Below, one piece after another: positions 1 to 48,485 of a stretch of DNA of 48,485 nt. The notes under the pieces are model-generated. The model was not told where the DNA came from. It did not search any database and saw nothing but the letters and a program-made list of their open reading frames with translations. Source of the stretch: Kiritimatiellota bacterium (GTDB taxonomy: Bacteria > Verrucomicrobiota > Lentisphaeria > Oligosphaerales > JAADHN01); NCBI GenBank assembly GCA_013151865.1, contig JAADHN010000138.1:1-48485 (forward strand). Direction: 5' to 3'. The position numbers and the translations under genes are program-made. Numbering within the stretch: position 1 is the stretch's first letter; the number at the start of each line of letters is the position of its first letter.

Positions 1-6
1 GGTGGC

Positions 7-70
7 TCGGCCGGGCCCCGGCCGAAGTTGCATTGGGCACTGCATCGCACTGCGGGGCGGGCCGCCCCGC
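7..70. other. Two GC-rich stem-loops downstream of the glycyl-radical enzyme gene
   Basis: Two perfect inverted repeats lie just past the stop of the minus-strand gene that ends at 86. One pairs 7-14 with 18-25 (8 bp, 3-nt loop). The other pairs 52-58 with 64-70 (7 bp, loop GGGCC). Neither is followed by a T-run, so a classical intrinsic terminator is not supported. They may stabilise the 3' end of the transcript, or may simply reflect GC-rich sequence. Confidence 0.3.
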
Positions 71-85
71 GCCGAGTCGCGGGCA

Positions 86-2350
86 TTATCCGGCGTGGCG
101 AACTCGTTCGATGATCTCCATTTGGAGCGCGCGATTCAAATGGATAAAACGAGCCGAAAAGCCGCCGACCCGGACGATCAGATTGGGATACTCTTCGGGA
201 CGGTCCAGGGCCTTTTTCAGATCGGCGACATCCGTGGTGTTGCCTTGGAAAATCTGCCCCTTTTTCCGGAGGAAAGCGGCGACGACCCCCTTGAGTATGG
301 AGAGATTGACCCAGGCGGGATCCAAGTCCCACATGGTGGATGCCCCGCCGCTGACGCAGGCGGCGTCCAGAGCCGTGCAGGAATTGATGGCCGCGGTCAG
401 TCCCTGCCGCATGCCGAAGGCTTGGGGTGTGAGGCCGTGTCCGATGGGCCGACGGGCACGCCGGCCATCGGCCGAAGCGCCCAGGGTCGCGCCGATTTCG
501 GGGGCCCAGACAAAAGTGAAGACGATGGGTTTGACCGGGCGGCCGTGGCGATTTCGATAGCGGTGGAAAATGTCGCAAACGGAACGCAGCAGCCGATTCA
601 TCATTCGATCCGCAGGCTCATGGCCGGCCCCATACTTGGGAACCGCCAGCAACCGACGATGGAGCACTTCATGCCCCGCAAAGTCGTCTTTGAGAGCTTG
701 GAGCAGTTCTCGGGGCGTGCAGAACTTCTCATCGAACACCGCGGTTTTGAGGGCATACAGCGTATCGGCGGCATTTTGAATGCCCAGGGGCGTACCGCCG
801 TAGTCGCTGTAACGGGCGCCTCCGTCCTGCTGCTCGCGCCCTTTGATCAGGCAATCATCGATCATGGAGGAGAGCAGGTACGCAGGCCGATTGCGGGCCC
901 ATTCTTCGCTGTAGATGTCCAGCGACCGGAATTTGGCGGTAAGGATGCGTTCCATTTGGACCAAGAAGGCTTGGTAAAGCTGCTCAAAGGAATGGAAGTC
1001 CGGCAAGGCGGTGGTGAGATCCAGGCGTCGTTGCCCGGTGAGCAGGTCTTCGCCGCCGGTGACGACCAGTTCGAGGACTTTGGGGACGTTGAAGGTGAAG
1101 GAGAAAAGGAGATCGGAATTCATGCCGTGCGGGTTGATTTCCATGCAGCCGCCGCAGATATACATGGCAGCATCGGAGGCGGGCATCCTGCCGTCTTTCG
1201 TCATGGCGGCGACAATGGCGTCGTCATTGAGAATCTGGGCGCGGTTTCCGCCTTCGAGCAGGTACTCGACACTGCGGTTGAACCAAGCGACGGGATTGAC
1301 GTTGCTGAGACGGGTGTACACGGCGGGATGGGTGATCTGCAACGCTTCAAAAACGTCGAGCATCATGTAGCTGAGGGGGTTGACGGCGTCGGTCCCATCC
1401 GGTCGGATGCCGCCCACGACGATCGTGTTGACATGCCCATCGGAAAAGTGGACGCGTTCGTCGATCTTGATAAAAAGTTCGGCGAGCAACTCGGCAGCGT
1501 CCTGATAGGTGAGGCGGCCGCGCCGGAACTCCGTTTCGAGGTACGGCCAGAGAAAGTAGTCCAGTCTTCCGGGACTATTGCCTCCGTACGGGTTTTCGTA
1601 CATGACGCAGAGCCACTGGAAATAGAAGCTCTGCAGGGCTTCGTGGAAGTTTCGCGCCGGGCGGGCAGGCACGCGCCGCATGATGGCGATGTTTCGTTCA
1701 AGGAGTTCCCGCTGGATCGGGTCCGTTTCTTCGGCGAGCATGGTTTTGAGTCGGTCGACGTGTCGGCGGTTCCACTCGAGCATGGCTTCGAGGCAGACAA
1801 TTACGTTGCCGCAATACTGCCTGGCAAGGGGATCGGCCGTGCTTTCGGCGCTTTCCCGATGTCGCCGGATGAGCCCGCCGACGCCTTCGGCGAGGATGAG
1901 CCGATAATTCCAGGCGACATGTCCCGGTGGGACCCCCTCGGTCAGGAGTGCCGTGCGTTGTTCGGGAGGCAGGTGACGCCCGAAGATCTCGGGGTAATCC
2001 GGAACCTCGGCGAAGGACCGCTCATGGGCCCTTGCCGAGGCGGCGTAATCACGCCAAACGGCGTCGCTGTCGGAAGCGCCGGGGTCCCAGCCGCCATAGA
2101 AAACGCCGTTGATCCGTTCGCCGGGAAAGACCAGAACGGGTTCGTTTGCCAAAGCGTAGGCCAGGGCGCGGGCATGGCGTTCCCGGGTCGGCAAGTCGCG
2201 ATAGAGCTGAAAGAACGCTTTCGTACGGTTCTGCCGATGCCTCAGCGGGGCAGGTTCGCGGGCACGAGCGGCCGCGGCGTCCCGAATACGCTCGATGCGG
2301 TCGGTCAGGCGGAAACGTTCGACTGGTGCATTCGTCATGGGAACCGTCAT
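86..2350 (-). CDS. Glycyl-radical enzyme of the pyruvate formate-lyase family (dehydratase/lyase-like)
   Basis: This 754-residue cytoplasmic protein has both hallmarks of glycyl-radical enzymes. The thiyl/acid-base motif C-G-G-C-M-E-I-N gives C402 and E404, and the C-terminal glycyl loop R-V-G-G-F-S-A-R-F has the radical glycine at about residue 730. The G-C-x-E arrangement is that of the diol-dehydratase, choline-lyase and sulfonate-lyase branch rather than pyruvate formate-lyase itself, which has adjacent cysteines. The loop has Phe where Tyr is usual. Length is typical of the family. The reading frame extends further upstream, but ATG at 2350 (or 2338) begins the homologous part and is preceded by a weak GGGG ribosome site. 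No radical-SAM activase adjoins it. It diverges from a sugar catabolic cluster, so a fermentative diol or sugar-derived substrate is likely but unproven. Confidence 0.88.
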   Translation of the reverse strand: MTVPMTNAPVERFRLTDRIERIRDAAAARAREPAPLRHRQNRTKAFFQLYRDLPTRERHARALAYALANEPVLVFPGERINGVFYGGWDPGASDSDAVWRDYAASARAHERSFAEVPDYPEIFGRHLPPEQRTALLTEGVPPGHVAWNYRLILAEGVGGLIRRHRESAESTADPLARQYCGNVIVCLEAMLEWNRRHVDRLKTMLAEETDPIQRELLERNIAIMRRVPARPARNFHEALQSFYFQWLCVMYENPYGGNSPGRLDYFLWPYLETEFRRGRLTYQDAAELLAELFIKIDERVHFSDGHVNTIVVGGIRPDGTDAVNPLSYMMLDVFEALQITHPAVYTRLSNVNPVAWFNRSVEYLLEGGNRAQILNDDAIVAAMTKDGRMPASDAAMYICGGCMEINPHGMNSDLLFSFTFNVPKVLELVVTGGEDLLTGQRRLDLTTALPDFHSFEQLYQAFLVQMERILTAKFRSLDIYSEEWARNRPAYLLSSMIDDCLIKGREQQDGGARYSDYGGTPLGIQNAADTLYALKTAVFDEKFCTPRELLQALKDDFAGHEVLHRRLLAVPKYGAGHEPADRMMNRLLRSVCDIFHRYRNRHGRPVKPIVFTFVWAPEIGATLGASADGRRARRPIGHGLTPQAFGMRQGLTAAINSCTALDAACVSGGASTMWDLDPAWVNLSILKGVVAAFLRKKGQIFQGNTTDVADLKKALDRPEEYPNLIVRVGGFSARFIHLNRALQMEIIERVRHAG

Positions 2351-2771
2351 GCTTGCCCCGCTGCTTTGCCGGTTATCCGGTCCCGCGGCTCCTCCGGAGG
2401 CCAAGCACCGACAACCTCTTGGGGTATATTGCGCCCTGGAGAATTCGCCCGCGGAGCGGAAACTCGGCACGCGTTTCGTGCAGATTCGCCGCAGGATTGA
2501 CACGGACCGGTGAAAAACGGCGACGAGCGGTGTCGGGCGGGAAAATAGTGCGGGACGGTCCCGGACGCAACCTATCCCGAACGATTCATAAAGCCGACGG
2601 TATTGCATCGATCCACATTGGGCGGAAACCGGTTGCAGACAATGCTGCGCCAGAACTCGATTCCCGGCGTTTGCGTCGGAAGAGCGACAATGCGCTTCAT
2701 CTCCCGGTCGAGGCGTGAATCGTTCAGGCTATTGGCTTCGTCCAAGAATGACCACGTTGGAAGGCACCGAC
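2351..2771. other. Divergent intergenic region with repeat copy 1
   Basis: This 421-bp spacer separates the glycyl-radical enzyme gene (minus) from the sugar-isomerase gene (plus). Its right part is the 147-bp repeat at 2579-2725. The rest shows no convincing gene. Both promoters must lie here, but I could not identify clear -35/-10 pairs. Confidence 0.6.
2579..2725 (+). repeat. 147-bp intergenic repeat, copy 1, with terminal inverted repeats
   Basis: This segment aligns without gaps to 17438-17584, with 22 mismatches in 147 positions by hand count (about 85% identity). It begins GAACGATTCA and ends TGAATCGTTC, a perfect 10-bp terminal inverted repeat. The pairing extends a few bases outward with mismatches. 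The best conserved core is 2644-2669, around GCGCCAGAACTCGATTCCCG. The copy ends 46 bp before the ATG at 2772. It could be a MITE-like element or a conserved leader/operator. Short peptides can be read from both strands but none has a convincing start. Confidence 0.85.
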
Positions 2772-3602
2772 ATGCATGTATGCAATTCCGGCCGGCCCCC
2801 CTGTATTCGTTTGGCGTGCCAGACAATCACCTGGGGTGAAGAACGGGTGCAGAAGCGGGAGGAATCGGTCCGGGCCGTGGCGGACGCCGGGTATGAAGGT
2901 GTGGAAATCGGCGCGCGGTTTCTGGATCTCGACGCAGCCGAGCCGTTCAGGGCGTTTCTCGACGCGTGCGGCATCCGACTCACGGCGCTGCATTGCGGCT
3001 GGAACCCGTTTCTCGACAGAGCGAAGAAAGCACCGCACGACGATCTCGATGCGCTACTGCGATTTGCGCAGACGACGGCCACGCCGTACCTGGTGATGAG
3101 CGGCAACGCGGCCCAACAGCGGGAAGACATCGCCGCAATGAAGGGGTTGAACGAGGTGGCGGCAGAATGTCGAAAGGCGGGCGTGACGCTCTGCTACCAC
3201 AATCACTGGTGGGAGATCGAGGACAACGCTCGCATCCTGCGCGAAATCCTCGACCGCACCGATCCGGAACTGGTGGCCGTCTGTCCGGACGTGGGGTGGA
3301 TTCGCAAGATCACCGCCGACGTCGTCGCGGTGCTGGAGTTGATGGCGCCGCGCATTCGCATGGTGCATTTCAAAGACTATACGGCCGCGGGCGTACCGCC
3401 CATGGACAACGAAACCGAGTTCGGCGAAGGCATCATGGATTTCCCGACCGTATTCGATTGGCTCGGTCGCCTGGCCCTGAACGAACTCTGGGTCGTGGCT
3501 GAACAATGGAAGTCGTCCGTTCGGCATCTTCCGCCCGGCGCCTCCATTCGACGGAACATCTCGTTTTTGCGCAAGGTCATGCGGAGAATGCATCACGGTT
3601 GA
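2772..3602 (+). CDS. Sugar phosphate isomerase/epimerase (xylose-isomerase-like TIM barrel)
   Basis: The 276-residue protein belongs to the IolE/IolI/hydroxypyruvate-isomerase-like superfamily of metal-dependent TIM barrels. Recognisable segments are C-Y-H-N-H-W-W-E in the middle, P-D-V-G-W, then R-M-V-H-F-K-D-Y, and a late acidic residue in F-G-E-G-I-M-D-F. Together these supply the Glu/Asp/His metal ligands of the family. The start at ATG 2772 is chosen because GGAAGG lies 7 nt upstream; a GTG at 2715 inside the repeat is less likely. It is the first gene of the plus-strand sugar cluster, 54 bp before the GH4 gene. The exact substrate cannot be read from sequence. Confidence 0.85.
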   Translation: MHVCNSGRPPCIRLACQTITWGEERVQKREESVRAVADAGYEGVEIGARFLDLDAAEPFRAFLDACGIRLTALHCGWNPFLDRAKKAPHDDLDALLRFAQTTATPYLVMSGNAAQQREDIAAMKGLNEVAAECRKAGVTLCYHNHWWEIEDNARILREILDRTDPELVAVCPDVGWIRKITADVVAVLELMAPRIRMVHFKDYTAAGVPPMDNETEFGEGIMDFPTVFDWLGRLALNELWVVAEQWKSSVRHLPPGASIRRNISFLRKVMRRMHHG

Positions 3603-3656
3603 AGCGCCCGGAACCGCCCATGGCCCTTTGGCGGCTGCGAGACAGGGAGAGGTCTC

Positions 3657-4985
3657 ATGCCTGAAAGAATCGTCTTGATCGGGGCCGGGAGCGCCGTGTT
3701 TACTTGCGGGTTGGTGGCTGACATCCTGGAGAAGAACTGGGAATGCGACTTGGCCCTGGTCGACATCGATCCGGGCGCCCTCCGCGTGGCAGAATGCCTG
3801 ACAGGCAAGATGATCGAAGCTCGGCAGGCGCCGGTGCGTTTGAGCGCCTCCACCGAGCGCCGCGATGTTCTTCCCGGCGCCGCCGCGGTCGTTTGCACGA
3901 TTGCCGTGGGCGGCCGCCGTGCTTGGGAAAAAGACGTCCGCATCCCCCGCAAGTACGGCGTATTCCAGCCTGTCGGCGACACGGTGGGGCCCGGCGGCAC
4001 GTCCCGGGCCCTGCGAATGATTCCGCCCATGGTCGCCATTGCGGAAGACGTGGTGGACTTGTGTCCCGAGGCGTTGTTTTTCAACTACAGCAATCCCATG
4101 ACCAGCGTGTGCAGGGCGGTGCGCAAGACCACCGGTGCGAACCTGGTCGGACTCTGTCACGGGGTCCCCCACGTGGCGACATACCTGGCACGTGCGGTCG
4201 AGGCAGAGCCGAAAAACGTGCGGCACACTGCCGTCGGGGTCAATCATTTGACTTGGTTCACGGAAATCCGGGTGCAGGGCCGCGACGCCATGCCGAAGCT
4301 CCGCGAGACCGCTCGCCGGTGTCGGGAAGCCGCACGGCCGGAGGACATTCCGGACTTCTACCGCGATGCACGGTTATCGTGGCAGCTCTTCGAACTGTTC
4401 GGCGCCTTTCCCGCAGTGCTCGACAGGCATGTTTGTGAATTCTTCCCGCACATGTTCTCCGCAGAAGGAGGGTTTTTCGGTCAAACACTCGGTGTCGACG
4501 TATTCAAGTTCGAAGACACCATCGCCCGAGGCGACGCCAAGTTTGCACGGATGACGGAGGACGCATTGAGCGCGAAGCCCTTGCCTCCATCCTATTTCAC
4601 TCGCTCCTCGGGCGAGCACGAACAAGTCATCGACATCATTCAAAGCATCCGGAACGATACCGGCACGGTCTATTCGGTCAACCTGCCCAACTGCGGCCAA
4701 GCCCCCAATTTGCCGGCAGGCAGCATCATCGAGGCGCCGGCCATGGCCACGGCGTCCGGAATGAAGCCGGTCGTGCAACGGCCGCTGTCGCCCGGACTGG
4801 CGGGCACGCTCGCGACACGGCTGCAGTGGGTCGAGACCGTGGTCGACGCCGCCTTGACCGGCGACCGGAAACTCGTGACCCAGGCCCTTTTTCTCGATGG
4901 CGCGTGCCGCACGATCCGGCAAGCGGAAGGCCTGGCGAGCGAACTGCTCGACAGCCACCGGGACCACCTTCCCCGATTCCGCTGA
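3657..4985 (+). CDS. Glycoside hydrolase family 4 (NAD- and metal-dependent) alpha-glycosidase
   Basis: The 442-residue protein starts with the dinucleotide-binding motif G-A-G-S (residues 9-12). It carries the GH4 signatures N143-Y-S-N-P-M, C167-H168 (metal-ligand Cys in G-L-C-H-G) and H197 in G-V-N-H-L-T-W. GH4 enzymes use NAD and Mn2+ to cleave alpha- or beta-glycosides, often phosphorylated, by transient oxidation at C3. No signal peptide is present, so it acts on imported sugars. GGGAGAGG precedes the ATG. Alpha-galactosidase, alpha-glucuronidase or phospho-glucosidase activity are all possible. The neighbours suggest intracellular processing of an oligosaccharide or sugar acid. Confidence 0.93.
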   Translation: MPERIVLIGAGSAVFTCGLVADILEKNWECDLALVDIDPGALRVAECLTGKMIEARQAPVRLSASTERRDVLPGAAAVVCTIAVGGRRAWEKDVRIPRKYGVFQPVGDTVGPGGTSRALRMIPPMVAIAEDVVDLCPEALFFNYSNPMTSVCRAVRKTTGANLVGLCHGVPHVATYLARAVEAEPKNVRHTAVGVNHLTWFTEIRVQGRDAMPKLRETARRCREAARPEDIPDFYRDARLSWQLFELFGAFPAVLDRHVCEFFPHMFSAEGGFFGQTLGVDVFKFEDTIARGDAKFARMTEDALSAKPLPPSYFTRSSGEHEQVIDIIQSIRNDTGTVYSVNLPNCGQAPNLPAGSIIEAPAMATASGMKPVVQRPLSPGLAGTLATRLQWVETVVDAALTGDRKLVTQALFLDGACRTIRQAEGLASELLDSHRDHLPRFR

Positions 4986-5177
4986 GTCTTCCCGTACCGG
5001 CGGCCGCTGTATGGGGCGCTCGACCGGGGCGCGGGCGTACCGAGTTGTGTTTTTCTGCGTCCACGGCGACGTCAATCCGGCAAGAACGGACGTCCCAAAC
5101 CGAATAATGCAGCGCAATCGGGGCATTGTGCTGCTGTGCCGTGCGCTGTTTCCAACGATCACGCCGTGGAGGCGTCA

Positions 5178-6257
5178 ATGGATGGTACCACATTCATTCT
5201 ATGGGTGTTTGGCGATGCCCACGTGGGGACCGACCTGAAACACGGCCGTGAAAGTCTGGCCTGCGCGCTGCGCACCTCCGAACAGGGGGGCGACCAAGGC
5301 GGTCCCGCCTTCGATTGGGATGCTGCGATCGATATCGGGGACATGTCGGGCGGGCAGAGCGTTCCGCAGGACCCCGAGGGCGAGGAAGTGGTCCGACAGT
5401 TCAGCGTCCTCGAGAAGCACTCGCGGGAAGCGATCTACAGTGTGTGCGGAAACCACGACAGGAGCGGCCTGAAGGAACCGCCGGCCTGGTGGTGGCGCAA
5501 ATGGGTGGATCCTCTGGGCGAGCATCCGGAGTTCTCCAGAGTCGATCCCGAAAAGCGGCCTTACCCGGTCGCCGGGACCTGGGAACGCTATTCCTTCCGG
5601 ATCGGTAATCTCTTGTTTCTGATGATGAGTGATATCAACGAGCCGACGCAGACCATCGGACGGGGCGATCTGGGCGGAAATCCCGCCGGTGTGGTGTCGG
5701 GCGAGACATTCCAGTGGTGGAAGTCGATGGTCGAACTCAACTCCGACTCGATCATCGTCTCGGTTCACCACTACATGCTCAAGAACACGACGGTCGCATC
5801 CGGGGAATGGGAGGGCATGAAGAAGGGCGGAAACGGGGAGTGGGAAAGCTTTTACCATGGTTACAAACCGGAGGGCGCCCCTCGAGGGGCGTCCTACCTG
5901 TACTTTGTGGACAGCAAGCCGGATGCCTGCGCCTTCGAAAACTACCTTTGCGACCATCCCGGGGCAGTGGATATATGGCTCGGCGGACACACACATGCTC
6001 ACCCGGACGACACGTGCGGCGGCAAGTCTCACGTTGAAACCAGATGGAATACTCATTTCATCAACGCGGCTTGCCTGAGTCGTTATCACGGAACGACCAA
6101 CGTTCCGAAGAGTCGAATCTTCATCTTCACCGAGGGCAGTCGCCGGGTACGAGTCCGGTGTTATATGCACACGGGCGAGTTCCTGCCCCAGGGGTGGTAT
6201 GACCGAGCCGAGCGGACCCTGGAACTGCGCCGGCCATTCCGCCGTCCGGCGGACTGA
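5178..6257 (+). CDS. Calcineurin-like metallophosphoesterase
   Basis: The 359-residue protein has the five metallophosphoesterase blocks: D13-x-H15, G54-D55, G91-N-H-D94, H197-H198 and G-G-H271-T-H273. These bind two metal ions for phosphate ester hydrolysis. No signal peptide is present. ATG 5178 is chosen because GGAGG sits 5 nt upstream; an in-frame ATG at 5136 has no comparable site. The gene lies 192 bp after the GH4 gene. It may remove phosphate from a sugar phosphate or a cyclic compound in the same pathway, but that is inference from neighbourhood. The region between residues 100 and 135 is Trp-rich and looks specific to this subfamily. Confidence 0.85.
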   Translation: MDGTTFILWVFGDAHVGTDLKHGRESLACALRTSEQGGDQGGPAFDWDAAIDIGDMSGGQSVPQDPEGEEVVRQFSVLEKHSREAIYSVCGNHDRSGLKEPPAWWWRKWVDPLGEHPEFSRVDPEKRPYPVAGTWERYSFRIGNLLFLMMSDINEPTQTIGRGDLGGNPAGVVSGETFQWWKSMVELNSDSIIVSVHHYMLKNTTVASGEWEGMKKGGNGEWESFYHGYKPEGAPRGASYLYFVDSKPDACAFENYLCDHPGAVDIWLGGHTHAHPDDTCGGKSHVETRWNTHFINAACLSRYHGTTNVPKSRIFIFTEGSRRVRVRCYMHTGEFLPQGWYDRAERTLELRRPFRRPAD

Positions 6258-6527
6258 GCCGGGAACGGGACCGTACGGGAGGGGGGGGAGCGATCCGGGC
6301 CTGTCTGTCCCGAGCGTGCGCGGCGCCCTTTTTCCCGACAAGGCCACTCGGTCGCTCCGATCCGCCGGCGCTATCCTGTGCCCGCACGCCTCACCGGCGC
6401 GATTCTGCTGGAAAACGTCAAGTCCGACGCCATATTGGGCCCCGGTCTCCGTTCCCCGCCCCGGGTCGTCCCATCGCACCCGGGACCGCACACCGGTCCG
6501 GTCCTCACGGGAAGGTCCCCGCGAATT

Positions 6528-7301
6528 ATGCGTATCATCGACGCTCACAATCACCTTCTGGACGAGCCCGGCTTCCTCGCCGGCCTGCTCCGCACCATGG
6601 ACGAACTGGAAATCGAGAAGACCTGTGTGAGCGGTCTCGGGCCGCTTTTCGGCATGAAAGACAACGCCGCGGTCCGGGCGGCATTCGAGGCCCACCCGGA
6701 CCGCATTGTCGGCGCAGTGTTCATCCGGCCGGGAGTGGACGGTCCCGAGGCGGTCCGCCGGGGTTTCGAGGCGGGCTTTCGCATGGTGAAGGTTACGGTC
6801 CCCCGGGGCCCGTACGACGATCCCGCCTTTCTCCCGATCTGGGCACGGGCCCTCGAGTACGATATGCCGGTCCTGTTCCACACCGGCACCGTCGCGCCCA
6901 TGGCCCAGGGACGGGGCGAGCGGATATCCTCATGGGCCATGCACCCCATGCGCATCGAGCCCATCACCCGCGAATTCCCGGCACTGAAAGTCCTCATCGC
7001 CCACCTCGGCGTTGTCTGGAACCATGACGCTGCGGACCTGGCCCGAATGCGTCCGAACGTGTACGTCGACCTGACCGGCGAACCCGACGGCTGGCGGGTC
7101 CGGGCCGACCGCGACGGCATGGACACGTGGCTGTGGTGGCCGGGCGCCTTTCGACGGGTCGTGTTCGGCACGGACGTGCATTACACGAAAATGAAGACCA
7201 TCCTCGATCAGGACCTGGCCCGCATGGACCGACTCGGGGTCGGCCCCGAAACCCGGGAACGCGTCCTGGGGGGGAACATCGCCGAGATGCTGGGGATTTG
7301 A
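6528..7301 (+). CDS. Amidohydrolase (TIM-barrel metal-dependent hydrolase, family 2)
   Basis: The 257-residue protein begins with the metal-binding motif D5-A-H7-N-H9. It continues with strand-end His in V-L-F-H-T-G-T and L-I-A-H-L-G, and the late Asp of V-F-G-T-D-V-H, as in amidohydrolase family 2 proteins. This group includes sugar lactonases, decarboxylases and hydrolases, so a lactone or amide substrate is plausible. ATG 6528 is preferred because the H-x-H motif must lie at the extreme N-terminus; GGGAAGG lies 12 nt upstream. The 270-bp spacer before it has no recognisable gene and contains a G8 run. Confidence 0.83.
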   Translation: MRIIDAHNHLLDEPGFLAGLLRTMDELEIEKTCVSGLGPLFGMKDNAAVRAAFEAHPDRIVGAVFIRPGVDGPEAVRRGFEAGFRMVKVTVPRGPYDDPAFLPIWARALEYDMPVLFHTGTVAPMAQGRGERISSWAMHPMRIEPITREFPALKVLIAHLGVVWNHDAADLARMRPNVYVDLTGEPDGWRVRADRDGMDTWLWWPGAFRRVVFGTDVHYTKMKTILDQDLARMDRLGVGPETRERVLGGNIAEMLGI

Positions 7302-7351
7302 CTGGAACGCGAGCTTGGGGCACCTGACTCGCGGATTGGGAGATTACGGAA

Positions 7352-8212
7352 ATGCAGGACATTTATGCGCTTACGGTCGAGCAACTCCCGGCCGAACTCC
7401 GCAACCGAGTCACGGTTGTCGAGAACGTCGACGCTCTAAACCGGCGTATTGCCGCGGAATTCGCAAACCTCCTGGCCGAAAAACAGGCCCGAAACGAAAT
7501 GCTCACGGCCATTTGCCCGGTGGGACCGCTCGACTACCGGTACTTTGCCCGCGAAGTCGTCCGGCGCGGGCTGAGCTGCCGCGGACTCCGCACGATCAAC
7601 ATGGACGAATACCTCGATGACCGCGACCGCTTGATCCCGCTCGAGCACCCGCTCAGCTTCCGCCGGTTCATGGAAGAGACGTTTTTCTCGCAATTGCCGG
7701 ACGAGATCCGTCCCTTGCCCGAGAACATCGTTTTTCCCGATCCGAACGCCCCGGAAAAGGTGACCGAGCTGCTGGACGGCATCGGCGGGGCCGACATCTG
7801 CTGGGCCGGGTTCGGCATTACCGGGCACGTGGCTTTCAACGATCCGCCGAGCTTGACCGGCGAACCCGACGATCTCGTAAGCTTCCGGGACTGTCGCACG
7901 CGCAAGTTGACCATTTCCGGGCCGTCGATGGCGCAAATGGCCATGGGGGGCACCAACGGCAACATGGATATCATTCCCAAGCGCGCCATCTCGGTCGGAA
8001 TGCACGAGCTGCTCCAGGCGAAGCGGTTCCACCTGACGTTCATGCGCAACTGGCACGCCGGGCTGTGGCGTCGCGCCCTGCTCGGTCCGATCACACCGGA
8101 GTTCCCCGGATCTTTGCTGCAGGAGCACCCCGCCCTCACCGTTACCATGACGAAACTGGCCGCGGCCCCGCCGGTGCTCAACACGGCCCAAGCGACAGGT
8201 GAAGAGGCGTAA
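7352..8212 (+). CDS. NagB-like sugar-phosphate isomerase/deaminase with altered catalytic site
   Basis: The 286-residue protein is related to glucosamine-6-phosphate deaminase. It has N83-M-D-E-Y (catalytic D85, equivalent to E. coli D72) and G-F-G-I-T-G-H-V-A-F-N-D-P at 153-165. In E. coli NagB the second motif reads G-x-G-x-D-G-H-I-A-F-N-E-P. Here the Asp is T157, the ring-opening His is kept as H159, and the Glu is D164. The enzyme may therefore isomerise a different substrate or work without full deaminase chemistry. GGGAG stands about 9 nt before the ATG. It lies 50 bp after the amidohydrolase gene and 183 bp before the aldolase gene. Confidence 0.87.
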   Translation: MQDIYALTVEQLPAELRNRVTVVENVDALNRRIAAEFANLLAEKQARNEMLTAICPVGPLDYRYFAREVVRRGLSCRGLRTINMDEYLDDRDRLIPLEHPLSFRRFMEETFFSQLPDEIRPLPENIVFPDPNAPEKVTELLDGIGGADICWAGFGITGHVAFNDPPSLTGEPDDLVSFRDCRTRKLTISGPSMAQMAMGGTNGNMDIIPKRAISVGMHELLQAKRFHLTFMRNWHAGLWRRALLGPITPEFPGSLLQEHPALTVTMTKLAAAPPVLNTAQATGEEA

Positions 8213-8395
8213 CCTGCACGATGCACGCGTCTCGCCCGACTGTTGCCGGGGCAGGAAGCCGCAACCCTGGAGTCGGGCCGCTGTTCGACGCACGCATCTT
8301 GCACCGCGTTTCGGGGATGGGGTTCACGCGTTCTTCCGGCGAGCAAGGTACTCTGAGACCGCGATACAGCCGCAAGACAACGGAAAGGTCGCCAA

Positions 8396-9253
8396 ATGCA
8401 TCTCGTCAACCCAAAAGTCATGCTCGCAAAGGCCCGCGCGGGCGGGTACGCGGTCCCCGCGTTCAACAGCAACGGCGGCTCGTACGACATCACCCGCGCC
8501 GCGGTCGAGGCCGCCGGGGAACTGGGCTCGCCCCTGATCCTTCAGACCTACGAGAACAACCTGCCCTATCGTGGGATGTTGCATTCGCGACGGATTGCCG
8601 AGCTGTTCCTGGACGGGGTCCGCGTGCCGGTCGCTCTGCAGCTCGATCACGGGCACAATCCCGAGTCGTGCCGGGCGGCGCTCGAGGCGGGGTACACCTC
8701 GGTCATGATCGACGGCTCCGCGCTCCCTTTTGCAGAGAACGTCACCGTGACCCGGCAGGTGATGGCCCTGGCTGGAAAGACCAATGCGGCGGTCGAGGGT
8801 GAAATCGGGCATATCACCATTCGCGGTGCGGACGGCGGCTTCGAGACGGCGCCCAAGACCGATCCGGAGGAGGCCGCGGAGTTTGTCCGACAGACGGGCG
8901 TCGACGCCCTGGCCGTAGCAATCGGCACCACTCACGGGCTGTTCGAGAGCCAGACCGAGATCGATTTCGATCTCCTGACTGACCTCCGGGACGCAACGGA
9001 CGCACCGCTCGTCCTCCACGGCACCTGCGGCATCCCGCACGAGCTGCTCAGCCGCTGCGTCCGCTGCGGGATCGCCAAAGCCAATTTCGGCGAAGTGTTC
9101 CGGGCGCCCTACATCGACTACTTTCTCGAACTGGCCCGGACCCTGGACCATCAGGGACATCCGTGGAAAATCATGCAGGCCGTCAAGGACCGCCTCAAGG
9201 ACGACATGAAAGCCCTCATCCGGGCCCTGGGTTCGGAAGGCAAAGGACGGTGA
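8396..9253 (+). CDS. Class II (zinc) fructose-bisphosphate aldolase family protein
   Basis: The 285-residue protein follows the FbaA/GatY/KbaY family. L-Q-L-D84-H85-G-H supplies the catalytic Asp and a zinc His. V-E-G-E-I-G-H is the usual loop, and H180 (G-T-T-H-G) and H208 (L-H-G-T-C-G-I-P) complete the zinc site. In most members the last loop reads H-G-G/A-S-G, so T-C here is unusual and lies in the substrate phosphate-binding region. GGAAAGG is 7 nt before the ATG. It is coupled to the next gene (3-nt gap). A ketose phosphate, such as tagatose-, fructose- or fuculose-phosphate-like, is the likely substrate. Confidence 0.93.
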   Translation: MHLVNPKVMLAKARAGGYAVPAFNSNGGSYDITRAAVEAAGELGSPLILQTYENNLPYRGMLHSRRIAELFLDGVRVPVALQLDHGHNPESCRAALEAGYTSVMIDGSALPFAENVTVTRQVMALAGKTNAAVEGEIGHITIRGADGGFETAPKTDPEEAAEFVRQTGVDALAVAIGTTHGLFESQTEIDFDLLTDLRDATDAPLVLHGTCGIPHELLSRCVRCGIAKANFGEVFRAPYIDYFLELARTLDHQGHPWKIMQAVKDRLKDDMKALIRALGSEGKGR

Positions 9254-9256
9254 CCC

Positions 9257-10657
9257 ATGAGCCAATCTCCTCCCCATGCCCCGCACGCTTTCCTCCCGGA
9301 ACAACCCCGGCCGGAGATCAAGCTCGGCGTGGTCTTCCTCCGACGCAAACGCCCGGGGTTCGACCCCGAGTGGGGCGCGAAGATGGAAGAGCTGGCCCGG
9401 ACCCAGCTCGACTCGTCCCGGTTCGCGTGCTTCATCCCCGAGGTCCGTGTGGTCGACGACGCTTCGCTGCGTGAGGCCCTGGCGGCCTGTCTCAAGGCGG
9501 GTTGCGACGTACTCGTGGCCCTGCAGACCACCATGAGCGACGGCCGACTGGCGCCCGTTCTCGGCCAGGTCTGGCCCGGACCGGTCGTGCTGTGGGCCAC
9601 GCCGGAAAAGCAGGAAGGCGCCATGATCAGCGCCTGTTCGTTGGTCGGGGCGCACACATTTGCGGCGACCCTGCGACAACTGGGCCGTCCCTTCGAACTC
9701 GCCTACGGCATGCCCGGGGCCCTTGACGCGGTCCGCGAACTGGAAGATGCCGTTCACGTGGCGTACGCGGTCCGTCGTTTCCGGCAGGGACGCGTCGGTC
9801 TCGTGGGGTATCACGCTCCAGGGTTCATCGACATGCACAGTGACCCGTTTCTCCTGAACCGACAGCTCGGGGTCCAGCACCTGCACGTCGGGATTCGGGA
9901 ATTCCTGGACCGCCTGAACGCGATCCCGGACGCGGAGGCCGCACGCGACGCCGCAGCCGTTCAGGCCCTCGGCTTGCCCGCCCCGGAATTGGAAGCGGAC
10001 GACCTCCACCTGGCCTCGAGGTTCTACTTGGCCATGACAACCCTGATGGACGAGGAGAACCTGGACGCCCTCGCCGTACGCGACTGGACCGAATTGTCCG
10101 ACGGAGTGGGCCAATGGCCCTACCTTGGCATGGCCCGGATGTCCACCGAAGGCCGTGCCGTGGGCTGCGAAGGCGACGTGGACGGCGCGCTCTCGTGCCT
10201 GGCCGGGACCGCTCTCGGCTGCGGGGCCGCCTACCTCTCCGACTGGCTCGAACACGACCGCACCACCGTCACCCTCTGGCACGCCGGGATGGCCCCGTTC
10301 CAGCTCTTGGAGGCCGTCGGGTCGGAGCATGGGCCCGTGATTGGACGGCATTTCAACAACCACAACCCCGCCGTGGTGGACGGGCGACTCCGGGCCGGTG
10401 TCCCGCTCACCATTTACCGCCTCTGGCATTGCGACGGGGAATACCGGATGACCACGGCGGAAGGCGAATCGGAGGCGCCTCGGCGGGAACTCAAAGGCAC
10501 CAACGGCCTGCTCCGCGTGGAAGGCCGGGACGTACACGCCTGGTTCGACCGCCTCCTCCACGCCGGTTTGCCGCACCATCCGGCAGTGGTCGAGGGACGG
10601 TGGGGGCACCGGCTCCGCCGGTTCGCCCGACAATTCGGCATGACCTGGGTCGAATGA
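9257..10657 (+). CDS. L-fucose/L-arabinose isomerase family protein
   Basis: The 466-residue cytoplasmic protein resembles the L-fucose isomerase superfamily. An N-terminal Rossmann-like half contains V-A-L-Q-T-T at about residues 94-99. A C-terminal half contains V-G-C-E-G-D-V-D-G-A-L, whose Glu and Asp are likely Mn2+ ligands. The later T-L-W-H-A-G-M-A-P segment supplies a His. These enzymes interconvert aldoses and ketoses, so it would sit before the aldolase encoded 3 nt upstream in a catabolic sequence. AGGA within the aldolase stop region serves as ribosome site. No sugar kinase, normally expected between isomerase and aldolase, is visible nearby. A hairpin covers its stop codon. Confidence 0.8.
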   Translation: MSQSPPHAPHAFLPEQPRPEIKLGVVFLRRKRPGFDPEWGAKMEELARTQLDSSRFACFIPEVRVVDDASLREALAACLKAGCDVLVALQTTMSDGRLAPVLGQVWPGPVVLWATPEKQEGAMISACSLVGAHTFAATLRQLGRPFELAYGMPGALDAVRELEDAVHVAYAVRRFRQGRVGLVGYHAPGFIDMHSDPFLLNRQLGVQHLHVGIREFLDRLNAIPDAEAARDAAAVQALGLPAPELEADDLHLASRFYLAMTTLMDEENLDALAVRDWTELSDGVGQWPYLGMARMSTEGRAVGCEGDVDGALSCLAGTALGCGAAYLSDWLEHDRTTVTLWHAGMAPFQLLEAVGSEHGPVIGRHFNNHNPAVVDGRLRAGVPLTIYRLWHCDGEYRMTTAEGESEAPRRELKGTNGLLRVEGRDVHAWFDRLLHAGLPHHPAVVEGRWGHRLRRFARQFGMTWVE

Positions 10658-10679
10658 TCCGGTCCGATCCGACCGATCA
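10655..10679. terminator. Stem-loop at the end of the sugar cluster
   Basis: TGATCCGGTC at 10655-10664 pairs with GACCGATCA at 10671-10679, with one bulged C and a 6-nt loop. The left arm begins with the TGA stop of the fucose-isomerase-like gene. It lies between convergent genes, where a terminator is expected. There is no T-run, so intrinsic termination is uncertain. Confidence 0.35.
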
Positions 10680-10762
10680 GTCGCATCACTGCGGCGCCCC
10701 ATCGGCAACAAAGGCCGGGCCGATCATCTTCGTTCCCCAGCCGTCCGGGGAACGCCCCCCTT

Positions 10763-11797
10763 TCAACAGCGGTCTTCGCCGTCGAAGTGCGGGACGGAGG
10801 CGAACACGCCCGTGTCGCTGGACTCGAGTATGGCCAGACACAGCGCCAAAGCACGCCGGCCGTACTCGCCGGGGGTCAACGTAGGCGCTTCACCGCGGAC
10901 GGCTTTCAGAAAAACGCCCTGACTGTTCTCCCGAGGTTTCGGATCGGGATAAGTCAGCGCCTCGCCTTCGGGTTTGCCGGCCTGCCACAACTGGATGGGG
11001 TTCTCGTCGAATCCCACCCGTATGCGGCCACCGGTGCCGTACACCTCGAGGAAACCGGCACCGCCGGGCAGGGTCCAGGACAGTTCGAGTACGCCGGTCC
11101 CGCCATTCCGGAAGCGGAAAAGCGCCCTGACGTTATCCGGAACGTCAATGTCCGGGAGACGCGTGTCCACCAAGCCCGCGACCTTTTCCGCGTCACCCAT
11201 GATCATGCGCAACAGGTCCGCCATGTGGATACCGATATCCAAGAGCAGGCCACCGTTGTGTTTCTTCTGCACGAACCAGTCCGCGCCGGGACTCCAGCCC
11301 TTATTAGGCGTACCGTTACCCGCCCGGATGCAGCGTACGTGGAAGGGCGTGCCGATGGCCCCCTCTTTAACCAACTCCACCACGGTCCGGTACTGTGCGT
11401 TGAAGCGGAAGCTCTGGTTGATTTGCAGCACGACCCCGGCTTTCCGGGCCGCCTCGATCATCTCCGTCGCGTGCTCGAGGGTCGCGGCCATCGGTTTCTC
11501 GCAATGCACGTGCAGCCCAGCCTGGCAGGCGGCCAGCGTCTGCGGATGGTGACAATCATTGGGCGTGCAAACGGATACCGCGTCCACGAGGCCGGAGGCG
11601 AACAGGTCCGCGTCCTTTTCGAAGCAGGCCGCCCCTTTCAGTTCCGGAAACTGGGTTATGCGTTCCTCCATGCGGTCGGTGCGAACGTCGCACAACGCCG
11701 TGATGACGCAACCTTCCTGGCCGAGGTACCCGGGGATGTGGTTGCGTTCGGCAATTCTGCCACAACCGACGATACCGATGCGAATGAGACCTGCCAT
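10763..11797 (-). CDS. Gfo/Idh/MocA family oxidoreductase
   Basis: The 344-residue protein opens with I-G-I-V-G-C-G-R-I, the NAD(P)-binding glycine motif. It has C-E-K-P-M-A after the third strand, as in the Gfo/Idh/MocA family, and a C-terminal alpha/beta domain with G-G-L-L-L-D-I-G-I-H-M-A-D containing the catalytic Asp/His pair. These enzymes oxidise or epimerise sugars and inositols. The ATG at 11797 is chosen because GAGGAG lies about 9 nt upstream; the frame continues upstream without family similarity. It converges with the sugar cluster and may serve the same pathway. An 8-mer tandem repeat lies just upstream of the start. Confidence 0.92.
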   Translation of the reverse strand: MAGLIRIGIVGCGRIAERNHIPGYLGQEGCVITALCDVRTDRMEERITQFPELKGAACFEKDADLFASGLVDAVSVCTPNDCHHPQTLAACQAGLHVHCEKPMAATLEHATEMIEAARKAGVVLQINQSFRFNAQYRTVVELVKEGAIGTPFHVRCIRAGNGTPNKGWSPGADWFVQKKHNGGLLLDIGIHMADLLRMIMGDAEKVAGLVDTRLPDIDVPDNVRALFRFRNGGTGVLELSWTLPGGAGFLEVYGTGGRIRVGFDENPIQLWQAGKPEGEALTYPDPKPRENSQGVFLKAVRGEAPTLTPGEYGRRALALCLAILESSDTGVFASVPHFDGEDRC

Positions 11798-12221
11798 CTC
11801 GCACTTCTCCTCTTCGAAGACCTTGTGCACTTGTGCACTTGCCCTGCTTGGGCAATGCATCGCACCCCGAGGCAGAGCGACAGCACCGCCCCGGGATTGC
11901 GTGTCGCTCAACCGGAAACGGCGGTCGGCCGAGGTCTGAAGCTTTTCGCCAATGCCGGCAATGGAGAGATGTGAAGCGCCCGTTGCCGCTTCACCGCCGC
12001 CATGTCGACAGCCCGTTTCATTTCGTTCGACTCAGGGCACAGGCTGGTGGTTGACCATGCCCCCCGGGCGCACCCCGCGAGGTCACGGTGAAAGCGCCCC
12101 CTTTGGAGCTGAAGCCAAGACGCCTTCAGGGAACCAGCGCGCCGCCGCCGCCGGAATCCCGCTACGCTCCGGCCCGGCGAGTGGGGCCGGTCGTTATGAA
12201 CCGCTGCTGGCGGCGCCGCGT
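11798..12221. other. Intergenic region upstream of the Gfo/Idh gene
   Basis: This 424-bp stretch has no gene I can support. It holds the tandem TTGTGCAC pair (11823-11838) and an 8-bp perfect stem-loop (11971-11978 with 11987-11994, 8-nt loop) that might end the transcript of the minus-strand gene at 12222-12773. Confidence 0.5.
11823..11838. promoter_or_regulatory. Tandem palindromic octamer, candidate operator
   Basis: TTGTGCAC occurs twice head-to-tail at 11823-11830 and 11831-11838, each containing the palindrome GTGCAC. The pair lies 26-41 bp upstream of the Gfo/Idh ATG at 11797, inside the likely leader or promoter. Binding by a regulator is a guess based on symmetry and position. Confidence 0.3.
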
Positions 12222-12773
12222 TCAGTTCGATTCCGGTTTGCTCAATTCCTTGATCCGGTCGCGGAGGATCGCCGCCTGCTCGTACCGTTCTTCCTCGATG
12301 GCCTTGGCCAGCTCGGCCTTGAGTTCTTCGAGGCGGCTTTTGGGGCGCTGGACAACCGCCTTGCCGGCATCGGCTTTGTCCTCGAGGACGATACCCGCCT
12401 CGTCCATGACTTTCTCATGCACCAGGATGGGGGCTCGGCAGCGGAGGGCGAGGGCCACGGCATCGGAAGGGCGGGAGTCCACCTTGATTTCGCGGCCCTC
12501 GGAAAACAACACCAGCCGGCCGAAAAACGTTCCATCCTCGAGATCGTGCACCTCGACCCGGTCCAAGCGGGCCTCGAGGATATCCAACACGTTCTTGAGC
12601 AAGTCGTGAGTGAGGGGGCGCGGCACCTCGACCTTGTTGAGGAGGATGGCGATGGCCTGGGCTTCGGGCACACCGATGAAAATCGGCAGGGTCCGTTCGT
12701 CTTCGGGGTTCTTGAGCAGGAGGACGAAACCGACATTGGAAATGGATACGTTAGTGACTTCAACCGGGATCAT
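12222..12773 (-). CDS. Bifunctional nuclease-domain (DUF151) protein with C-terminal UVR motif
   Basis: Residues 1 to about 130 match the bifunctional nuclease domain (BFN/DUF151). Features include L-P-I-F-I-G near residue 30, the acidic segment D-V-L-E around a conserved helix, and S-R-P-S-D-A-V-A-L-A-L near residue 105. The last 40 residues form a UvrB/UvrC-type motif with E-E-E-R-Y-E-Q-A-A-I-L-R-D-R-I-K-E-L. This two-domain architecture is common in bacteria and is linked to stress or redox responses, though the biochemical role is poorly defined. Length, 183 aa, is normal. GGGAG precedes the ATG. It diverges from the YceH gene. Confidence 0.93.
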   Translation of the reverse strand: MIPVEVTNVSISNVGFVLLLKNPEDERTLPIFIGVPEAQAIAILLNKVEVPRPLTHDLLKNVLDILEARLDRVEVHDLEDGTFFGRLVLFSEGREIKVDSRPSDAVALALRCRAPILVHEKVMDEAGIVLEDKADAGKAVVQRPKSRLEELKAELAKAIEEERYEQAAILRDRIKELSKPESN

Positions 12774-13204
12774 GGCGTGCAGCTCCCGAGTTTGCGCTCC
12801 GGGCCGCCGACACGAAAGCGACCCGAGACCGCGTTTCGGTCAGGTTTTAACCGATCGTCTCGAAATAATCGGGACCGCAGGCGAACTCGCCGGCCCTGCA
12901 ACATCGTCCGGACAATTCTGAGACACCCGTATGGGGTAGTATATTGCCGGGATGTTGTTTTTCCCAGCCGAAACAGCTACAGTTGGCAGTGCCCGAGTCT
13001 CGCGGAGACTGAATCGGTATCGTTGTCGTGGTTGCAGTCGCAGTACCGGTCGATTCCGATTTCGTTGCAGTCTCGATTTCGAGTCGCCTCCCCCCCGTAC
13101 CCGACCGGCCGGTTGCTGCGGTTGCGGTCGGTCGGTTTCGTGGGAAAGACTGCCGTCTCTCCGTGACATTGCTCTGTACCAGAGTTCACGATGTGGAGGT
13201 TGCG
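12774..13204. other. Divergent intergenic region between the BFN and YceH genes
   Basis: The 431-bp spacer has no supported gene. A TATA-rich spot (GTAGTATATT, 12936-12945) reads as TATACT on the minus strand and could be a -10 element for the BFN gene. No good -35 accompanies it. The segment 13020-13150 is rich in repeated TCG/GTTGC words and has low complexity. Confidence 0.4.
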
Positions 13205-13873
13205 ATGGAGCTTTTGGTTGCCTCTGAAGCACGAGTGTTGGGCTGCCTGATCGAGAAGGAGTTGACGACACCGGAGTACTATCCACTGACTCTGAATGCG
13301 TTGACCCATGCGTGCAACCAGAAGTCCAACCGGTCCCCGGTCGTGAGCCTGGACGACAGGACGGTTTTGCGGGCCGTGGACGGCCTGCGCGACAAGAAAC
13401 TGAGTTGGCTCAAGACGACGGCGGCCGGACGCGTCCCGAAGTACGGGCACGCACTCGCGGAACGACTCGGTTTGGGGCGGGAGGAATTGGCCGTACTGTG
13501 CGAGCTGCTCGTGCGGGGTCCGCAAACGGTCGGCGAACTGCGGGGCCGGGCCTCGCGCATGACGCCTTTTGCGGACCGGGCTATGGTGGAAACGGTTTTG
13601 ACCCGGTTGATGGAGCGGGGCGAGGGGCCGCTCGTGGTCAGACTGCCCCGGCAATCCGGCCGGAAAGAGTGTCGCTACGCCCACACGTTCGAGGGTGTCC
13701 CGGAGCCGCCGGCGGACGGGGAACAGACAGCGTTTGCGCCCGAACCGGCCCGACTTGCGGTCACGGCGGAGACGGAACGACTGAATGCGCTTGAAGAGGA
13801 GGTCCGGTCCTTGCGGGAAGAAGTCGCTGAATTGCGGGAGCGGTTCGAGCGCTTTCGCTCAGAGTTCGAGTGA
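13205..13873 (+). CDS. yceH: YceH family protein (DUF480, tandem winged helix)
   Basis: The 222-residue protein matches the DUF480/YceH family. Its N-terminus includes V-L-G-C-L-I-E-K-E-L-T-T-P-E-Y-Y-P-L-T-L and then N-A-C-N-Q-K-S-N-R-like residues, and R-V-P-K-Y-G-H follows at the end of the first winged helix. A second winged helix and a C-terminal coiled coil (about residues 190-222, Leu/Glu-rich heptads) complete it. GGAGG lies 5 nt before the ATG, which sets the start. Function is unknown in most bacteria; DNA or RNA binding is inferred from fold. Its stop overlaps a possible GTG start for the next gene, so the two may be cotranscribed. Confidence 0.93.
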   Translation: MELLVASEARVLGCLIEKELTTPEYYPLTLNALTHACNQKSNRSPVVSLDDRTVLRAVDGLRDKKLSWLKTTAAGRVPKYGHALAERLGLGREELAVLCELLVRGPQTVGELRGRASRMTPFADRAMVETVLTRLMERGEGPLVVRLPRQSGRKECRYAHTFEGVPEPPADGEQTAFAPEPARLAVTAETERLNALEEEVRSLREEVAELRERFERFRSEFE

Positions 13874-13941
13874 CGCGTCGGCTGGGGACCAACGAGGCCG
13901 GACTCGGCCCGGCCGCAGAACGGAAAAGGAGTTTTCGGGAC

Positions 13942-15042
13942 ATGCTCACAATCGACACCCCGTTCCATGGTGCGGTGCTGAATTCCCGACACGGCCGTGA
14001 AACGCCGACCGGCCTGGCGGTCACGGTCCGAGGGCGCGCACCGATGGACGCGGCGGTCAGCGTCAACGGCATAAATGCACGCCGTGCCGGTGAATTCTTC
14101 GAAGCCGAAGTCGTCATCGAGGCTGCAAACAGCGAGATCTGCGCGCGAACCGAAGGAGGACGGGGCCGGCGCGAACATCGCATCCGGGTCTACCGTGACC
14201 GGGGATCTTTTCCGCGCTATCGCTTCGGGATCGACGACAACTCGTTTTTCTTGCGGGACATTTGCCGAAAACGACCCAACTCGTTGTTCGACTGTTTCTA
14301 CCTGGACATCCTGCGCGGCTTTCATCGGGAATACGGCACGAAATTCGTTCTCAACATCTTTTACTCGACGCCGGAAAAAGATTTCGCGCTCGATCAGTTC
14401 CCGACCAGATACCGTGGAGAATGGCGGGACAACGTGGATTGGCTCAAGCTCTCCTTCCATGCCTGGAATGAGTTTCCCGACCGCCCCTACCAATACGCGT
14501 CCGCATTGAAACTGGCCGACGATTTCGACCGGGTCCAGGAAGAAATCGTCCGATTCGCGGGGGAGTCAACGTGGTCGCCGCCCACGATTCTGCATTGGGG
14601 CATGGCCCCGCAAGCAGTGTGGCCGGTATTGGTCGACCGCGGCGTCCGTGTTTTGAGCGGCTATTTTCGCCGGGCGGAAGAATCGGGGCGATACGACGTC
14701 AACTACCTCGTGGATGCCGAGCGGTCCGAGTACCTCTGGCGGCACGACGCGCTCATGGATTTCGACGCCGGATTGACGTTCTCACGCGTGGACTTGGTGT
14801 GCAACACAAAACCGGTTGAACAAATCGTCCCGCTCCTGGAGAGATTGGCGCAGGACCCGAATACGGCCGAGATCATGGACCTGATGACCCACGAGCAGTA
14901 TTTCTGGCCGTTTTACAAGAACCACATTCCGGACCACGCGAACCGACTCGACGCCGCTTTGCGCTGGGTGACGGAGCAGGGATACCGGCCGGTATTCTTT
15001 CACGAAGGCTTCTTGGGAAACACCGGCTCGCTCGCGACCTGA
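13942..15042 (+). CDS. Unrecognised protein, possibly a glycoside hydrolase/deacetylase-type barrel
   Basis: The 366-residue protein has no signal peptide or membrane segment. A beta-rich N-terminal part (about 1-90) precedes a barrel-like region. The latter holds F-G-I-D-D-N-S-F-F-L-R-D, then L-S-F-H-A-W-N-E-F, T-I-L-H-W-G near the middle, and a late F-F-H-E-G. The D-D, H and late H-E placement recalls NodB-like or family-38/57-type sugar enzymes, but I cannot assign a family with confidence. ATG 13942 follows AAGGAG; a GTG at 13870 overlaps the yceH stop and would add 24 residues of poor composition. A role in carbohydrate modification is a weak inference. Confidence 0.72.
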   Translation: MLTIDTPFHGAVLNSRHGRETPTGLAVTVRGRAPMDAAVSVNGINARRAGEFFEAEVVIEAANSEICARTEGGRGRREHRIRVYRDRGSFPRYRFGIDDNSFFLRDICRKRPNSLFDCFYLDILRGFHREYGTKFVLNIFYSTPEKDFALDQFPTRYRGEWRDNVDWLKLSFHAWNEFPDRPYQYASALKLADDFDRVQEEIVRFAGESTWSPPTILHWGMAPQAVWPVLVDRGVRVLSGYFRRAEESGRYDVNYLVDAERSEYLWRHDALMDFDAGLTFSRVDLVCNTKPVEQIVPLLERLAQDPNTAEIMDLMTHEQYFWPFYKNHIPDHANRLDAALRWVTEQGYRPVFFHEGFLGNTGSLAT

Positions 15043-15091
15043 AGCGGACGCGCTCGAGAGGGTGCGGTCCCGAAACGCGGCGGGCCGATCT

Positions 15092-16909
15092 CTACGGCAA
15101 ATCCAGGCTGAGGGCCCGGCCGAACCCGGGCGCGCTTTCGACATACGCCGGTCTTTCGCCCAGACGCTTGAGGCGACCTCCCAGGCCCGAGACGGGGCCG
15201 CTGCTTGGAAAACCCGTGTCGGTTCCCCGGTCGAAATGCCATAACGCTATCGTACCGGGTTCGCTGCCCGTGTACGGGTTGGCCGGAACGACAGGGAAGT
15301 CGACCGGGCGATTCAGAATGCGCACTTCGTCCAGAAGCCCGTCGAGACGCCGGGTCCCGGCGCCGTCCCCGTACTCCCCGAAGTACAGGCGGCACGGAGT
15401 GTCCCGCACCCGCGCCGGGGCGGGGGCGGTCTCCGGATCGGTCCGACCGTCGATGACTAGGCGCATCCTGCCCCCTTTTCCTTCCGAAACACAAGCCACG
15501 TGCGTCCAACGCCCGAGTGAGACACGGCCGGCAGAGAGCAACGTATGCTCCGAAGCGCCGTCATTGAGCCGCATTTGCACGCGCCCTTTATCGTCGAGCA
15601 TCACTTCCCACCCCCGCCCTTCGTCGTCCGGCAGGTTGTGATTATACTTCGAAAGCACTCGCGGCCATGCGGTGTACCGGCGCAGAAAGATCCGGAATTC
15701 GATGGTGAAACGGGCCCGGCTCAGGCCCAGGGCGGGATGGTCGGGCACGAAAGCCTGGTTGGTGTACAAGCGCGAGCTGAGACTGGAGCACGTCAAACCG
15801 GTCAAACCGCTCCAGCGGCGCGCCGGGGCGGAGTCCGCACAACCCCCGGCGTTCAGGAAAAGCAGGCGGCCGTACTCCCGACACATCGGTCCGTACACCT
15901 GCTCGATATCTTCGCGCACGGGACGCATGCCGAGACCTTCCTCCTGGCTGCACAGGTAACCTTTCTCGCGGTCCGTGCGGGGCTGGTTCGGATACAGCCA
16001 CTTCCCGGAAATGACCCCGACGACAAGTCCGTCCACAACCCCTGCGCGCACCCAGGCTTGCCAATCGAGATACAGGTTGCCGTAGGGCGGTCCCAGGTAT
16101 TGTCCGCGCGGAATCGCCGCCAAGATGGTCTTGCCCGGAAGGGCGGTGCGGAGTTCGCGGAAAAAGCGGGTCAGGTAAGTACCCCGCAGCCGGCGCCATT
16201 TCTCTTTGTCGAACGGCTCGGTACGAATGTCAATGCCGAAACGTTTCCGAAACTCGGCGACCACCGGCCGATTGTAGCCGAACTCGTCTGCGAAGTCCGC
16301 AGGGGGCGAATGGCTGCGAGTGCAGACATACATTCCGTCGAAATCGTAATGTTCCATGAACCAGCGGAATTGGCCGATTTTGTAAGCCCGAACCTCGGGA
16401 TAAGCATACTCCATAACACCCCATTGCCGCCTGACCCCGCTCCGGTCCACGACCAGGTATTCGGGATGAGCCCGTGTGAACTTGGATTGCCAGGGAAACG
16501 GCGTCGTACCGCCGTACAGGACAGTGGGCGGACAACCCTCGTCGAAGATGGTGTGGTAGGCGTAGATGCGCAGCCCCTGAGCGTGAGCGGCTTCGATCGC
16601 TGTTTCGAGCGGGTCGAAGCGGTCGAGGATCTCTCTCACTGTCGTCCGGTACTTCCCGCGCCATTCGGGATTGTAGACATAGTCCCGTTCGAGAGCGACG
16701 GCCGAGACGCGCCAGAATATGCGCCGGACATTCAGGACTTCTTTCCAACGCGCCATGGCGGTCCGGATCTTCTCCGGCGTGTCGAGTTCGGCGAGTCCGT
16801 GTCCCACCATGATGTGGTCGCCCCAGCTCACATTCAGGGCGGTTTCCGAAGCCGCGCCCCGCACGAACACCGAAGCGACGAGCCAACCCAGTACGGCCTG
16901 TTTTATCAT
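15092..16909 (-). CDS. Exported TIM-barrel glycosidase-like protein with C-terminal LamG domain
   Basis: The 605-residue protein starts with a signal peptide (M-I-K, hydrophobic stretch, A-A-S cleavage near residue 21). The N-terminal 300 residues resemble family-10-like/GHL putative glycosidases: G-L-R-I-Y-A-Y-H-T, a Y-A-Y-P-E-V-R segment, and D-F-D-G-M-Y-V-type strand ends. The last ~190 residues look like a concanavalin/LamG jelly roll, with F-T-I-E-F-R-I, L-G-R-W-T-H-V-A and L-D-G-L-L-D-E-V-R-I-L-N-R-P, a typical LamG ending. AAGGAGGGG precedes the ATG at 16909. It is likely a periplasmic or surface polysaccharide-acting enzyme, divergent from the SGNH hydrolase gene. Confidence 0.82.
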   Translation of the reverse strand: MIKQAVLGWLVASVFVRGAASETALNVSWGDHIMVGHGLAELDTPEKIRTAMARWKEVLNVRRIFWRVSAVALERDYVYNPEWRGKYRTTVREILDRFDPLETAIEAAHAQGLRIYAYHTIFDEGCPPTVLYGGTTPFPWQSKFTRAHPEYLVVDRSGVRRQWGVMEYAYPEVRAYKIGQFRWFMEHYDFDGMYVCTRSHSPPADFADEFGYNRPVVAEFRKRFGIDIRTEPFDKEKWRRLRGTYLTRFFRELRTALPGKTILAAIPRGQYLGPPYGNLYLDWQAWVRAGVVDGLVVGVISGKWLYPNQPRTDREKGYLCSQEEGLGMRPVREDIEQVYGPMCREYGRLLFLNAGGCADSAPARRWSGLTGLTCSSLSSRLYTNQAFVPDHPALGLSRARFTIEFRIFLRRYTAWPRVLSKYNHNLPDDEGRGWEVMLDDKGRVQMRLNDGASEHTLLSAGRVSLGRWTHVACVSEGKGGRMRLVIDGRTDPETAPAPARVRDTPCRLYFGEYGDGAGTRRLDGLLDEVRILNRPVDFPVVPANPYTGSEPGTIALWHFDRGTDTGFPSSGPVSGLGGRLKRLGERPAYVESAPGFGRALSLDLP

Positions 16910-17612
16910 GACCGGGCCCCTCCTTCGGGCCGCCCCGTTTCTTGTCCATCGCCCCGCCGGGCGCGTTCGGCTTCCTGCGAGTCCCTGAGCAACCACTCGA
17001 CGGTCAAGCAGTGCGGCACACGTATCCGACCGTTCTCCGCCGGACTCCAACGCACTCACCAGCATGACGGGGTTGTTCCGGTCCGGGGTGGCCGGGGTCG
17101 TGGGACCGGCAGAGAAGCCCGGGTCGCTTCGAAACGATCTCGGCCCCGGACGAGCCGCCGCCTTCCTCAAGGCCGTTCAAAGCATGTTGGCCCTGACTGT
17201 AATCTGTGCCGCAGCGGATGCCAGCGCCGGCCGACCGACATCTCAAGCGCGTTATGGCACACCGCACTTGCGGCCTGCCGGTGCGGCTTTGCACCATCGC
17301 TTCTCCGGGTTATGTTCCCGCCCGAAACAGCGCCCCCTCGGCCCGTATCCGGGCGAATGCGGCCGGCCCCGGCGGATCTGTGCGGTCCGCAGAACGAGGC
17401 ACGTGTCGAGACGAGGGTGCGACATATGGTCTCACCTGAACCATTCATGAAGCCGACAGTATTGCGTCGATTCACGCTGGACGGGAAACGGTTGCGGACG
17501 GTGCTGCGCCAGAACTCGATTCCCGGCGCTTGCGCCGGAAGAGCGGCAATGCGCTTCACCCTCCGGGCGACGCGTGAATAGTTCAGACCAACCCCGGGAG
17601 GCAAGGCATCAC
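16910..17612. other. Long divergent intergenic region with repeat copy 2
   Basis: This 703-bp spacer between two exported-protein genes has no convincing gene. Several open frames cross it, but none has plausible composition or a ribosome site. Repeat copy 2 fills 17438-17584. The segment TATGTTCCCGCCCGAAAC (17311-17328) resembles, in the opposite orientation, a stretch at 2531-2548 beside repeat copy 1. Confidence 0.5.
17438..17584 (+). repeat. 147-bp intergenic repeat, copy 2
   Basis: This is the partner of 2579-2725, with the same length and orientation. Its ends are GAACCATTCA and TGAATAGTTC, an imperfect terminal inverted repeat (one mismatch). Outside it, GGTCT on the left is mirrored by AGACC on the right. 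It ends 28 bp before the SGNH hydrolase ATG, so the element probably lies in or next to that gene's leader. Half of the 22 differences from copy 1 fall in one codon phase. The frame with that phase at third positions ends at the same TGA in both copies, a weak hint of decayed coding sequence. Confidence 0.85.
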
Positions 17613-18950
17613 ATGAAACGCTGGATCGGAATCGTTCTTTCGGCAGTGGCAATCGGCGCCGGTGCGGCAGCCCCTGTGCCGCCGGGCCTCAAGTCCGGCG
17701 ACACGCTCCTCTTTCTGGGGGACAGCATCACCCATCAATGTCTCTATACCCGTTACGTGACGCTGTTTTACATGACCCGCTATCCCCTGACACCGCTTCA
17801 CTTCTACAATTCCGGAGTGGGCGGGGACCAGGCTGCCAATGCGCTCAAGCGCTTCGAGTACGACGTGGCTGCAATGCGTCCGGCGTGCGTCACGGTCCTG
17901 CTCGGCATGAACGACGGCCGATACCGCCCCCTCGGCGAACCCCAGTTCGGCATCTACAAAACCAACATGACCGCCCTGGTCGACCGTCTGCAGAAAGAGA
18001 CCGCCGCCCGGATTTTCCTGCTGACGCCGTCCATGTACGACGTGAAGGCCCGCACGATGCGCGGACGGCCGGGAATCCCCGGATATAACGATGCCCTGGT
18101 GGCCTTCGGCGAGTTCCTCGTGTCTCTCGGCAAAGAGCGGGGCCTGCCCGTCGTAAACCTCAATCGGCCCTTGGTCGAGGCCACGGCCGCCCTGCGGCGA
18201 AGCAAGCCCGAGGCGACCCTGATTCCGGGCGGGGTCCACCCCGATCCTGCCGGACACTTGGTCATGGCCTACACGATCCTCAAGGCTTTCGGCGTGACCC
18301 CCGTCGTTTCAAAGGCCACCATCACCGTGGACAACGCCCGGGCCGAGACCGAGCGGGCCCATGTGGCGAAGCTGACGGCGCGGCAAGACGCAGTCGAATT
18401 CGATTTGACCGAAAACGCCCTGCCCTTTCCGTACCGGTCGGACGCCAGAGCGGTCCTGAGCGTTCTTCCATTCACCCGCGATCTGAACCGCCAGATCCTG
18501 GCCGTCAAGGGCTTGACAGGGGGCGAGTACCGGTTGGAAATCGATGGGGTCGCGACAGGCAGATACAGCGCAGACGCATTGGCCGAAGGGGTGAACCTCA
18601 GCGAGAACGAGAAGACGCCACAGTATCAGCAAGCGTTGCGGGTCAAGGCGTTGAACGACAAACGTACTGCCGTCATGCGCCGGGTCCGCAATTTTCGGCT
18701 CGACGAAAAGCGCAAGGGCTATCTCCAGGCGGACGGGACATACCCGCGGATGCTGTCAAAGCGCGTCCGCGCGAAGGACGGCGGCATAAAATGGGTCCCG
18801 GCGCCAGAGAAAGAGGCGCGTTTTCAGAAAGAACGAAAATCCGTGTCGAAATGGTTGGAGGAAATCCGTTCTCTGGAAACCGCGTGCTATGAGGCCGCCC
18901 GGCCGCAGCCCCACCATTACCGCCTCGTCCGGGTCCCCGCGAATCAATGA
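17613..18950 (+). CDS. Exported SGNH/GDSL hydrolase
   Basis: The 445-residue protein has an N-terminal signal peptide (M-K-R-W, hydrophobic to about residue 20). The SGNH esterase domain carries block I G36-D-S38 (nucleophile Ser), block II Gly at about 68-71 (N-S-G-V-G-G) and block III G-M-N100-D. Block V reads G-G-V-H209-P, so the catalytic His is present but the Asp expected three residues earlier is Gly206. The ~230-residue C-terminal extension, rich in Lys/Arg/Glu, is not recognised. GGGAGG lies 11 nt before the ATG. It likely deacetylates or de-esterifies a glycan in the periplasm. Repeat copy 2 lies immediately upstream. Confidence 0.9.
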   Translation: MKRWIGIVLSAVAIGAGAAAPVPPGLKSGDTLLFLGDSITHQCLYTRYVTLFYMTRYPLTPLHFYNSGVGGDQAANALKRFEYDVAAMRPACVTVLLGMNDGRYRPLGEPQFGIYKTNMTALVDRLQKETAARIFLLTPSMYDVKARTMRGRPGIPGYNDALVAFGEFLVSLGKERGLPVVNLNRPLVEATAALRRSKPEATLIPGGVHPDPAGHLVMAYTILKAFGVTPVVSKATITVDNARAETERAHVAKLTARQDAVEFDLTENALPFPYRSDARAVLSVLPFTRDLNRQILAVKGLTGGEYRLEIDGVATGRYSADALAEGVNLSENEKTPQYQQALRVKALNDKRTAVMRRVRNFRLDEKRKGYLQADGTYPRMLSKRVRAKDGGIKWVPAPEKEARFQKERKSVSKWLEEIRSLETACYEAARPQPHHYRLVRVPANQ

Positions 18951-19295
18951 GGTCCGTCAAAGCGAGGCAGCGCCGGATGCACTGATTCGGGCAATTGGGC
19001 GGAACGTCGAGCCCCCCCTCATTCGCCGGGCGACCCCGACGGCGTCTCCGGAGTTCCGATATGGCCGACGGCGAAACGGTTTTGCATCGACCGGCGGGCC
19101 CACGGGGTGACGGGAACGCGAAGATGGCGCGAAAACTGGACAAACGTCGCATCGAAGAACATATTATCGGCGGAAAGGCCGAATGGTGCATCCTTTTCCT
19201 TATTTGTTCAGGAGAACGGAAGGCGCCGCGTGTATGGGCTGGGAGCTTTGGACGCCAGCTTCAAATGCTCTCAAAACACAGAGGAGAAGTGGGGA
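18951..19295. other. Intergenic region before the outer-membrane protein gene
   Basis: The 345-bp region shows no supported gene. It ends in an A-rich stretch with GAGGAG as ribosome site. A possible -10-like TATTAT (19163-19168) has no clear -35 partner. I see nothing else in it. Confidence 0.4.
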
Positions 19296-20465
19296 ATGAG
19301 ACGATTGCTGCGTGGAGTGGGACTGGCAGCGGCACTGCTGCTGGCGATGGAATCTTTCGGCGGCGTGGCGGACCTGCTCCGGTACAACGGGGTCCAACTG
19401 GAGTACTATGATTCTTACACCTCGGAGTGGCTGCCGGCGCGGGTGAACCCGACGACCGGGGAAGTCGAGTTTCAAAGCGGCGGTTCCTGGTGGCCGGCGG
19501 TCAATCCGGCGACGGGCGAGCCCTTCACGAGCAACGACCTGAGCGGGCTCAGCGCCTCATGCCCTGTGCAGGCTTTCCGACAGGAAACCAACCGTGGCCA
19601 AGCGACCAGGTTCATGCAGGATTCGGGGGCTGAGTACCGTTCTTGGCGTGAGACGTTCAAGGGAATGAAGATCGAGGATATAATCCTCACGTTGGAATCC
19701 ATGTCGGCGCTCGAGGGCATGTCCAAGGACACCCCGCCCGCCGACGTGCCCGAGTGGCAGACACAGTGGGGATTCTCCACGACGTACAGAGAAGACGATT
19801 TCGACATCGGGGCGGGCGGTCCCATCGCGGCCAAGACGCGAACCCGGTCGCAAACGCTTTCGTTGGTGGCCGTTCACGACCGTTTCGCCCTGCTCGGGTC
19901 CCTGACTTACGACCGGATCGACCCGGACAGCGGGTTCGGGGACACGGCCTATGATCGCCTCTCCCTGCGTTTGACGCCTGTCTATGCCGTGCTCGAGCAA
20001 ACCGCAGACGGGTTCGACCTCGACCTGATCGGCAGTTTGGGAGCCAGTCATTCCTGGTACGAAGACGACATGGGCGTCAACGACCCGAGTCACGTCTTCG
20101 CGGCAGGCGGATTGGGCTTGGGCCGCATCTTCCGGTTCGGCGCTCTCCGGGTTTCATACCTGTACGGTGTGTCGAAGAATACATCCGGAGATGTGGAGGT
20201 CACCGGCAAGAGCACCATTCCCATGCATTCGGCCGGCGCAACCTACACCGTACCGCTGGCCAAGCGGTGGTTGTTGTCGTTGGGGATGGACTGGGTTCAC
20301 ACCTCGGACCTGCCGGCCATCTATGATTCCGATGAATACTCGGGTCGGGTCCGGGTGGCGTATGTGGGCGAGCGCTGGGGGGTTTCGCTCTTGACCACAA
20401 GGTCGATCAACAACGGCAACCAACGTCAGTGGTCGGCGACCGGACAGGTAATCTGCCGGTGGTAG
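19296..20465 (+). CDS. Putative outer-membrane beta-barrel protein
   Basis: The 389-residue protein has a signal peptide (M-R-R-L-L-R-G, hydrophobic stretch to about residue 23). The N-terminal passenger-like part holds a short internal repeat, V-N-P-T-T-G-E then V-N-P-A-T-G-E, about 24 residues apart. From about residue 170 onward, alternating hydrophobic strands with Gly/aromatic turns fill the chain, and it ends in Trp. These are features of autotransporter-like or porin-type outer-membrane barrels. GAGGAG lies 9 nt before ATG 19296. No specific family or ligand is recognised. It is the first of three closely packed envelope genes. Confidence 0.7.
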   Translation: MRRLLRGVGLAAALLLAMESFGGVADLLRYNGVQLEYYDSYTSEWLPARVNPTTGEVEFQSGGSWWPAVNPATGEPFTSNDLSGLSASCPVQAFRQETNRGQATRFMQDSGAEYRSWRETFKGMKIEDIILTLESMSALEGMSKDTPPADVPEWQTQWGFSTTYREDDFDIGAGGPIAAKTRTRSQTLSLVAVHDRFALLGSLTYDRIDPDSGFGDTAYDRLSLRLTPVYAVLEQTADGFDLDLIGSLGASHSWYEDDMGVNDPSHVFAAGGLGLGRIFRFGALRVSYLYGVSKNTSGDVEVTGKSTIPMHSAGATYTVPLAKRWLLSLGMDWVHTSDLPAIYDSDEYSGRVRVAYVGERWGVSLLTTRSINNGNQRQWSATGQVICRW

Positions 20466-20583
20466 GTCGATTGTTTGGCCGGACCGGCAAGGCCGGGGCG
20501 AGGCTTGTTCCGGTCGCATTGCTCGCTGTCGGTCTCCCGCTCTCTGGGGAGATCGCCAGCCGCCGCCGTTCTCCACTGCCGAT

Positions 20584-21471
20584 TTGCTCGCCGGCGACCT
20601 GTTTCTGAGTCGGTCCGGCGCCGTCATCTCGGCCCTGCCCGCGTGGCACCCTCGCTATCGCGGTCCCTACAGTCATTCAGCGGTTTTCTTTCGCGACCCC
20701 GCCGGAAACCCCATGTTGTTGCACATCAGCGGGGACGCTCTCAAGGTCACCCCTCTCGAAGACATGTTCCGGGGACTGGCCCGCATCCGGGTTTTGCGCC
20801 ATCGCCAGGTGATGCCGAGCGACAACCCGTTGGCCCCCGTGGTCCGTGCGTGGGTCAAAGACCGCCTTGGGGAGATCATCTCGGTGTACGCCCCGCCCGA
20901 GACCGGCATTGGGCGTTTCAGTTGCGTCGGGTTTGTCGACGAAATCTATCGTCAAAGCGGACTCGATCCTCCGTTCGCCCCGGGGGAGGACGATCCGGTC
21001 CGGTTCCTCTTGGCGTGGTACGACCGCAAAACGTCGAAAGGCTTGGCTGCGGTCATCAGCGCCAACAGTGCACTGTCCAATCCGAACTTTCGGACGGTAC
21101 GCACCTGGAAGGCCCCCCGATTTCAGCTCATCGTGTCCGAGATTGCCGACGCCGTGATCGAGCTGACGGTTTCGGACCTGGCACGCGGCTTCGACGTGCG
21201 CCCCGCGCCGTTCGGCTCTCGGTGGCGCATTCGCATTTTGGGCGCCCTGGGTGTCGAATCTCCGGCCATGGGACGACTGGACCTGTTCCGAATTCAGTAC
21301 TTACGTCTGGTTCAACGCATCGAGCGGGCCCTGGTCAGGCAGGCACGGAACGGGCATCCGTTGCCCGAAGCTTCGGACGCACGGCGCAACGCCATCCGCG
21401 AGACCTACAATGCCGTACGGAAAGACTATTTGTACCTGCCTGTCGGGGCTGATCCTCGTCCTCTGGAGTAG
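20584..21471 (+). CDS. YiiX-like permuted NlpC/P60 papain-fold hydrolase, N-terminus uncertain
   Basis: The readable frame gives 295 residues starting at TTG 20584. G-D-L-F-L opens the domain, H31 in P-Y-S-H-S-A-V-F and C114 in F-S-C-V-G-F-V-D-E-I-Y form the His/Cys pair. His precedes Cys, as in permuted papain-like YiiX/YebB enzymes, which act on peptidoglycan or lipid amides. The frame upstream lacks any ATG or export signal. The next frame from GTG 20459 encodes a good signal peptide (R-L-V-P-V-A-L-L-A-V-G-L-P-L-S-G). A single-base frameshift near 20545-20580, real or from sequencing, would join them. The following gene overlaps its end by 62 nt. Confidence 0.75.
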   Translation: MLAGDLFLSRSGAVISALPAWHPRYRGPYSHSAVFFRDPAGNPMLLHISGDALKVTPLEDMFRGLARIRVLRHRQVMPSDNPLAPVVRAWVKDRLGEIISVYAPPETGIGRFSCVGFVDEIYRQSGLDPPFAPGEDDPVRFLLAWYDRKTSKGLAAVISANSALSNPNFRTVRTWKAPRFQLIVSEIADAVIELTVSDLARGFDVRPAPFGSRWRIRILGALGVESPAMGRLDLFRIQYLRLVQRIERALVRQARNGHPLPEASDARRNAIRETYNAVRKDYLYLPVGADPRPLE

Positions 21472-22291
21472 CAGCGGGTGCGTGTCCCGGCCGTTGTCGC
21501 CGGACAGGGGGGACCGCCCGTCCTGCGCACCGATCCCGTGGATCGTCGTCGAAAGCCGGTCAACTGCCCGTTGGGGCAAGGCGGCGCAGACGGAAGCGGC
21601 CCGTCTGGCGGGCGCGTTGGAGTGGCTGGTGGGCCCGCTGCCCGAGAACGTCCGGCCGTCATGGCGCATCCGCTTATCGACGCAGGCGAACGTGCCGGAC
21701 GCTTTCCGGGAACGTTGCGGGCAGGAGAGTTGGACCGGGGTCACGGAGCGCAACGCGCGGGTCGCTTGGGTTGCCATCGCGCACGGCAACGATGGGGAAA
21801 CCCTGAGACGACTGCGACACGAACTCACCCACGTCATCCTCGCAGCCGCCGGAGACGCCGGCGCCGATTTTCCTTTTTGGCTGCAGGAAGGAATTCCGTG
21901 CTGTTACGAGGCCGGGATCGGTCCGCTCGGACGGCCGCTGGACAACCGCGCCCGACGCCGTCACCTCCAGCTCCTGCTCCGAACCGGACGCCCGCTCCGT
22001 TTGGACCGGTTTCTGAACAAGCGGGCCGACGCTCCGTTTTCTTCGAATGACTATGCCGTGGCGTGGGGACTGGTGTACGCCTTGGCGACTGAGCGCCTCG
22101 GGAGAGAGGGACGGACGTGCCTCGAGAAATGCCTGCGTGCGGCAGGACGTGCGGCCAGGAACTCGGAGAGCGCGACCGGGGCCGCCCGTCGGGCTTTCGA
22201 TTCGTATCTATCCGGTCAAGGGTTGACTCTGTACAAATGGGAAAAGCGCTGGCGCCGGACCGTACTCCATCTCGGGGGTCTGTTCGATTGA
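21410..22291 (+). CDS. Lipoprotein metalloprotease of the peptidase MA-like type
   Basis: The 293-residue protein has a lipoprotein signal: hydrophobic residues 11-20, then S-S-G-C with Cys at 24. It has a zinc-protease motif H137-E-L-T-H141, followed by F-W-L-Q-E160-G-I-P, where the Glu is the probable third ligand. This spacing fits gluzincin-like peptidase MA proteins. The start at 21410 is accepted because the lipobox directly follows, even though it overlaps the YiiX-like gene by 62 nt. The protein probably sits in the outer membrane or periplasm. Its operon with a papain-fold protein and a barrel suggests an envelope-remodelling function, which is inference. Confidence 0.82.
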   Translation: MPYGKTICTCLSGLILVLWSSSGCVSRPLSPDRGDRPSCAPIPWIVVESRSTARWGKAAQTEAARLAGALEWLVGPLPENVRPSWRIRLSTQANVPDAFRERCGQESWTGVTERNARVAWVAIAHGNDGETLRRLRHELTHVILAAAGDAGADFPFWLQEGIPCCYEAGIGPLGRPLDNRARRRHLQLLLRTGRPLRLDRFLNKRADAPFSSNDYAVAWGLVYALATERLGREGRTCLEKCLRAAGRAARNSESATGAARRAFDSYLSGQGLTLYKWEKRWRRTVLHLGGLFD

Positions 22292-22316
22292 ACGAACGGA
22301 AGTGCGCGGGGGCCCC

Positions 22317-24464
22317 TTACCGCCGTACCTCCGCCGACAACCGATAGACATGGCGCTCGTACGGGCCGAAACCGTCCCGCCAGCGGCCGTCTCGCACCGG
22401 AACGCGCCGCCCCTCGAACAGAACTTCCGCAACGTCTTCCCCGGTCCCCGGCAGCGCAAAACCTGCGGCACTCAGCGGCGCGGCGCCGGTATTGACCGCC
22501 ACCACCAAAACCCGACCGTCCCGGCGCCAGGCCCGGCACATGACGGCCTCCCGGTCGCATCTGACAGTCGGCGTGATTCCCAGGCTGTACAACCACGGCG
22601 CCACAACGTCCACCTCCACGCACAAGGCACGCATCTCGTCGAAGCAGGCTTTGGTCCTCGGTATCTGAGCAAAGTAGTAAATGCCCCGGGCGCCGGCAAT
22701 GAACGAACCGTAAACCATGCACGAAAGTTCCCGCGGCGTCGGTTCCCGGTCCATCCAATAGGCATACCCGGTCCCCTGCAGCCACATCCAGACCGGCTTC
22801 TTCTCCCTGTCGGCCGCCGCCGCCATCCTCGCCACCGCCCGAATGGCGGAAAGCGGCTGACTGTGGGGGATCGGATAAACGTCGGTCGAGTAGATGTCCC
22901 CCGCCTGGTCCGCGAGTCGGTTGCCCAGGTAGTTGATGAAAGCGGGGTGGGCCGGGTCGAGTTGCCGGGCCAGATCGAGCCGCCTTTCCGCCGCCGCGAA
23001 CTTCGCACCGGAAGGTTCGTCGTAGACGTACCAGCACAGCAGAGCGGGGTGGGCCTTCAGCGTGACGATATGCTGCCGAAACACCTTGAGCGGGATGCGA
23101 CCGTCGAGCCACGGAATGAGACGCAGACCGACTTTCGCGCAGCGGTCGAATAGGACTTTCAACTGCGTAGTCGTCAGGCTGGGACGAACCTGAATACAGA
23201 CGTCCTTGAACCCGGATCGGGCCGCAAAATCCAAGATCGCAGGGTCGGACACGAACTCAAGGCCGAGCGAATGCTGAACATAGGGTTTGCCGTCGACCAA
23301 AAACCGTCCATGTGCGTCGATCCCGATGCGCGCCGGGCGTGTCGGGCCGCTGATGCTCCGACCCGCGGCGACCTCGGGCGTCCGGCGCGGGGGCGACCAG
23401 TCCACGAGGCCTTCCCGTGCGGCAACGGCTTCATCGTCGAAGGACGGATGAAACTCGGGCGTCGGCTTCTCGCACGCCTGGACCTGCACAGCATCGACCC
23501 ACAACGTGCCGGACGCCTTGGGGGCGATGGTCACGCTCAAGCGTTTCCCGCGCGAAACGCGGACAGACGCCTGTTGCCAGGCACGTCCGACCTCCACCGA
23601 TGCGCTCCCCTTGCCGCAGCTCAAGGTTACCGGCAGACCGTCCCGATCCGCCCTGAGCCAGGCCGAGACGGTCCAGATCGCCGGTTTCTTCGGGGGAGTG
23701 AACCAGACCGACCGGGCTTTGAGGAGAGGGAACTCGGGCCTGTTCTCGATACGCAGACTGCTCCGGCCGTCCCGGACCACGGCACTGTCCAACCGCCAGC
23801 GCCGGCGCCACAGATCCATGTCCGCGGCCCACGGCAAGCGCCCCACCCCCCAGTGACCGCTGCCCCAGGCGTACGGCATCCCCCCACCGTCGATCTCGAA
23901 ACTGCCGTTCTTGATCCGGTTCTCGGCAGGGTCTGCCGGCGCGGCCCGCAGGTCCCGAAGCCGGTAGAGGGCCTGCCCCGTACCACTGCTCCACACGGAA
24001 AAACGGAACCGGTCGACTTTGCCCCATCCGTCCGGCTTGCCCTCGATGCCGAAATCGGCCAACGACAGAACGACCCGCTTCCAAGTCCCGGCAGCACCGG
24101 GACCGATGAAACGGGCGTACCAGCCGTGGGGGGTGCCGAAATAGACGCCTACGGTCCCCGTCACCCGGCGATTCGAGGTCAACATCTCGAAAGTGATCCG
24201 TCCCGCTTTCGAAAGGTCGAGCGCCCCGTGCCAGTCCCAGCAGACGCGGTCCCCCGGTTTAATGAACCGTGCAGGAAACGTCAGGCAAGCCCCCTCTTCC
24301 AACGACGCGATACGGACGGGCTGACTCCCGAACTCCGAGCGCCACCGTTCCCGGACCACTTCGGGGCGGGCGGCCTCGAACACCGGCAGAAGATCGCCCG
24401 GCGGAACGGCACACGCCGAAAGCACGGAAGCGGCAATTGCGAAAGAAAGTCGCAATGTCTTCAT
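22317..24464 (-). CDS. Lipoprotein with CBM-like domains and a glycoside-hydrolase-type TIM barrel
   Basis: The 715-residue protein has a lipobox L-S-A-C at residues 15-18. Two beta-rich, carbohydrate-binding-like regions follow, the second beginning N-R-I-K-N-G-S-F-E at about residue 180, typical of CBM4/9-type modules. Around residues 380-640 lies a TIM-barrel with L-I-P-W-L-D-G, L-L-C-W-Y-V-Y-D-E-P-S (a likely catalytic Glu) and D-V-Y-P-I-P. A short C-terminal beta domain follows. GGGGGAG precedes the ATG at 24464. It resembles secreted putative glycosidases of PVC bacteria, but no GH family number can be assigned by eye. Its 3' end converges with the metalloprotease gene, 25 bp apart. Confidence 0.8.
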   Translation of the reverse strand: MKTLRLSFAIAASVLSACAVPPGDLLPVFEAARPEVVRERWRSEFGSQPVRIASLEEGACLTFPARFIKPGDRVCWDWHGALDLSKAGRITFEMLTSNRRVTGTVGVYFGTPHGWYARFIGPGAAGTWKRVVLSLADFGIEGKPDGWGKVDRFRFSVWSSGTGQALYRLRDLRAAPADPAENRIKNGSFEIDGGGMPYAWGSGHWGVGRLPWAADMDLWRRRWRLDSAVVRDGRSSLRIENRPEFPLLKARSVWFTPPKKPAIWTVSAWLRADRDGLPVTLSCGKGSASVEVGRAWQQASVRVSRGKRLSVTIAPKASGTLWVDAVQVQACEKPTPEFHPSFDDEAVAAREGLVDWSPPRRTPEVAAGRSISGPTRPARIGIDAHGRFLVDGKPYVQHSLGLEFVSDPAILDFAARSGFKDVCIQVRPSLTTTQLKVLFDRCAKVGLRLIPWLDGRIPLKVFRQHIVTLKAHPALLCWYVYDEPSGAKFAAAERRLDLARQLDPAHPAFINYLGNRLADQAGDIYSTDVYPIPHSQPLSAIRAVARMAAAADREKKPVWMWLQGTGYAYWMDREPTPRELSCMVYGSFIAGARGIYYFAQIPRTKACFDEMRALCVEVDVVAPWLYSLGITPTVRCDREAVMCRAWRRDGRVLVVAVNTGAAPLSAAGFALPGTGEDVAEVLFEGRRVPVRDGRWRDGFGPYERHVYRLSAEVRR

Positions 24465-24517
24465 TTTTCTCCCCCTTGGATGGAGATCGTCCGAAAGCAG
24501 TGCGTCGGCGGCCGGGA

Positions 24518-25114
24518 TCAGCGCCGACGGCGAAGGTAACTCACCGCGGTCCGCCCGTATCGTTTCTGCTTGACCACGGACCACAACGGGCGGGTCGCAA
24601 TGGTCGCAGCGACTTCGGCGGCGTGTTCGAGCACCAGCAACGCCGCCCCGGCCCAGTCGGCAAACGCTCCGGCTTCCAGCAATTCGACGGCCTCGGGCCC
24701 CCGTTCCGGAGCGCGGGCGGTCCCATAAGGAGGATCGGCGAGAATGACTGTAAATCGCCCGGAAAACTCGGGCAGTCGTCCGGCTGCTTCACGGACGTCC
24801 CCAACCGAGATTCGAACCTCGGGCGCCGGGACGCCCTGCCGTTCGAAAGAGGCGAGCAATCGTTCCACGTTTCCCCGTAGAAGACGGACGGACGCAGGGG
24901 CCCGTTCCATGAAAAAAGCGAACTCCGCACCCCGGCTCAGAGCTTCGAGGCCGAGCGCGCCCGTACCGGCATACAGGTCCGCAACGCGTGCACCCCTGAT
25001 GTCCCCCAGAGTGGCAAAGATCGACTCGCGAACCCGGTCCGCCGTCGGTCGGGTCCGCCGGTCCCGCGGTGAATCCAAACGCAATCCGCCCGCCATGCCG
25101 CCGATGATACGCAT
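24518..25114 (-). CDS. rsmD: 16S rRNA (guanine(966)-N2)-methyltransferase RsmD
   Basis: The 198-residue protein begins M-R-I-I-G-G-M-A-G-G, typical of RsmD. The SAM motif D-L-Y-A-G-T-G-A-L-G-L-E-A-L-S-R-G-A is near residue 47, and the catalytic D-P-P-Y motif is near residue 150. The enzyme methylates G966 of 16S rRNA in the 30S subunit. The usual partner coaD is not adjacent; instead it lies 53 bp before the lipoprotein glycosidase start on the same strand. It diverges from the sulfatase gene. Confidence 0.96.
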   Translation of the reverse strand: MRIIGGMAGGLRLDSPRDRRTRPTADRVRESIFATLGDIRGARVADLYAGTGALGLEALSRGAEFAFFMERAPASVRLLRGNVERLLASFERQGVPAPEVRISVGDVREAAGRLPEFSGRFTVILADPPYGTARAPERGPEAVELLEAGAFADWAGAALLVLEHAAEVAATIATRPLWSVVKQKRYGRTAVSYLRRRR

Positions 25115-25196
25115 CCGAACCCGCTTCTCTCCGGTGTGGGCGGCCCCGTCCGTTCTCCCGTCCCGCCACGAATCGCACGGAGAATCGTCACGCGCG

Positions 25197-25227
25197 TTGT
25201 CGATCCGTTCCCGTGTTCAGATATAGT
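25197..25227 (+). promoter_or_regulatory. Candidate sigma70-type promoter of the sulfatase gene
   Basis: TTGTCG (25197-25202) is followed after 17 nt by GATATA (25220-25225), overlapping TATAGT (25222-25227). The ATG is at 25276, giving a leader of about 40 nt. This is an AT-rich island in otherwise GC-rich DNA between divergent genes. Confidence 0.45.
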
Positions 25228-25275
25228 ATACCGTATCATTTCGCGGGTTTCCCGGGCGCCGATCAAAGACACGAC

Positions 25276-26736
25276 ATGAACTTCATCCTGTTCAATCCGG
25301 ACGAAATGCGGGCCGAGAGCGTCGGGTGTTACGGGCATCCGGTCTCACAGACGCCGCACATGGATCGCCTGGCGGCGGAGGGCGTGCGGTTCGAACAGTG
25401 CCATGTTCAGCACACGGTGTGTTCTCCGTCGCGCTGCAGTTTCATGACCGGCTGGTATCCGCATGTTCGGGGACACCGGACGCTTTGGCACTTGCTCCGT
25501 CCGGACGAACCCAACCTTCTGCGCTACTTGAAGGACGCCGGCTACGATGTGCAATGGTGGGGAAAAAACGATCTGCTCGCGCCCGAGACGTTTGCCGGCA
25601 GTGTGAACCGGGCGGGGCGCCCGACCGGCCCGCCGCCGCTGCCGGGCGGGACGCCCGCCAGGACGAACCCTTTTCCCCCGGGAACGCCCGGGTTCTACAG
25701 TTTCCTCTACGAACCTGTCGGCAACGCTCCCGCCGAAAACCTCGGGGACTTTCGCTGCGTACAGGCCGCCATCGACTACCTCCGGGCCGGTCCCCGGGGA
25801 CCGTTCGCCTTGTTCCTGCCCATTGGCCTGCCGCATTGTCCGTACGTGGCCCCTCGGCCGTGGCATGATCTCATCGACCCCGAGTCGTTGCCGCCGCTGC
25901 GACCGGTCGAACCGAGTGCGAAGCCCGATTTCCATCGGCTGATCCGTGAGTACCGGGACCTCGAAGTGCTCGACGACGCGTTCTTCCGGAAAATCAACGC
26001 GGTCTATCTGGGCATGATCTCGCTGGTGGACCACATGCTCGGTCGACTGCTGGAAGCGCTTGAGGAAAGCGGCCACGCCGACGACACCACCGTGATCGTT
26101 TTCTCGGACCATGGCGATTGGGCCGGAGATTACGGGTTGGTCGAGAAATGGCCGAGCGGACTGGACGATTGCCTCACTCGGGTGCCGTTGATCGTCCGCA
26201 GCCCGGACAACCAGGCCGGGCACGAGGCGGCGGGACCGGTCGAGGCTTTCGATATCATGGCAACCGTACTGGAACTGGCGGGCATCGAGCCGCATCACAC
26301 GCACTTCGCCCGGTCGCTCGTGCCCGAACTGAACGGCGATCCGGGCGACCCGGACCGCGCGGTGTTCGCAGAAGGCGGTTATGACCCGCACGAACCCCAC
26401 TGCTTCGAAGGATACGGCCCCCGAAGCGAGACCATCATGACGCCGGGCCACATCTACTACCCGAAACTGCTCCAGCAACAGGAACATCCCGAAAGCGTAT
26501 GCCGCGCCGTCATGCTCCGGACCGCGACCCACAAGCTGGTGCGGCGCAGTACCGGTCAGCACGAACTGTACGACCTGACTCGCGATCCCCGGGAGCTGAA
26601 CAACGTCTACGGCGCGGCAGAGTACGCCCAAGTGTGCCGGCGCCTCGAACAACGCTTGATGGACTGGTACTTGTGGACCAGCGACGTCGTCCCGCCCGAC
26701 GAGGACCCGCGCGGCTTCCCGGCCCCGGCAACATGA
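25276..26736 (+). CDS. Type I sulfatase (formylglycine-dependent)
   Basis: The 486-residue protein has the sulfatase signature C49-S-P-S-R53, in which Cys is converted to formylglycine, continuing C-S-F-M-T-G. N-terminal D/E metal ligands lie in N-P-D-E-M-R-A-E-S, and the later S-D-H-G-D segment provides Asp and His. The C-terminal Y-D-L-T-R-D-P-R-E-L-N-N is characteristic of arylsulfatase-like proteins. No signal peptide is seen with the start at ATG 25276; that ATG lacks a good ribosome site, and the upstream extension to 25213 is not more signal-like. It therefore appears cytoplasmic, which suits desulfation of imported sulfated sugars. The maturase at 40314-41540 could activate it. Confidence 0.95.
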   Translation: MNFILFNPDEMRAESVGCYGHPVSQTPHMDRLAAEGVRFEQCHVQHTVCSPSRCSFMTGWYPHVRGHRTLWHLLRPDEPNLLRYLKDAGYDVQWWGKNDLLAPETFAGSVNRAGRPTGPPPLPGGTPARTNPFPPGTPGFYSFLYEPVGNAPAENLGDFRCVQAAIDYLRAGPRGPFALFLPIGLPHCPYVAPRPWHDLIDPESLPPLRPVEPSAKPDFHRLIREYRDLEVLDDAFFRKINAVYLGMISLVDHMLGRLLEALEESGHADDTTVIVFSDHGDWAGDYGLVEKWPSGLDDCLTRVPLIVRSPDNQAGHEAAGPVEAFDIMATVLELAGIEPHHTHFARSLVPELNGDPGDPDRAVFAEGGYDPHEPHCFEGYGPRSETIMTPGHIYYPKLLQQQEHPESVCRAVMLRTATHKLVRRSTGQHELYDLTRDPRELNNVYGAAEYAQVCRRLEQRLMDWYLWTSDVVPPDEDPRGFPAPAT

Positions 26737-26848
26737 GCGCGGCGCCGGGGCGCGGCGGGCCGAGATAGTCCGCGCGATTCTGCGGAAACCGCACGTTCGC
26801 CTCTGCGCCGGACCGTCGCGAATCGACTGAATAAAAGGGAGAAACCCC

Positions 26849-28138
26849 ATGCTGGAAGGAATCGACCTGGAACTGGAGCGGCGTCGGACTCGACCGGATT
26901 ACACCGTGTTCGTGCCCACCTGCTTCGAAGGCCCCGGCATGAATACCGGAAACGAGCATTTCCTGGTGTTCGTCGGACCGGACGGTTCGCACATGGCCGT
27001 CTGGACCCAGAGCACCTTCGAGGGCCAGCCCAACCAGCGCATCGTATTTGCCCGCGGCGCGGACGGCACACAATGGACGCCCCCCGTCCAAATCGCCGGA
27101 AAAACGGCGGATGCGGACCCGAAGGACCCTGCGGGTATGGCGAGCTGGGGGTTCCCGTTGGTGTCGAAGTCCGGACGCATCTACGTGCTCTACAATCGCC
27201 ATGTCGGCGTCAACGACGTTTTCAGCCATACAACGGGGTTGATGTGCGGCATCGCCAGCGACGACGGGGGCCGGACCTGGACCGAGGAACAGGTCGTTCC
27301 CATGCCCCGGAGCAAGTGGGACAACCCCGACCCGGGCGTACCGGCGAACTGGATCGTCTGGCAAAAGCCGCTGCGGCTCTCCGAGGGCAAGTATTTCGCC
27401 GGTTTCACCCGGTGGATCAGCCCGAAAGTCCGCCCGCCGGCCCCGATGAACGTGTGGTGGGCCAACGGCTCCGTGGTCGAGTTCATGCGATTCGAGGACC
27501 TGGACGACGACCCCGAGCCGCGGGACCTCAAGATCAGCTATTTCGCCGCAAACGACGAAGCGCTCCAAGCGCCGCTTGTCGGCCATCCCGAGCACAGCGT
27601 AATCCAGGAGCCGAGTCTGGTGCGCCTGCCGGACGACCGCCTGTTCTGCGTCATGCGCACAACCACGGGGCATCCCTACTACGCCGTGTCCGCGGACGGG
27701 GGTCGGACCTGGACCCGGCCCGCCCCCATGCGGCAGACCGACGACGGTCCGTTCCTCCTGCACCCGTGCAGTCCCTGCCCTATCTACGACATCGGTGCGG
27801 GGCGGTATGCGTTCTTCCATCACAACCACGACGGACATTTCGAGAAATGGGGACCGAAGGACACCACCTGGCACCGCCGGCCCATCACGGTCCGGGTGGG
27901 CGCGTTCCGGCCCGACGCCCGGCAACCGGTATGGTTCTCCGAGGCCCGCTTCGTGATGGACAATGCGGGCGTCCCGCTTGGGTACGGCAGAGGGCGCACC
28001 GATCTGGCCCTCTACGCCAGCACCACCGAGTGCCGAGGCGTCCCGGTGCTCTGGTATCCCGAGCGCAAGTTCTTCCTGCTCGGCCGCAAACTGGACGACG
28101 CGCTCCTCGGCGGACTCGAGGCGCCGGACCATGACTGA
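26849..28138 (+). CDS. BNR-repeat sialidase-like protein
   Basis: The 429-residue protein contains two Asp-box (BNR) motifs, S-D-D-G-G-R-T-W-T near residue 141 and S-A-D-G-G-R-T-W-T near residue 282, the mark of six-bladed sialidase-type propellers. H-N-H-D-G and R-M-T-like residues line the later blades, but the sialidase Arg triad cannot be confirmed by eye. There is no signal peptide, so it is probably cytoplasmic. It follows the sulfatase by 112 bp and likely shares its transcript. Similar proteins next to sulfatases may act on other sugars than sialic acid. AAAGGGAGA precedes the ATG. Confidence 0.88.
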   Translation: MLEGIDLELERRRTRPDYTVFVPTCFEGPGMNTGNEHFLVFVGPDGSHMAVWTQSTFEGQPNQRIVFARGADGTQWTPPVQIAGKTADADPKDPAGMASWGFPLVSKSGRIYVLYNRHVGVNDVFSHTTGLMCGIASDDGGRTWTEEQVVPMPRSKWDNPDPGVPANWIVWQKPLRLSEGKYFAGFTRWISPKVRPPAPMNVWWANGSVVEFMRFEDLDDDPEPRDLKISYFAANDEALQAPLVGHPEHSVIQEPSLVRLPDDRLFCVMRTTTGHPYYAVSADGGRTWTRPAPMRQTDDGPFLLHPCSPCPIYDIGAGRYAFFHHNHDGHFEKWGPKDTTWHRRPITVRVGAFRPDARQPVWFSEARFVMDNAGVPLGYGRGRTDLALYASTTECRGVPVLWYPERKFFLLGRKLDDALLGGLEAPDHD

Positions 28139-28230
28139 ATCGACGCATCGCCGCCGTCGGGGCCCCCAGCTCTGATCCCGTCCCCTGGCCCGCACGGACT
28201 CGCGGGTCGAAGTCGGATGCAGCGCCGAAC

Positions 28231-29169
28231 ATGCGATTTCCGCGAACCATGCTCACCGGGGGGAAGCTGCTCGGCCCAGTCCTCTTGCTGGGGCCGATCG
28301 CCGGCTGCGGCGGCGGGCGTCCGTCCCTCCCGCCGCCCCGCCCCGCGGTGGACGGCCGCCGGGCCATGACCCTCGTTGCGGAGTTCGCGGCCCTGGGCCC
28401 ACGGCCCGCGGGCAGCAAGGGGGCCGCACGCGCCGCACGCTGGATCGAAGCCGCCTGCCGAAAAACGGGGGCGCGGACCCGTATCGAGAAATGGCAAGAG
28501 CAAACGCCGGCGGGACGCCGTACGTTCCGCAACGTCCACGCCGTGGTTCCCGGACGCCTGCGGGGCCGCGTCCTCGTCGGCAGTCACTACGACACCAAGG
28601 TCCTCGAAGACGCTCCGGATTTCATCGGGGCCAACGACTCGTGCTCGAGCACCGGCCTGCTCGTCGAGCTGGTCCGCCTCCTGGCCCGTTTCGAGCCCTG
28701 GCCCGGACGGACCCTCGAGTTCGTCTTCTTCGACGGCGAGGAATGCCTCGAGCAATACGACCCCCGGGACGGTCTGTACGGCAGTCGACACTTCGCCGAC
28801 GCGATCCGGACGGGAGGCCGGGTGAGCCGGTGGCGGGGCATGGTCCTCCTGGACATGGTGGGAGACCGCGAGTTCGGCCTGACCCTTTCCCCGGACACAC
28901 CGCCCAAACTGGCCCGGGCCCTGTTCAACATCGCGGAAAAACAGGGCGTGCGGGAGCGTGTGGGGTATTACACCTCGGGTACGATCCTGGACGACCACAC
29001 TCCGTTCCAGCGCCTCGGCATTCCGGCCATCGACCTGATCGATTTCGAGTATGGGCCGGGGAATGCGTACTGGCACACGCCGGCGGACACACTCGACAAA
29101 CTCGCCCCGCAGAGCCTGGCAATCGCCGGGGACCTCTGCTTGGGCCTGGTTTGGCGCCTGGCCTTCTGA
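28231..29169 (+). CDS. M28-family zinc peptidase, glutaminyl-cyclase-like lipoprotein
   Basis: The 312-residue protein has a lipobox G-P-I-A-G-C with Cys26. Zinc ligands follow the M28/glutaminyl cyclase pattern: G-S-H-Y-D-T-K, G-A-N-D-S, F-F-D-G-E-E and a late D-D-H-T-P-F. Y-W-H-T-P-A-D-T-L-D near the C-terminus is typical of glutaminyl-peptide cyclotransferases. It could form N-terminal pyroglutamate on exported proteins or be an aminopeptidase. The start is ATG 28231, or possibly 28249; neither has a strong ribosome site. It lies 92 bp after the BNR gene and just before the metX promoter. Confidence 0.9.
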   Translation: MRFPRTMLTGGKLLGPVLLLGPIAGCGGGRPSLPPPRPAVDGRRAMTLVAEFAALGPRPAGSKGAARAARWIEAACRKTGARTRIEKWQEQTPAGRRTFRNVHAVVPGRLRGRVLVGSHYDTKVLEDAPDFIGANDSCSSTGLLVELVRLLARFEPWPGRTLEFVFFDGEECLEQYDPRDGLYGSRHFADAIRTGGRVSRWRGMVLLDMVGDREFGLTLSPDTPPKLARALFNIAEKQGVRERVGYYTSGTILDDHTPFQRLGIPAIDLIDFEYGPGNAYWHTPADTLDKLAPQSLAIAGDLCLGLVWRLAF

Positions 29170-29190
29170 GACGGGCGGCAGGCGTGCCGC

Positions 29191-29218
29191 TTGAATTCCG
29201 AGGGCGGCCGTTTATACT
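29191..29218 (+). promoter_or_regulatory. Strong sigma70-type promoter of metX
   Basis: TTGAAT (29191-29196), a 16-nt spacer and TATACT (29213-29218) match the housekeeping consensus closely. The metX ATG is at 29374, leaving a leader of about 150 nt. I looked for a SAM-type riboswitch in that leader and did not recognise one. A second TATACT at 29229-29234 lacks a -35. Confidence 0.65.
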
Positions 29219-29373
29219 CGCGTGGTCCTATACTTCCCCGGTCGTCTCGCCGCAAGTCGGAGAGGTTCGAGAATGGGACCATGGCCTGGGTCGAGGTTCG
29301 TGCTTTTGGGCGCCGGTCCGCCATCGGCCCCCTGGATCACTCGGCCCCGCCCCGCTGTCGAAGGTCCGACCCG

Positions 29374-30588
29374 ATGACGCCAAATTCCCACAACAACGAT
29401 GCACCCGTGCAACCGGATGAACCGGGCAGCGTCGGGTTGGTCACGCCCCGGCGCGTGGAACTGTTCACGCCGGAAGACCCTCTGCACCTCGAATGCGGGG
29501 CGGTCCTGGCGCCGGTGCACGTCCAATACGAAACCTACGGGGAACTCAGCGCCGCCCGGGACAACGCCATACTGGTCTGTCACGCCTTGTCCGGCGACGC
29601 TCACGTGGCCGGACGTCACCGCCCCGACGACCCGAAACCGGGATGGTGGGACAGTATGATCGGGCCGGGCAAAGCGTTCGATACCCGCCGCTACTTCGTG
29701 GTCTGCTCCAACTTCCTCGGAGGCTGCAAAGGCACGACCGGCCCGACGAGCATCGACCCGGCCACGGGCAAACCGTACGCCACCCGCTTCCCCATGGTCA
29801 CGATCCACGACATGGTCGTGGTCCAGCAGCGCCTCATCGAGGCGCTGGGCATTCGACGGCTCCTGGCCGTGGTCGGCGGCTCCATGGGCGGGATGCAGGT
29901 GCTCGAGTGGGCAGTGAGTTTTCCCGATGCATTGGCCGCGGCCATCCCCATCGCCACCACTCACCGGATGTCGGCGCAGGGCATTGCGTTCGACGAAGTG
30001 GGCCGCCAGGCAATATTTGCGGACCCGAACTGGCGCGGCGGAGATTATGCGGACGGCCCCCCCCCCGACCGCGGTCTGGCCCTGGCTCGGATGATCGCCC
30101 ACATCACGTACCTCAGCGAAAAGTCCATGCATCGAAAATTCGGTCGCGACCTCCGGCATCGGGACCGGTACGCCTACAATTTCGAGGAAGAATTCCAAGT
30201 CGAAAGCTACCTGCATTACCAAGGCAGCCGATTTACCCAGCGCTTCGACGCCAACACATATCTGTACATTACCAAGGCCATGGACTATTTCGACCTGAGC
30301 GCCGACTACCCGTCGCTCCGGGTCAGCCTGCGCCGGGCCGCGGCGAAATTCCTGTTGATCGCCTTCAGCAGCGACTGGCTCTTTCCCCCGGCGGACGTAC
30401 GCGAAGTCGCCAACGCCCTCCGGGCCAACGGCCGGGACGTGACCTACGTGAACATCGAGTCCGATTACGGTCACGACGCCTTCCTGCTCGAAGTCGACGA
30501 GCTGACCAAACTTATCTCCGGCTTCCTCCGCAACCTGTTGCGCGAGGTCCGGGCCGAACTGCCGCTGCCGGACGACGTCCCCCCGTGA
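29374..30588 (+). CDS. metX: Homoserine O-acetyltransferase MetX
   Basis: The 404-residue alpha/beta hydrolase has the nucleophile elbow G-G-S-M-G-G-M-Q, L-G-G-C-K-G-T-T-G-P as in MetX, and a C-terminal catalytic Asp in F-S-S-D-W-L-F-P and His in Y-G-H-D-A-F-L. It acylates homoserine for methionine synthesis. Acetyl versus succinyl use cannot be settled by eye. ATG 29374 is chosen, with GAAGG 9 nt upstream; the frame is open further upstream but overlaps the promoter. A run of ten C residues (30057-30066) lies in frame within a D-G-P-P-P-D segment. metW follows 21 bp later. Confidence 0.96.
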   Translation: MTPNSHNNDAPVQPDEPGSVGLVTPRRVELFTPEDPLHLECGAVLAPVHVQYETYGELSAARDNAILVCHALSGDAHVAGRHRPDDPKPGWWDSMIGPGKAFDTRRYFVVCSNFLGGCKGTTGPTSIDPATGKPYATRFPMVTIHDMVVVQQRLIEALGIRRLLAVVGGSMGGMQVLEWAVSFPDALAAAIPIATTHRMSAQGIAFDEVGRQAIFADPNWRGGDYADGPPPDRGLALARMIAHITYLSEKSMHRKFGRDLRHRDRYAYNFEEEFQVESYLHYQGSRFTQRFDANTYLYITKAMDYFDLSADYPSLRVSLRRAAAKFLLIAFSSDWLFPPADVREVANALRANGRDVTYVNIESDYGHDAFLLEVDELTKLISGFLRNLLREVRAELPLPDDVPP

Positions 30589-30609
30589 CCGGACCGAAAG
30601 GATTGCAGC

Positions 30610-31248
30610 GTGACCCCGGAGAACAACCCAGAAGTGTCCGCGGCATTGCTCCGTACGGACTACCGCCTTGTGCTCGACTTGGTCGAGAGCGGTGCGCGCG
30701 TGCTCGATCTCGGCTGCGGCAACGGCAACCTGTTGTGGCTGCTCAAGCAGCGCAAACAGGTGACCGGTTACGGGGTGGAGATCTCCGGGGACCGGATCAT
30801 TGAATGCGTCGAGAAGGGACTCTCGGTCTTTCAGGGCGATATCGACGAAGGACTGCGCGACTTCGAAGATCAGTCGTTCGATTACGTGGTGCTGAACCAG
30901 ACTCTACCGGTCATTCGGCGCCCCGACTATGTGATCGAGGAAATGTTGCGCGTGGGACGCCGGGGCATCGTCAGTTTTGCGAACTTCGCACATTGGTCCA
31001 TCCGATTGCGACTGCTCTTCTCGGGCCGCATGCCGGTGGACGACGCCATTCCGTTCGAGTGGTACGAGACACCCAACATCCATCACCTCACCATTCGCGA
31101 CTTTCACTTCTTCTGCCGGCGATTCAAGATCGCCATCCTCGATTCGTGGTTCTTCTGCCGACTGGAGCGCGGCCGCCCCCGCCGCCGTCGGTGCTGCCCG
31201 AACTGGACCGCTGCGTTCGCCCTCTACGTGGTCACCCGTGCCCAATGA
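30610..31248 (+). CDS. metW: Methionine biosynthesis protein MetW
   Basis: The 212-residue protein is a methyltransferase-fold protein: V-L-D-L-G-C-G-N-G-N-L-L near residue 31 binds nucleotide. The family's hallmarks G-D-I-D-E-G-L, Y-V-V-L-N-Q-T-L and N-F-A-H-W follow. MetW is commonly paired with MetX and is needed for its activity in several bacteria. The start is GTG 30610, with AAAGGA 7 nt upstream. The last ~20 residues are Arg-rich (R-G-R-P-R-R-R-R-C-C), less conserved than the rest. Confidence 0.95.
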   Translation: MTPENNPEVSAALLRTDYRLVLDLVESGARVLDLGCGNGNLLWLLKQRKQVTGYGVEISGDRIIECVEKGLSVFQGDIDEGLRDFEDQSFDYVVLNQTLPVIRRPDYVIEEMLRVGRRGIVSFANFAHWSIRLRLLFSGRMPVDDAIPFEWYETPNIHHLTIRDFHFFCRRFKIAILDSWFFCRLERGRPRRRRCCPNWTAAFALYVVTRAQ

Positions 31249-31407
31249 CGGGGGCCGAGGCCCGAGGTCGGGGCTTTCCTTTCGCCTGTTGATAACGCTC
31301 GGGGCTACGCTACATTTTCCGGCGGACGACCGGACGGCTTGGCGCGATACGGATCGCACCGCCGTCAATCTTGCGAAACCTTTTTTTGACACGGCCGGGA
31401 TTCTGAC

Positions 31408-32388
31408 ATGGCGGAACTTCCAAAGAAAAGGGTGCTGTCGGGTATCCAACCCTCCGGCACTCTCCACATCGGCAATTATTTCGGCATGATGCGCCCCGCA
31501 ATTGCGCTTCAGGCCGAGAACGAATGTTTTTATTTCATTGCCGATTACCACGCGTTGACTCAAACCCCCGATCCGGCGGAGCTGCGGGAGCGCGTATTGG
31601 GCGTCGCCGTGGACTTTCTCGCCTGCGGGCTCGATCCCGAGCGCACGGTCTTTTTCCGTCAGTCGGACGTGCCTCAGGTGCAGGAACTGGCGTGGGTCCT
31701 CAGTTGCATTACACCCGTTGGACTGCTGGAACGGTGTCACAGCTACAAAGACAAGATCGCTCGGGGCATATCCCCCAACCATGGGTTGTTCAGTTATCCC
31801 GTGCTGATGGCCGCCGACATCCTGCTCTACGGATCGCATCTGGTGCCGGTGGGGCGGGACCAAAAGCAGCACCTCGAGGTCACTCGCGATCTGGCCGTGC
31901 GGTTCAACCAGCGATACGGGCCGACGTTGGTGGTGCCGGACGCCCTGATCCAGGAGGCGACGGCCGTCGTCCCCGGGACCGACGGTCAGAAGATGTCCAA
32001 GAGCTACGGCAACACCATCGAGATTTTCGCCGACGCGAAGAAGACCCGGAAGAGAATCATGCGCATCGTGACGGATTCGACCCCGGTCGAGGCGCCCAAA
32101 GATCCGGAGCGCTGCACGGTGTTTGCCCTGTATCGCCTTTTTGCCGGGCCCGCGGAAACCGCGGCGCTGCGGGAACGATACCTTGCCGGAGGCATGGGAT
32201 ACGGCGAAGCCAAGCAGATGCTGTTCGAGAAGTATTGCTCCTATTTCGGACCGTTCCGCGAACGTCGCGAGGAGCTGGTCCGACAACCCGACCACGTGGA
32301 ACGCATCCTTCAACAGGGTGCGCGCCGGGCCCGCGCCGTGGCTTCGCAAACACTCGAGGCCGTGAAGAAAGCCGTCGGGCTCGCCTGA
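31408..32388 (+). CDS. trpS: Tryptophanyl-tRNA synthetase
   Basis: The 326-residue class I synthetase has the HIGH-like motif T-L-H-I-G-N (near residue 18) and K-M-S-K-S at about residue 196 in G-Q-K-M-S-K-S-Y-G-N. V-G-x-D-Q-K-Q-H-like V-G-R-D-Q-K-Q-H-L-E and the M-A-A-D-I-L-L-Y helix are diagnostic for TrpS. Length is normal. It charges tRNA-Trp in the cytoplasm. The upstream 159 bp show no T-box. A weak ribosome site (GGGA) precedes the ATG. Confidence 0.97.
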   Translation: MAELPKKRVLSGIQPSGTLHIGNYFGMMRPAIALQAENECFYFIADYHALTQTPDPAELRERVLGVAVDFLACGLDPERTVFFRQSDVPQVQELAWVLSCITPVGLLERCHSYKDKIARGISPNHGLFSYPVLMAADILLYGSHLVPVGRDQKQHLEVTRDLAVRFNQRYGPTLVVPDALIQEATAVVPGTDGQKMSKSYGNTIEIFADAKKTRKRIMRIVTDSTPVEAPKDPERCTVFALYRLFAGPAETAALRERYLAGGMGYGEAKQMLFEKYCSYFGPFRERREELVRQPDHVERILQQGARRARAVASQTLEAVKKAVGLA

Positions 32389-32475
32389 GAAATCGCCGGA
32401 CGCACCCGCGAAGGAGGAATCGCGCACGTCCCGCGGCGCGTCCCGGCAGCGTTCCGCGCCCGGCACTGAACCGCC

Positions 32476-34239
32476 ATGGACAAAGCTCCCGCCAATTTCC
32501 CCGATATCGCCGACGACGCCACGGAGCCGGGCGGCGGTCCGCCCCCGGCCGATTCGGCCCGGGACGCCACCGCCGGCATTAACGGGCCGAACGGCGAGGG
32601 GTTCGATCTGTCGGCGGCAACGGGGGGGCGGTACGTTTACATTGAGGATATCTGCACCGGAGGCATGGGCCGGGTGGTCCGGGCCCGGGACACCCGCCTC
32701 GAACGCATCGTGGCCGTGAAGGTCTTGCGGGCTTCCCACTTGAGCCGACCGCTCCTCGCCCGACGTTTCGCGGCCGAGGCGAAGATCACGGCAAACCTGA
32801 TTCATCCGGGAATCGTACCGGTCCACGACATCGGACGGGACAACCACGGCCGGCATTTCTTCATCATGGAACACGTCGAAGGCGAAACGCTCGCCGACCT
32901 GCTGGCCCGAACCCACCATGGACGCCAGCCCGCGCCGGCGGAAATCTTCCACCTGACCGGCATTTACCACCGAGTCTGCGAAACCATGGCCTACGCTCAC
33001 CACGAAGGCGTAGTCCACCGCGACTTGAAGCCCGCGAATATCATGGTGGGCGCCTACGGTGAGGTCCTGGTCATGGACTGGGGGCTGGCCAAACGGGTGG
33101 GAGAACCGGAAATCACCAGCCCCGCCGGCGGAGAAAAAGACGCGAAAACGCGACCGACCGACGCGGGACAAACGACTGGCGGCAGGGTCACGGGCACGCC
33201 GCGCTACATGTCGCCCGAGCAGGCCGCAGGTGACTTCGGCCTGGCGGGACCGCGCTCGGACGTATTCAGTCTCGGCGTGATTCTTTACGAGATCCTGACC
33301 GGCGAAAAACCGTTCACCGGAGACTCCGTCAACAAGATCCTCCAGGCCGTCCGCCAAGGGTTGCGCCCGTCTATCCGCGAGACCCTTCACAAGAAAAAAC
33401 GCCGACGCGTCCCGCGCGAATTGGTCGCCATCTGCGACAAAGCGCTGACCGTGGACCCCGCCCGCCGTTATCCCAATGCCCAATGGCTGGCGGCCGACCT
33501 CGAAGCCTACTTCGAACACCGCTCGGTCAGCGCGTTCCGCGAGCCGCTCCTGCACCGGGTCCGACGCTGGGGACGACGTTACCCAACCTTCACGACCGCC
33601 GTCGCAGTGGCCGGACTCGCGGCCCTTGTCACTGCCGGCCAAGCAGGCATCCAGTATTATACCCGACAGCACCTCGTTCAGACGTTTCAGGCGGAGACGA
33701 TCACGGCGGGGGAACAGTACAAGCGAATCACTCGGCGACTGGCGTGGCTCGAAGTGCAACAGGCACGGGAAGAAGGAGACTCACCCTCCGCCCGCAAACT
33801 GCAAGCCGAAATCGCCCGATGGCGGACCCGACGCCTGTTGGCGGCCCACCGACTTTGGAGCGCCATGAAGGACGTGTTCGCCGTGCGTGGGTCGGTCCGG
33901 CCGGAGGCCGCCAAGCGCTTCCGCGCCCTGTGGCTCGAAGAAATGATCGCCCTGGCAAAATACGGCGATATCGACTACGCCCGCCAGAGTTACAACGAGA
34001 TGCTGAGAGAACGGCACGAGTTCCCCTGGTGGCGTTGGGAGCCGGAGGAGTTCCCGCGACTCGAGTACCTCCACGCCCTTCTCCGCCGCAACAGCCGCCC
34101 CCAACCCGCCGCACCGGGACACACAACACTCAGACCTCCTGCGGTTGAAGCGGCGTCCCGGACCGGCGATGGGCGCTCCGGCCCTGGGAAGCGTCGTCCG
34201 CGCCCGGCCGCTCCGATTCCTCCAGGACCGGGAACGTGA
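32476..34239 (+). CDS. Membrane-anchored Ser/Thr protein kinase
   Basis: The 587-residue protein carries a full Hanks-type kinase domain at about 50-350: G-G-M-G-R-V-V glycine loop, V-A-V-K-V-L (ATP Lys), H-R-D-L-K-P-A-N-I-M, then D-W-G-L-A-K instead of D-F-G, and G-T-P-R-Y-M-S-P-E-Q. The D-W-G form and G-E-V-L-V-M before it are common in PVC and myxobacterial kinases. A single membrane helix at about 373-395 is followed by a sensor-like or coiled region (about 400-550). The N-terminal 40 residues are acidic and low-complexity. The last 36 residues are antisense to the histidine kinase gene (110-nt tail overlap). No good ribosome site is visible. Confidence 0.95.
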   Translation: MDKAPANFPDIADDATEPGGGPPPADSARDATAGINGPNGEGFDLSAATGGRYVYIEDICTGGMGRVVRARDTRLERIVAVKVLRASHLSRPLLARRFAAEAKITANLIHPGIVPVHDIGRDNHGRHFFIMEHVEGETLADLLARTHHGRQPAPAEIFHLTGIYHRVCETMAYAHHEGVVHRDLKPANIMVGAYGEVLVMDWGLAKRVGEPEITSPAGGEKDAKTRPTDAGQTTGGRVTGTPRYMSPEQAAGDFGLAGPRSDVFSLGVILYEILTGEKPFTGDSVNKILQAVRQGLRPSIRETLHKKKRRRVPRELVAICDKALTVDPARRYPNAQWLAADLEAYFEHRSVSAFREPLLHRVRRWGRRYPTFTTAVAVAGLAALVTAGQAGIQYYTRQHLVQTFQAETITAGEQYKRITRRLAWLEVQQAREEGDSPSARKLQAEIARWRTRRLLAAHRLWSAMKDVFAVRGSVRPEAAKRFRALWLEEMIALAKYGDIDYARQSYNEMLRERHEFPWWRWEPEEFPRLEYLHALLRRNSRPQPAAPGHTTLRPPAVEAASRTGDGRSGPGKRRPRPAAPIPPGPGT

Positions 34240-35401
34240 CGAAGAACGCGGTCCCCCGACCCACCTCCGACTCGAACGTGATGCTTCCCTTGTGGGCGGT
34301 GACCACCCGCTGGCAGATGGGCAGCCCCAACCCGGTGCCCTTGTCTTTGGGTTTGGTCGTGAAAAACGAATCGAATATCCGGTCGCGTATTTCCGGAGGA
34401 ATGCCCGGGCCGTTGTCCTGTACCACGACCTGGACCGCCTCCCTGCCGTCGTCGGTGCGAACCCGCCGCGAGGCCAGGCGCAACACGCCGCCCGTGTCCT
34501 CCAGAACGTGCAGCGCGTTCACGACCAGATTATAGAAAACCTGTTGCAACGGCGCCCGCTGCCCACGCACCGGCGGAAGGTCGGCGGCAAAGTCCTCTTT
34601 GAGCGTGATCCGAAGCGCGCGCGCCCGTACACGCAGCAGAAAACTGGTATCCCGCAATACGTTGTTGATCTGCAGAGACTCCCAGCGGTTCCCGCCGCCC
34701 CGGGCGTATTCGAGGAAATTGCGCGTCAACTCGGAACACCGCTTGATCTGCTCCCGAATGATGTCGAACACCCTGTGATTGTCGCCCTCGTCCGGAGTCG
34801 GCGTGTCGGCAATGCTGTCCGCAAGCAACGCCGTATACCCTTGGAGGATGCACAACGGATTGTTGAGGTCGTGCACCAGCTCGGCCGACAACTCTCCCAG
34901 GGAAGCTTTGCGCTCGAGTTCTTCCATCTGCACCGCCAGGTTGGCCTTCATCTCCCGGAGGCGCTCGACGGACCGGGCCATCTCGGCTTTCGACCGAGCC
35001 TCTTGGATCGACCGGGCCACCACTTCCCGAATGTGCTCCACGCGATATGGCTTACTGATGTAGTCCACCGCGCCGGCGCGGATGGCCTCCTGGGCCGTTT
35101 CGAGCGTGCCGTTCCCCGTGATGATGACAAAAGGCACGTTCGGGCAACGTTCCTTGGCCTGGACCATGAATTCGATGCCGTCCATCCCCGGCATGCGGAT
35201 ATCGCTCAAGATCACATCCGGGGTCCGTTGCTCCAGTTCTTGGAGGGCGACAAAGGCGCTTTCGGCGGTCGCCACGTCGTATTGGCGGTCCAAGATCAAC
35301 CGCAGCGATTCCCGGGGGCCGTACTCGTCGTCCACCACCAGGACCAACGGACGACACCCCTCCGCTGCGGACGGCGCTTGCGGTCTCCCTTGCATGTGCA
35401 T
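34130..35401 (-). CDS. Receiver-histidine kinase hybrid sensor protein
   Basis: The 423-residue soluble protein starts with a receiver domain (acidic pocket V-V-D-D-E at 22-26, phospho-acceptor D67 in S-D-I-R-M-P-G, and the S-K-P-Y lysine). A short coiled linker follows, then a histidine kinase with H-box E-L-V-H-D-L-N-N-P, ATP motifs D-N-G-P-G-I-P and G-T-G-L-G-L, and a C-terminal beta strand. This order (receiver first) is typical of stand-alone signal-integrating kinases. It has no membrane segment. The start at ATG 35401 follows GAGGAAAG. Its partner regulator is not in the window. Its 3' end overlaps the Ser/Thr kinase gene antisense by 110 nt. Confidence 0.95.
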   Translation of the reverse strand: MHMQGRPQAPSAAEGCRPLVLVVDDEYGPRESLRLILDRQYDVATAESAFVALQELEQRTPDVILSDIRMPGMDGIEFMVQAKERCPNVPFVIITGNGTLETAQEAIRAGAVDYISKPYRVEHIREVVARSIQEARSKAEMARSVERLREMKANLAVQMEELERKASLGELSAELVHDLNNPLCILQGYTALLADSIADTPTPDEGDNHRVFDIIREQIKRCSELTRNFLEYARGGGNRWESLQINNVLRDTSFLLRVRARALRITLKEDFAADLPPVRGQRAPLQQVFYNLVVNALHVLEDTGGVLRLASRRVRTDDGREAVQVVVQDNGPGIPPEIRDRIFDSFFTTKPKDKGTGLGLPICQRVVTAHKGSITFESEVGRGTAFFVTFPVLEESERPGADDASQGRSAHRRSGTPLQPQEV

Positions 35402-35664
35402 GGTTTCTTTCCTCACGGTTCCATTACCCCCGGAGTCGAGCCCGAACTGCCCTGAATGACGCGCGAGCCATCTGCTGCGGTGACGCATTTCACATGTCTT
35501 CAGAACATTACTGCCACCCACCGACCGAGGCGGTGTTTCAACACAGCCCTGCCCGGCGCTCGATGCAATGACCTGAATCCGTACGAGCTGCGCCCTCTCG
35601 CGACGAAGTTCTCGAATGGATCAGGCCAGTGCCCGCGCCCGACAGCGAACCACCACAACAATCG

Positions 35665-36924
35665 TCAGAAATCGTAGGTGAACCCCACCGAAAAGTAGGC
35701 CGACATGGCGTAATAACGGCTGCCTTTCGGGGCATAGGCATTGTCGAGAGTCTGCCGCTCGCCGTAGGCCAATACGCAGGCGGCGTCCAACGTGGAATGC
35801 TCCGACACGCGCCGGCCCACACCAAAGGACAACGCGTGCGTGTCCCCGGTGGGAAGACTCGGGTCGGCCGTACTCGCGGGGACCGGCGTCTGGTTGAAAC
35901 CGTACCCGGCACGGAGCGTCCACTTCTCGTCCAATTGATATTCGGCCCCCAGCATCAACACCCAGGAATCTTCCCAGTCAATGGGGGTGGGCGGCGGCAA
36001 CGGGACACCGGCCGGCGCCTGCACGGAAATGGCTTGGACATCCCGGGTAGACCACTTCTGCCAGTCCGCCGCCAACTCGACACGCAGTTTTTCCGTGGCC
36101 TGCCAGGACAACCCGACGGTCACCGACGCCGGGTAATCGATCCCGGCATCGGCGTCATAAGAGACGTTGGCGCCGCCGAACAGCGGGGCCAGCGCAGGAG
36201 GAACGTCCTGGAACTCGGCATCCCCGTCGTATCCCACCCGTACCTGACTCCGGTACGAAACCCCGAACATGATGCTCTCCGTGCATTGGTACTGCAACCC
36301 GAGGTTGTATCCCCACCCGCGGCCGTCCGCCTCCATCTTGACCTGTCCGTCGCCGCCGCCGAACGCGCTGTAGTCGTTCATGTGGCGCATCTTCACCGTG
36401 GTCGTGAAAAAATCCAGGCCCGCCCCCAACGACAAACGGTCCGTAAGCCGGTAGGCCACAGTCGGATTGAAGTTGACCAGGCTGATCTCCGCCAGGGTCG
36501 AGTTGTATCGCACCGGGCTGTCGTCCGACCACTTGGACCCCAGTCCGAACGGCTCGTAGACCCCAATCCCCAGGAACAGGCGGTCGCTCCCGGGCGCGGG
36601 CGTCCCATAGTAGAACATGGGCAGGACATAGATACGCCCGTCCGAGGAATCGGTCTCGTTCGCATCCTTGTACCGAGTGATGGCGTGGCCCGCATAAATA
36701 TTCGTGATCAATTGCGGACCCGCCAGGCGGGTCAGCCCGGCCGGATTGTAATACACCGAACTGGCATCGTCCGCCCCGGCCACGAATGCATCGATCATTC
36801 CCATGGCCCGGGTGGACTGGTCCTGAACCTTGAAGCCGCCCGCCAAGGCCGTCCGCGCCAGGAGACAAACCCCCAACACCGTTATTCCCACTCCATTCCG
36901 CAATACGCTGTTCAGCTTCGTCAT
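35665..36924 (-). CDS. FadL/OmpP1-type outer-membrane transport protein
   Basis: The 419-residue protein has a signal peptide ending A-L-A near residue 28, then G-G-F-K-V-Q-D-Q-S-T-R-A-M-G, the start of FadL-type barrels. A-D-D-A-S-S-V-Y-Y-N-P-A-G-L is the hallmark N-P-A hatch segment. Alternating strands fill the rest, ending in Phe (F-T-Y-D-F). FadL-type channels pass hydrophobic compounds such as long-chain fatty acids or aromatics through the outer membrane. GGGAGAAAGG precedes the ATG at 36924. It stands alone on the minus strand, 263 bp beyond the histidine kinase start. Confidence 0.95.
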   Translation of the reverse strand: MTKLNSVLRNGVGITVLGVCLLARTALAGGFKVQDQSTRAMGMIDAFVAGADDASSVYYNPAGLTRLAGPQLITNIYAGHAITRYKDANETDSSDGRIYVLPMFYYGTPAPGSDRLFLGIGVYEPFGLGSKWSDDSPVRYNSTLAEISLVNFNPTVAYRLTDRLSLGAGLDFFTTTVKMRHMNDYSAFGGGDGQVKMEADGRGWGYNLGLQYQCTESIMFGVSYRSQVRVGYDGDAEFQDVPPALAPLFGGANVSYDADAGIDYPASVTVGLSWQATEKLRVELAADWQKWSTRDVQAISVQAPAGVPLPPPTPIDWEDSWVLMLGAEYQLDEKWTLRAGYGFNQTPVPASTADPSLPTGDTHALSFGVGRRVSEHSTLDAACVLAYGERQTLDNAYAPKGSRYYAMSAYFSVGFTYDF

Positions 36925-37264
36925 CCGTCCTTTCTCCCTGTTTCGGCGGATCGTCGGGCCACCGGCGAGTACACACAGTGTGGGGGGCATCACAGCGGAT
37001 GTCCTCCATTCTTCCGGATGAACTACGCGAGTTCCATGCCAATCGGCGCGTCGTTCAATTTATCTGATTGCCTAGCCGAATGTTATGTCATTTCAACCAG
37101 GGAGACCGCCCGCCGACTCGGACCGACAATGACAGATTTGTCACCGATTTTGTCCGGACCGGCCGCATTCGTCGCATTGTCACAGGCGGCATCCGCGCTA
37201 TGTTGACAATACATCTTCAACCGTTGCGATATCAGGTCCGCATTCGAAAGTGCAAACCGGAACC
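36925..37264. other. Divergent intergenic region between the FadL-like gene and birA
   Basis: The 340-bp region has no supported gene. It contains the dyad TGACA-GATT-TGTCA (37130-37143) and a perfect -35-like TTGACA (37203-37208) without a good -10 at usual spacing. Several other TGTC/GACA words cluster between 37125 and 37210. Confidence 0.45.
37130..37143. promoter_or_regulatory. Palindromic candidate operator
   Basis: TGACA and TGTCA form a perfect 5-bp inverted repeat around a 4-nt centre, 60-75 bp upstream of a TTGACA hexamer. It lies between divergent genes, a typical site for a dimeric regulator. BirA itself has an N-terminal winged helix, but there is no evidence that it binds here. 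Confidence 0.3.
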
Positions 37265-38368
37265 ATGGGTCCCGAACGCCCCGGACAGACACGAGGCGAC
37301 GGACGGCGCCCGCCGCTGCCGCCGCAGTCCGTCTATATCCTCGACCGACTCCGCGGGGCCGGCGGGACGGCCGTTTCCGGCGAGGAACTCAGCCGGCAGT
37401 TGGGCGTTTCCCGCAACGTGGTTTGGCGCTGTGTCGACGCGCTGCGCGAGCGCGGGTACCGTATTGCTTCGGCCCCCCACCGAGGGTATCAACTGGAGGC
37501 CGCCCCCGACACCCCGTTCCCGTGGGAGGTGGGGCCGCTGCTGCGAACGCGACATTTCGGTCGGACCTACCGATTTCTCGATGCGACCGATTCCACCAAC
37601 CGGGTGGTTGCGGAGTTCGCGCACCGCGGCGCCCCGGAAGGCCTGCTGGTGGTGGCCGACTCCCAGAGCGCCGGACGCGGCCGAATGTCCCGGAAGTGGT
37701 TTTCACCTCCGGGCTGCAATCTCCACTTTTCGCTTCTACTCCGGCCGCGCACGCCGGCCCGGCGGGTCCCGCAGGCAGCCCTTATCACGGCTGTCGCCCT
37801 GGCGCGCGCTGTCGAGGAATTGCTTCCCGAGGTCCCGGTCGCTGTCAAGTGGCCCAACGATCTGTTCGTGGCGGGGCGCAAAGCCGCCGGTGTGCTGTGC
37901 GAGATGGAGGCCGAGCCGGATGTGGTTCGACGCCTCATCATCGGAGTCGGGATTAACGTGAACGTTCCGCAGGGAGAGTTCCCCTCGGAATTTGCGACGT
38001 CCGCGACGAGTCTGCGGGCGGCGGCAGGGCGGGCGGTCTCCCGCACGGCGGTGTTGGCCTCGTTCCTGAATCATTTCGAACCGGCCTGGGAAGAATGGCT
38101 GGAACAGGGTTTGGCCCCGTTCCGGGCCGAGTGGCGCCGCCTATCCTTGCTCGAAGGACGCCGGATCGCCGTGGAAAGCGGACGCGAGATCATCCGCGGG
38201 ACAGCGATGGGCCTCTCCCCCGAGGGCGGCCTGCTGGTCCGAACTCCGAATACCGGAATCCGGCTGGTGATGTCCGGGGACGCCCACGTGACCGACCGGC
38301 CGGGACCGCAGTGGGCCGCCCCCGACGCAACGGTCTCGGGAGAGCCCGGAAAGGGAGAGCGCCATTGA
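37265..38368 (+). CDS. birA: Biotin--[acetyl-CoA-carboxylase] ligase BirA with N-terminal winged helix
   Basis: The 367-residue protein is a two-part BirA. A winged helix at about 20-80 (L-S-R-Q-L-G-V-S-R-N-V-V-W) could bind DNA. The ligase domain has D-S-T-N-R, the biotinyl-AMP loop G-R-G-R-M-S-R-K-W, and K-W-P-N-D-L. A C-terminal SH3-like domain closes it. It attaches biotin to carboxylase carrier proteins; the DNA-binding part suggests it may also repress genes, as in E. coli. ATG 37265 is preferred over GTG 37250, with uncertainty. The stop overlaps the next start by one base (TGATG), so translation is coupled to a TonB-dependent receptor. Confidence 0.95.
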   Translation: MGPERPGQTRGDGRRPPLPPQSVYILDRLRGAGGTAVSGEELSRQLGVSRNVVWRCVDALRERGYRIASAPHRGYQLEAAPDTPFPWEVGPLLRTRHFGRTYRFLDATDSTNRVVAEFAHRGAPEGLLVVADSQSAGRGRMSRKWFSPPGCNLHFSLLLRPRTPARRVPQAALITAVALARAVEELLPEVPVAVKWPNDLFVAGRKAAGVLCEMEAEPDVVRRLIIGVGINVNVPQGEFPSEFATSATSLRAAAGRAVSRTAVLASFLNHFEPAWEEWLEQGLAPFRAEWRRLSLLEGRRIAVESGREIIRGTAMGLSPEGGLLVRTPNTGIRLVMSGDAHVTDRPGPQWAAPDATVSGEPGKGERH

Positions 38369-40272
38369 TGCACGCCGCGGACACCCCCCCCACGCCAACC
38401 GAACCGTCCGATCCCGCCGAAAGGGGGATCGCGGCCTGTCTGCCGAGTTCCCGCTCGCCGTTCCTCTTCGCGACGGCATTCTTGCTGGTTGTGCCGACCG
38501 CAACCGCGAGTCCCGGCGCGCAACACCGCCTGGCGGAAGTCGTCGTGCGCGCGGCCCCGGTCTCCCCGGAGCCGCGGACCGCAACGATCGGCGAAGCGCT
38601 TGAGGAATTGCCCCACATCGAATTGCGCCCCCAGGGCCTGGGCGCCCAGACCGACCTGAGTCTGCGGGGCAGCAGCTTCACCGGGGCGGGCCTGACGCTG
38701 GCCGGCCTGGCATTGCGGAGTCCGCAGACCGAGCACTTTCATCTCGAACTACCGTTGGCGCCGGAGATCTTTTCCCCGGCCCGCACCCTTACCGGGGTGG
38801 AGCAATTCCTCAGTGCAACGGGCCACTTGGTGGGAGCGGCGGCACTCGAGTTCGCCCCGATCGAGCCGGGACTTGGGATTACTTTGGGCGGGGGCGAGCC
38901 GCACCGGGACTGGCAGTCCGGAATCTGGCGAACAACGGCGTCGGAATCCGAACCCGGGAGAATCCGACTCGGCCTCGATGTCTTTGGCGGCCGCGAAAGA
39001 CGACGGGGAGACCCTGCGGCCTACCCGGAGAACTTCCTGGAACAGTGGACCGGCGGCCTGCACCTCCAGGGCCTCTCGCCGGATGTGCAGGCCGACTTCG
39101 CCCTCGGACGCCAGGCGAAGGAATTCGGCGCGCGCGGTTTTTACGGCGCACCATCGAAGTTCAATGCCGTCGAAGAGCTGCGGCAAGTCGTGCTCGTGGG
39201 CAGCGTGCGCAGGAATACCGGTCCGGACTCCTTCCTTCGCCTCACCGCCGTTTGGCAGCGCTTCAACGACCGCTATGTCCTGGACCGCGACTTGCCGGAC
39301 CTGTACGTGAACCGCCACCGCAGCGATTTCGGCGCGGCCGCCGTCGACGGCGTGGCGCGGCCGAACGACGCATGGCGGGTCCACTGGCGGACGGCGATCG
39401 AAGTCGAGCGCGTGAGAAGCCGTCACGAAGGCACGGTCCCGGGAACGGGCCTCGGGGACCACGACCGCTCCCGTGTGGAAGCCATGCTCATGCCGGAGCG
39501 TTTGTTCGGTCCTTGGCGCGCCGCGGCCGGTCTCAGAATCGTGGGATTCAGCAACGACGCTCCCGCACTCCTGCCCGCATTCCGCCTGACGTACCGGCTC
39601 GCGCCTCAACGGACCGTGTCTTTCACGTATTCCGAAAGCGTGCGACTCCCTTCCTACACGGAACTGAATTACGACTCCCCGGGCAGCCTCGGGGACTTGG
39701 GCCTGGAACGCCAAAGGGCCACCGCGGTGGCGTGCATCTATCGCGAGGAGTGGGAGAGGGCTTCGACGACATTCACCGTATTTCACCGACGCGAGACACA
39801 CCCGGTGGACTGGGTCCGGGACGGTCCAGGCGTCCGTTGGGAGGCAACAGATCTCGGAAAAGTGGCCGTCACCGGCTGCGAATGGGCGGGGCGGGTCCGC
39901 ATGACGGACCGGCTCGAACTCCGAGGCGAATGGTCCTGGCTGGGCAAGAAAACCGACCGGGACGCGTATGCCGGGCGCTATGTACTGGATTACCCCCGCC
40001 AAAGAGTGCGACTGAGCGCCGCCTGGCGGCCCCGGCCCCGTTGCGAACTCCGCATTTGGCAGGAAATCCGACGGAACACCGCGAACCCGGAGCGCGGCAG
40101 CGGCGGCGTCGGCACGGACGCTCGCATCGAAGTTCGGTTCAAACTCGCTCGATCGAAAGACCTTGATTTGGCCCTGGCCGTGGACAACCCCTGGGCGAGT
40201 GATTTCGAGGACCTGCCGGGCCAGCCCGCCCCGGGCCGCCGCATCAGCTTCTCCCTGCAAGGGCGCTTCTGA
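38368..40272 (+). CDS. TonB-dependent receptor (BtuB-like)
   Basis: The 634-residue protein begins with a signal sequence preceded by a polar stretch (hydrophobic residues about 32-45, cleavage near T-A-T-A-S). A plug with L-A-E-V-V-V-R-A (TonB-box-like) and I-E-L-R-P-Q-G-L-G-A-Q-T-D-L-S-L-R-G-S-S is typical. The C-terminal part shows alternating strands, ends in Phe, and is short, in line with vitamin-type receptors of the BtuB group. The start at 38368 follows GGGAGAG and overlaps the birA stop. The ExbB-ExbD-TonB genes at 45731-47820 could energise it. Coupling to birA hints at a biotin-like ligand, unproven. Confidence 0.9.
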   Translation: MHAADTPPTPTEPSDPAERGIAACLPSSRSPFLFATAFLLVVPTATASPGAQHRLAEVVVRAAPVSPEPRTATIGEALEELPHIELRPQGLGAQTDLSLRGSSFTGAGLTLAGLALRSPQTEHFHLELPLAPEIFSPARTLTGVEQFLSATGHLVGAAALEFAPIEPGLGITLGGGEPHRDWQSGIWRTTASESEPGRIRLGLDVFGGRERRRGDPAAYPENFLEQWTGGLHLQGLSPDVQADFALGRQAKEFGARGFYGAPSKFNAVEELRQVVLVGSVRRNTGPDSFLRLTAVWQRFNDRYVLDRDLPDLYVNRHRSDFGAAAVDGVARPNDAWRVHWRTAIEVERVRSRHEGTVPGTGLGDHDRSRVEAMLMPERLFGPWRAAAGLRIVGFSNDAPALLPAFRLTYRLAPQRTVSFTYSESVRLPSYTELNYDSPGSLGDLGLERQRATAVACIYREEWERASTTFTVFHRRETHPVDWVRDGPGVRWEATDLGKVAVTGCEWAGRVRMTDRLELRGEWSWLGKKTDRDAYAGRYVLDYPRQRVRLSAAWRPRPRCELRIWQEIRRNTANPERGSGGVGTDARIEVRFKLARSKDLDLALAVDNPWASDFEDLPGQPAPGRRISFSLQGRF

Positions 40273-40313
40273 TGCCCGGCAATCCCTGCTGCGGGGCCCG
40301 GGCGATCCGCTTG

Positions 40314-41540
40314 TCAACGCTTGCCGCAGCAATGTTTGTATTTCCTGCCGCTCCCACAGGGGCAGGGATCGTTCCGGCGCGGCGGGGACGCGGGCCCCGA
40401 CGCCGCGGCCGGCACTTGCCGTTCCGCCTGAATCTGCTTCGCCAGCTCCCGAAACCTCGGCAGTGTGTGGGCGTAGAACTGCCTCCAGCCCGCGCACAGA
40501 TGGCTGAGCCGATACGGGTCACCGCCGTTGGCGCACAGCCGATGCTTGAGGCAATCGCCCTGGCAGATCCAGGCGAAGTCACACGATGCGCAAGCGGGGT
40601 GCCGCATCTGCTTTTGTCGCCCGAAATCGGCGTAAATCGGGGACTGCTGCAGCGTGGGCCAGGGGTCCCGGCAGACGTTTCCCAACCGATAACGCTTCTC
40701 GACAAAGAAATCGCAGGGATAGACATCGCCGTTGTACTCGACCACGAAGTATTGACAACAATTCGCGCCGAGAGAACACATGTTCCGAACGCCTTCGACC
40801 AGCAGAACCAGAATCGAATCGAAGAGCCGGACCGACACACGGCGCGTGTCGTTGGCGTACCAAAGGTCGAAAACGGTGCACAGAAAGTCACCCCATTGGG
40901 GACCCGAAATGGAAAACGGCAGAACCCGGCGGTTCGCATCCGGCTCGACGCAGGCAATGTATTGATGAAACAGGAACCCCTGTTCGGCCAGGTAACGATA
41001 GACTTCCGCCGGACGCTCGACGTTGGCTTCGTTCACCAGTGTCAGGATGTTGAACTGTGCATTGCATTCCCGCAGCAAGCGAATGCCGTGCATCACGTCC
41101 GCGTGCGACCCACCGCCCCCGGCTTTGATCCGGTGTTTGTCGTGGACCTCCGGGGGACCGTCCAGACTCACGCCGAGCAAGAAGTGATACTGGCTGAAAA
41201 GCCGGGCCATTTCGGCGGTAATGAGCGTGCCGTTGGTCTGAACGCCGTTGCCCACCTCGGCCCCGGACCGCCCGTACCGTTGCTGCAGAGTCACGGCTCT
41301 CCGAAAAAAGTCCACCCCCATCAACGTCGGCTCTCCGCCCTGCCATCCGAACGAGTACTGCGGCTGCGGTGTCCGCATGTAGGAGCGAATCATTTGCTCC
41401 AACACCTCGTCCGACATCCGATGACGCCGCGTTTCGGGATAGAACGAACAGTGTCCCAGATAAAAACAGTATTCGCACCGCAGATTGCAGTCCGCGGACG
41501 CGGGTTTCGCCAGCAGCGTGAAAGGGCGCAAGGTGTTCAT
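40314..41540 (-). CDS. Radical-SAM anaerobic sulfatase-maturating enzyme-like protein with C-terminal SEC-C motif
   Basis: The 408-residue protein has the radical-SAM cluster C18-x3-C22-x2-C25 in C-N-L-R-C-E-Y-C and the family's F-G-W-Q-G-G-E-P-T-L. A SPASM region with C-C-Q-Y and later C-A-S-C-D-F-A-W-I-C-Q-G-D-C would hold two further [4Fe-4S] clusters. The last 20 residues form a SEC-C zinc motif, N-D-P-C-P-C-G-S-G-R-K-Y-K-H-C-C. The core matches anSME enzymes, which convert the sulfatase Cys or Ser to formylglycine without oxygen. A sulfatase lies at 25276. The frame is open to 42473, but ATG 41540 starts the family homology. It is convergent with the TonB receptor gene. Confidence 0.9.
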   Translation of the reverse strand: MNTLRPFTLLAKPASADCNLRCEYCFYLGHCSFYPETRRHRMSDEVLEQMIRSYMRTPQPQYSFGWQGGEPTLMGVDFFRRAVTLQQRYGRSGAEVGNGVQTNGTLITAEMARLFSQYHFLLGVSLDGPPEVHDKHRIKAGGGGSHADVMHGIRLLRECNAQFNILTLVNEANVERPAEVYRYLAEQGFLFHQYIACVEPDANRRVLPFSISGPQWGDFLCTVFDLWYANDTRRVSVRLFDSILVLLVEGVRNMCSLGANCCQYFVVEYNGDVYPCDFFVEKRYRLGNVCRDPWPTLQQSPIYADFGRQKQMRHPACASCDFAWICQGDCLKHRLCANGGDPYRLSHLCAGWRQFYAHTLPRFRELAKQIQAERQVPAAASGPASPPRRNDPCPCGSGRKYKHCCGKR

Positions 41541-41741
41541 GATCTGGTTCTCTGCAGCCGGTCCGGTTTCACCGATCCGTGAATCTGCGACCCGAAGCGG
41601 CAAGACACTTTTTGTCGAGGACTGACAATAATCGTCGTCCCGGTCCGTTTTTTCAAGTAACGGGCGGTCCATATTGTTCCCGTTCTCTGCCGGGTGCCGC
41701 GTGGACCGCTGGACGCAACCGGGTGGGATCGGCGACGGCGA
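41541..41741. other. Divergent spacer between the maturase and EF-hand genes
   Basis: This 201-bp spacer contains an AT-rich T-run (TTTTTTCAAG, 41651-41660) and CATATT (41671-41676), a possible plus-strand -10. No further structure is clear. Confidence 0.35.
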
Positions 41742-42374
41742 ATGAACGCTCCTCGAAAACTGCTGTGGCTCGCGATACCGCTCATCGCAGTGTCCGTGTC
41801 CCAGGCCCAACGCTGGCAGCGACCTGCCGGGTGGGGCCGCCGCAAACCGGTCGGACAAGCCGAAATGTCGCCTCGGCTGCGACAGTTGATGGCACTGCCC
41901 GTCAACCCGGACACGAACGGTGATTGCCTCATTGACGATGACGAGGCCAGGATCGGCGCCGAGGAAGATGTGAAGAGGCTCGCGGAACTGCTCGAACGGT
42001 TTTCGAGAGATTTCGACACCGATGGAGACGGGGTGCTCTCCCCCGAAGAAAGGAAACGACTGGAGAACAACCTGTACGACCGAGGGCGCAAGCCGCCGAG
42101 GCTCCTCGAAAAACTCGATACCAACCACGACTGGCGGCTCAGCGACGAGGAAAAGGAGCTGGCCCGAAAACACTTGACGGCGATTTTCAAACGCCGCAAT
42201 CAACAGATCCTCGAACGGTTCGATGCGAACGGGAACGGAAAACTCGACGAACCAGAGAAAGACAAAGCCCGCGCCTTCCTGGAATCGCTGTCCACATCGA
42301 TGATGGCGCCAGGCAAGGCCGGGAAACGAAGAATTCAGCGCTGGCCGCGACCGGCCGGGCGCAACGGCTGGTAG
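41742..42374 (+). CDS. Exported protein with four EF-hand loops
   Basis: The 210-residue protein has a signal peptide ending A-Q-A near residue 22. Four calcium-binding loops follow: D-T-N-G-D-C-L-I-D-D-D-E, D-T-D-G-D-G-V-L-S-P-E-E, D-T-N-H-D-W-R-L-S-D-E-E and D-A-N-G-N-G-K-L-D-E-P-E. All four keep the acidic first and last positions, and spacing is about 40-45 residues. Helical, charged segments lie between them. Function is unknown; a periplasmic calcium sensor or binder is likely. The ribosome site is weak. A strong intrinsic terminator follows 33 bp after the stop. Confidence 0.9.
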   Translation: MNAPRKLLWLAIPLIAVSVSQAQRWQRPAGWGRRKPVGQAEMSPRLRQLMALPVNPDTNGDCLIDDDEARIGAEEDVKRLAELLERFSRDFDTDGDGVLSPEERKRLENNLYDRGRKPPRLLEKLDTNHDWRLSDEEKELARKHLTAIFKRRNQQILERFDANGNGKLDEPEKDKARAFLESLSTSMMAPGKAGKRRIQRWPRPAGRNGW

Positions 42375-42407
42375 GACCGGCCGGCGGAACGTCCCCTCCC
42401 GCCCCAT

Positions 42408-42451
42408 CCCCCGGTCCGTCTGCTTCGGCAGCGGACCGGGGGACTTTTTTT
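42408..42451 (+). terminator. Intrinsic terminator after the EF-hand gene
   Basis: CCCCCGGTCCG (42408-42418) pairs with CGGACCGGGGG (42432-42442). CTGC and GCAG extend the helix inward around a TTCG tetraloop, with one bulged T, giving about 15 bp. A run of seven T follows at 42445-42451. This is the clearest intrinsic terminator in the window. Confidence 0.92.
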
Positions 42452-43236
42452 GCCGATCCCCCGTCTCGGACAATGTCGGCCGCGGCCATCGCGAAAAACG
42501 GGAGTGCGGAGGAGCGGCGGCGGGACCTGCGAGGACACGGAGGGCACCGCAGAGGCAGCATGGGGAACGAAACCGGGGTCGGAACCGGCTTGTTGCGTCG
42601 GTTGTACCGAATGCGGACCTTTTCCGCGGCTCCCCCCCGACAAAAGGACCCTCTTCCTCCCTGTGTTCTCTGCGTTCTCTGTGGTGGGAATGGAACCCGG
42701 AATTCGAACCGGTCGGTCAACCCCTGGCCGGAAACCTCGTCGCTTCGCTCCGGGCTTTCGGCAGGTCGCCGGCGACGTTCTGCACGGGCGGCGTTCCCCG
42801 GCGCCGAAGGTCCGCGCCGCGCCTGACCCGTTCCTCAGCCACGGACGCAAAAAGTTGCAATTCCCGGCTTGGGGAAAGATATTTCTGCCCGGCCGGGTTC
42901 CGCTCAGGGACCGAAGCCGCTCCCGGCGCAGGCGACGCAGGGGTGGCAGGGCGACGGAGGCAACGCGATTGCGCACTCGTTTGACGGTCTCCGGGGGGAT
43001 GAGCGGACGGGTGTAGACGACGCCTCAACGGCGACCGAGGGACACGCGGCGCCGCCTGTGAACGGCTTTTCGACCCACGATAGCCCAGCCGCCGCGCCGC
43101 ACACGCCGGGGAATCGGTGCCGGGAGACCATGCCGCCGGTGCGGCAGACGCGCCGAAGCGGGTATGAGAAACGGCGAGGCGGATACCGGGCGGTCCCGCG
43201 GCGGCGGCCGACGGCAACAGAAGGGAAAAGACACTT
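42452..43236. other. 785-bp non-coding region before yebC
   Basis: I see no gene here; the frames that cross it have poor composition. It contains period-9 GA-rich stretches, GAGGACACGGAGGGCACCGC at 42531 onward and an inverted partner at 42656-42687, followed by GC-rich sequence. No tRNA, tmRNA, RNase P or SRP RNA motif was found. The yebC promoter must lie toward 43236. Confidence 0.5.
42531..42687. repeat. Inverted pair of short period-9 GA-rich repeats
   Basis: Arm 1 (42531-42555) reads as 9-mers of the GAGGACACG type. Arm 2 (42656-42687), on the minus strand, reads CAGAGAACG, CAGAGAACA, CAGGGAGG. The arms are related but not identical, and face each other across about 100 bp. Their origin is unknown; similar CACAGAG-type short repeats occur in many environmental bacterial genomes. 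Confidence 0.55.
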
Positions 43237-43998
43237 ATGTCCGGACATAATAAATGGTCGAGCATCAAACACAAGAAGGCAGCGGCCGACGCCAAGCGCG
43301 GCAAGATATTCTCCACCCTTTCCAAAGAGATCACTCTTGCGGCTCGGGAAGGCGGCGGCGACCTCGAACTGAACCCGCGGCTGCGCACGGCGGTGGCGGC
43401 GGCCCGTGCGGCGAATATGCCGAATGACAACGTCCAGCGCGCCATCAAGAAAGGCACGGGCGAACTCGGTGGCGGCGCGCTCGAGGAGCTGAGTTACGAG
43501 GGGTACGCGCCCGGCGGAGTGGCCGTCCTGGTCAACTGCCTCAGCGACAATCGAAACCGGACGGCAGCCAATGTACGAACCTGTTTCACGCGTCACAACA
43601 GCAACTTGGCCTCGACCGGCGCCGTGGGCTGGCTTTTCCAGCGCAAAGCGCGGTTCGTGGTCGACGGTTCGGACCTGGACGAAGACAAGTTGCTCGAACT
43701 GTTGCTCGAAGGCGGGGTGGACGTGGAAGACGTGACCACCCTCGGCGATGGGATCGAGGTGCTCGCCCCGCCGGAGGCTTTCGCCCAAGTGGCGCAGGTA
43801 CTTGATAATGCCGGGATTGCGATCCGCGAATCGGGCCAGACCATGACACCCGAAAACACGATCGAAATCACCGACCCGAAGACGGCGCGCCAAGTCGTGC
43901 ACCTGATCGAGGCTCTCGAGGAAGATGAAGACGTCCAGGAAGTCTTCACAAACTTCGAGATGTCGGACGAACTCATGGAGCAACTGGCCAACGAGTAG
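43237..43998 (+). CDS. YebC/PmpR family DNA-binding protein
   Basis: The 253-residue protein begins M-S-G-H-N-K-W-S-S-I-K-H-K-K, the family signature. It continues with A-A-R-A-A-N-M-P-N-D-N-V and Y-E-G-Y-A-P-G-G-V-A. The three-domain layout and length match the YebC family, in which members act as transcription regulators or as factors that aid ribosomes at proline stretches. AAGGGAAAAG precedes the ATG. No ruvC neighbour is present, unlike in many genomes. Confidence 0.97.
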   Translation: MSGHNKWSSIKHKKAAADAKRGKIFSTLSKEITLAAREGGGDLELNPRLRTAVAAARAANMPNDNVQRAIKKGTGELGGGALEELSYEGYAPGGVAVLVNCLSDNRNRTAANVRTCFTRHNSNLASTGAVGWLFQRKARFVVDGSDLDEDKLLELLLEGGVDVEDVTTLGDGIEVLAPPEAFAQVAQVLDNAGIAIRESGQTMTPENTIEITDPKTARQVVHLIEALEEDEDVQEVFTNFEMSDELMEQLANE

Positions 43999-44108
43999 GA
44001 CCGCATACGACGGCAGATTGGGGCCCGTTGGGGGTCTGCGCGGCTTCACGCCGGACTTGAGTTGGACAGACTGCCTGTGGTTTTCGAGGAGGGGGGGCGA
44101 GGGACTCG

Positions 44109-45656
44109 ATGAAAATCATCTCGGTCATCACCATGCGCTCCCTGGACCGGCGCACGATCCAGGCCGGGACACCGGGGGAAGTTCTCATGGATCGTGCCGG
44201 GACAGGGGCGGCACGGATTATTCTGGATTTCGTCAGACGCCGGCTGCTGCCGCGACATGCAGTCCGGTTCACTGTACTGGCGGGCAAGGGGAACAACGGC
44301 GGAGACGCGTGGGTCGTGGCCCGGCGCCTCGCGGAAGCGGGTGCCGGCGCAGTGCACCTGTACTCGGTCTGCCCGGCTGCCGAATTGAAAGACGCGGCCC
44401 GCAAACATGCCGAGGCCCTGCCCGATTCCGTGCCGGTTTCCGTCTCCGGCGAACTGCCGGAGGAGGCCCTGACTCCCGGGACCGTGGTCGTAGACGGGCT
44501 CCTCGGCACGGGGGCTGCCGGCCCGGTACGACCGCCCTATGATCGGCTGATCGCCCAAGTCAATGCCAGTGGCATGCCGGTTGCCGCCCTCGATGTTCCC
44601 TCCGGCCTCGACGCCGACACCGGCGCGGTCGCATCGCTTGCGGTTCGGGCCGACCTGACAGCCACCATGGCGCTGCCCAAACGAGGGTTGCTGACCCCTG
44701 CCGGGATTCGGCATTGCGGGCGACTTTATTGTGTAGACATCGGTGTGCCCCCGGTGCTCGCAGCCGAGGTCCCCGGGTGCGGCGAGGCGCTTTTTCTCGA
44801 GGACGTCCGGCAACTGGTCGGCCGGCGGCCGCACGACGGACACAAGGGCACGTTCGGACATGTCCTGACAGTGGGCGGCTCCCGGCGTTACGCGGGGGCG
44901 CCGCTCCTGGCCGGAATCGGGGCCCTGCGGGCCGGCGCCGGCCTGAGCACAGTGCTGGTGCCGGCGTCGGTGCGCATGGTGCTTCCGCATGGGCCGGCTG
45001 CCCTGATCATTCACGACGCGCCCGACGACAACGCGGGGCGCTTCACGCCGGAGACAGTCCGGACACTCTCGATGTTTTTCGATCGGAAACAAGCCGTGGT
45101 GGTCGGTCCCGGCCTCGACCGTCACGAGGGGACGGCCGCCGTACTCGATTCGGTCCTCGGCACGAACCTGCCCCTCGTAATCGACGCCGACGCACTCCGG
45201 TTTCTGGGACGTTTCACGGACCGCCTGCGCCGGAGACGGGCCGCGACTGTCCTGACGCCGCACCCGGGCGAAATGCGGAGCGTTCTGGCGAGCCTTGGCA
45301 GGAGTGAACTCTGCGCTGCGGCGCGGGTCCAACAGGCCACGGAGGCGGCCCGGTCCCTGAAAGCGTTCGTGGTGCTCAAAGGCGCCGGGACGGTCGTGGC
45401 CCGACCGGACGGACAATGGGTGGTAAACACCAGCGGCGCCAACGGTCTCGGCAGCGGCGGCGCCGGAGACGTGCTGGCCGGCATCCTCGGCGGCCTTTTG
45501 GCCCAGGGAATGACTCCTTGGGACGCCTCGAGGGTCGGTGTCTTCCTCCATGGACTTGCTGCGGAGTTCGCACCTGCGGGTCAGCGCGCCCTGACGGCCG
45601 ACGACCTGACAAACCTGATCGGACGCGCTTGGCAGGAAATTACGCCGTTCGCCTGA
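44109..45656 (+). CDS. nnr: Bifunctional NAD(P)H-hydrate epimerase / ADP-dependent NAD(P)HX dehydratase
   Basis: The 515-residue fusion repairs hydrated NAD(P)H. The N-terminal epimerase half (1 to about 215) has G-K-G-N-N-G-G-D-A-W-V-V-A-R, typical of YjeF_N. The C-terminal ribokinase-like dehydratase half (about 225-515) shows G-G-S-R-R-Y-A-G-A-P, H-P-G-E-M and the catalytic G-S-G-G-A-G-D-V-L-A-G. Both halves look complete. It follows yebC by 110 bp, and GAGGAGGGGGGG lies 11 nt before the ATG. The ExbB gene follows 74 bp later, on the same strand. Confidence 0.96.
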   Translation: MKIISVITMRSLDRRTIQAGTPGEVLMDRAGTGAARIILDFVRRRLLPRHAVRFTVLAGKGNNGGDAWVVARRLAEAGAGAVHLYSVCPAAELKDAARKHAEALPDSVPVSVSGELPEEALTPGTVVVDGLLGTGAAGPVRPPYDRLIAQVNASGMPVAALDVPSGLDADTGAVASLAVRADLTATMALPKRGLLTPAGIRHCGRLYCVDIGVPPVLAAEVPGCGEALFLEDVRQLVGRRPHDGHKGTFGHVLTVGGSRRYAGAPLLAGIGALRAGAGLSTVLVPASVRMVLPHGPAALIIHDAPDDNAGRFTPETVRTLSMFFDRKQAVVVGPGLDRHEGTAAVLDSVLGTNLPLVIDADALRFLGRFTDRLRRRRAATVLTPHPGEMRSVLASLGRSELCAAARVQQATEAARSLKAFVVLKGAGTVVARPDGQWVVNTSGANGLGSGGAGDVLAGILGGLLAQGMTPWDASRVGVFLHGLAAEFAPAGQRALTADDLTNLIGRAWQEITPFA

Positions 45657-45730
45657 CCGCTTCGAGACGCCGTGCCCTTCCGGTCGGCGCGCGGGGCGGT
45701 CCGCCAGCCATACAGAAGGATTGTCAAAAC

Positions 45731-46411
45731 ATGCCGTACCTGAGCAAGGTGCTTTATCTCCAGGAATTGATGCGGGCCGGTGGTTTCGTGATGTGGCTGA
45801 TCGCCGCCTGCAGCGTGATCTGCGTTTTCATCATCCTGGAGCGGTTGCTCCACTTTCACCGAGTTCGGATCGACGTGCAGGAGTTCTTGCACGGTCTGCT
45901 GAACGTATTGCGCCGGCGAAACACGGTTGAAGCGGTCTCGATCTGCGATGACACGCCGGGGCCGGTGGCTCACGTGCTGCGAGCGGCCGTGCTGCACTGC
46001 AGCGAGGACGAGCCCTCGTTGCGGCGGGCAGTCGAAGAAGCGAGCCTCGAAGAAGTGCCGCTTCTCGAAAAACGCCTGAAGGCCCTGGCCACCCTGGCCC
46101 ACATCACGCCGCTTCTCGGGCTTCTGGGTACGGTAGTCGGGATGATCGGAGCGTTTCAGGCCATGCAGAATGCCGGTCCGTTCGTCAGCACGACAGACCT
46201 GGCCAGCCACATTCGCAAAGCGCTGCTCACCACGGCGGCGGGACTGAGTGTGGCCATTCCGGCGTACGCTTTCTACAATTTCCTGGTCGGCCAGGTGGAA
46301 CGCATTCTCCTGGACATGGAACGGGCCGCGAATGAAATGATCTACTTCTTGACGCACAATGACCTGCACCTCGAGAGTCCGCCTGTGGCGGACGGCACGG
46401 AGGGAGGGTGA
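45731..46411 (+). CDS. exbB: ExbB/TolQ/MotA-type proton channel protein
   Basis: The 226-residue protein has three membrane helices, near residues 17-38, 115-140 and 165-190. The family segment L-A-T-L-A-H-I-T-P-L-L-G-L-L-G-T-V-V-G-M-I-type lies in the second, and T-T-A-A-G-L-S-V-A-I-P in the third. It would form the proton channel of a TonB/ExbBD complex in the inner membrane. AGAAGGA precedes the ATG. The next gene starts 5 nt after its stop. Confidence 0.93.
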   Translation: MPYLSKVLYLQELMRAGGFVMWLIAACSVICVFIILERLLHFHRVRIDVQEFLHGLLNVLRRRNTVEAVSICDDTPGPVAHVLRAAVLHCSEDEPSLRRAVEEASLEEVPLLEKRLKALATLAHITPLLGLLGTVVGMIGAFQAMQNAGPFVSTTDLASHIRKALLTTAAGLSVAIPAYAFYNFLVGQVERILLDMERAANEMIYFLTHNDLHLESPPVADGTEGG

Positions 46412-46416
46412 GTCCC

Positions 46417-46926
46417 ATGCGGATGCGGACCAGACTCAAGGTCGTTGCCGGACCGCTGGACGTGACGCCCCTGGTGGATGTCATCTTTCTGTTGCTGATC
46501 TTTTTCATGATCAGCAGTTCCCTGGTCTTCTGGCCCGGGACCCGGGTCGAAACACGCCTGGAACTACCCACTGCCCGAACCAACAGCATGACCGCCGCGG
46601 ACAAGTTGATTATCACCATCACGCGTTCCGACCTGCTTTTCTTCAACGACAACCTGGTTCATTGGGGGGATTTCGAGCGGCAGTTGCGCCAATTGGTCCA
46701 TGATCGCAAAGTGCTGTCGAGAAAACGGCTCGGCGACCGCCCGGACGGTGCCGGACAGTCTCGGGCCCCGGTGGTGGTTCTGCGAGCGGACCGCCGCATT
46801 TCGTACGGTAAGATCGTCGAGGTCATGTCCCTGGCCCGCTCGCTGGGGCTCGATGTCTACCTGGCCACCGAACCCGAGACCGACGGCGGTCCGGCCGCGT
46901 CCGAACAACCGGGCACCCTCCGCTGA
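46417..46926 (+). CDS. exbD: ExbD/TolR-type protein
   Basis: The 169-residue protein has a cytoplasmic N-terminus, then a helix at about 17-37, V-T-P-L-V-D-V-I-F-L-L-L-I-F-F, with the essential Asp of ExbD. A periplasmic domain follows with D-K-L-I-I-T-I and V-V-L-R-A-D-R-R-I-S-Y-G. ATG 46417 is preferred, with GGAGG 9 nt upstream; a GTG at 46408 would overlap the exbB stop and touch the ribosome site. It functions with ExbB and the TonB-like protein encoded next. Confidence 0.93.
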   Translation: MRMRTRLKVVAGPLDVTPLVDVIFLLLIFFMISSSLVFWPGTRVETRLELPTARTNSMTAADKLIITITRSDLLFFNDNLVHWGDFERQLRQLVHDRKVLSRKRLGDRPDGAGQSRAPVVVLRADRRISYGKIVEVMSLARSLGLDVYLATEPETDGGPAASEQPGTLR

Positions 46927-46929
46927 GGC

Positions 46930-47820
46930 GTGCCCGGGGCAGTTCGGGAAGAACCGAGGGACTTTCGTGAGCGGGGTTTGCCCGTGGCAGACGCAAAGCC
47001 AAGAAACCGAGAGCGGCGCCGAAGCGTGGTTGTCCAGGCCGTGTTCTGGACGGTCCTGCTTCATGCCGGTCTATTCTACGGCCTGACTTTGAAGCCGCGG
47101 CCGAAGCCGACGCGACTTCAATTGTACGGGCCGACCTGCGCCATGCTGAGTCCGCGACGGGAGGCCAGACGTTGGGAACAGGACATCTGGACGTGGGCCG
47201 ACCTCGAAGACCCGACCCTCTTCGCCCTGCCGAACGAGCGCTTGGGCTTCAGCCGGGTCCGGCAGGAACGCCGGGTATTGCCCTATACCGAGGTGCCGGG
47301 ATACCGGTATGTGACCACATATCCGGGCGAGACGATCCGGGAATCGGGGCCTCTCGCCGACCCGGCCCCGCCGCTGGACAAGGCCGTGAGCCTGAGTTGG
47401 CCCGACCGACTCCCGCCCATCCCGGCGGAGCCGCCGCTGGGCCGGGCGCCGACCCGGGTGATTTGGCGGTTCCCGGACGGACGCGTGATCGAGGACGCAC
47501 CCGCACTGCCCGAAGAAAAGCCGGACATGGCCCTCGCGCCGCGGAAGTTGACCGGACCGACCCGCATCGAACTGATACGTTCGGAGAACCGGCTGCGGGT
47601 AGCCGTACGGCAATCGTGCGGCAATGTGGAACTCGACCGGCTGGCGTTCGATGCACTCGTGCATCGGGCCGGCGAATACCAGCGGCGCCAGAATGCCGGC
47701 GGGTCCGTGAAGGCGGCTTCATGGTTCCCCGAGGCCGGCAAGAGCGTCGAGATCGAGATCGAATGGCGCTTGGCGGCGACCATGGCAACCCCGACCGCCC
47801 CTTCGTCCCCGGGACCGTAA
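46930..47820 (+). CDS. TonB-like energy transducer
   Basis: The 296-residue protein has a basic N-terminus (R-R-R near 28-31), one membrane helix at about 34-52, and a long Pro-rich periplasmic part. Its C-terminal domain has S-C-G-N-V-E-L-D-R-L-A-F-D-A-L, which recalls the TonB C-terminal S-S-G-x-x-x-L-D-x-A-A motif, though the family is weakly conserved. Position after ExbB/ExbD supports the call. The start is uncertain: GTG 46930 lies 3 nt after the exbD stop, and GTG 46984 is an alternative nearer the helix. Confidence 0.75.
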   Translation: MPGAVREEPRDFRERGLPVADAKPRNRERRRSVVVQAVFWTVLLHAGLFYGLTLKPRPKPTRLQLYGPTCAMLSPRREARRWEQDIWTWADLEDPTLFALPNERLGFSRVRQERRVLPYTEVPGYRYVTTYPGETIRESGPLADPAPPLDKAVSLSWPDRLPPIPAEPPLGRAPTRVIWRFPDGRVIEDAPALPEEKPDMALAPRKLTGPTRIELIRSENRLRVAVRQSCGNVELDRLAFDALVHRAGEYQRRQNAGGSVKAASWFPEAGKSVEIEIEWRLAATMATPTAPSSPGP

Positions 47821-47838
47821 CCGGCGAAGCGGAGAATC

Positions 47839-48075
47839 ATGTTCAGCATCCCCCTCCATGTCGGGTTTGAGGTCTATCTCGGCCTGATGCTGGCCGGACT
47901 GACCCTCGCCGTCGCGCTGAGCTATCTCCGCGGCGGTCCCACCCAGTGGAAAGTTGTCGAGGAACAGCTTTGCTTTTGCCGGGAGTGTCATTTCACTTTC
48001 CTGGTGCGCCGCAAAGCCAACATCGTACGTTGCCCGCGTTGCCATAGTCTCTGCCGGGTGCGCCCGCGACTGTAA
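47839..48075 (+). CDS. Small membrane protein with a zinc ribbon
   Basis: This 78-residue protein has one membrane helix (about residues 9-30) followed by C-F-C-R-E-C-H-F-T-F and C-P-R-C-H-S-L-C. The two C-x2-C pairs form a zinc ribbon on the cytoplasmic or periplasmic side. It lies 18 bp after the TonB-like gene and is probably in the same transcript. I do not recognise a named family. Confidence 0.75.
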   Translation: MFSIPLHVGFEVYLGLMLAGLTLAVALSYLRGGPTQWKVVEEQLCFCRECHFTFLVRRKANIVRCPRCHSLCRVRPRL

Positions 48076-48156
48076 TGGACCGGTGCCGGCGTGACGATCC
48101 GCGGGCCGTGCCAATCCATGTCTCCCGGCGATATGAACTGAAGGATTCTCCACTCA

Positions 48157-48485
48157 TTGCCCGCGCGAACGATCCCAGTTCCAATACTGCTTCTCGCGAC
48201 AGTGCTGGCCGCTGCTGCCGCGGTCCGATCATTCGCGGGCAATGCACGGCCCAAGGGGGAGGACGGCGTGTTGCAGGAATCGTGGGGCGCCATCTATGTT
48301 GGGGACCGAAAGATCGGTCGGACGCACCAGACCGTGACACGGGTCGAGGCTGCGACGGGTCCGGAAACCCGGAGCACGAATGTCACGCGCCTGGTGTTCA
48401 GTCGCGGCGGCCAGCCTCTCGAGTGGGAAGAGGCGGCGACCGTGTACGAGGATGACGCCGGTCGCGTGCAACGATATACGTACCG
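48157..48485 (+). CDS. Exported protein, N-terminal fragment cut by the window edge (possibly transglutaminase-like)
   Basis: The open frame from TTG 48157 runs to the edge. AAGGA lies 11 nt upstream, and a stop closes the frame at 48139. It encodes a signal peptide (L/M-P-A-R-T, then I-L-L-L-A-T-V-L-A-A-A-A-A, cleavage near F-A-G). The mature part begins Q-E-S-W-G-A-I-Y-V-G-D-R-K-I-G-R-T-H. That pattern, W-x-x-x-Y-x-G-x-K-x-G, resembles the N-terminal region of exported transglutaminase-like proteins of PVC bacteria. The catalytic domain would lie beyond the window, so the family is only a suggestion. It continues the same plus-strand run as ExbB-ExbD-TonB. Confidence 0.65.
   Translation, partial: MPARTIPVPILLLATVLAAAAAVRSFAGNARPKGEDGVLQESWGAIYVGDRKIGRTHQTVTRVEAATGPETRSTNVTRLVFSRGGQPLEWEEAATVYEDDAGRVQRYTY

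Follow-up and report, generated by a model that had tools for sequence, protein, structure and literature searches.

Positions 19296-22291 of the window (the whole stretch of 48,485 nucleotides analysed here, from contig JAADHN010000138.1 of the Kiritimatiellota bacterium assembly GCA_013151865.1) are filled by three co-directional genes on the plus strand, A, B and C, that constitute a conserved operon linking a divergent clade of YaeF/YiiX-like proteins with an altered active site (B) to a likely outer-membrane barrel (A) and a gluzincin-like protein (C). A joint role of the three proteins at the cell surface is very probable, since they recur together in distant relatives of one order. Among the possible joint functions, a dedicated outer-membrane module that would process acyl-bearing envelope molecules, either phospholipids or lipoproteins, is tentatively favored by analogy to related proteins. 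Coordinates of the genes and of their principal features are collected in Table 1.

Table 1. Features of the A-B-C locus in window coordinates
Feature	Position	Strand	Basis or remark
Gene A, outer-membrane-barrel-like, 389 aa, C-terminal Trp	19296..20465	+	weak Pfam match, alignment, model
A residues 24-84, small N-terminal beta domain (predicted)	19365..19547	+	AlphaFold, pLDDT > 50
A residues 155-389, barrel-like part, ~10-12 strands (predicted)	19758..20462	+	low-confidence model, pLDDT < 50
Signal-like segment assigned to B by position and hydrophobicity	20459..20545	+	frame differs from B body; GTG start overlaps A stop
Gene B body, permuted NlpC/P60 (YaeF/YiiX-related) domain and C-terminal part	~20566..21471	+	profile/PDB matches, tree
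B putative catalytic His (SH motif)	20674..20676	+	His in 38/38 aligned permuted-family sequences
B third triad position, His vs Glu in YiiX/BcPPNE	20722..20724	+	aligns with Glu of 3kw0
B putative catalytic Cys	20923..20925	+	Cys in 38/38 aligned permuted-family sequences
Overlap of B end (stop codon ends at 21471) and C start (ATG at 21410), exactly 62 nt	21410..21471	+	reading-frame coordinates
Gene C, secreted gluzincin-like, DUF1570 / Peptidase MA-like, probably lipid-anchored	21410..22291	+	motifs, Pfam, profile
C zinc-site motif HELTH	21818..21832	+	HExxH in 5/5 trio-type C proteins
C Glu of WLxEG, probable third zinc ligand	21887..21889	+	invariant in 5/5

The first-pass annotation had described three envelope genes packed with an overlap between the last two, and both the coordinates and the overlap proved exact; its proposed composition of a barrel, a permuted NlpC/P60 protein and a metalloprotease-like protein is also supported, as is, by eye, the envelope targeting of all three. 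Close packing is seen at other loci as well (L and G numbers designate loci and genomes): the B/C overlap is 77 nt in L038 and 4 nt in L025, and the B ATG directly follows the A stop codon in L021, L023 and L025. Transcription signals in the window say little: ahead of A there is a single promoter-like site (19137-19165), where chance would give 0.4, and of seven terminator-like sites (2.8 expected) a weak one lies at the A/B junction (20451-20467) and none after C. The neighbors in the window are GDSL and weakly GH2-like genes, in L038 RtcB and AAA_14/DUF4143 genes, in L025 a gene that is SDR-like by eye and in L024 a GH141-like gene; where the contigs show them (window, L038, L025, L024) the flanks are unlike and no fourth conserved gene is seen, the 4703-base contig of G030 being too short for its neighbors to be judged.

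It had been suggested earlier that the same three-gene order be searched for in other genomes, with the lack of a conserved neighborhood as the refuting outcome, and such a neighborhood was indeed found. In a sample made up of the window's genome and 58 others, 46 of these in its order, searches with the single proteins yielded A in 7 of 59 genomes, including the window's own and all belonging to one order, and B and C in 6 of 59 each. Profile searches across 197 genomes of the class recovered A and B in 8 genomes each and C-like proteins in 22, and within the order all 6 genomes with B also had A; of 387 genomes sampled evenly from the phylum, 7 contained B. On inspection, four genomes from three families, all within the window's order, carry the whole A-B-C arrangement: the window genome G000 (family f1), G022 and G030 (one genus of f7) and G009 (f3), in the last of which the A adjoining B was recovered by the profile search only. 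The proteins of G022, G030 and G009 are only 21-32% identical to those of the window, and the order has therefore outlasted much sequence change. Partial arrangements also occur. In G027 (f7) A-B runs up to the contig end, whereas G013 (f8) has A-B with a terminator-like hairpin (stem of 14 pairs) between the two genes, a convergent gene directly 3' of B, and no match to C in the class-wide profile search. In G018 (f8, completeness 83%) A and C lie on separate contigs and a trio-type B was not found. Presence of the three genes is thus patchy within the order, and outside it no trio was seen among the 197 class and 387 phylum genomes, the remaining B matches there (G095, G146, G400) being weak.

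Comparison of L038 with L022 gives dN/dS values of 0.31 for B and 0.24 for C, and comparison of L038 with L023 gives 0.35 for A; values below 0.4 point to purifying selection. The corresponding A value for L038 and L022, 0.39, includes codons of the broken L022 frame and is inflated because the 5' part of that gene is in the wrong frame, which also enters the A alignments and the dN/dS set, the value of 0.35 being unaffected. Plasmid spread was set aside, B having no tblastn match in a plasmid collection (E up to 0.01). The trio was also considered as a defence system and this was rejected, there being no PADLOC match for the three proteins (E up to 0.1).

Protein A is likely an outer-membrane barrel. 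Its N-terminus is hydrophobic and signal-like, as judged by eye and by hydropathy, and its last residue is Trp; all 8 aligned A-type proteins end in Trp or Phe. The sole Pfam match is to OMP_b-brl (E 0.0019, below cut-off), and the A profile finds no match in the PDB (E up to 10). Residues 24-84 are the only part of the AlphaFold model above pLDDT 50, with means of ten-residue blocks of 59-80 up to residue 80; long strands are modelled in the C-terminal part at pLDDT < 50. The AlphaFold models were built from two- and three-row alignments. Those of A and B are poor, and Foldseek searches with them returned nothing at E up to 0.001, so that fold assignment by this route was dropped; a papain-like fold with a hydrophobic S1 pocket is thus no more than putative for B (mean pLDDT 46.5). 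The tree of A-type proteins does not resolve their deep order.

The window B protein alone matches no Pfam family (E up to 1), and its kinship emerges from its relatives. One of the five B family members matches PF05708 YaeF/YiiX (E 3.1e-5), and a five-row family profile matches PDB entry 3kw0 (E 1.8e-4) in an alignment that pairs the catalytic His residues and, weakly, the Cys residues. The circular permutation that places the catalytic His ahead of the Cys is found in all five trio B proteins as in all 38 aligned sequences. The rest of the active site differs. According to the structural account of YiiX the triad Glu is highly conserved and a Tyr is apparently essential (PMC3142127). The third triad residue is Glu in 28 of 38 sequences and His in 10, namely the five trio B proteins together with L102, L105, L112, L082 and L037, so that Glu is absent from the trio. 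At the Tyr position 29 of 38 sequences have Tyr; the residue is Phe in L105, L112, L082, L037 and four of the five trio B proteins, the fifth being that of the window, whose row carries a gap-edge residue here and is unaligned. A Tyr lies 2-3 residues further on in the window, L038 and L022, and is absent in L024 and L025; since the alignment is loose here, a shifted Tyr is possible in the former three. In a tree of 38 sequences (30 loci from the larger match table, the five trio proteins, L082, L037 and L078) the five trio proteins fall on one side of a branch with support of 100/99 and a long stem; the long rows T_L025, L078 and L102 are flagged, and placements near them are unsure. The contig-cut B of L023/G027 was excluded from the B alignment and from later B counts.

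Because it is without the triad Glu and the conserved Tyr, two defining YaeF/YiiX features, B is not filed as a plain member of that family; alignment and tree place it as a divergent lineage within the permuted NlpC/P60 group, in a clade of its own with an altered active site. The earlier label of YiiX-like is thus supported as to the permuted group and not as to an ordinary YiiX. Moreover, with two of the four YiiX active-site residues missing, even the term hydrolase is a presumptive one for B.

The window copy of B is also not an intact frame, a point missed in the first pass. The frame of the B body has no ATG, GTG or TTG from the end of A to 20584, and its upstream codons give nothing signal-like when translated (best 12-residue hydropathy -0.15). 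Translation from the GTG at 20459 instead gives a segment with a best 12-residue hydropathy of 2.32, comparable to the relatives' B (2.32-2.55), and signal frame and body frame part between ~20545 and 20584. There is no run of at least six equal bases at the break, and no classical slippery heptamer for programmed frameshifting is seen by eye in the window B gene. An assembly or sequence error, a lesion and a switched-off allele would all account for the break and cannot be told apart from the assembly. In G030, signal-like stretch and body of A likewise lie in different frames, the break being probably close to a stretch of six C, and B is interrupted 3' of the catalytic domain by an in-frame TAG beyond which the frame continues; the copies of G022 (L038) and G009 (L025) have no visible break. 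The breaks in the window B and in A and B of G030 suggest that the module may be decaying in 2 of the 4 genomes. Phase variation, with window B and G030 A switched through a change of frame close to the signal peptide, is a speculative thought.

For C, the HExxH motif and the downstream Glu that characterize the DUF1570 / Peptidase MA gluzincins are present in all five trio-type proteins, all of which match DUF1570 at E up to 1 (best 3.6e-7), although the window C itself scores 20.8 bits against a gathering cut-off of 22. The C profile also resembles M1 aminopeptidases (best E 0.0027), and a peptidase role remains plausible for C. The proposal of a HELTH lipoprotein metalloprotease stands as to the HELTH motif; that C is a lipoprotein is likely rather than certain, since its lipobox, SSGC, is degenerate and the C proteins of two relatives (L021/L038 and L022) have by eye an ordinary signal peptide. 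In a tree that included 15 of the 18 non-trio C-like loci the trio-type proteins formed one clade in none of 200 bootstrap trees (0%), and a common origin of these proteins is not resolved, nor is the deep order. The gene of the top-scoring non-trio relative within the order (G010, L079:6912-8054) shares 4 nt with a neighbor whose trypsin-like product (Trypsin_2, E 3.7e-22) has TPR matches and a lipoprotein-like start.

The processing of lipids or lipoproteins is favored because known permuted NlpC/P60 members act on acyl groups rather than on peptidoglycan, and because an exported thiol protein is encoded between a barrel and a gluzincin. A fatty acid was held in the active site of the YiiX crystal structure (PMC3142127), LnsA is required for lipoprotein N-acylation (PMC7387801), and Tox-Act1 is a phospholipase that cleaves PG and PE (PMC12994826); the permuted group includes, as these reports describe it, acyltransferases (PMC7387801, PMC12994826). 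In the favored scheme, A would sit in the outer membrane as a pore or scaffold bearing its small beta domain. B would be exported to the periplasm or outer membrane, where its Cys-His-His site would attack an acyl ester or amide and then hydrolyse or transfer the acyl group. C, probably a zinc peptidase and either anchored or free within the periplasm, would clip a partner protein or a protein substrate. Signal peptides on the trio proteins are suggested by eye and hydropathy, and the acyl chemistry of B by knowledge of its superfamily; that the three proteins form one complex with a shared substrate is purely conjectural. The missing triad Glu and Tyr count against this scheme, and the activity of B is putative. 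The A-B pair of G013 with no C match and the A and C genes of G018 with no trio-type B are observations that also count against it, as are the frame breaks in the window and G030, the scatter of the trio-type C proteins over more than one clade in the bootstrap trees, and the poor models of A and B. B was further considered as an LnsA-style substitute for Lnt. The Lnt model (cut-off 132.9 bits) scores 276-310 bits in 7 of 7 genomes, as compared to a match in 12 and a score above cut-off in 7 of 14 control genomes, and B is therefore not a simple Lnt replacement.

The main rival to acyl processing is outer-membrane protein quality control or maturation, in which C would do the proteolytic work, trimming or clearing defective barrel or surface proteins, with A as client or platform and B as an accessory protein or a pseudo-enzyme. 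This is possible, if on the unlikely side: C keeps its zinc-site residues in all five proteins while the B active site is altered, and the G010 relative of C overlaps a trypsin-like/TPR gene, but the Cys and His of B are kept in 5 of 5, which speaks against a pseudo-enzyme, and the occurrence of A-B with no C match in G013 makes the A-B link look the tighter one. Display or attachment of surface proteins, with the barrel exposing a domain or cargo that C cleaves and B transfers to a lipid or other acceptor via a Cys intermediate in a sortase-like manner, would suit both the modelled beta domain ahead of the barrel part of A and the acyltransferases described in B's group (PMC7387801, PMC12994826); it is nevertheless unlikely, as no shared neighbor gene fit to be the cargo is seen at the trio loci.

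Degradation of peptidoglycan or extracellular protein, as was suggested in the first pass, is quite unlikely. Canonical NlpC/P60 members are described as wall hydrolases (PMC7387801) and C is peptidase-like, but B is permuted, and the narrow hydrophobic YiiX pocket has been argued to be unsuited to peptide (PMC3142127). For B in particular a degradative role is disfavored, since the permuted NlpC/P60 proteins are tied in these accounts to acyl groups (PMC3142127, PMC7387801, PMC12994826) and two of the four YiiX active-site residues are missing. Chance adjacency or a decaying remnant with no joint function could explain the frame breaks in the window B and G030 A, the stop codon in G030 B and the patchy presence across the order. 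It is however improbable in view of the same order and packing in three families at so low an identity, of the dN/dS values, and of the G022 and G009 copies that show no break.

A more specific form of the favored acyl processing would be a new acyl-modification system at the outer membrane, in which a barrel, a Cys-His-His permuted NlpC/P60 acyltransferase and a gluzincin remodel surface lipids or lipoproteins in one Lentisphaerota order, perhaps switched by frame changes near the signal peptides; in this full form the proposal is doubtful. No description of an A-B-C module was found in the literature (by title and abstract start, with most subscription journals outside the scope of the search), in line with the earlier statement that no described system of this composition was known. 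According to PMC7387801 little is understood of what bacterial YaeF/YiiX-like proteins do, and the operon offers a testable physiological setting for one divergent clade of them, within a little-studied group of PVC bacteria.

Among known systems, LnsA/LnsB of Staphylococcus aureus resembles the trio in combining, in the envelope, a permuted NlpC/P60 protein and a member of a metalloprotease-type family (PMC7387801). LnsB, however, is an integral-membrane CPBP-like protein without catalytic residues whereas C is a gluzincin, the two Lns genes are noncontiguous, and the pair as described there includes no barrel (PMC7387801); N-acylation where Lnt is absent is likewise not the situation of the trio-related genomes, all seven of which have Lnt. 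With the YaeF/YiiX proteins (PF05708, C92; E. coli YiiX and B. cereus BcPPNE, 3kw0) B shares the His-before-Cys order, the SH motif, a GD(I/L)xL start and a catalytic Cys directly after an aromatic residue or one beyond. It differs in having His for the triad Glu in all five trio proteins and Phe for Tyr in four, with the window unaligned, in its long separate stem branch, and in an extra C-terminal part that is modelled as helical with low confidence. C agrees with DUF1570 / Peptidase MA proteins (PF07607, PF13485) in its HExxH, downstream WLxEG Glu and export, and differs in that the window protein falls under the Pfam cut-off and in its placement behind an A-B pair in 4 genomes. Quality control or maturation, finally, would liken the trio to the BepA or HtrA systems, which share with it an envelope protease tied to outer-membrane proteins and, in one C relative, an adjoining trypsin-like gene; unlike these, the window C has no TPR match in Pfam (E up to 1) and is coupled to a papain-like protein and a barrel.

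A small lipoprotein-like gene follows a second, more distant type of barrel gene in genomes G009 and G010, the barrel copy of the latter being divided between two contig ends. No Pfam family reaches its cut-off for this small gene in either genome. Because the two small lipoproteins resemble each other, as judged by eye, the arrangement suggests a further barrel-lipoprotein pair.

Features of the trio genes and their relatives in the compared genomes
Feature	Genome	Coordinates
Second barrel type + small lipoprotein-like gene	G009	L028:1336-3045
Second barrel type + small lipoprotein-like gene	G010	L080:3402-4085 / L081:6421-7569
Terminator-like hairpin, A/B intergenic	G013	L024:6342-6376
Broken A and B	G030	L022:700-3189
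GDSL-type hydrolase and sulfatase genes around C	G018	L026:116-3557
GDSL-type hydrolase and sulfatase genes, one each side of trio	window	17574-18950 and 25213-26736
C-like gene + trypsin-like/TPR gene	G010	L079:6912-9352

The hairpin between the barrel gene (A) and the permuted NlpC/P60 gene (B) in G013 could leave A more abundant than B. In G030 the body of A lies in another frame than its signal-like stretch, and B contains an in-frame TAG, beyond which the reading frame resumes.

The gluzincin-like gene (C) of G018 is flanked by GDSL-type hydrolase and sulfatase genes, and the window trio likewise has both kinds, on either side; these neighbors may merely reflect how common such genes are here. 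In G010, a C-like gene shares 4 nt with a gene whose product is trypsin-like, carries TPR matches and has a lipoprotein-like start. A second permuted NlpC/P60 group (L105, L112, L082, L037) carries the same His/Phe active-site change as trio B.
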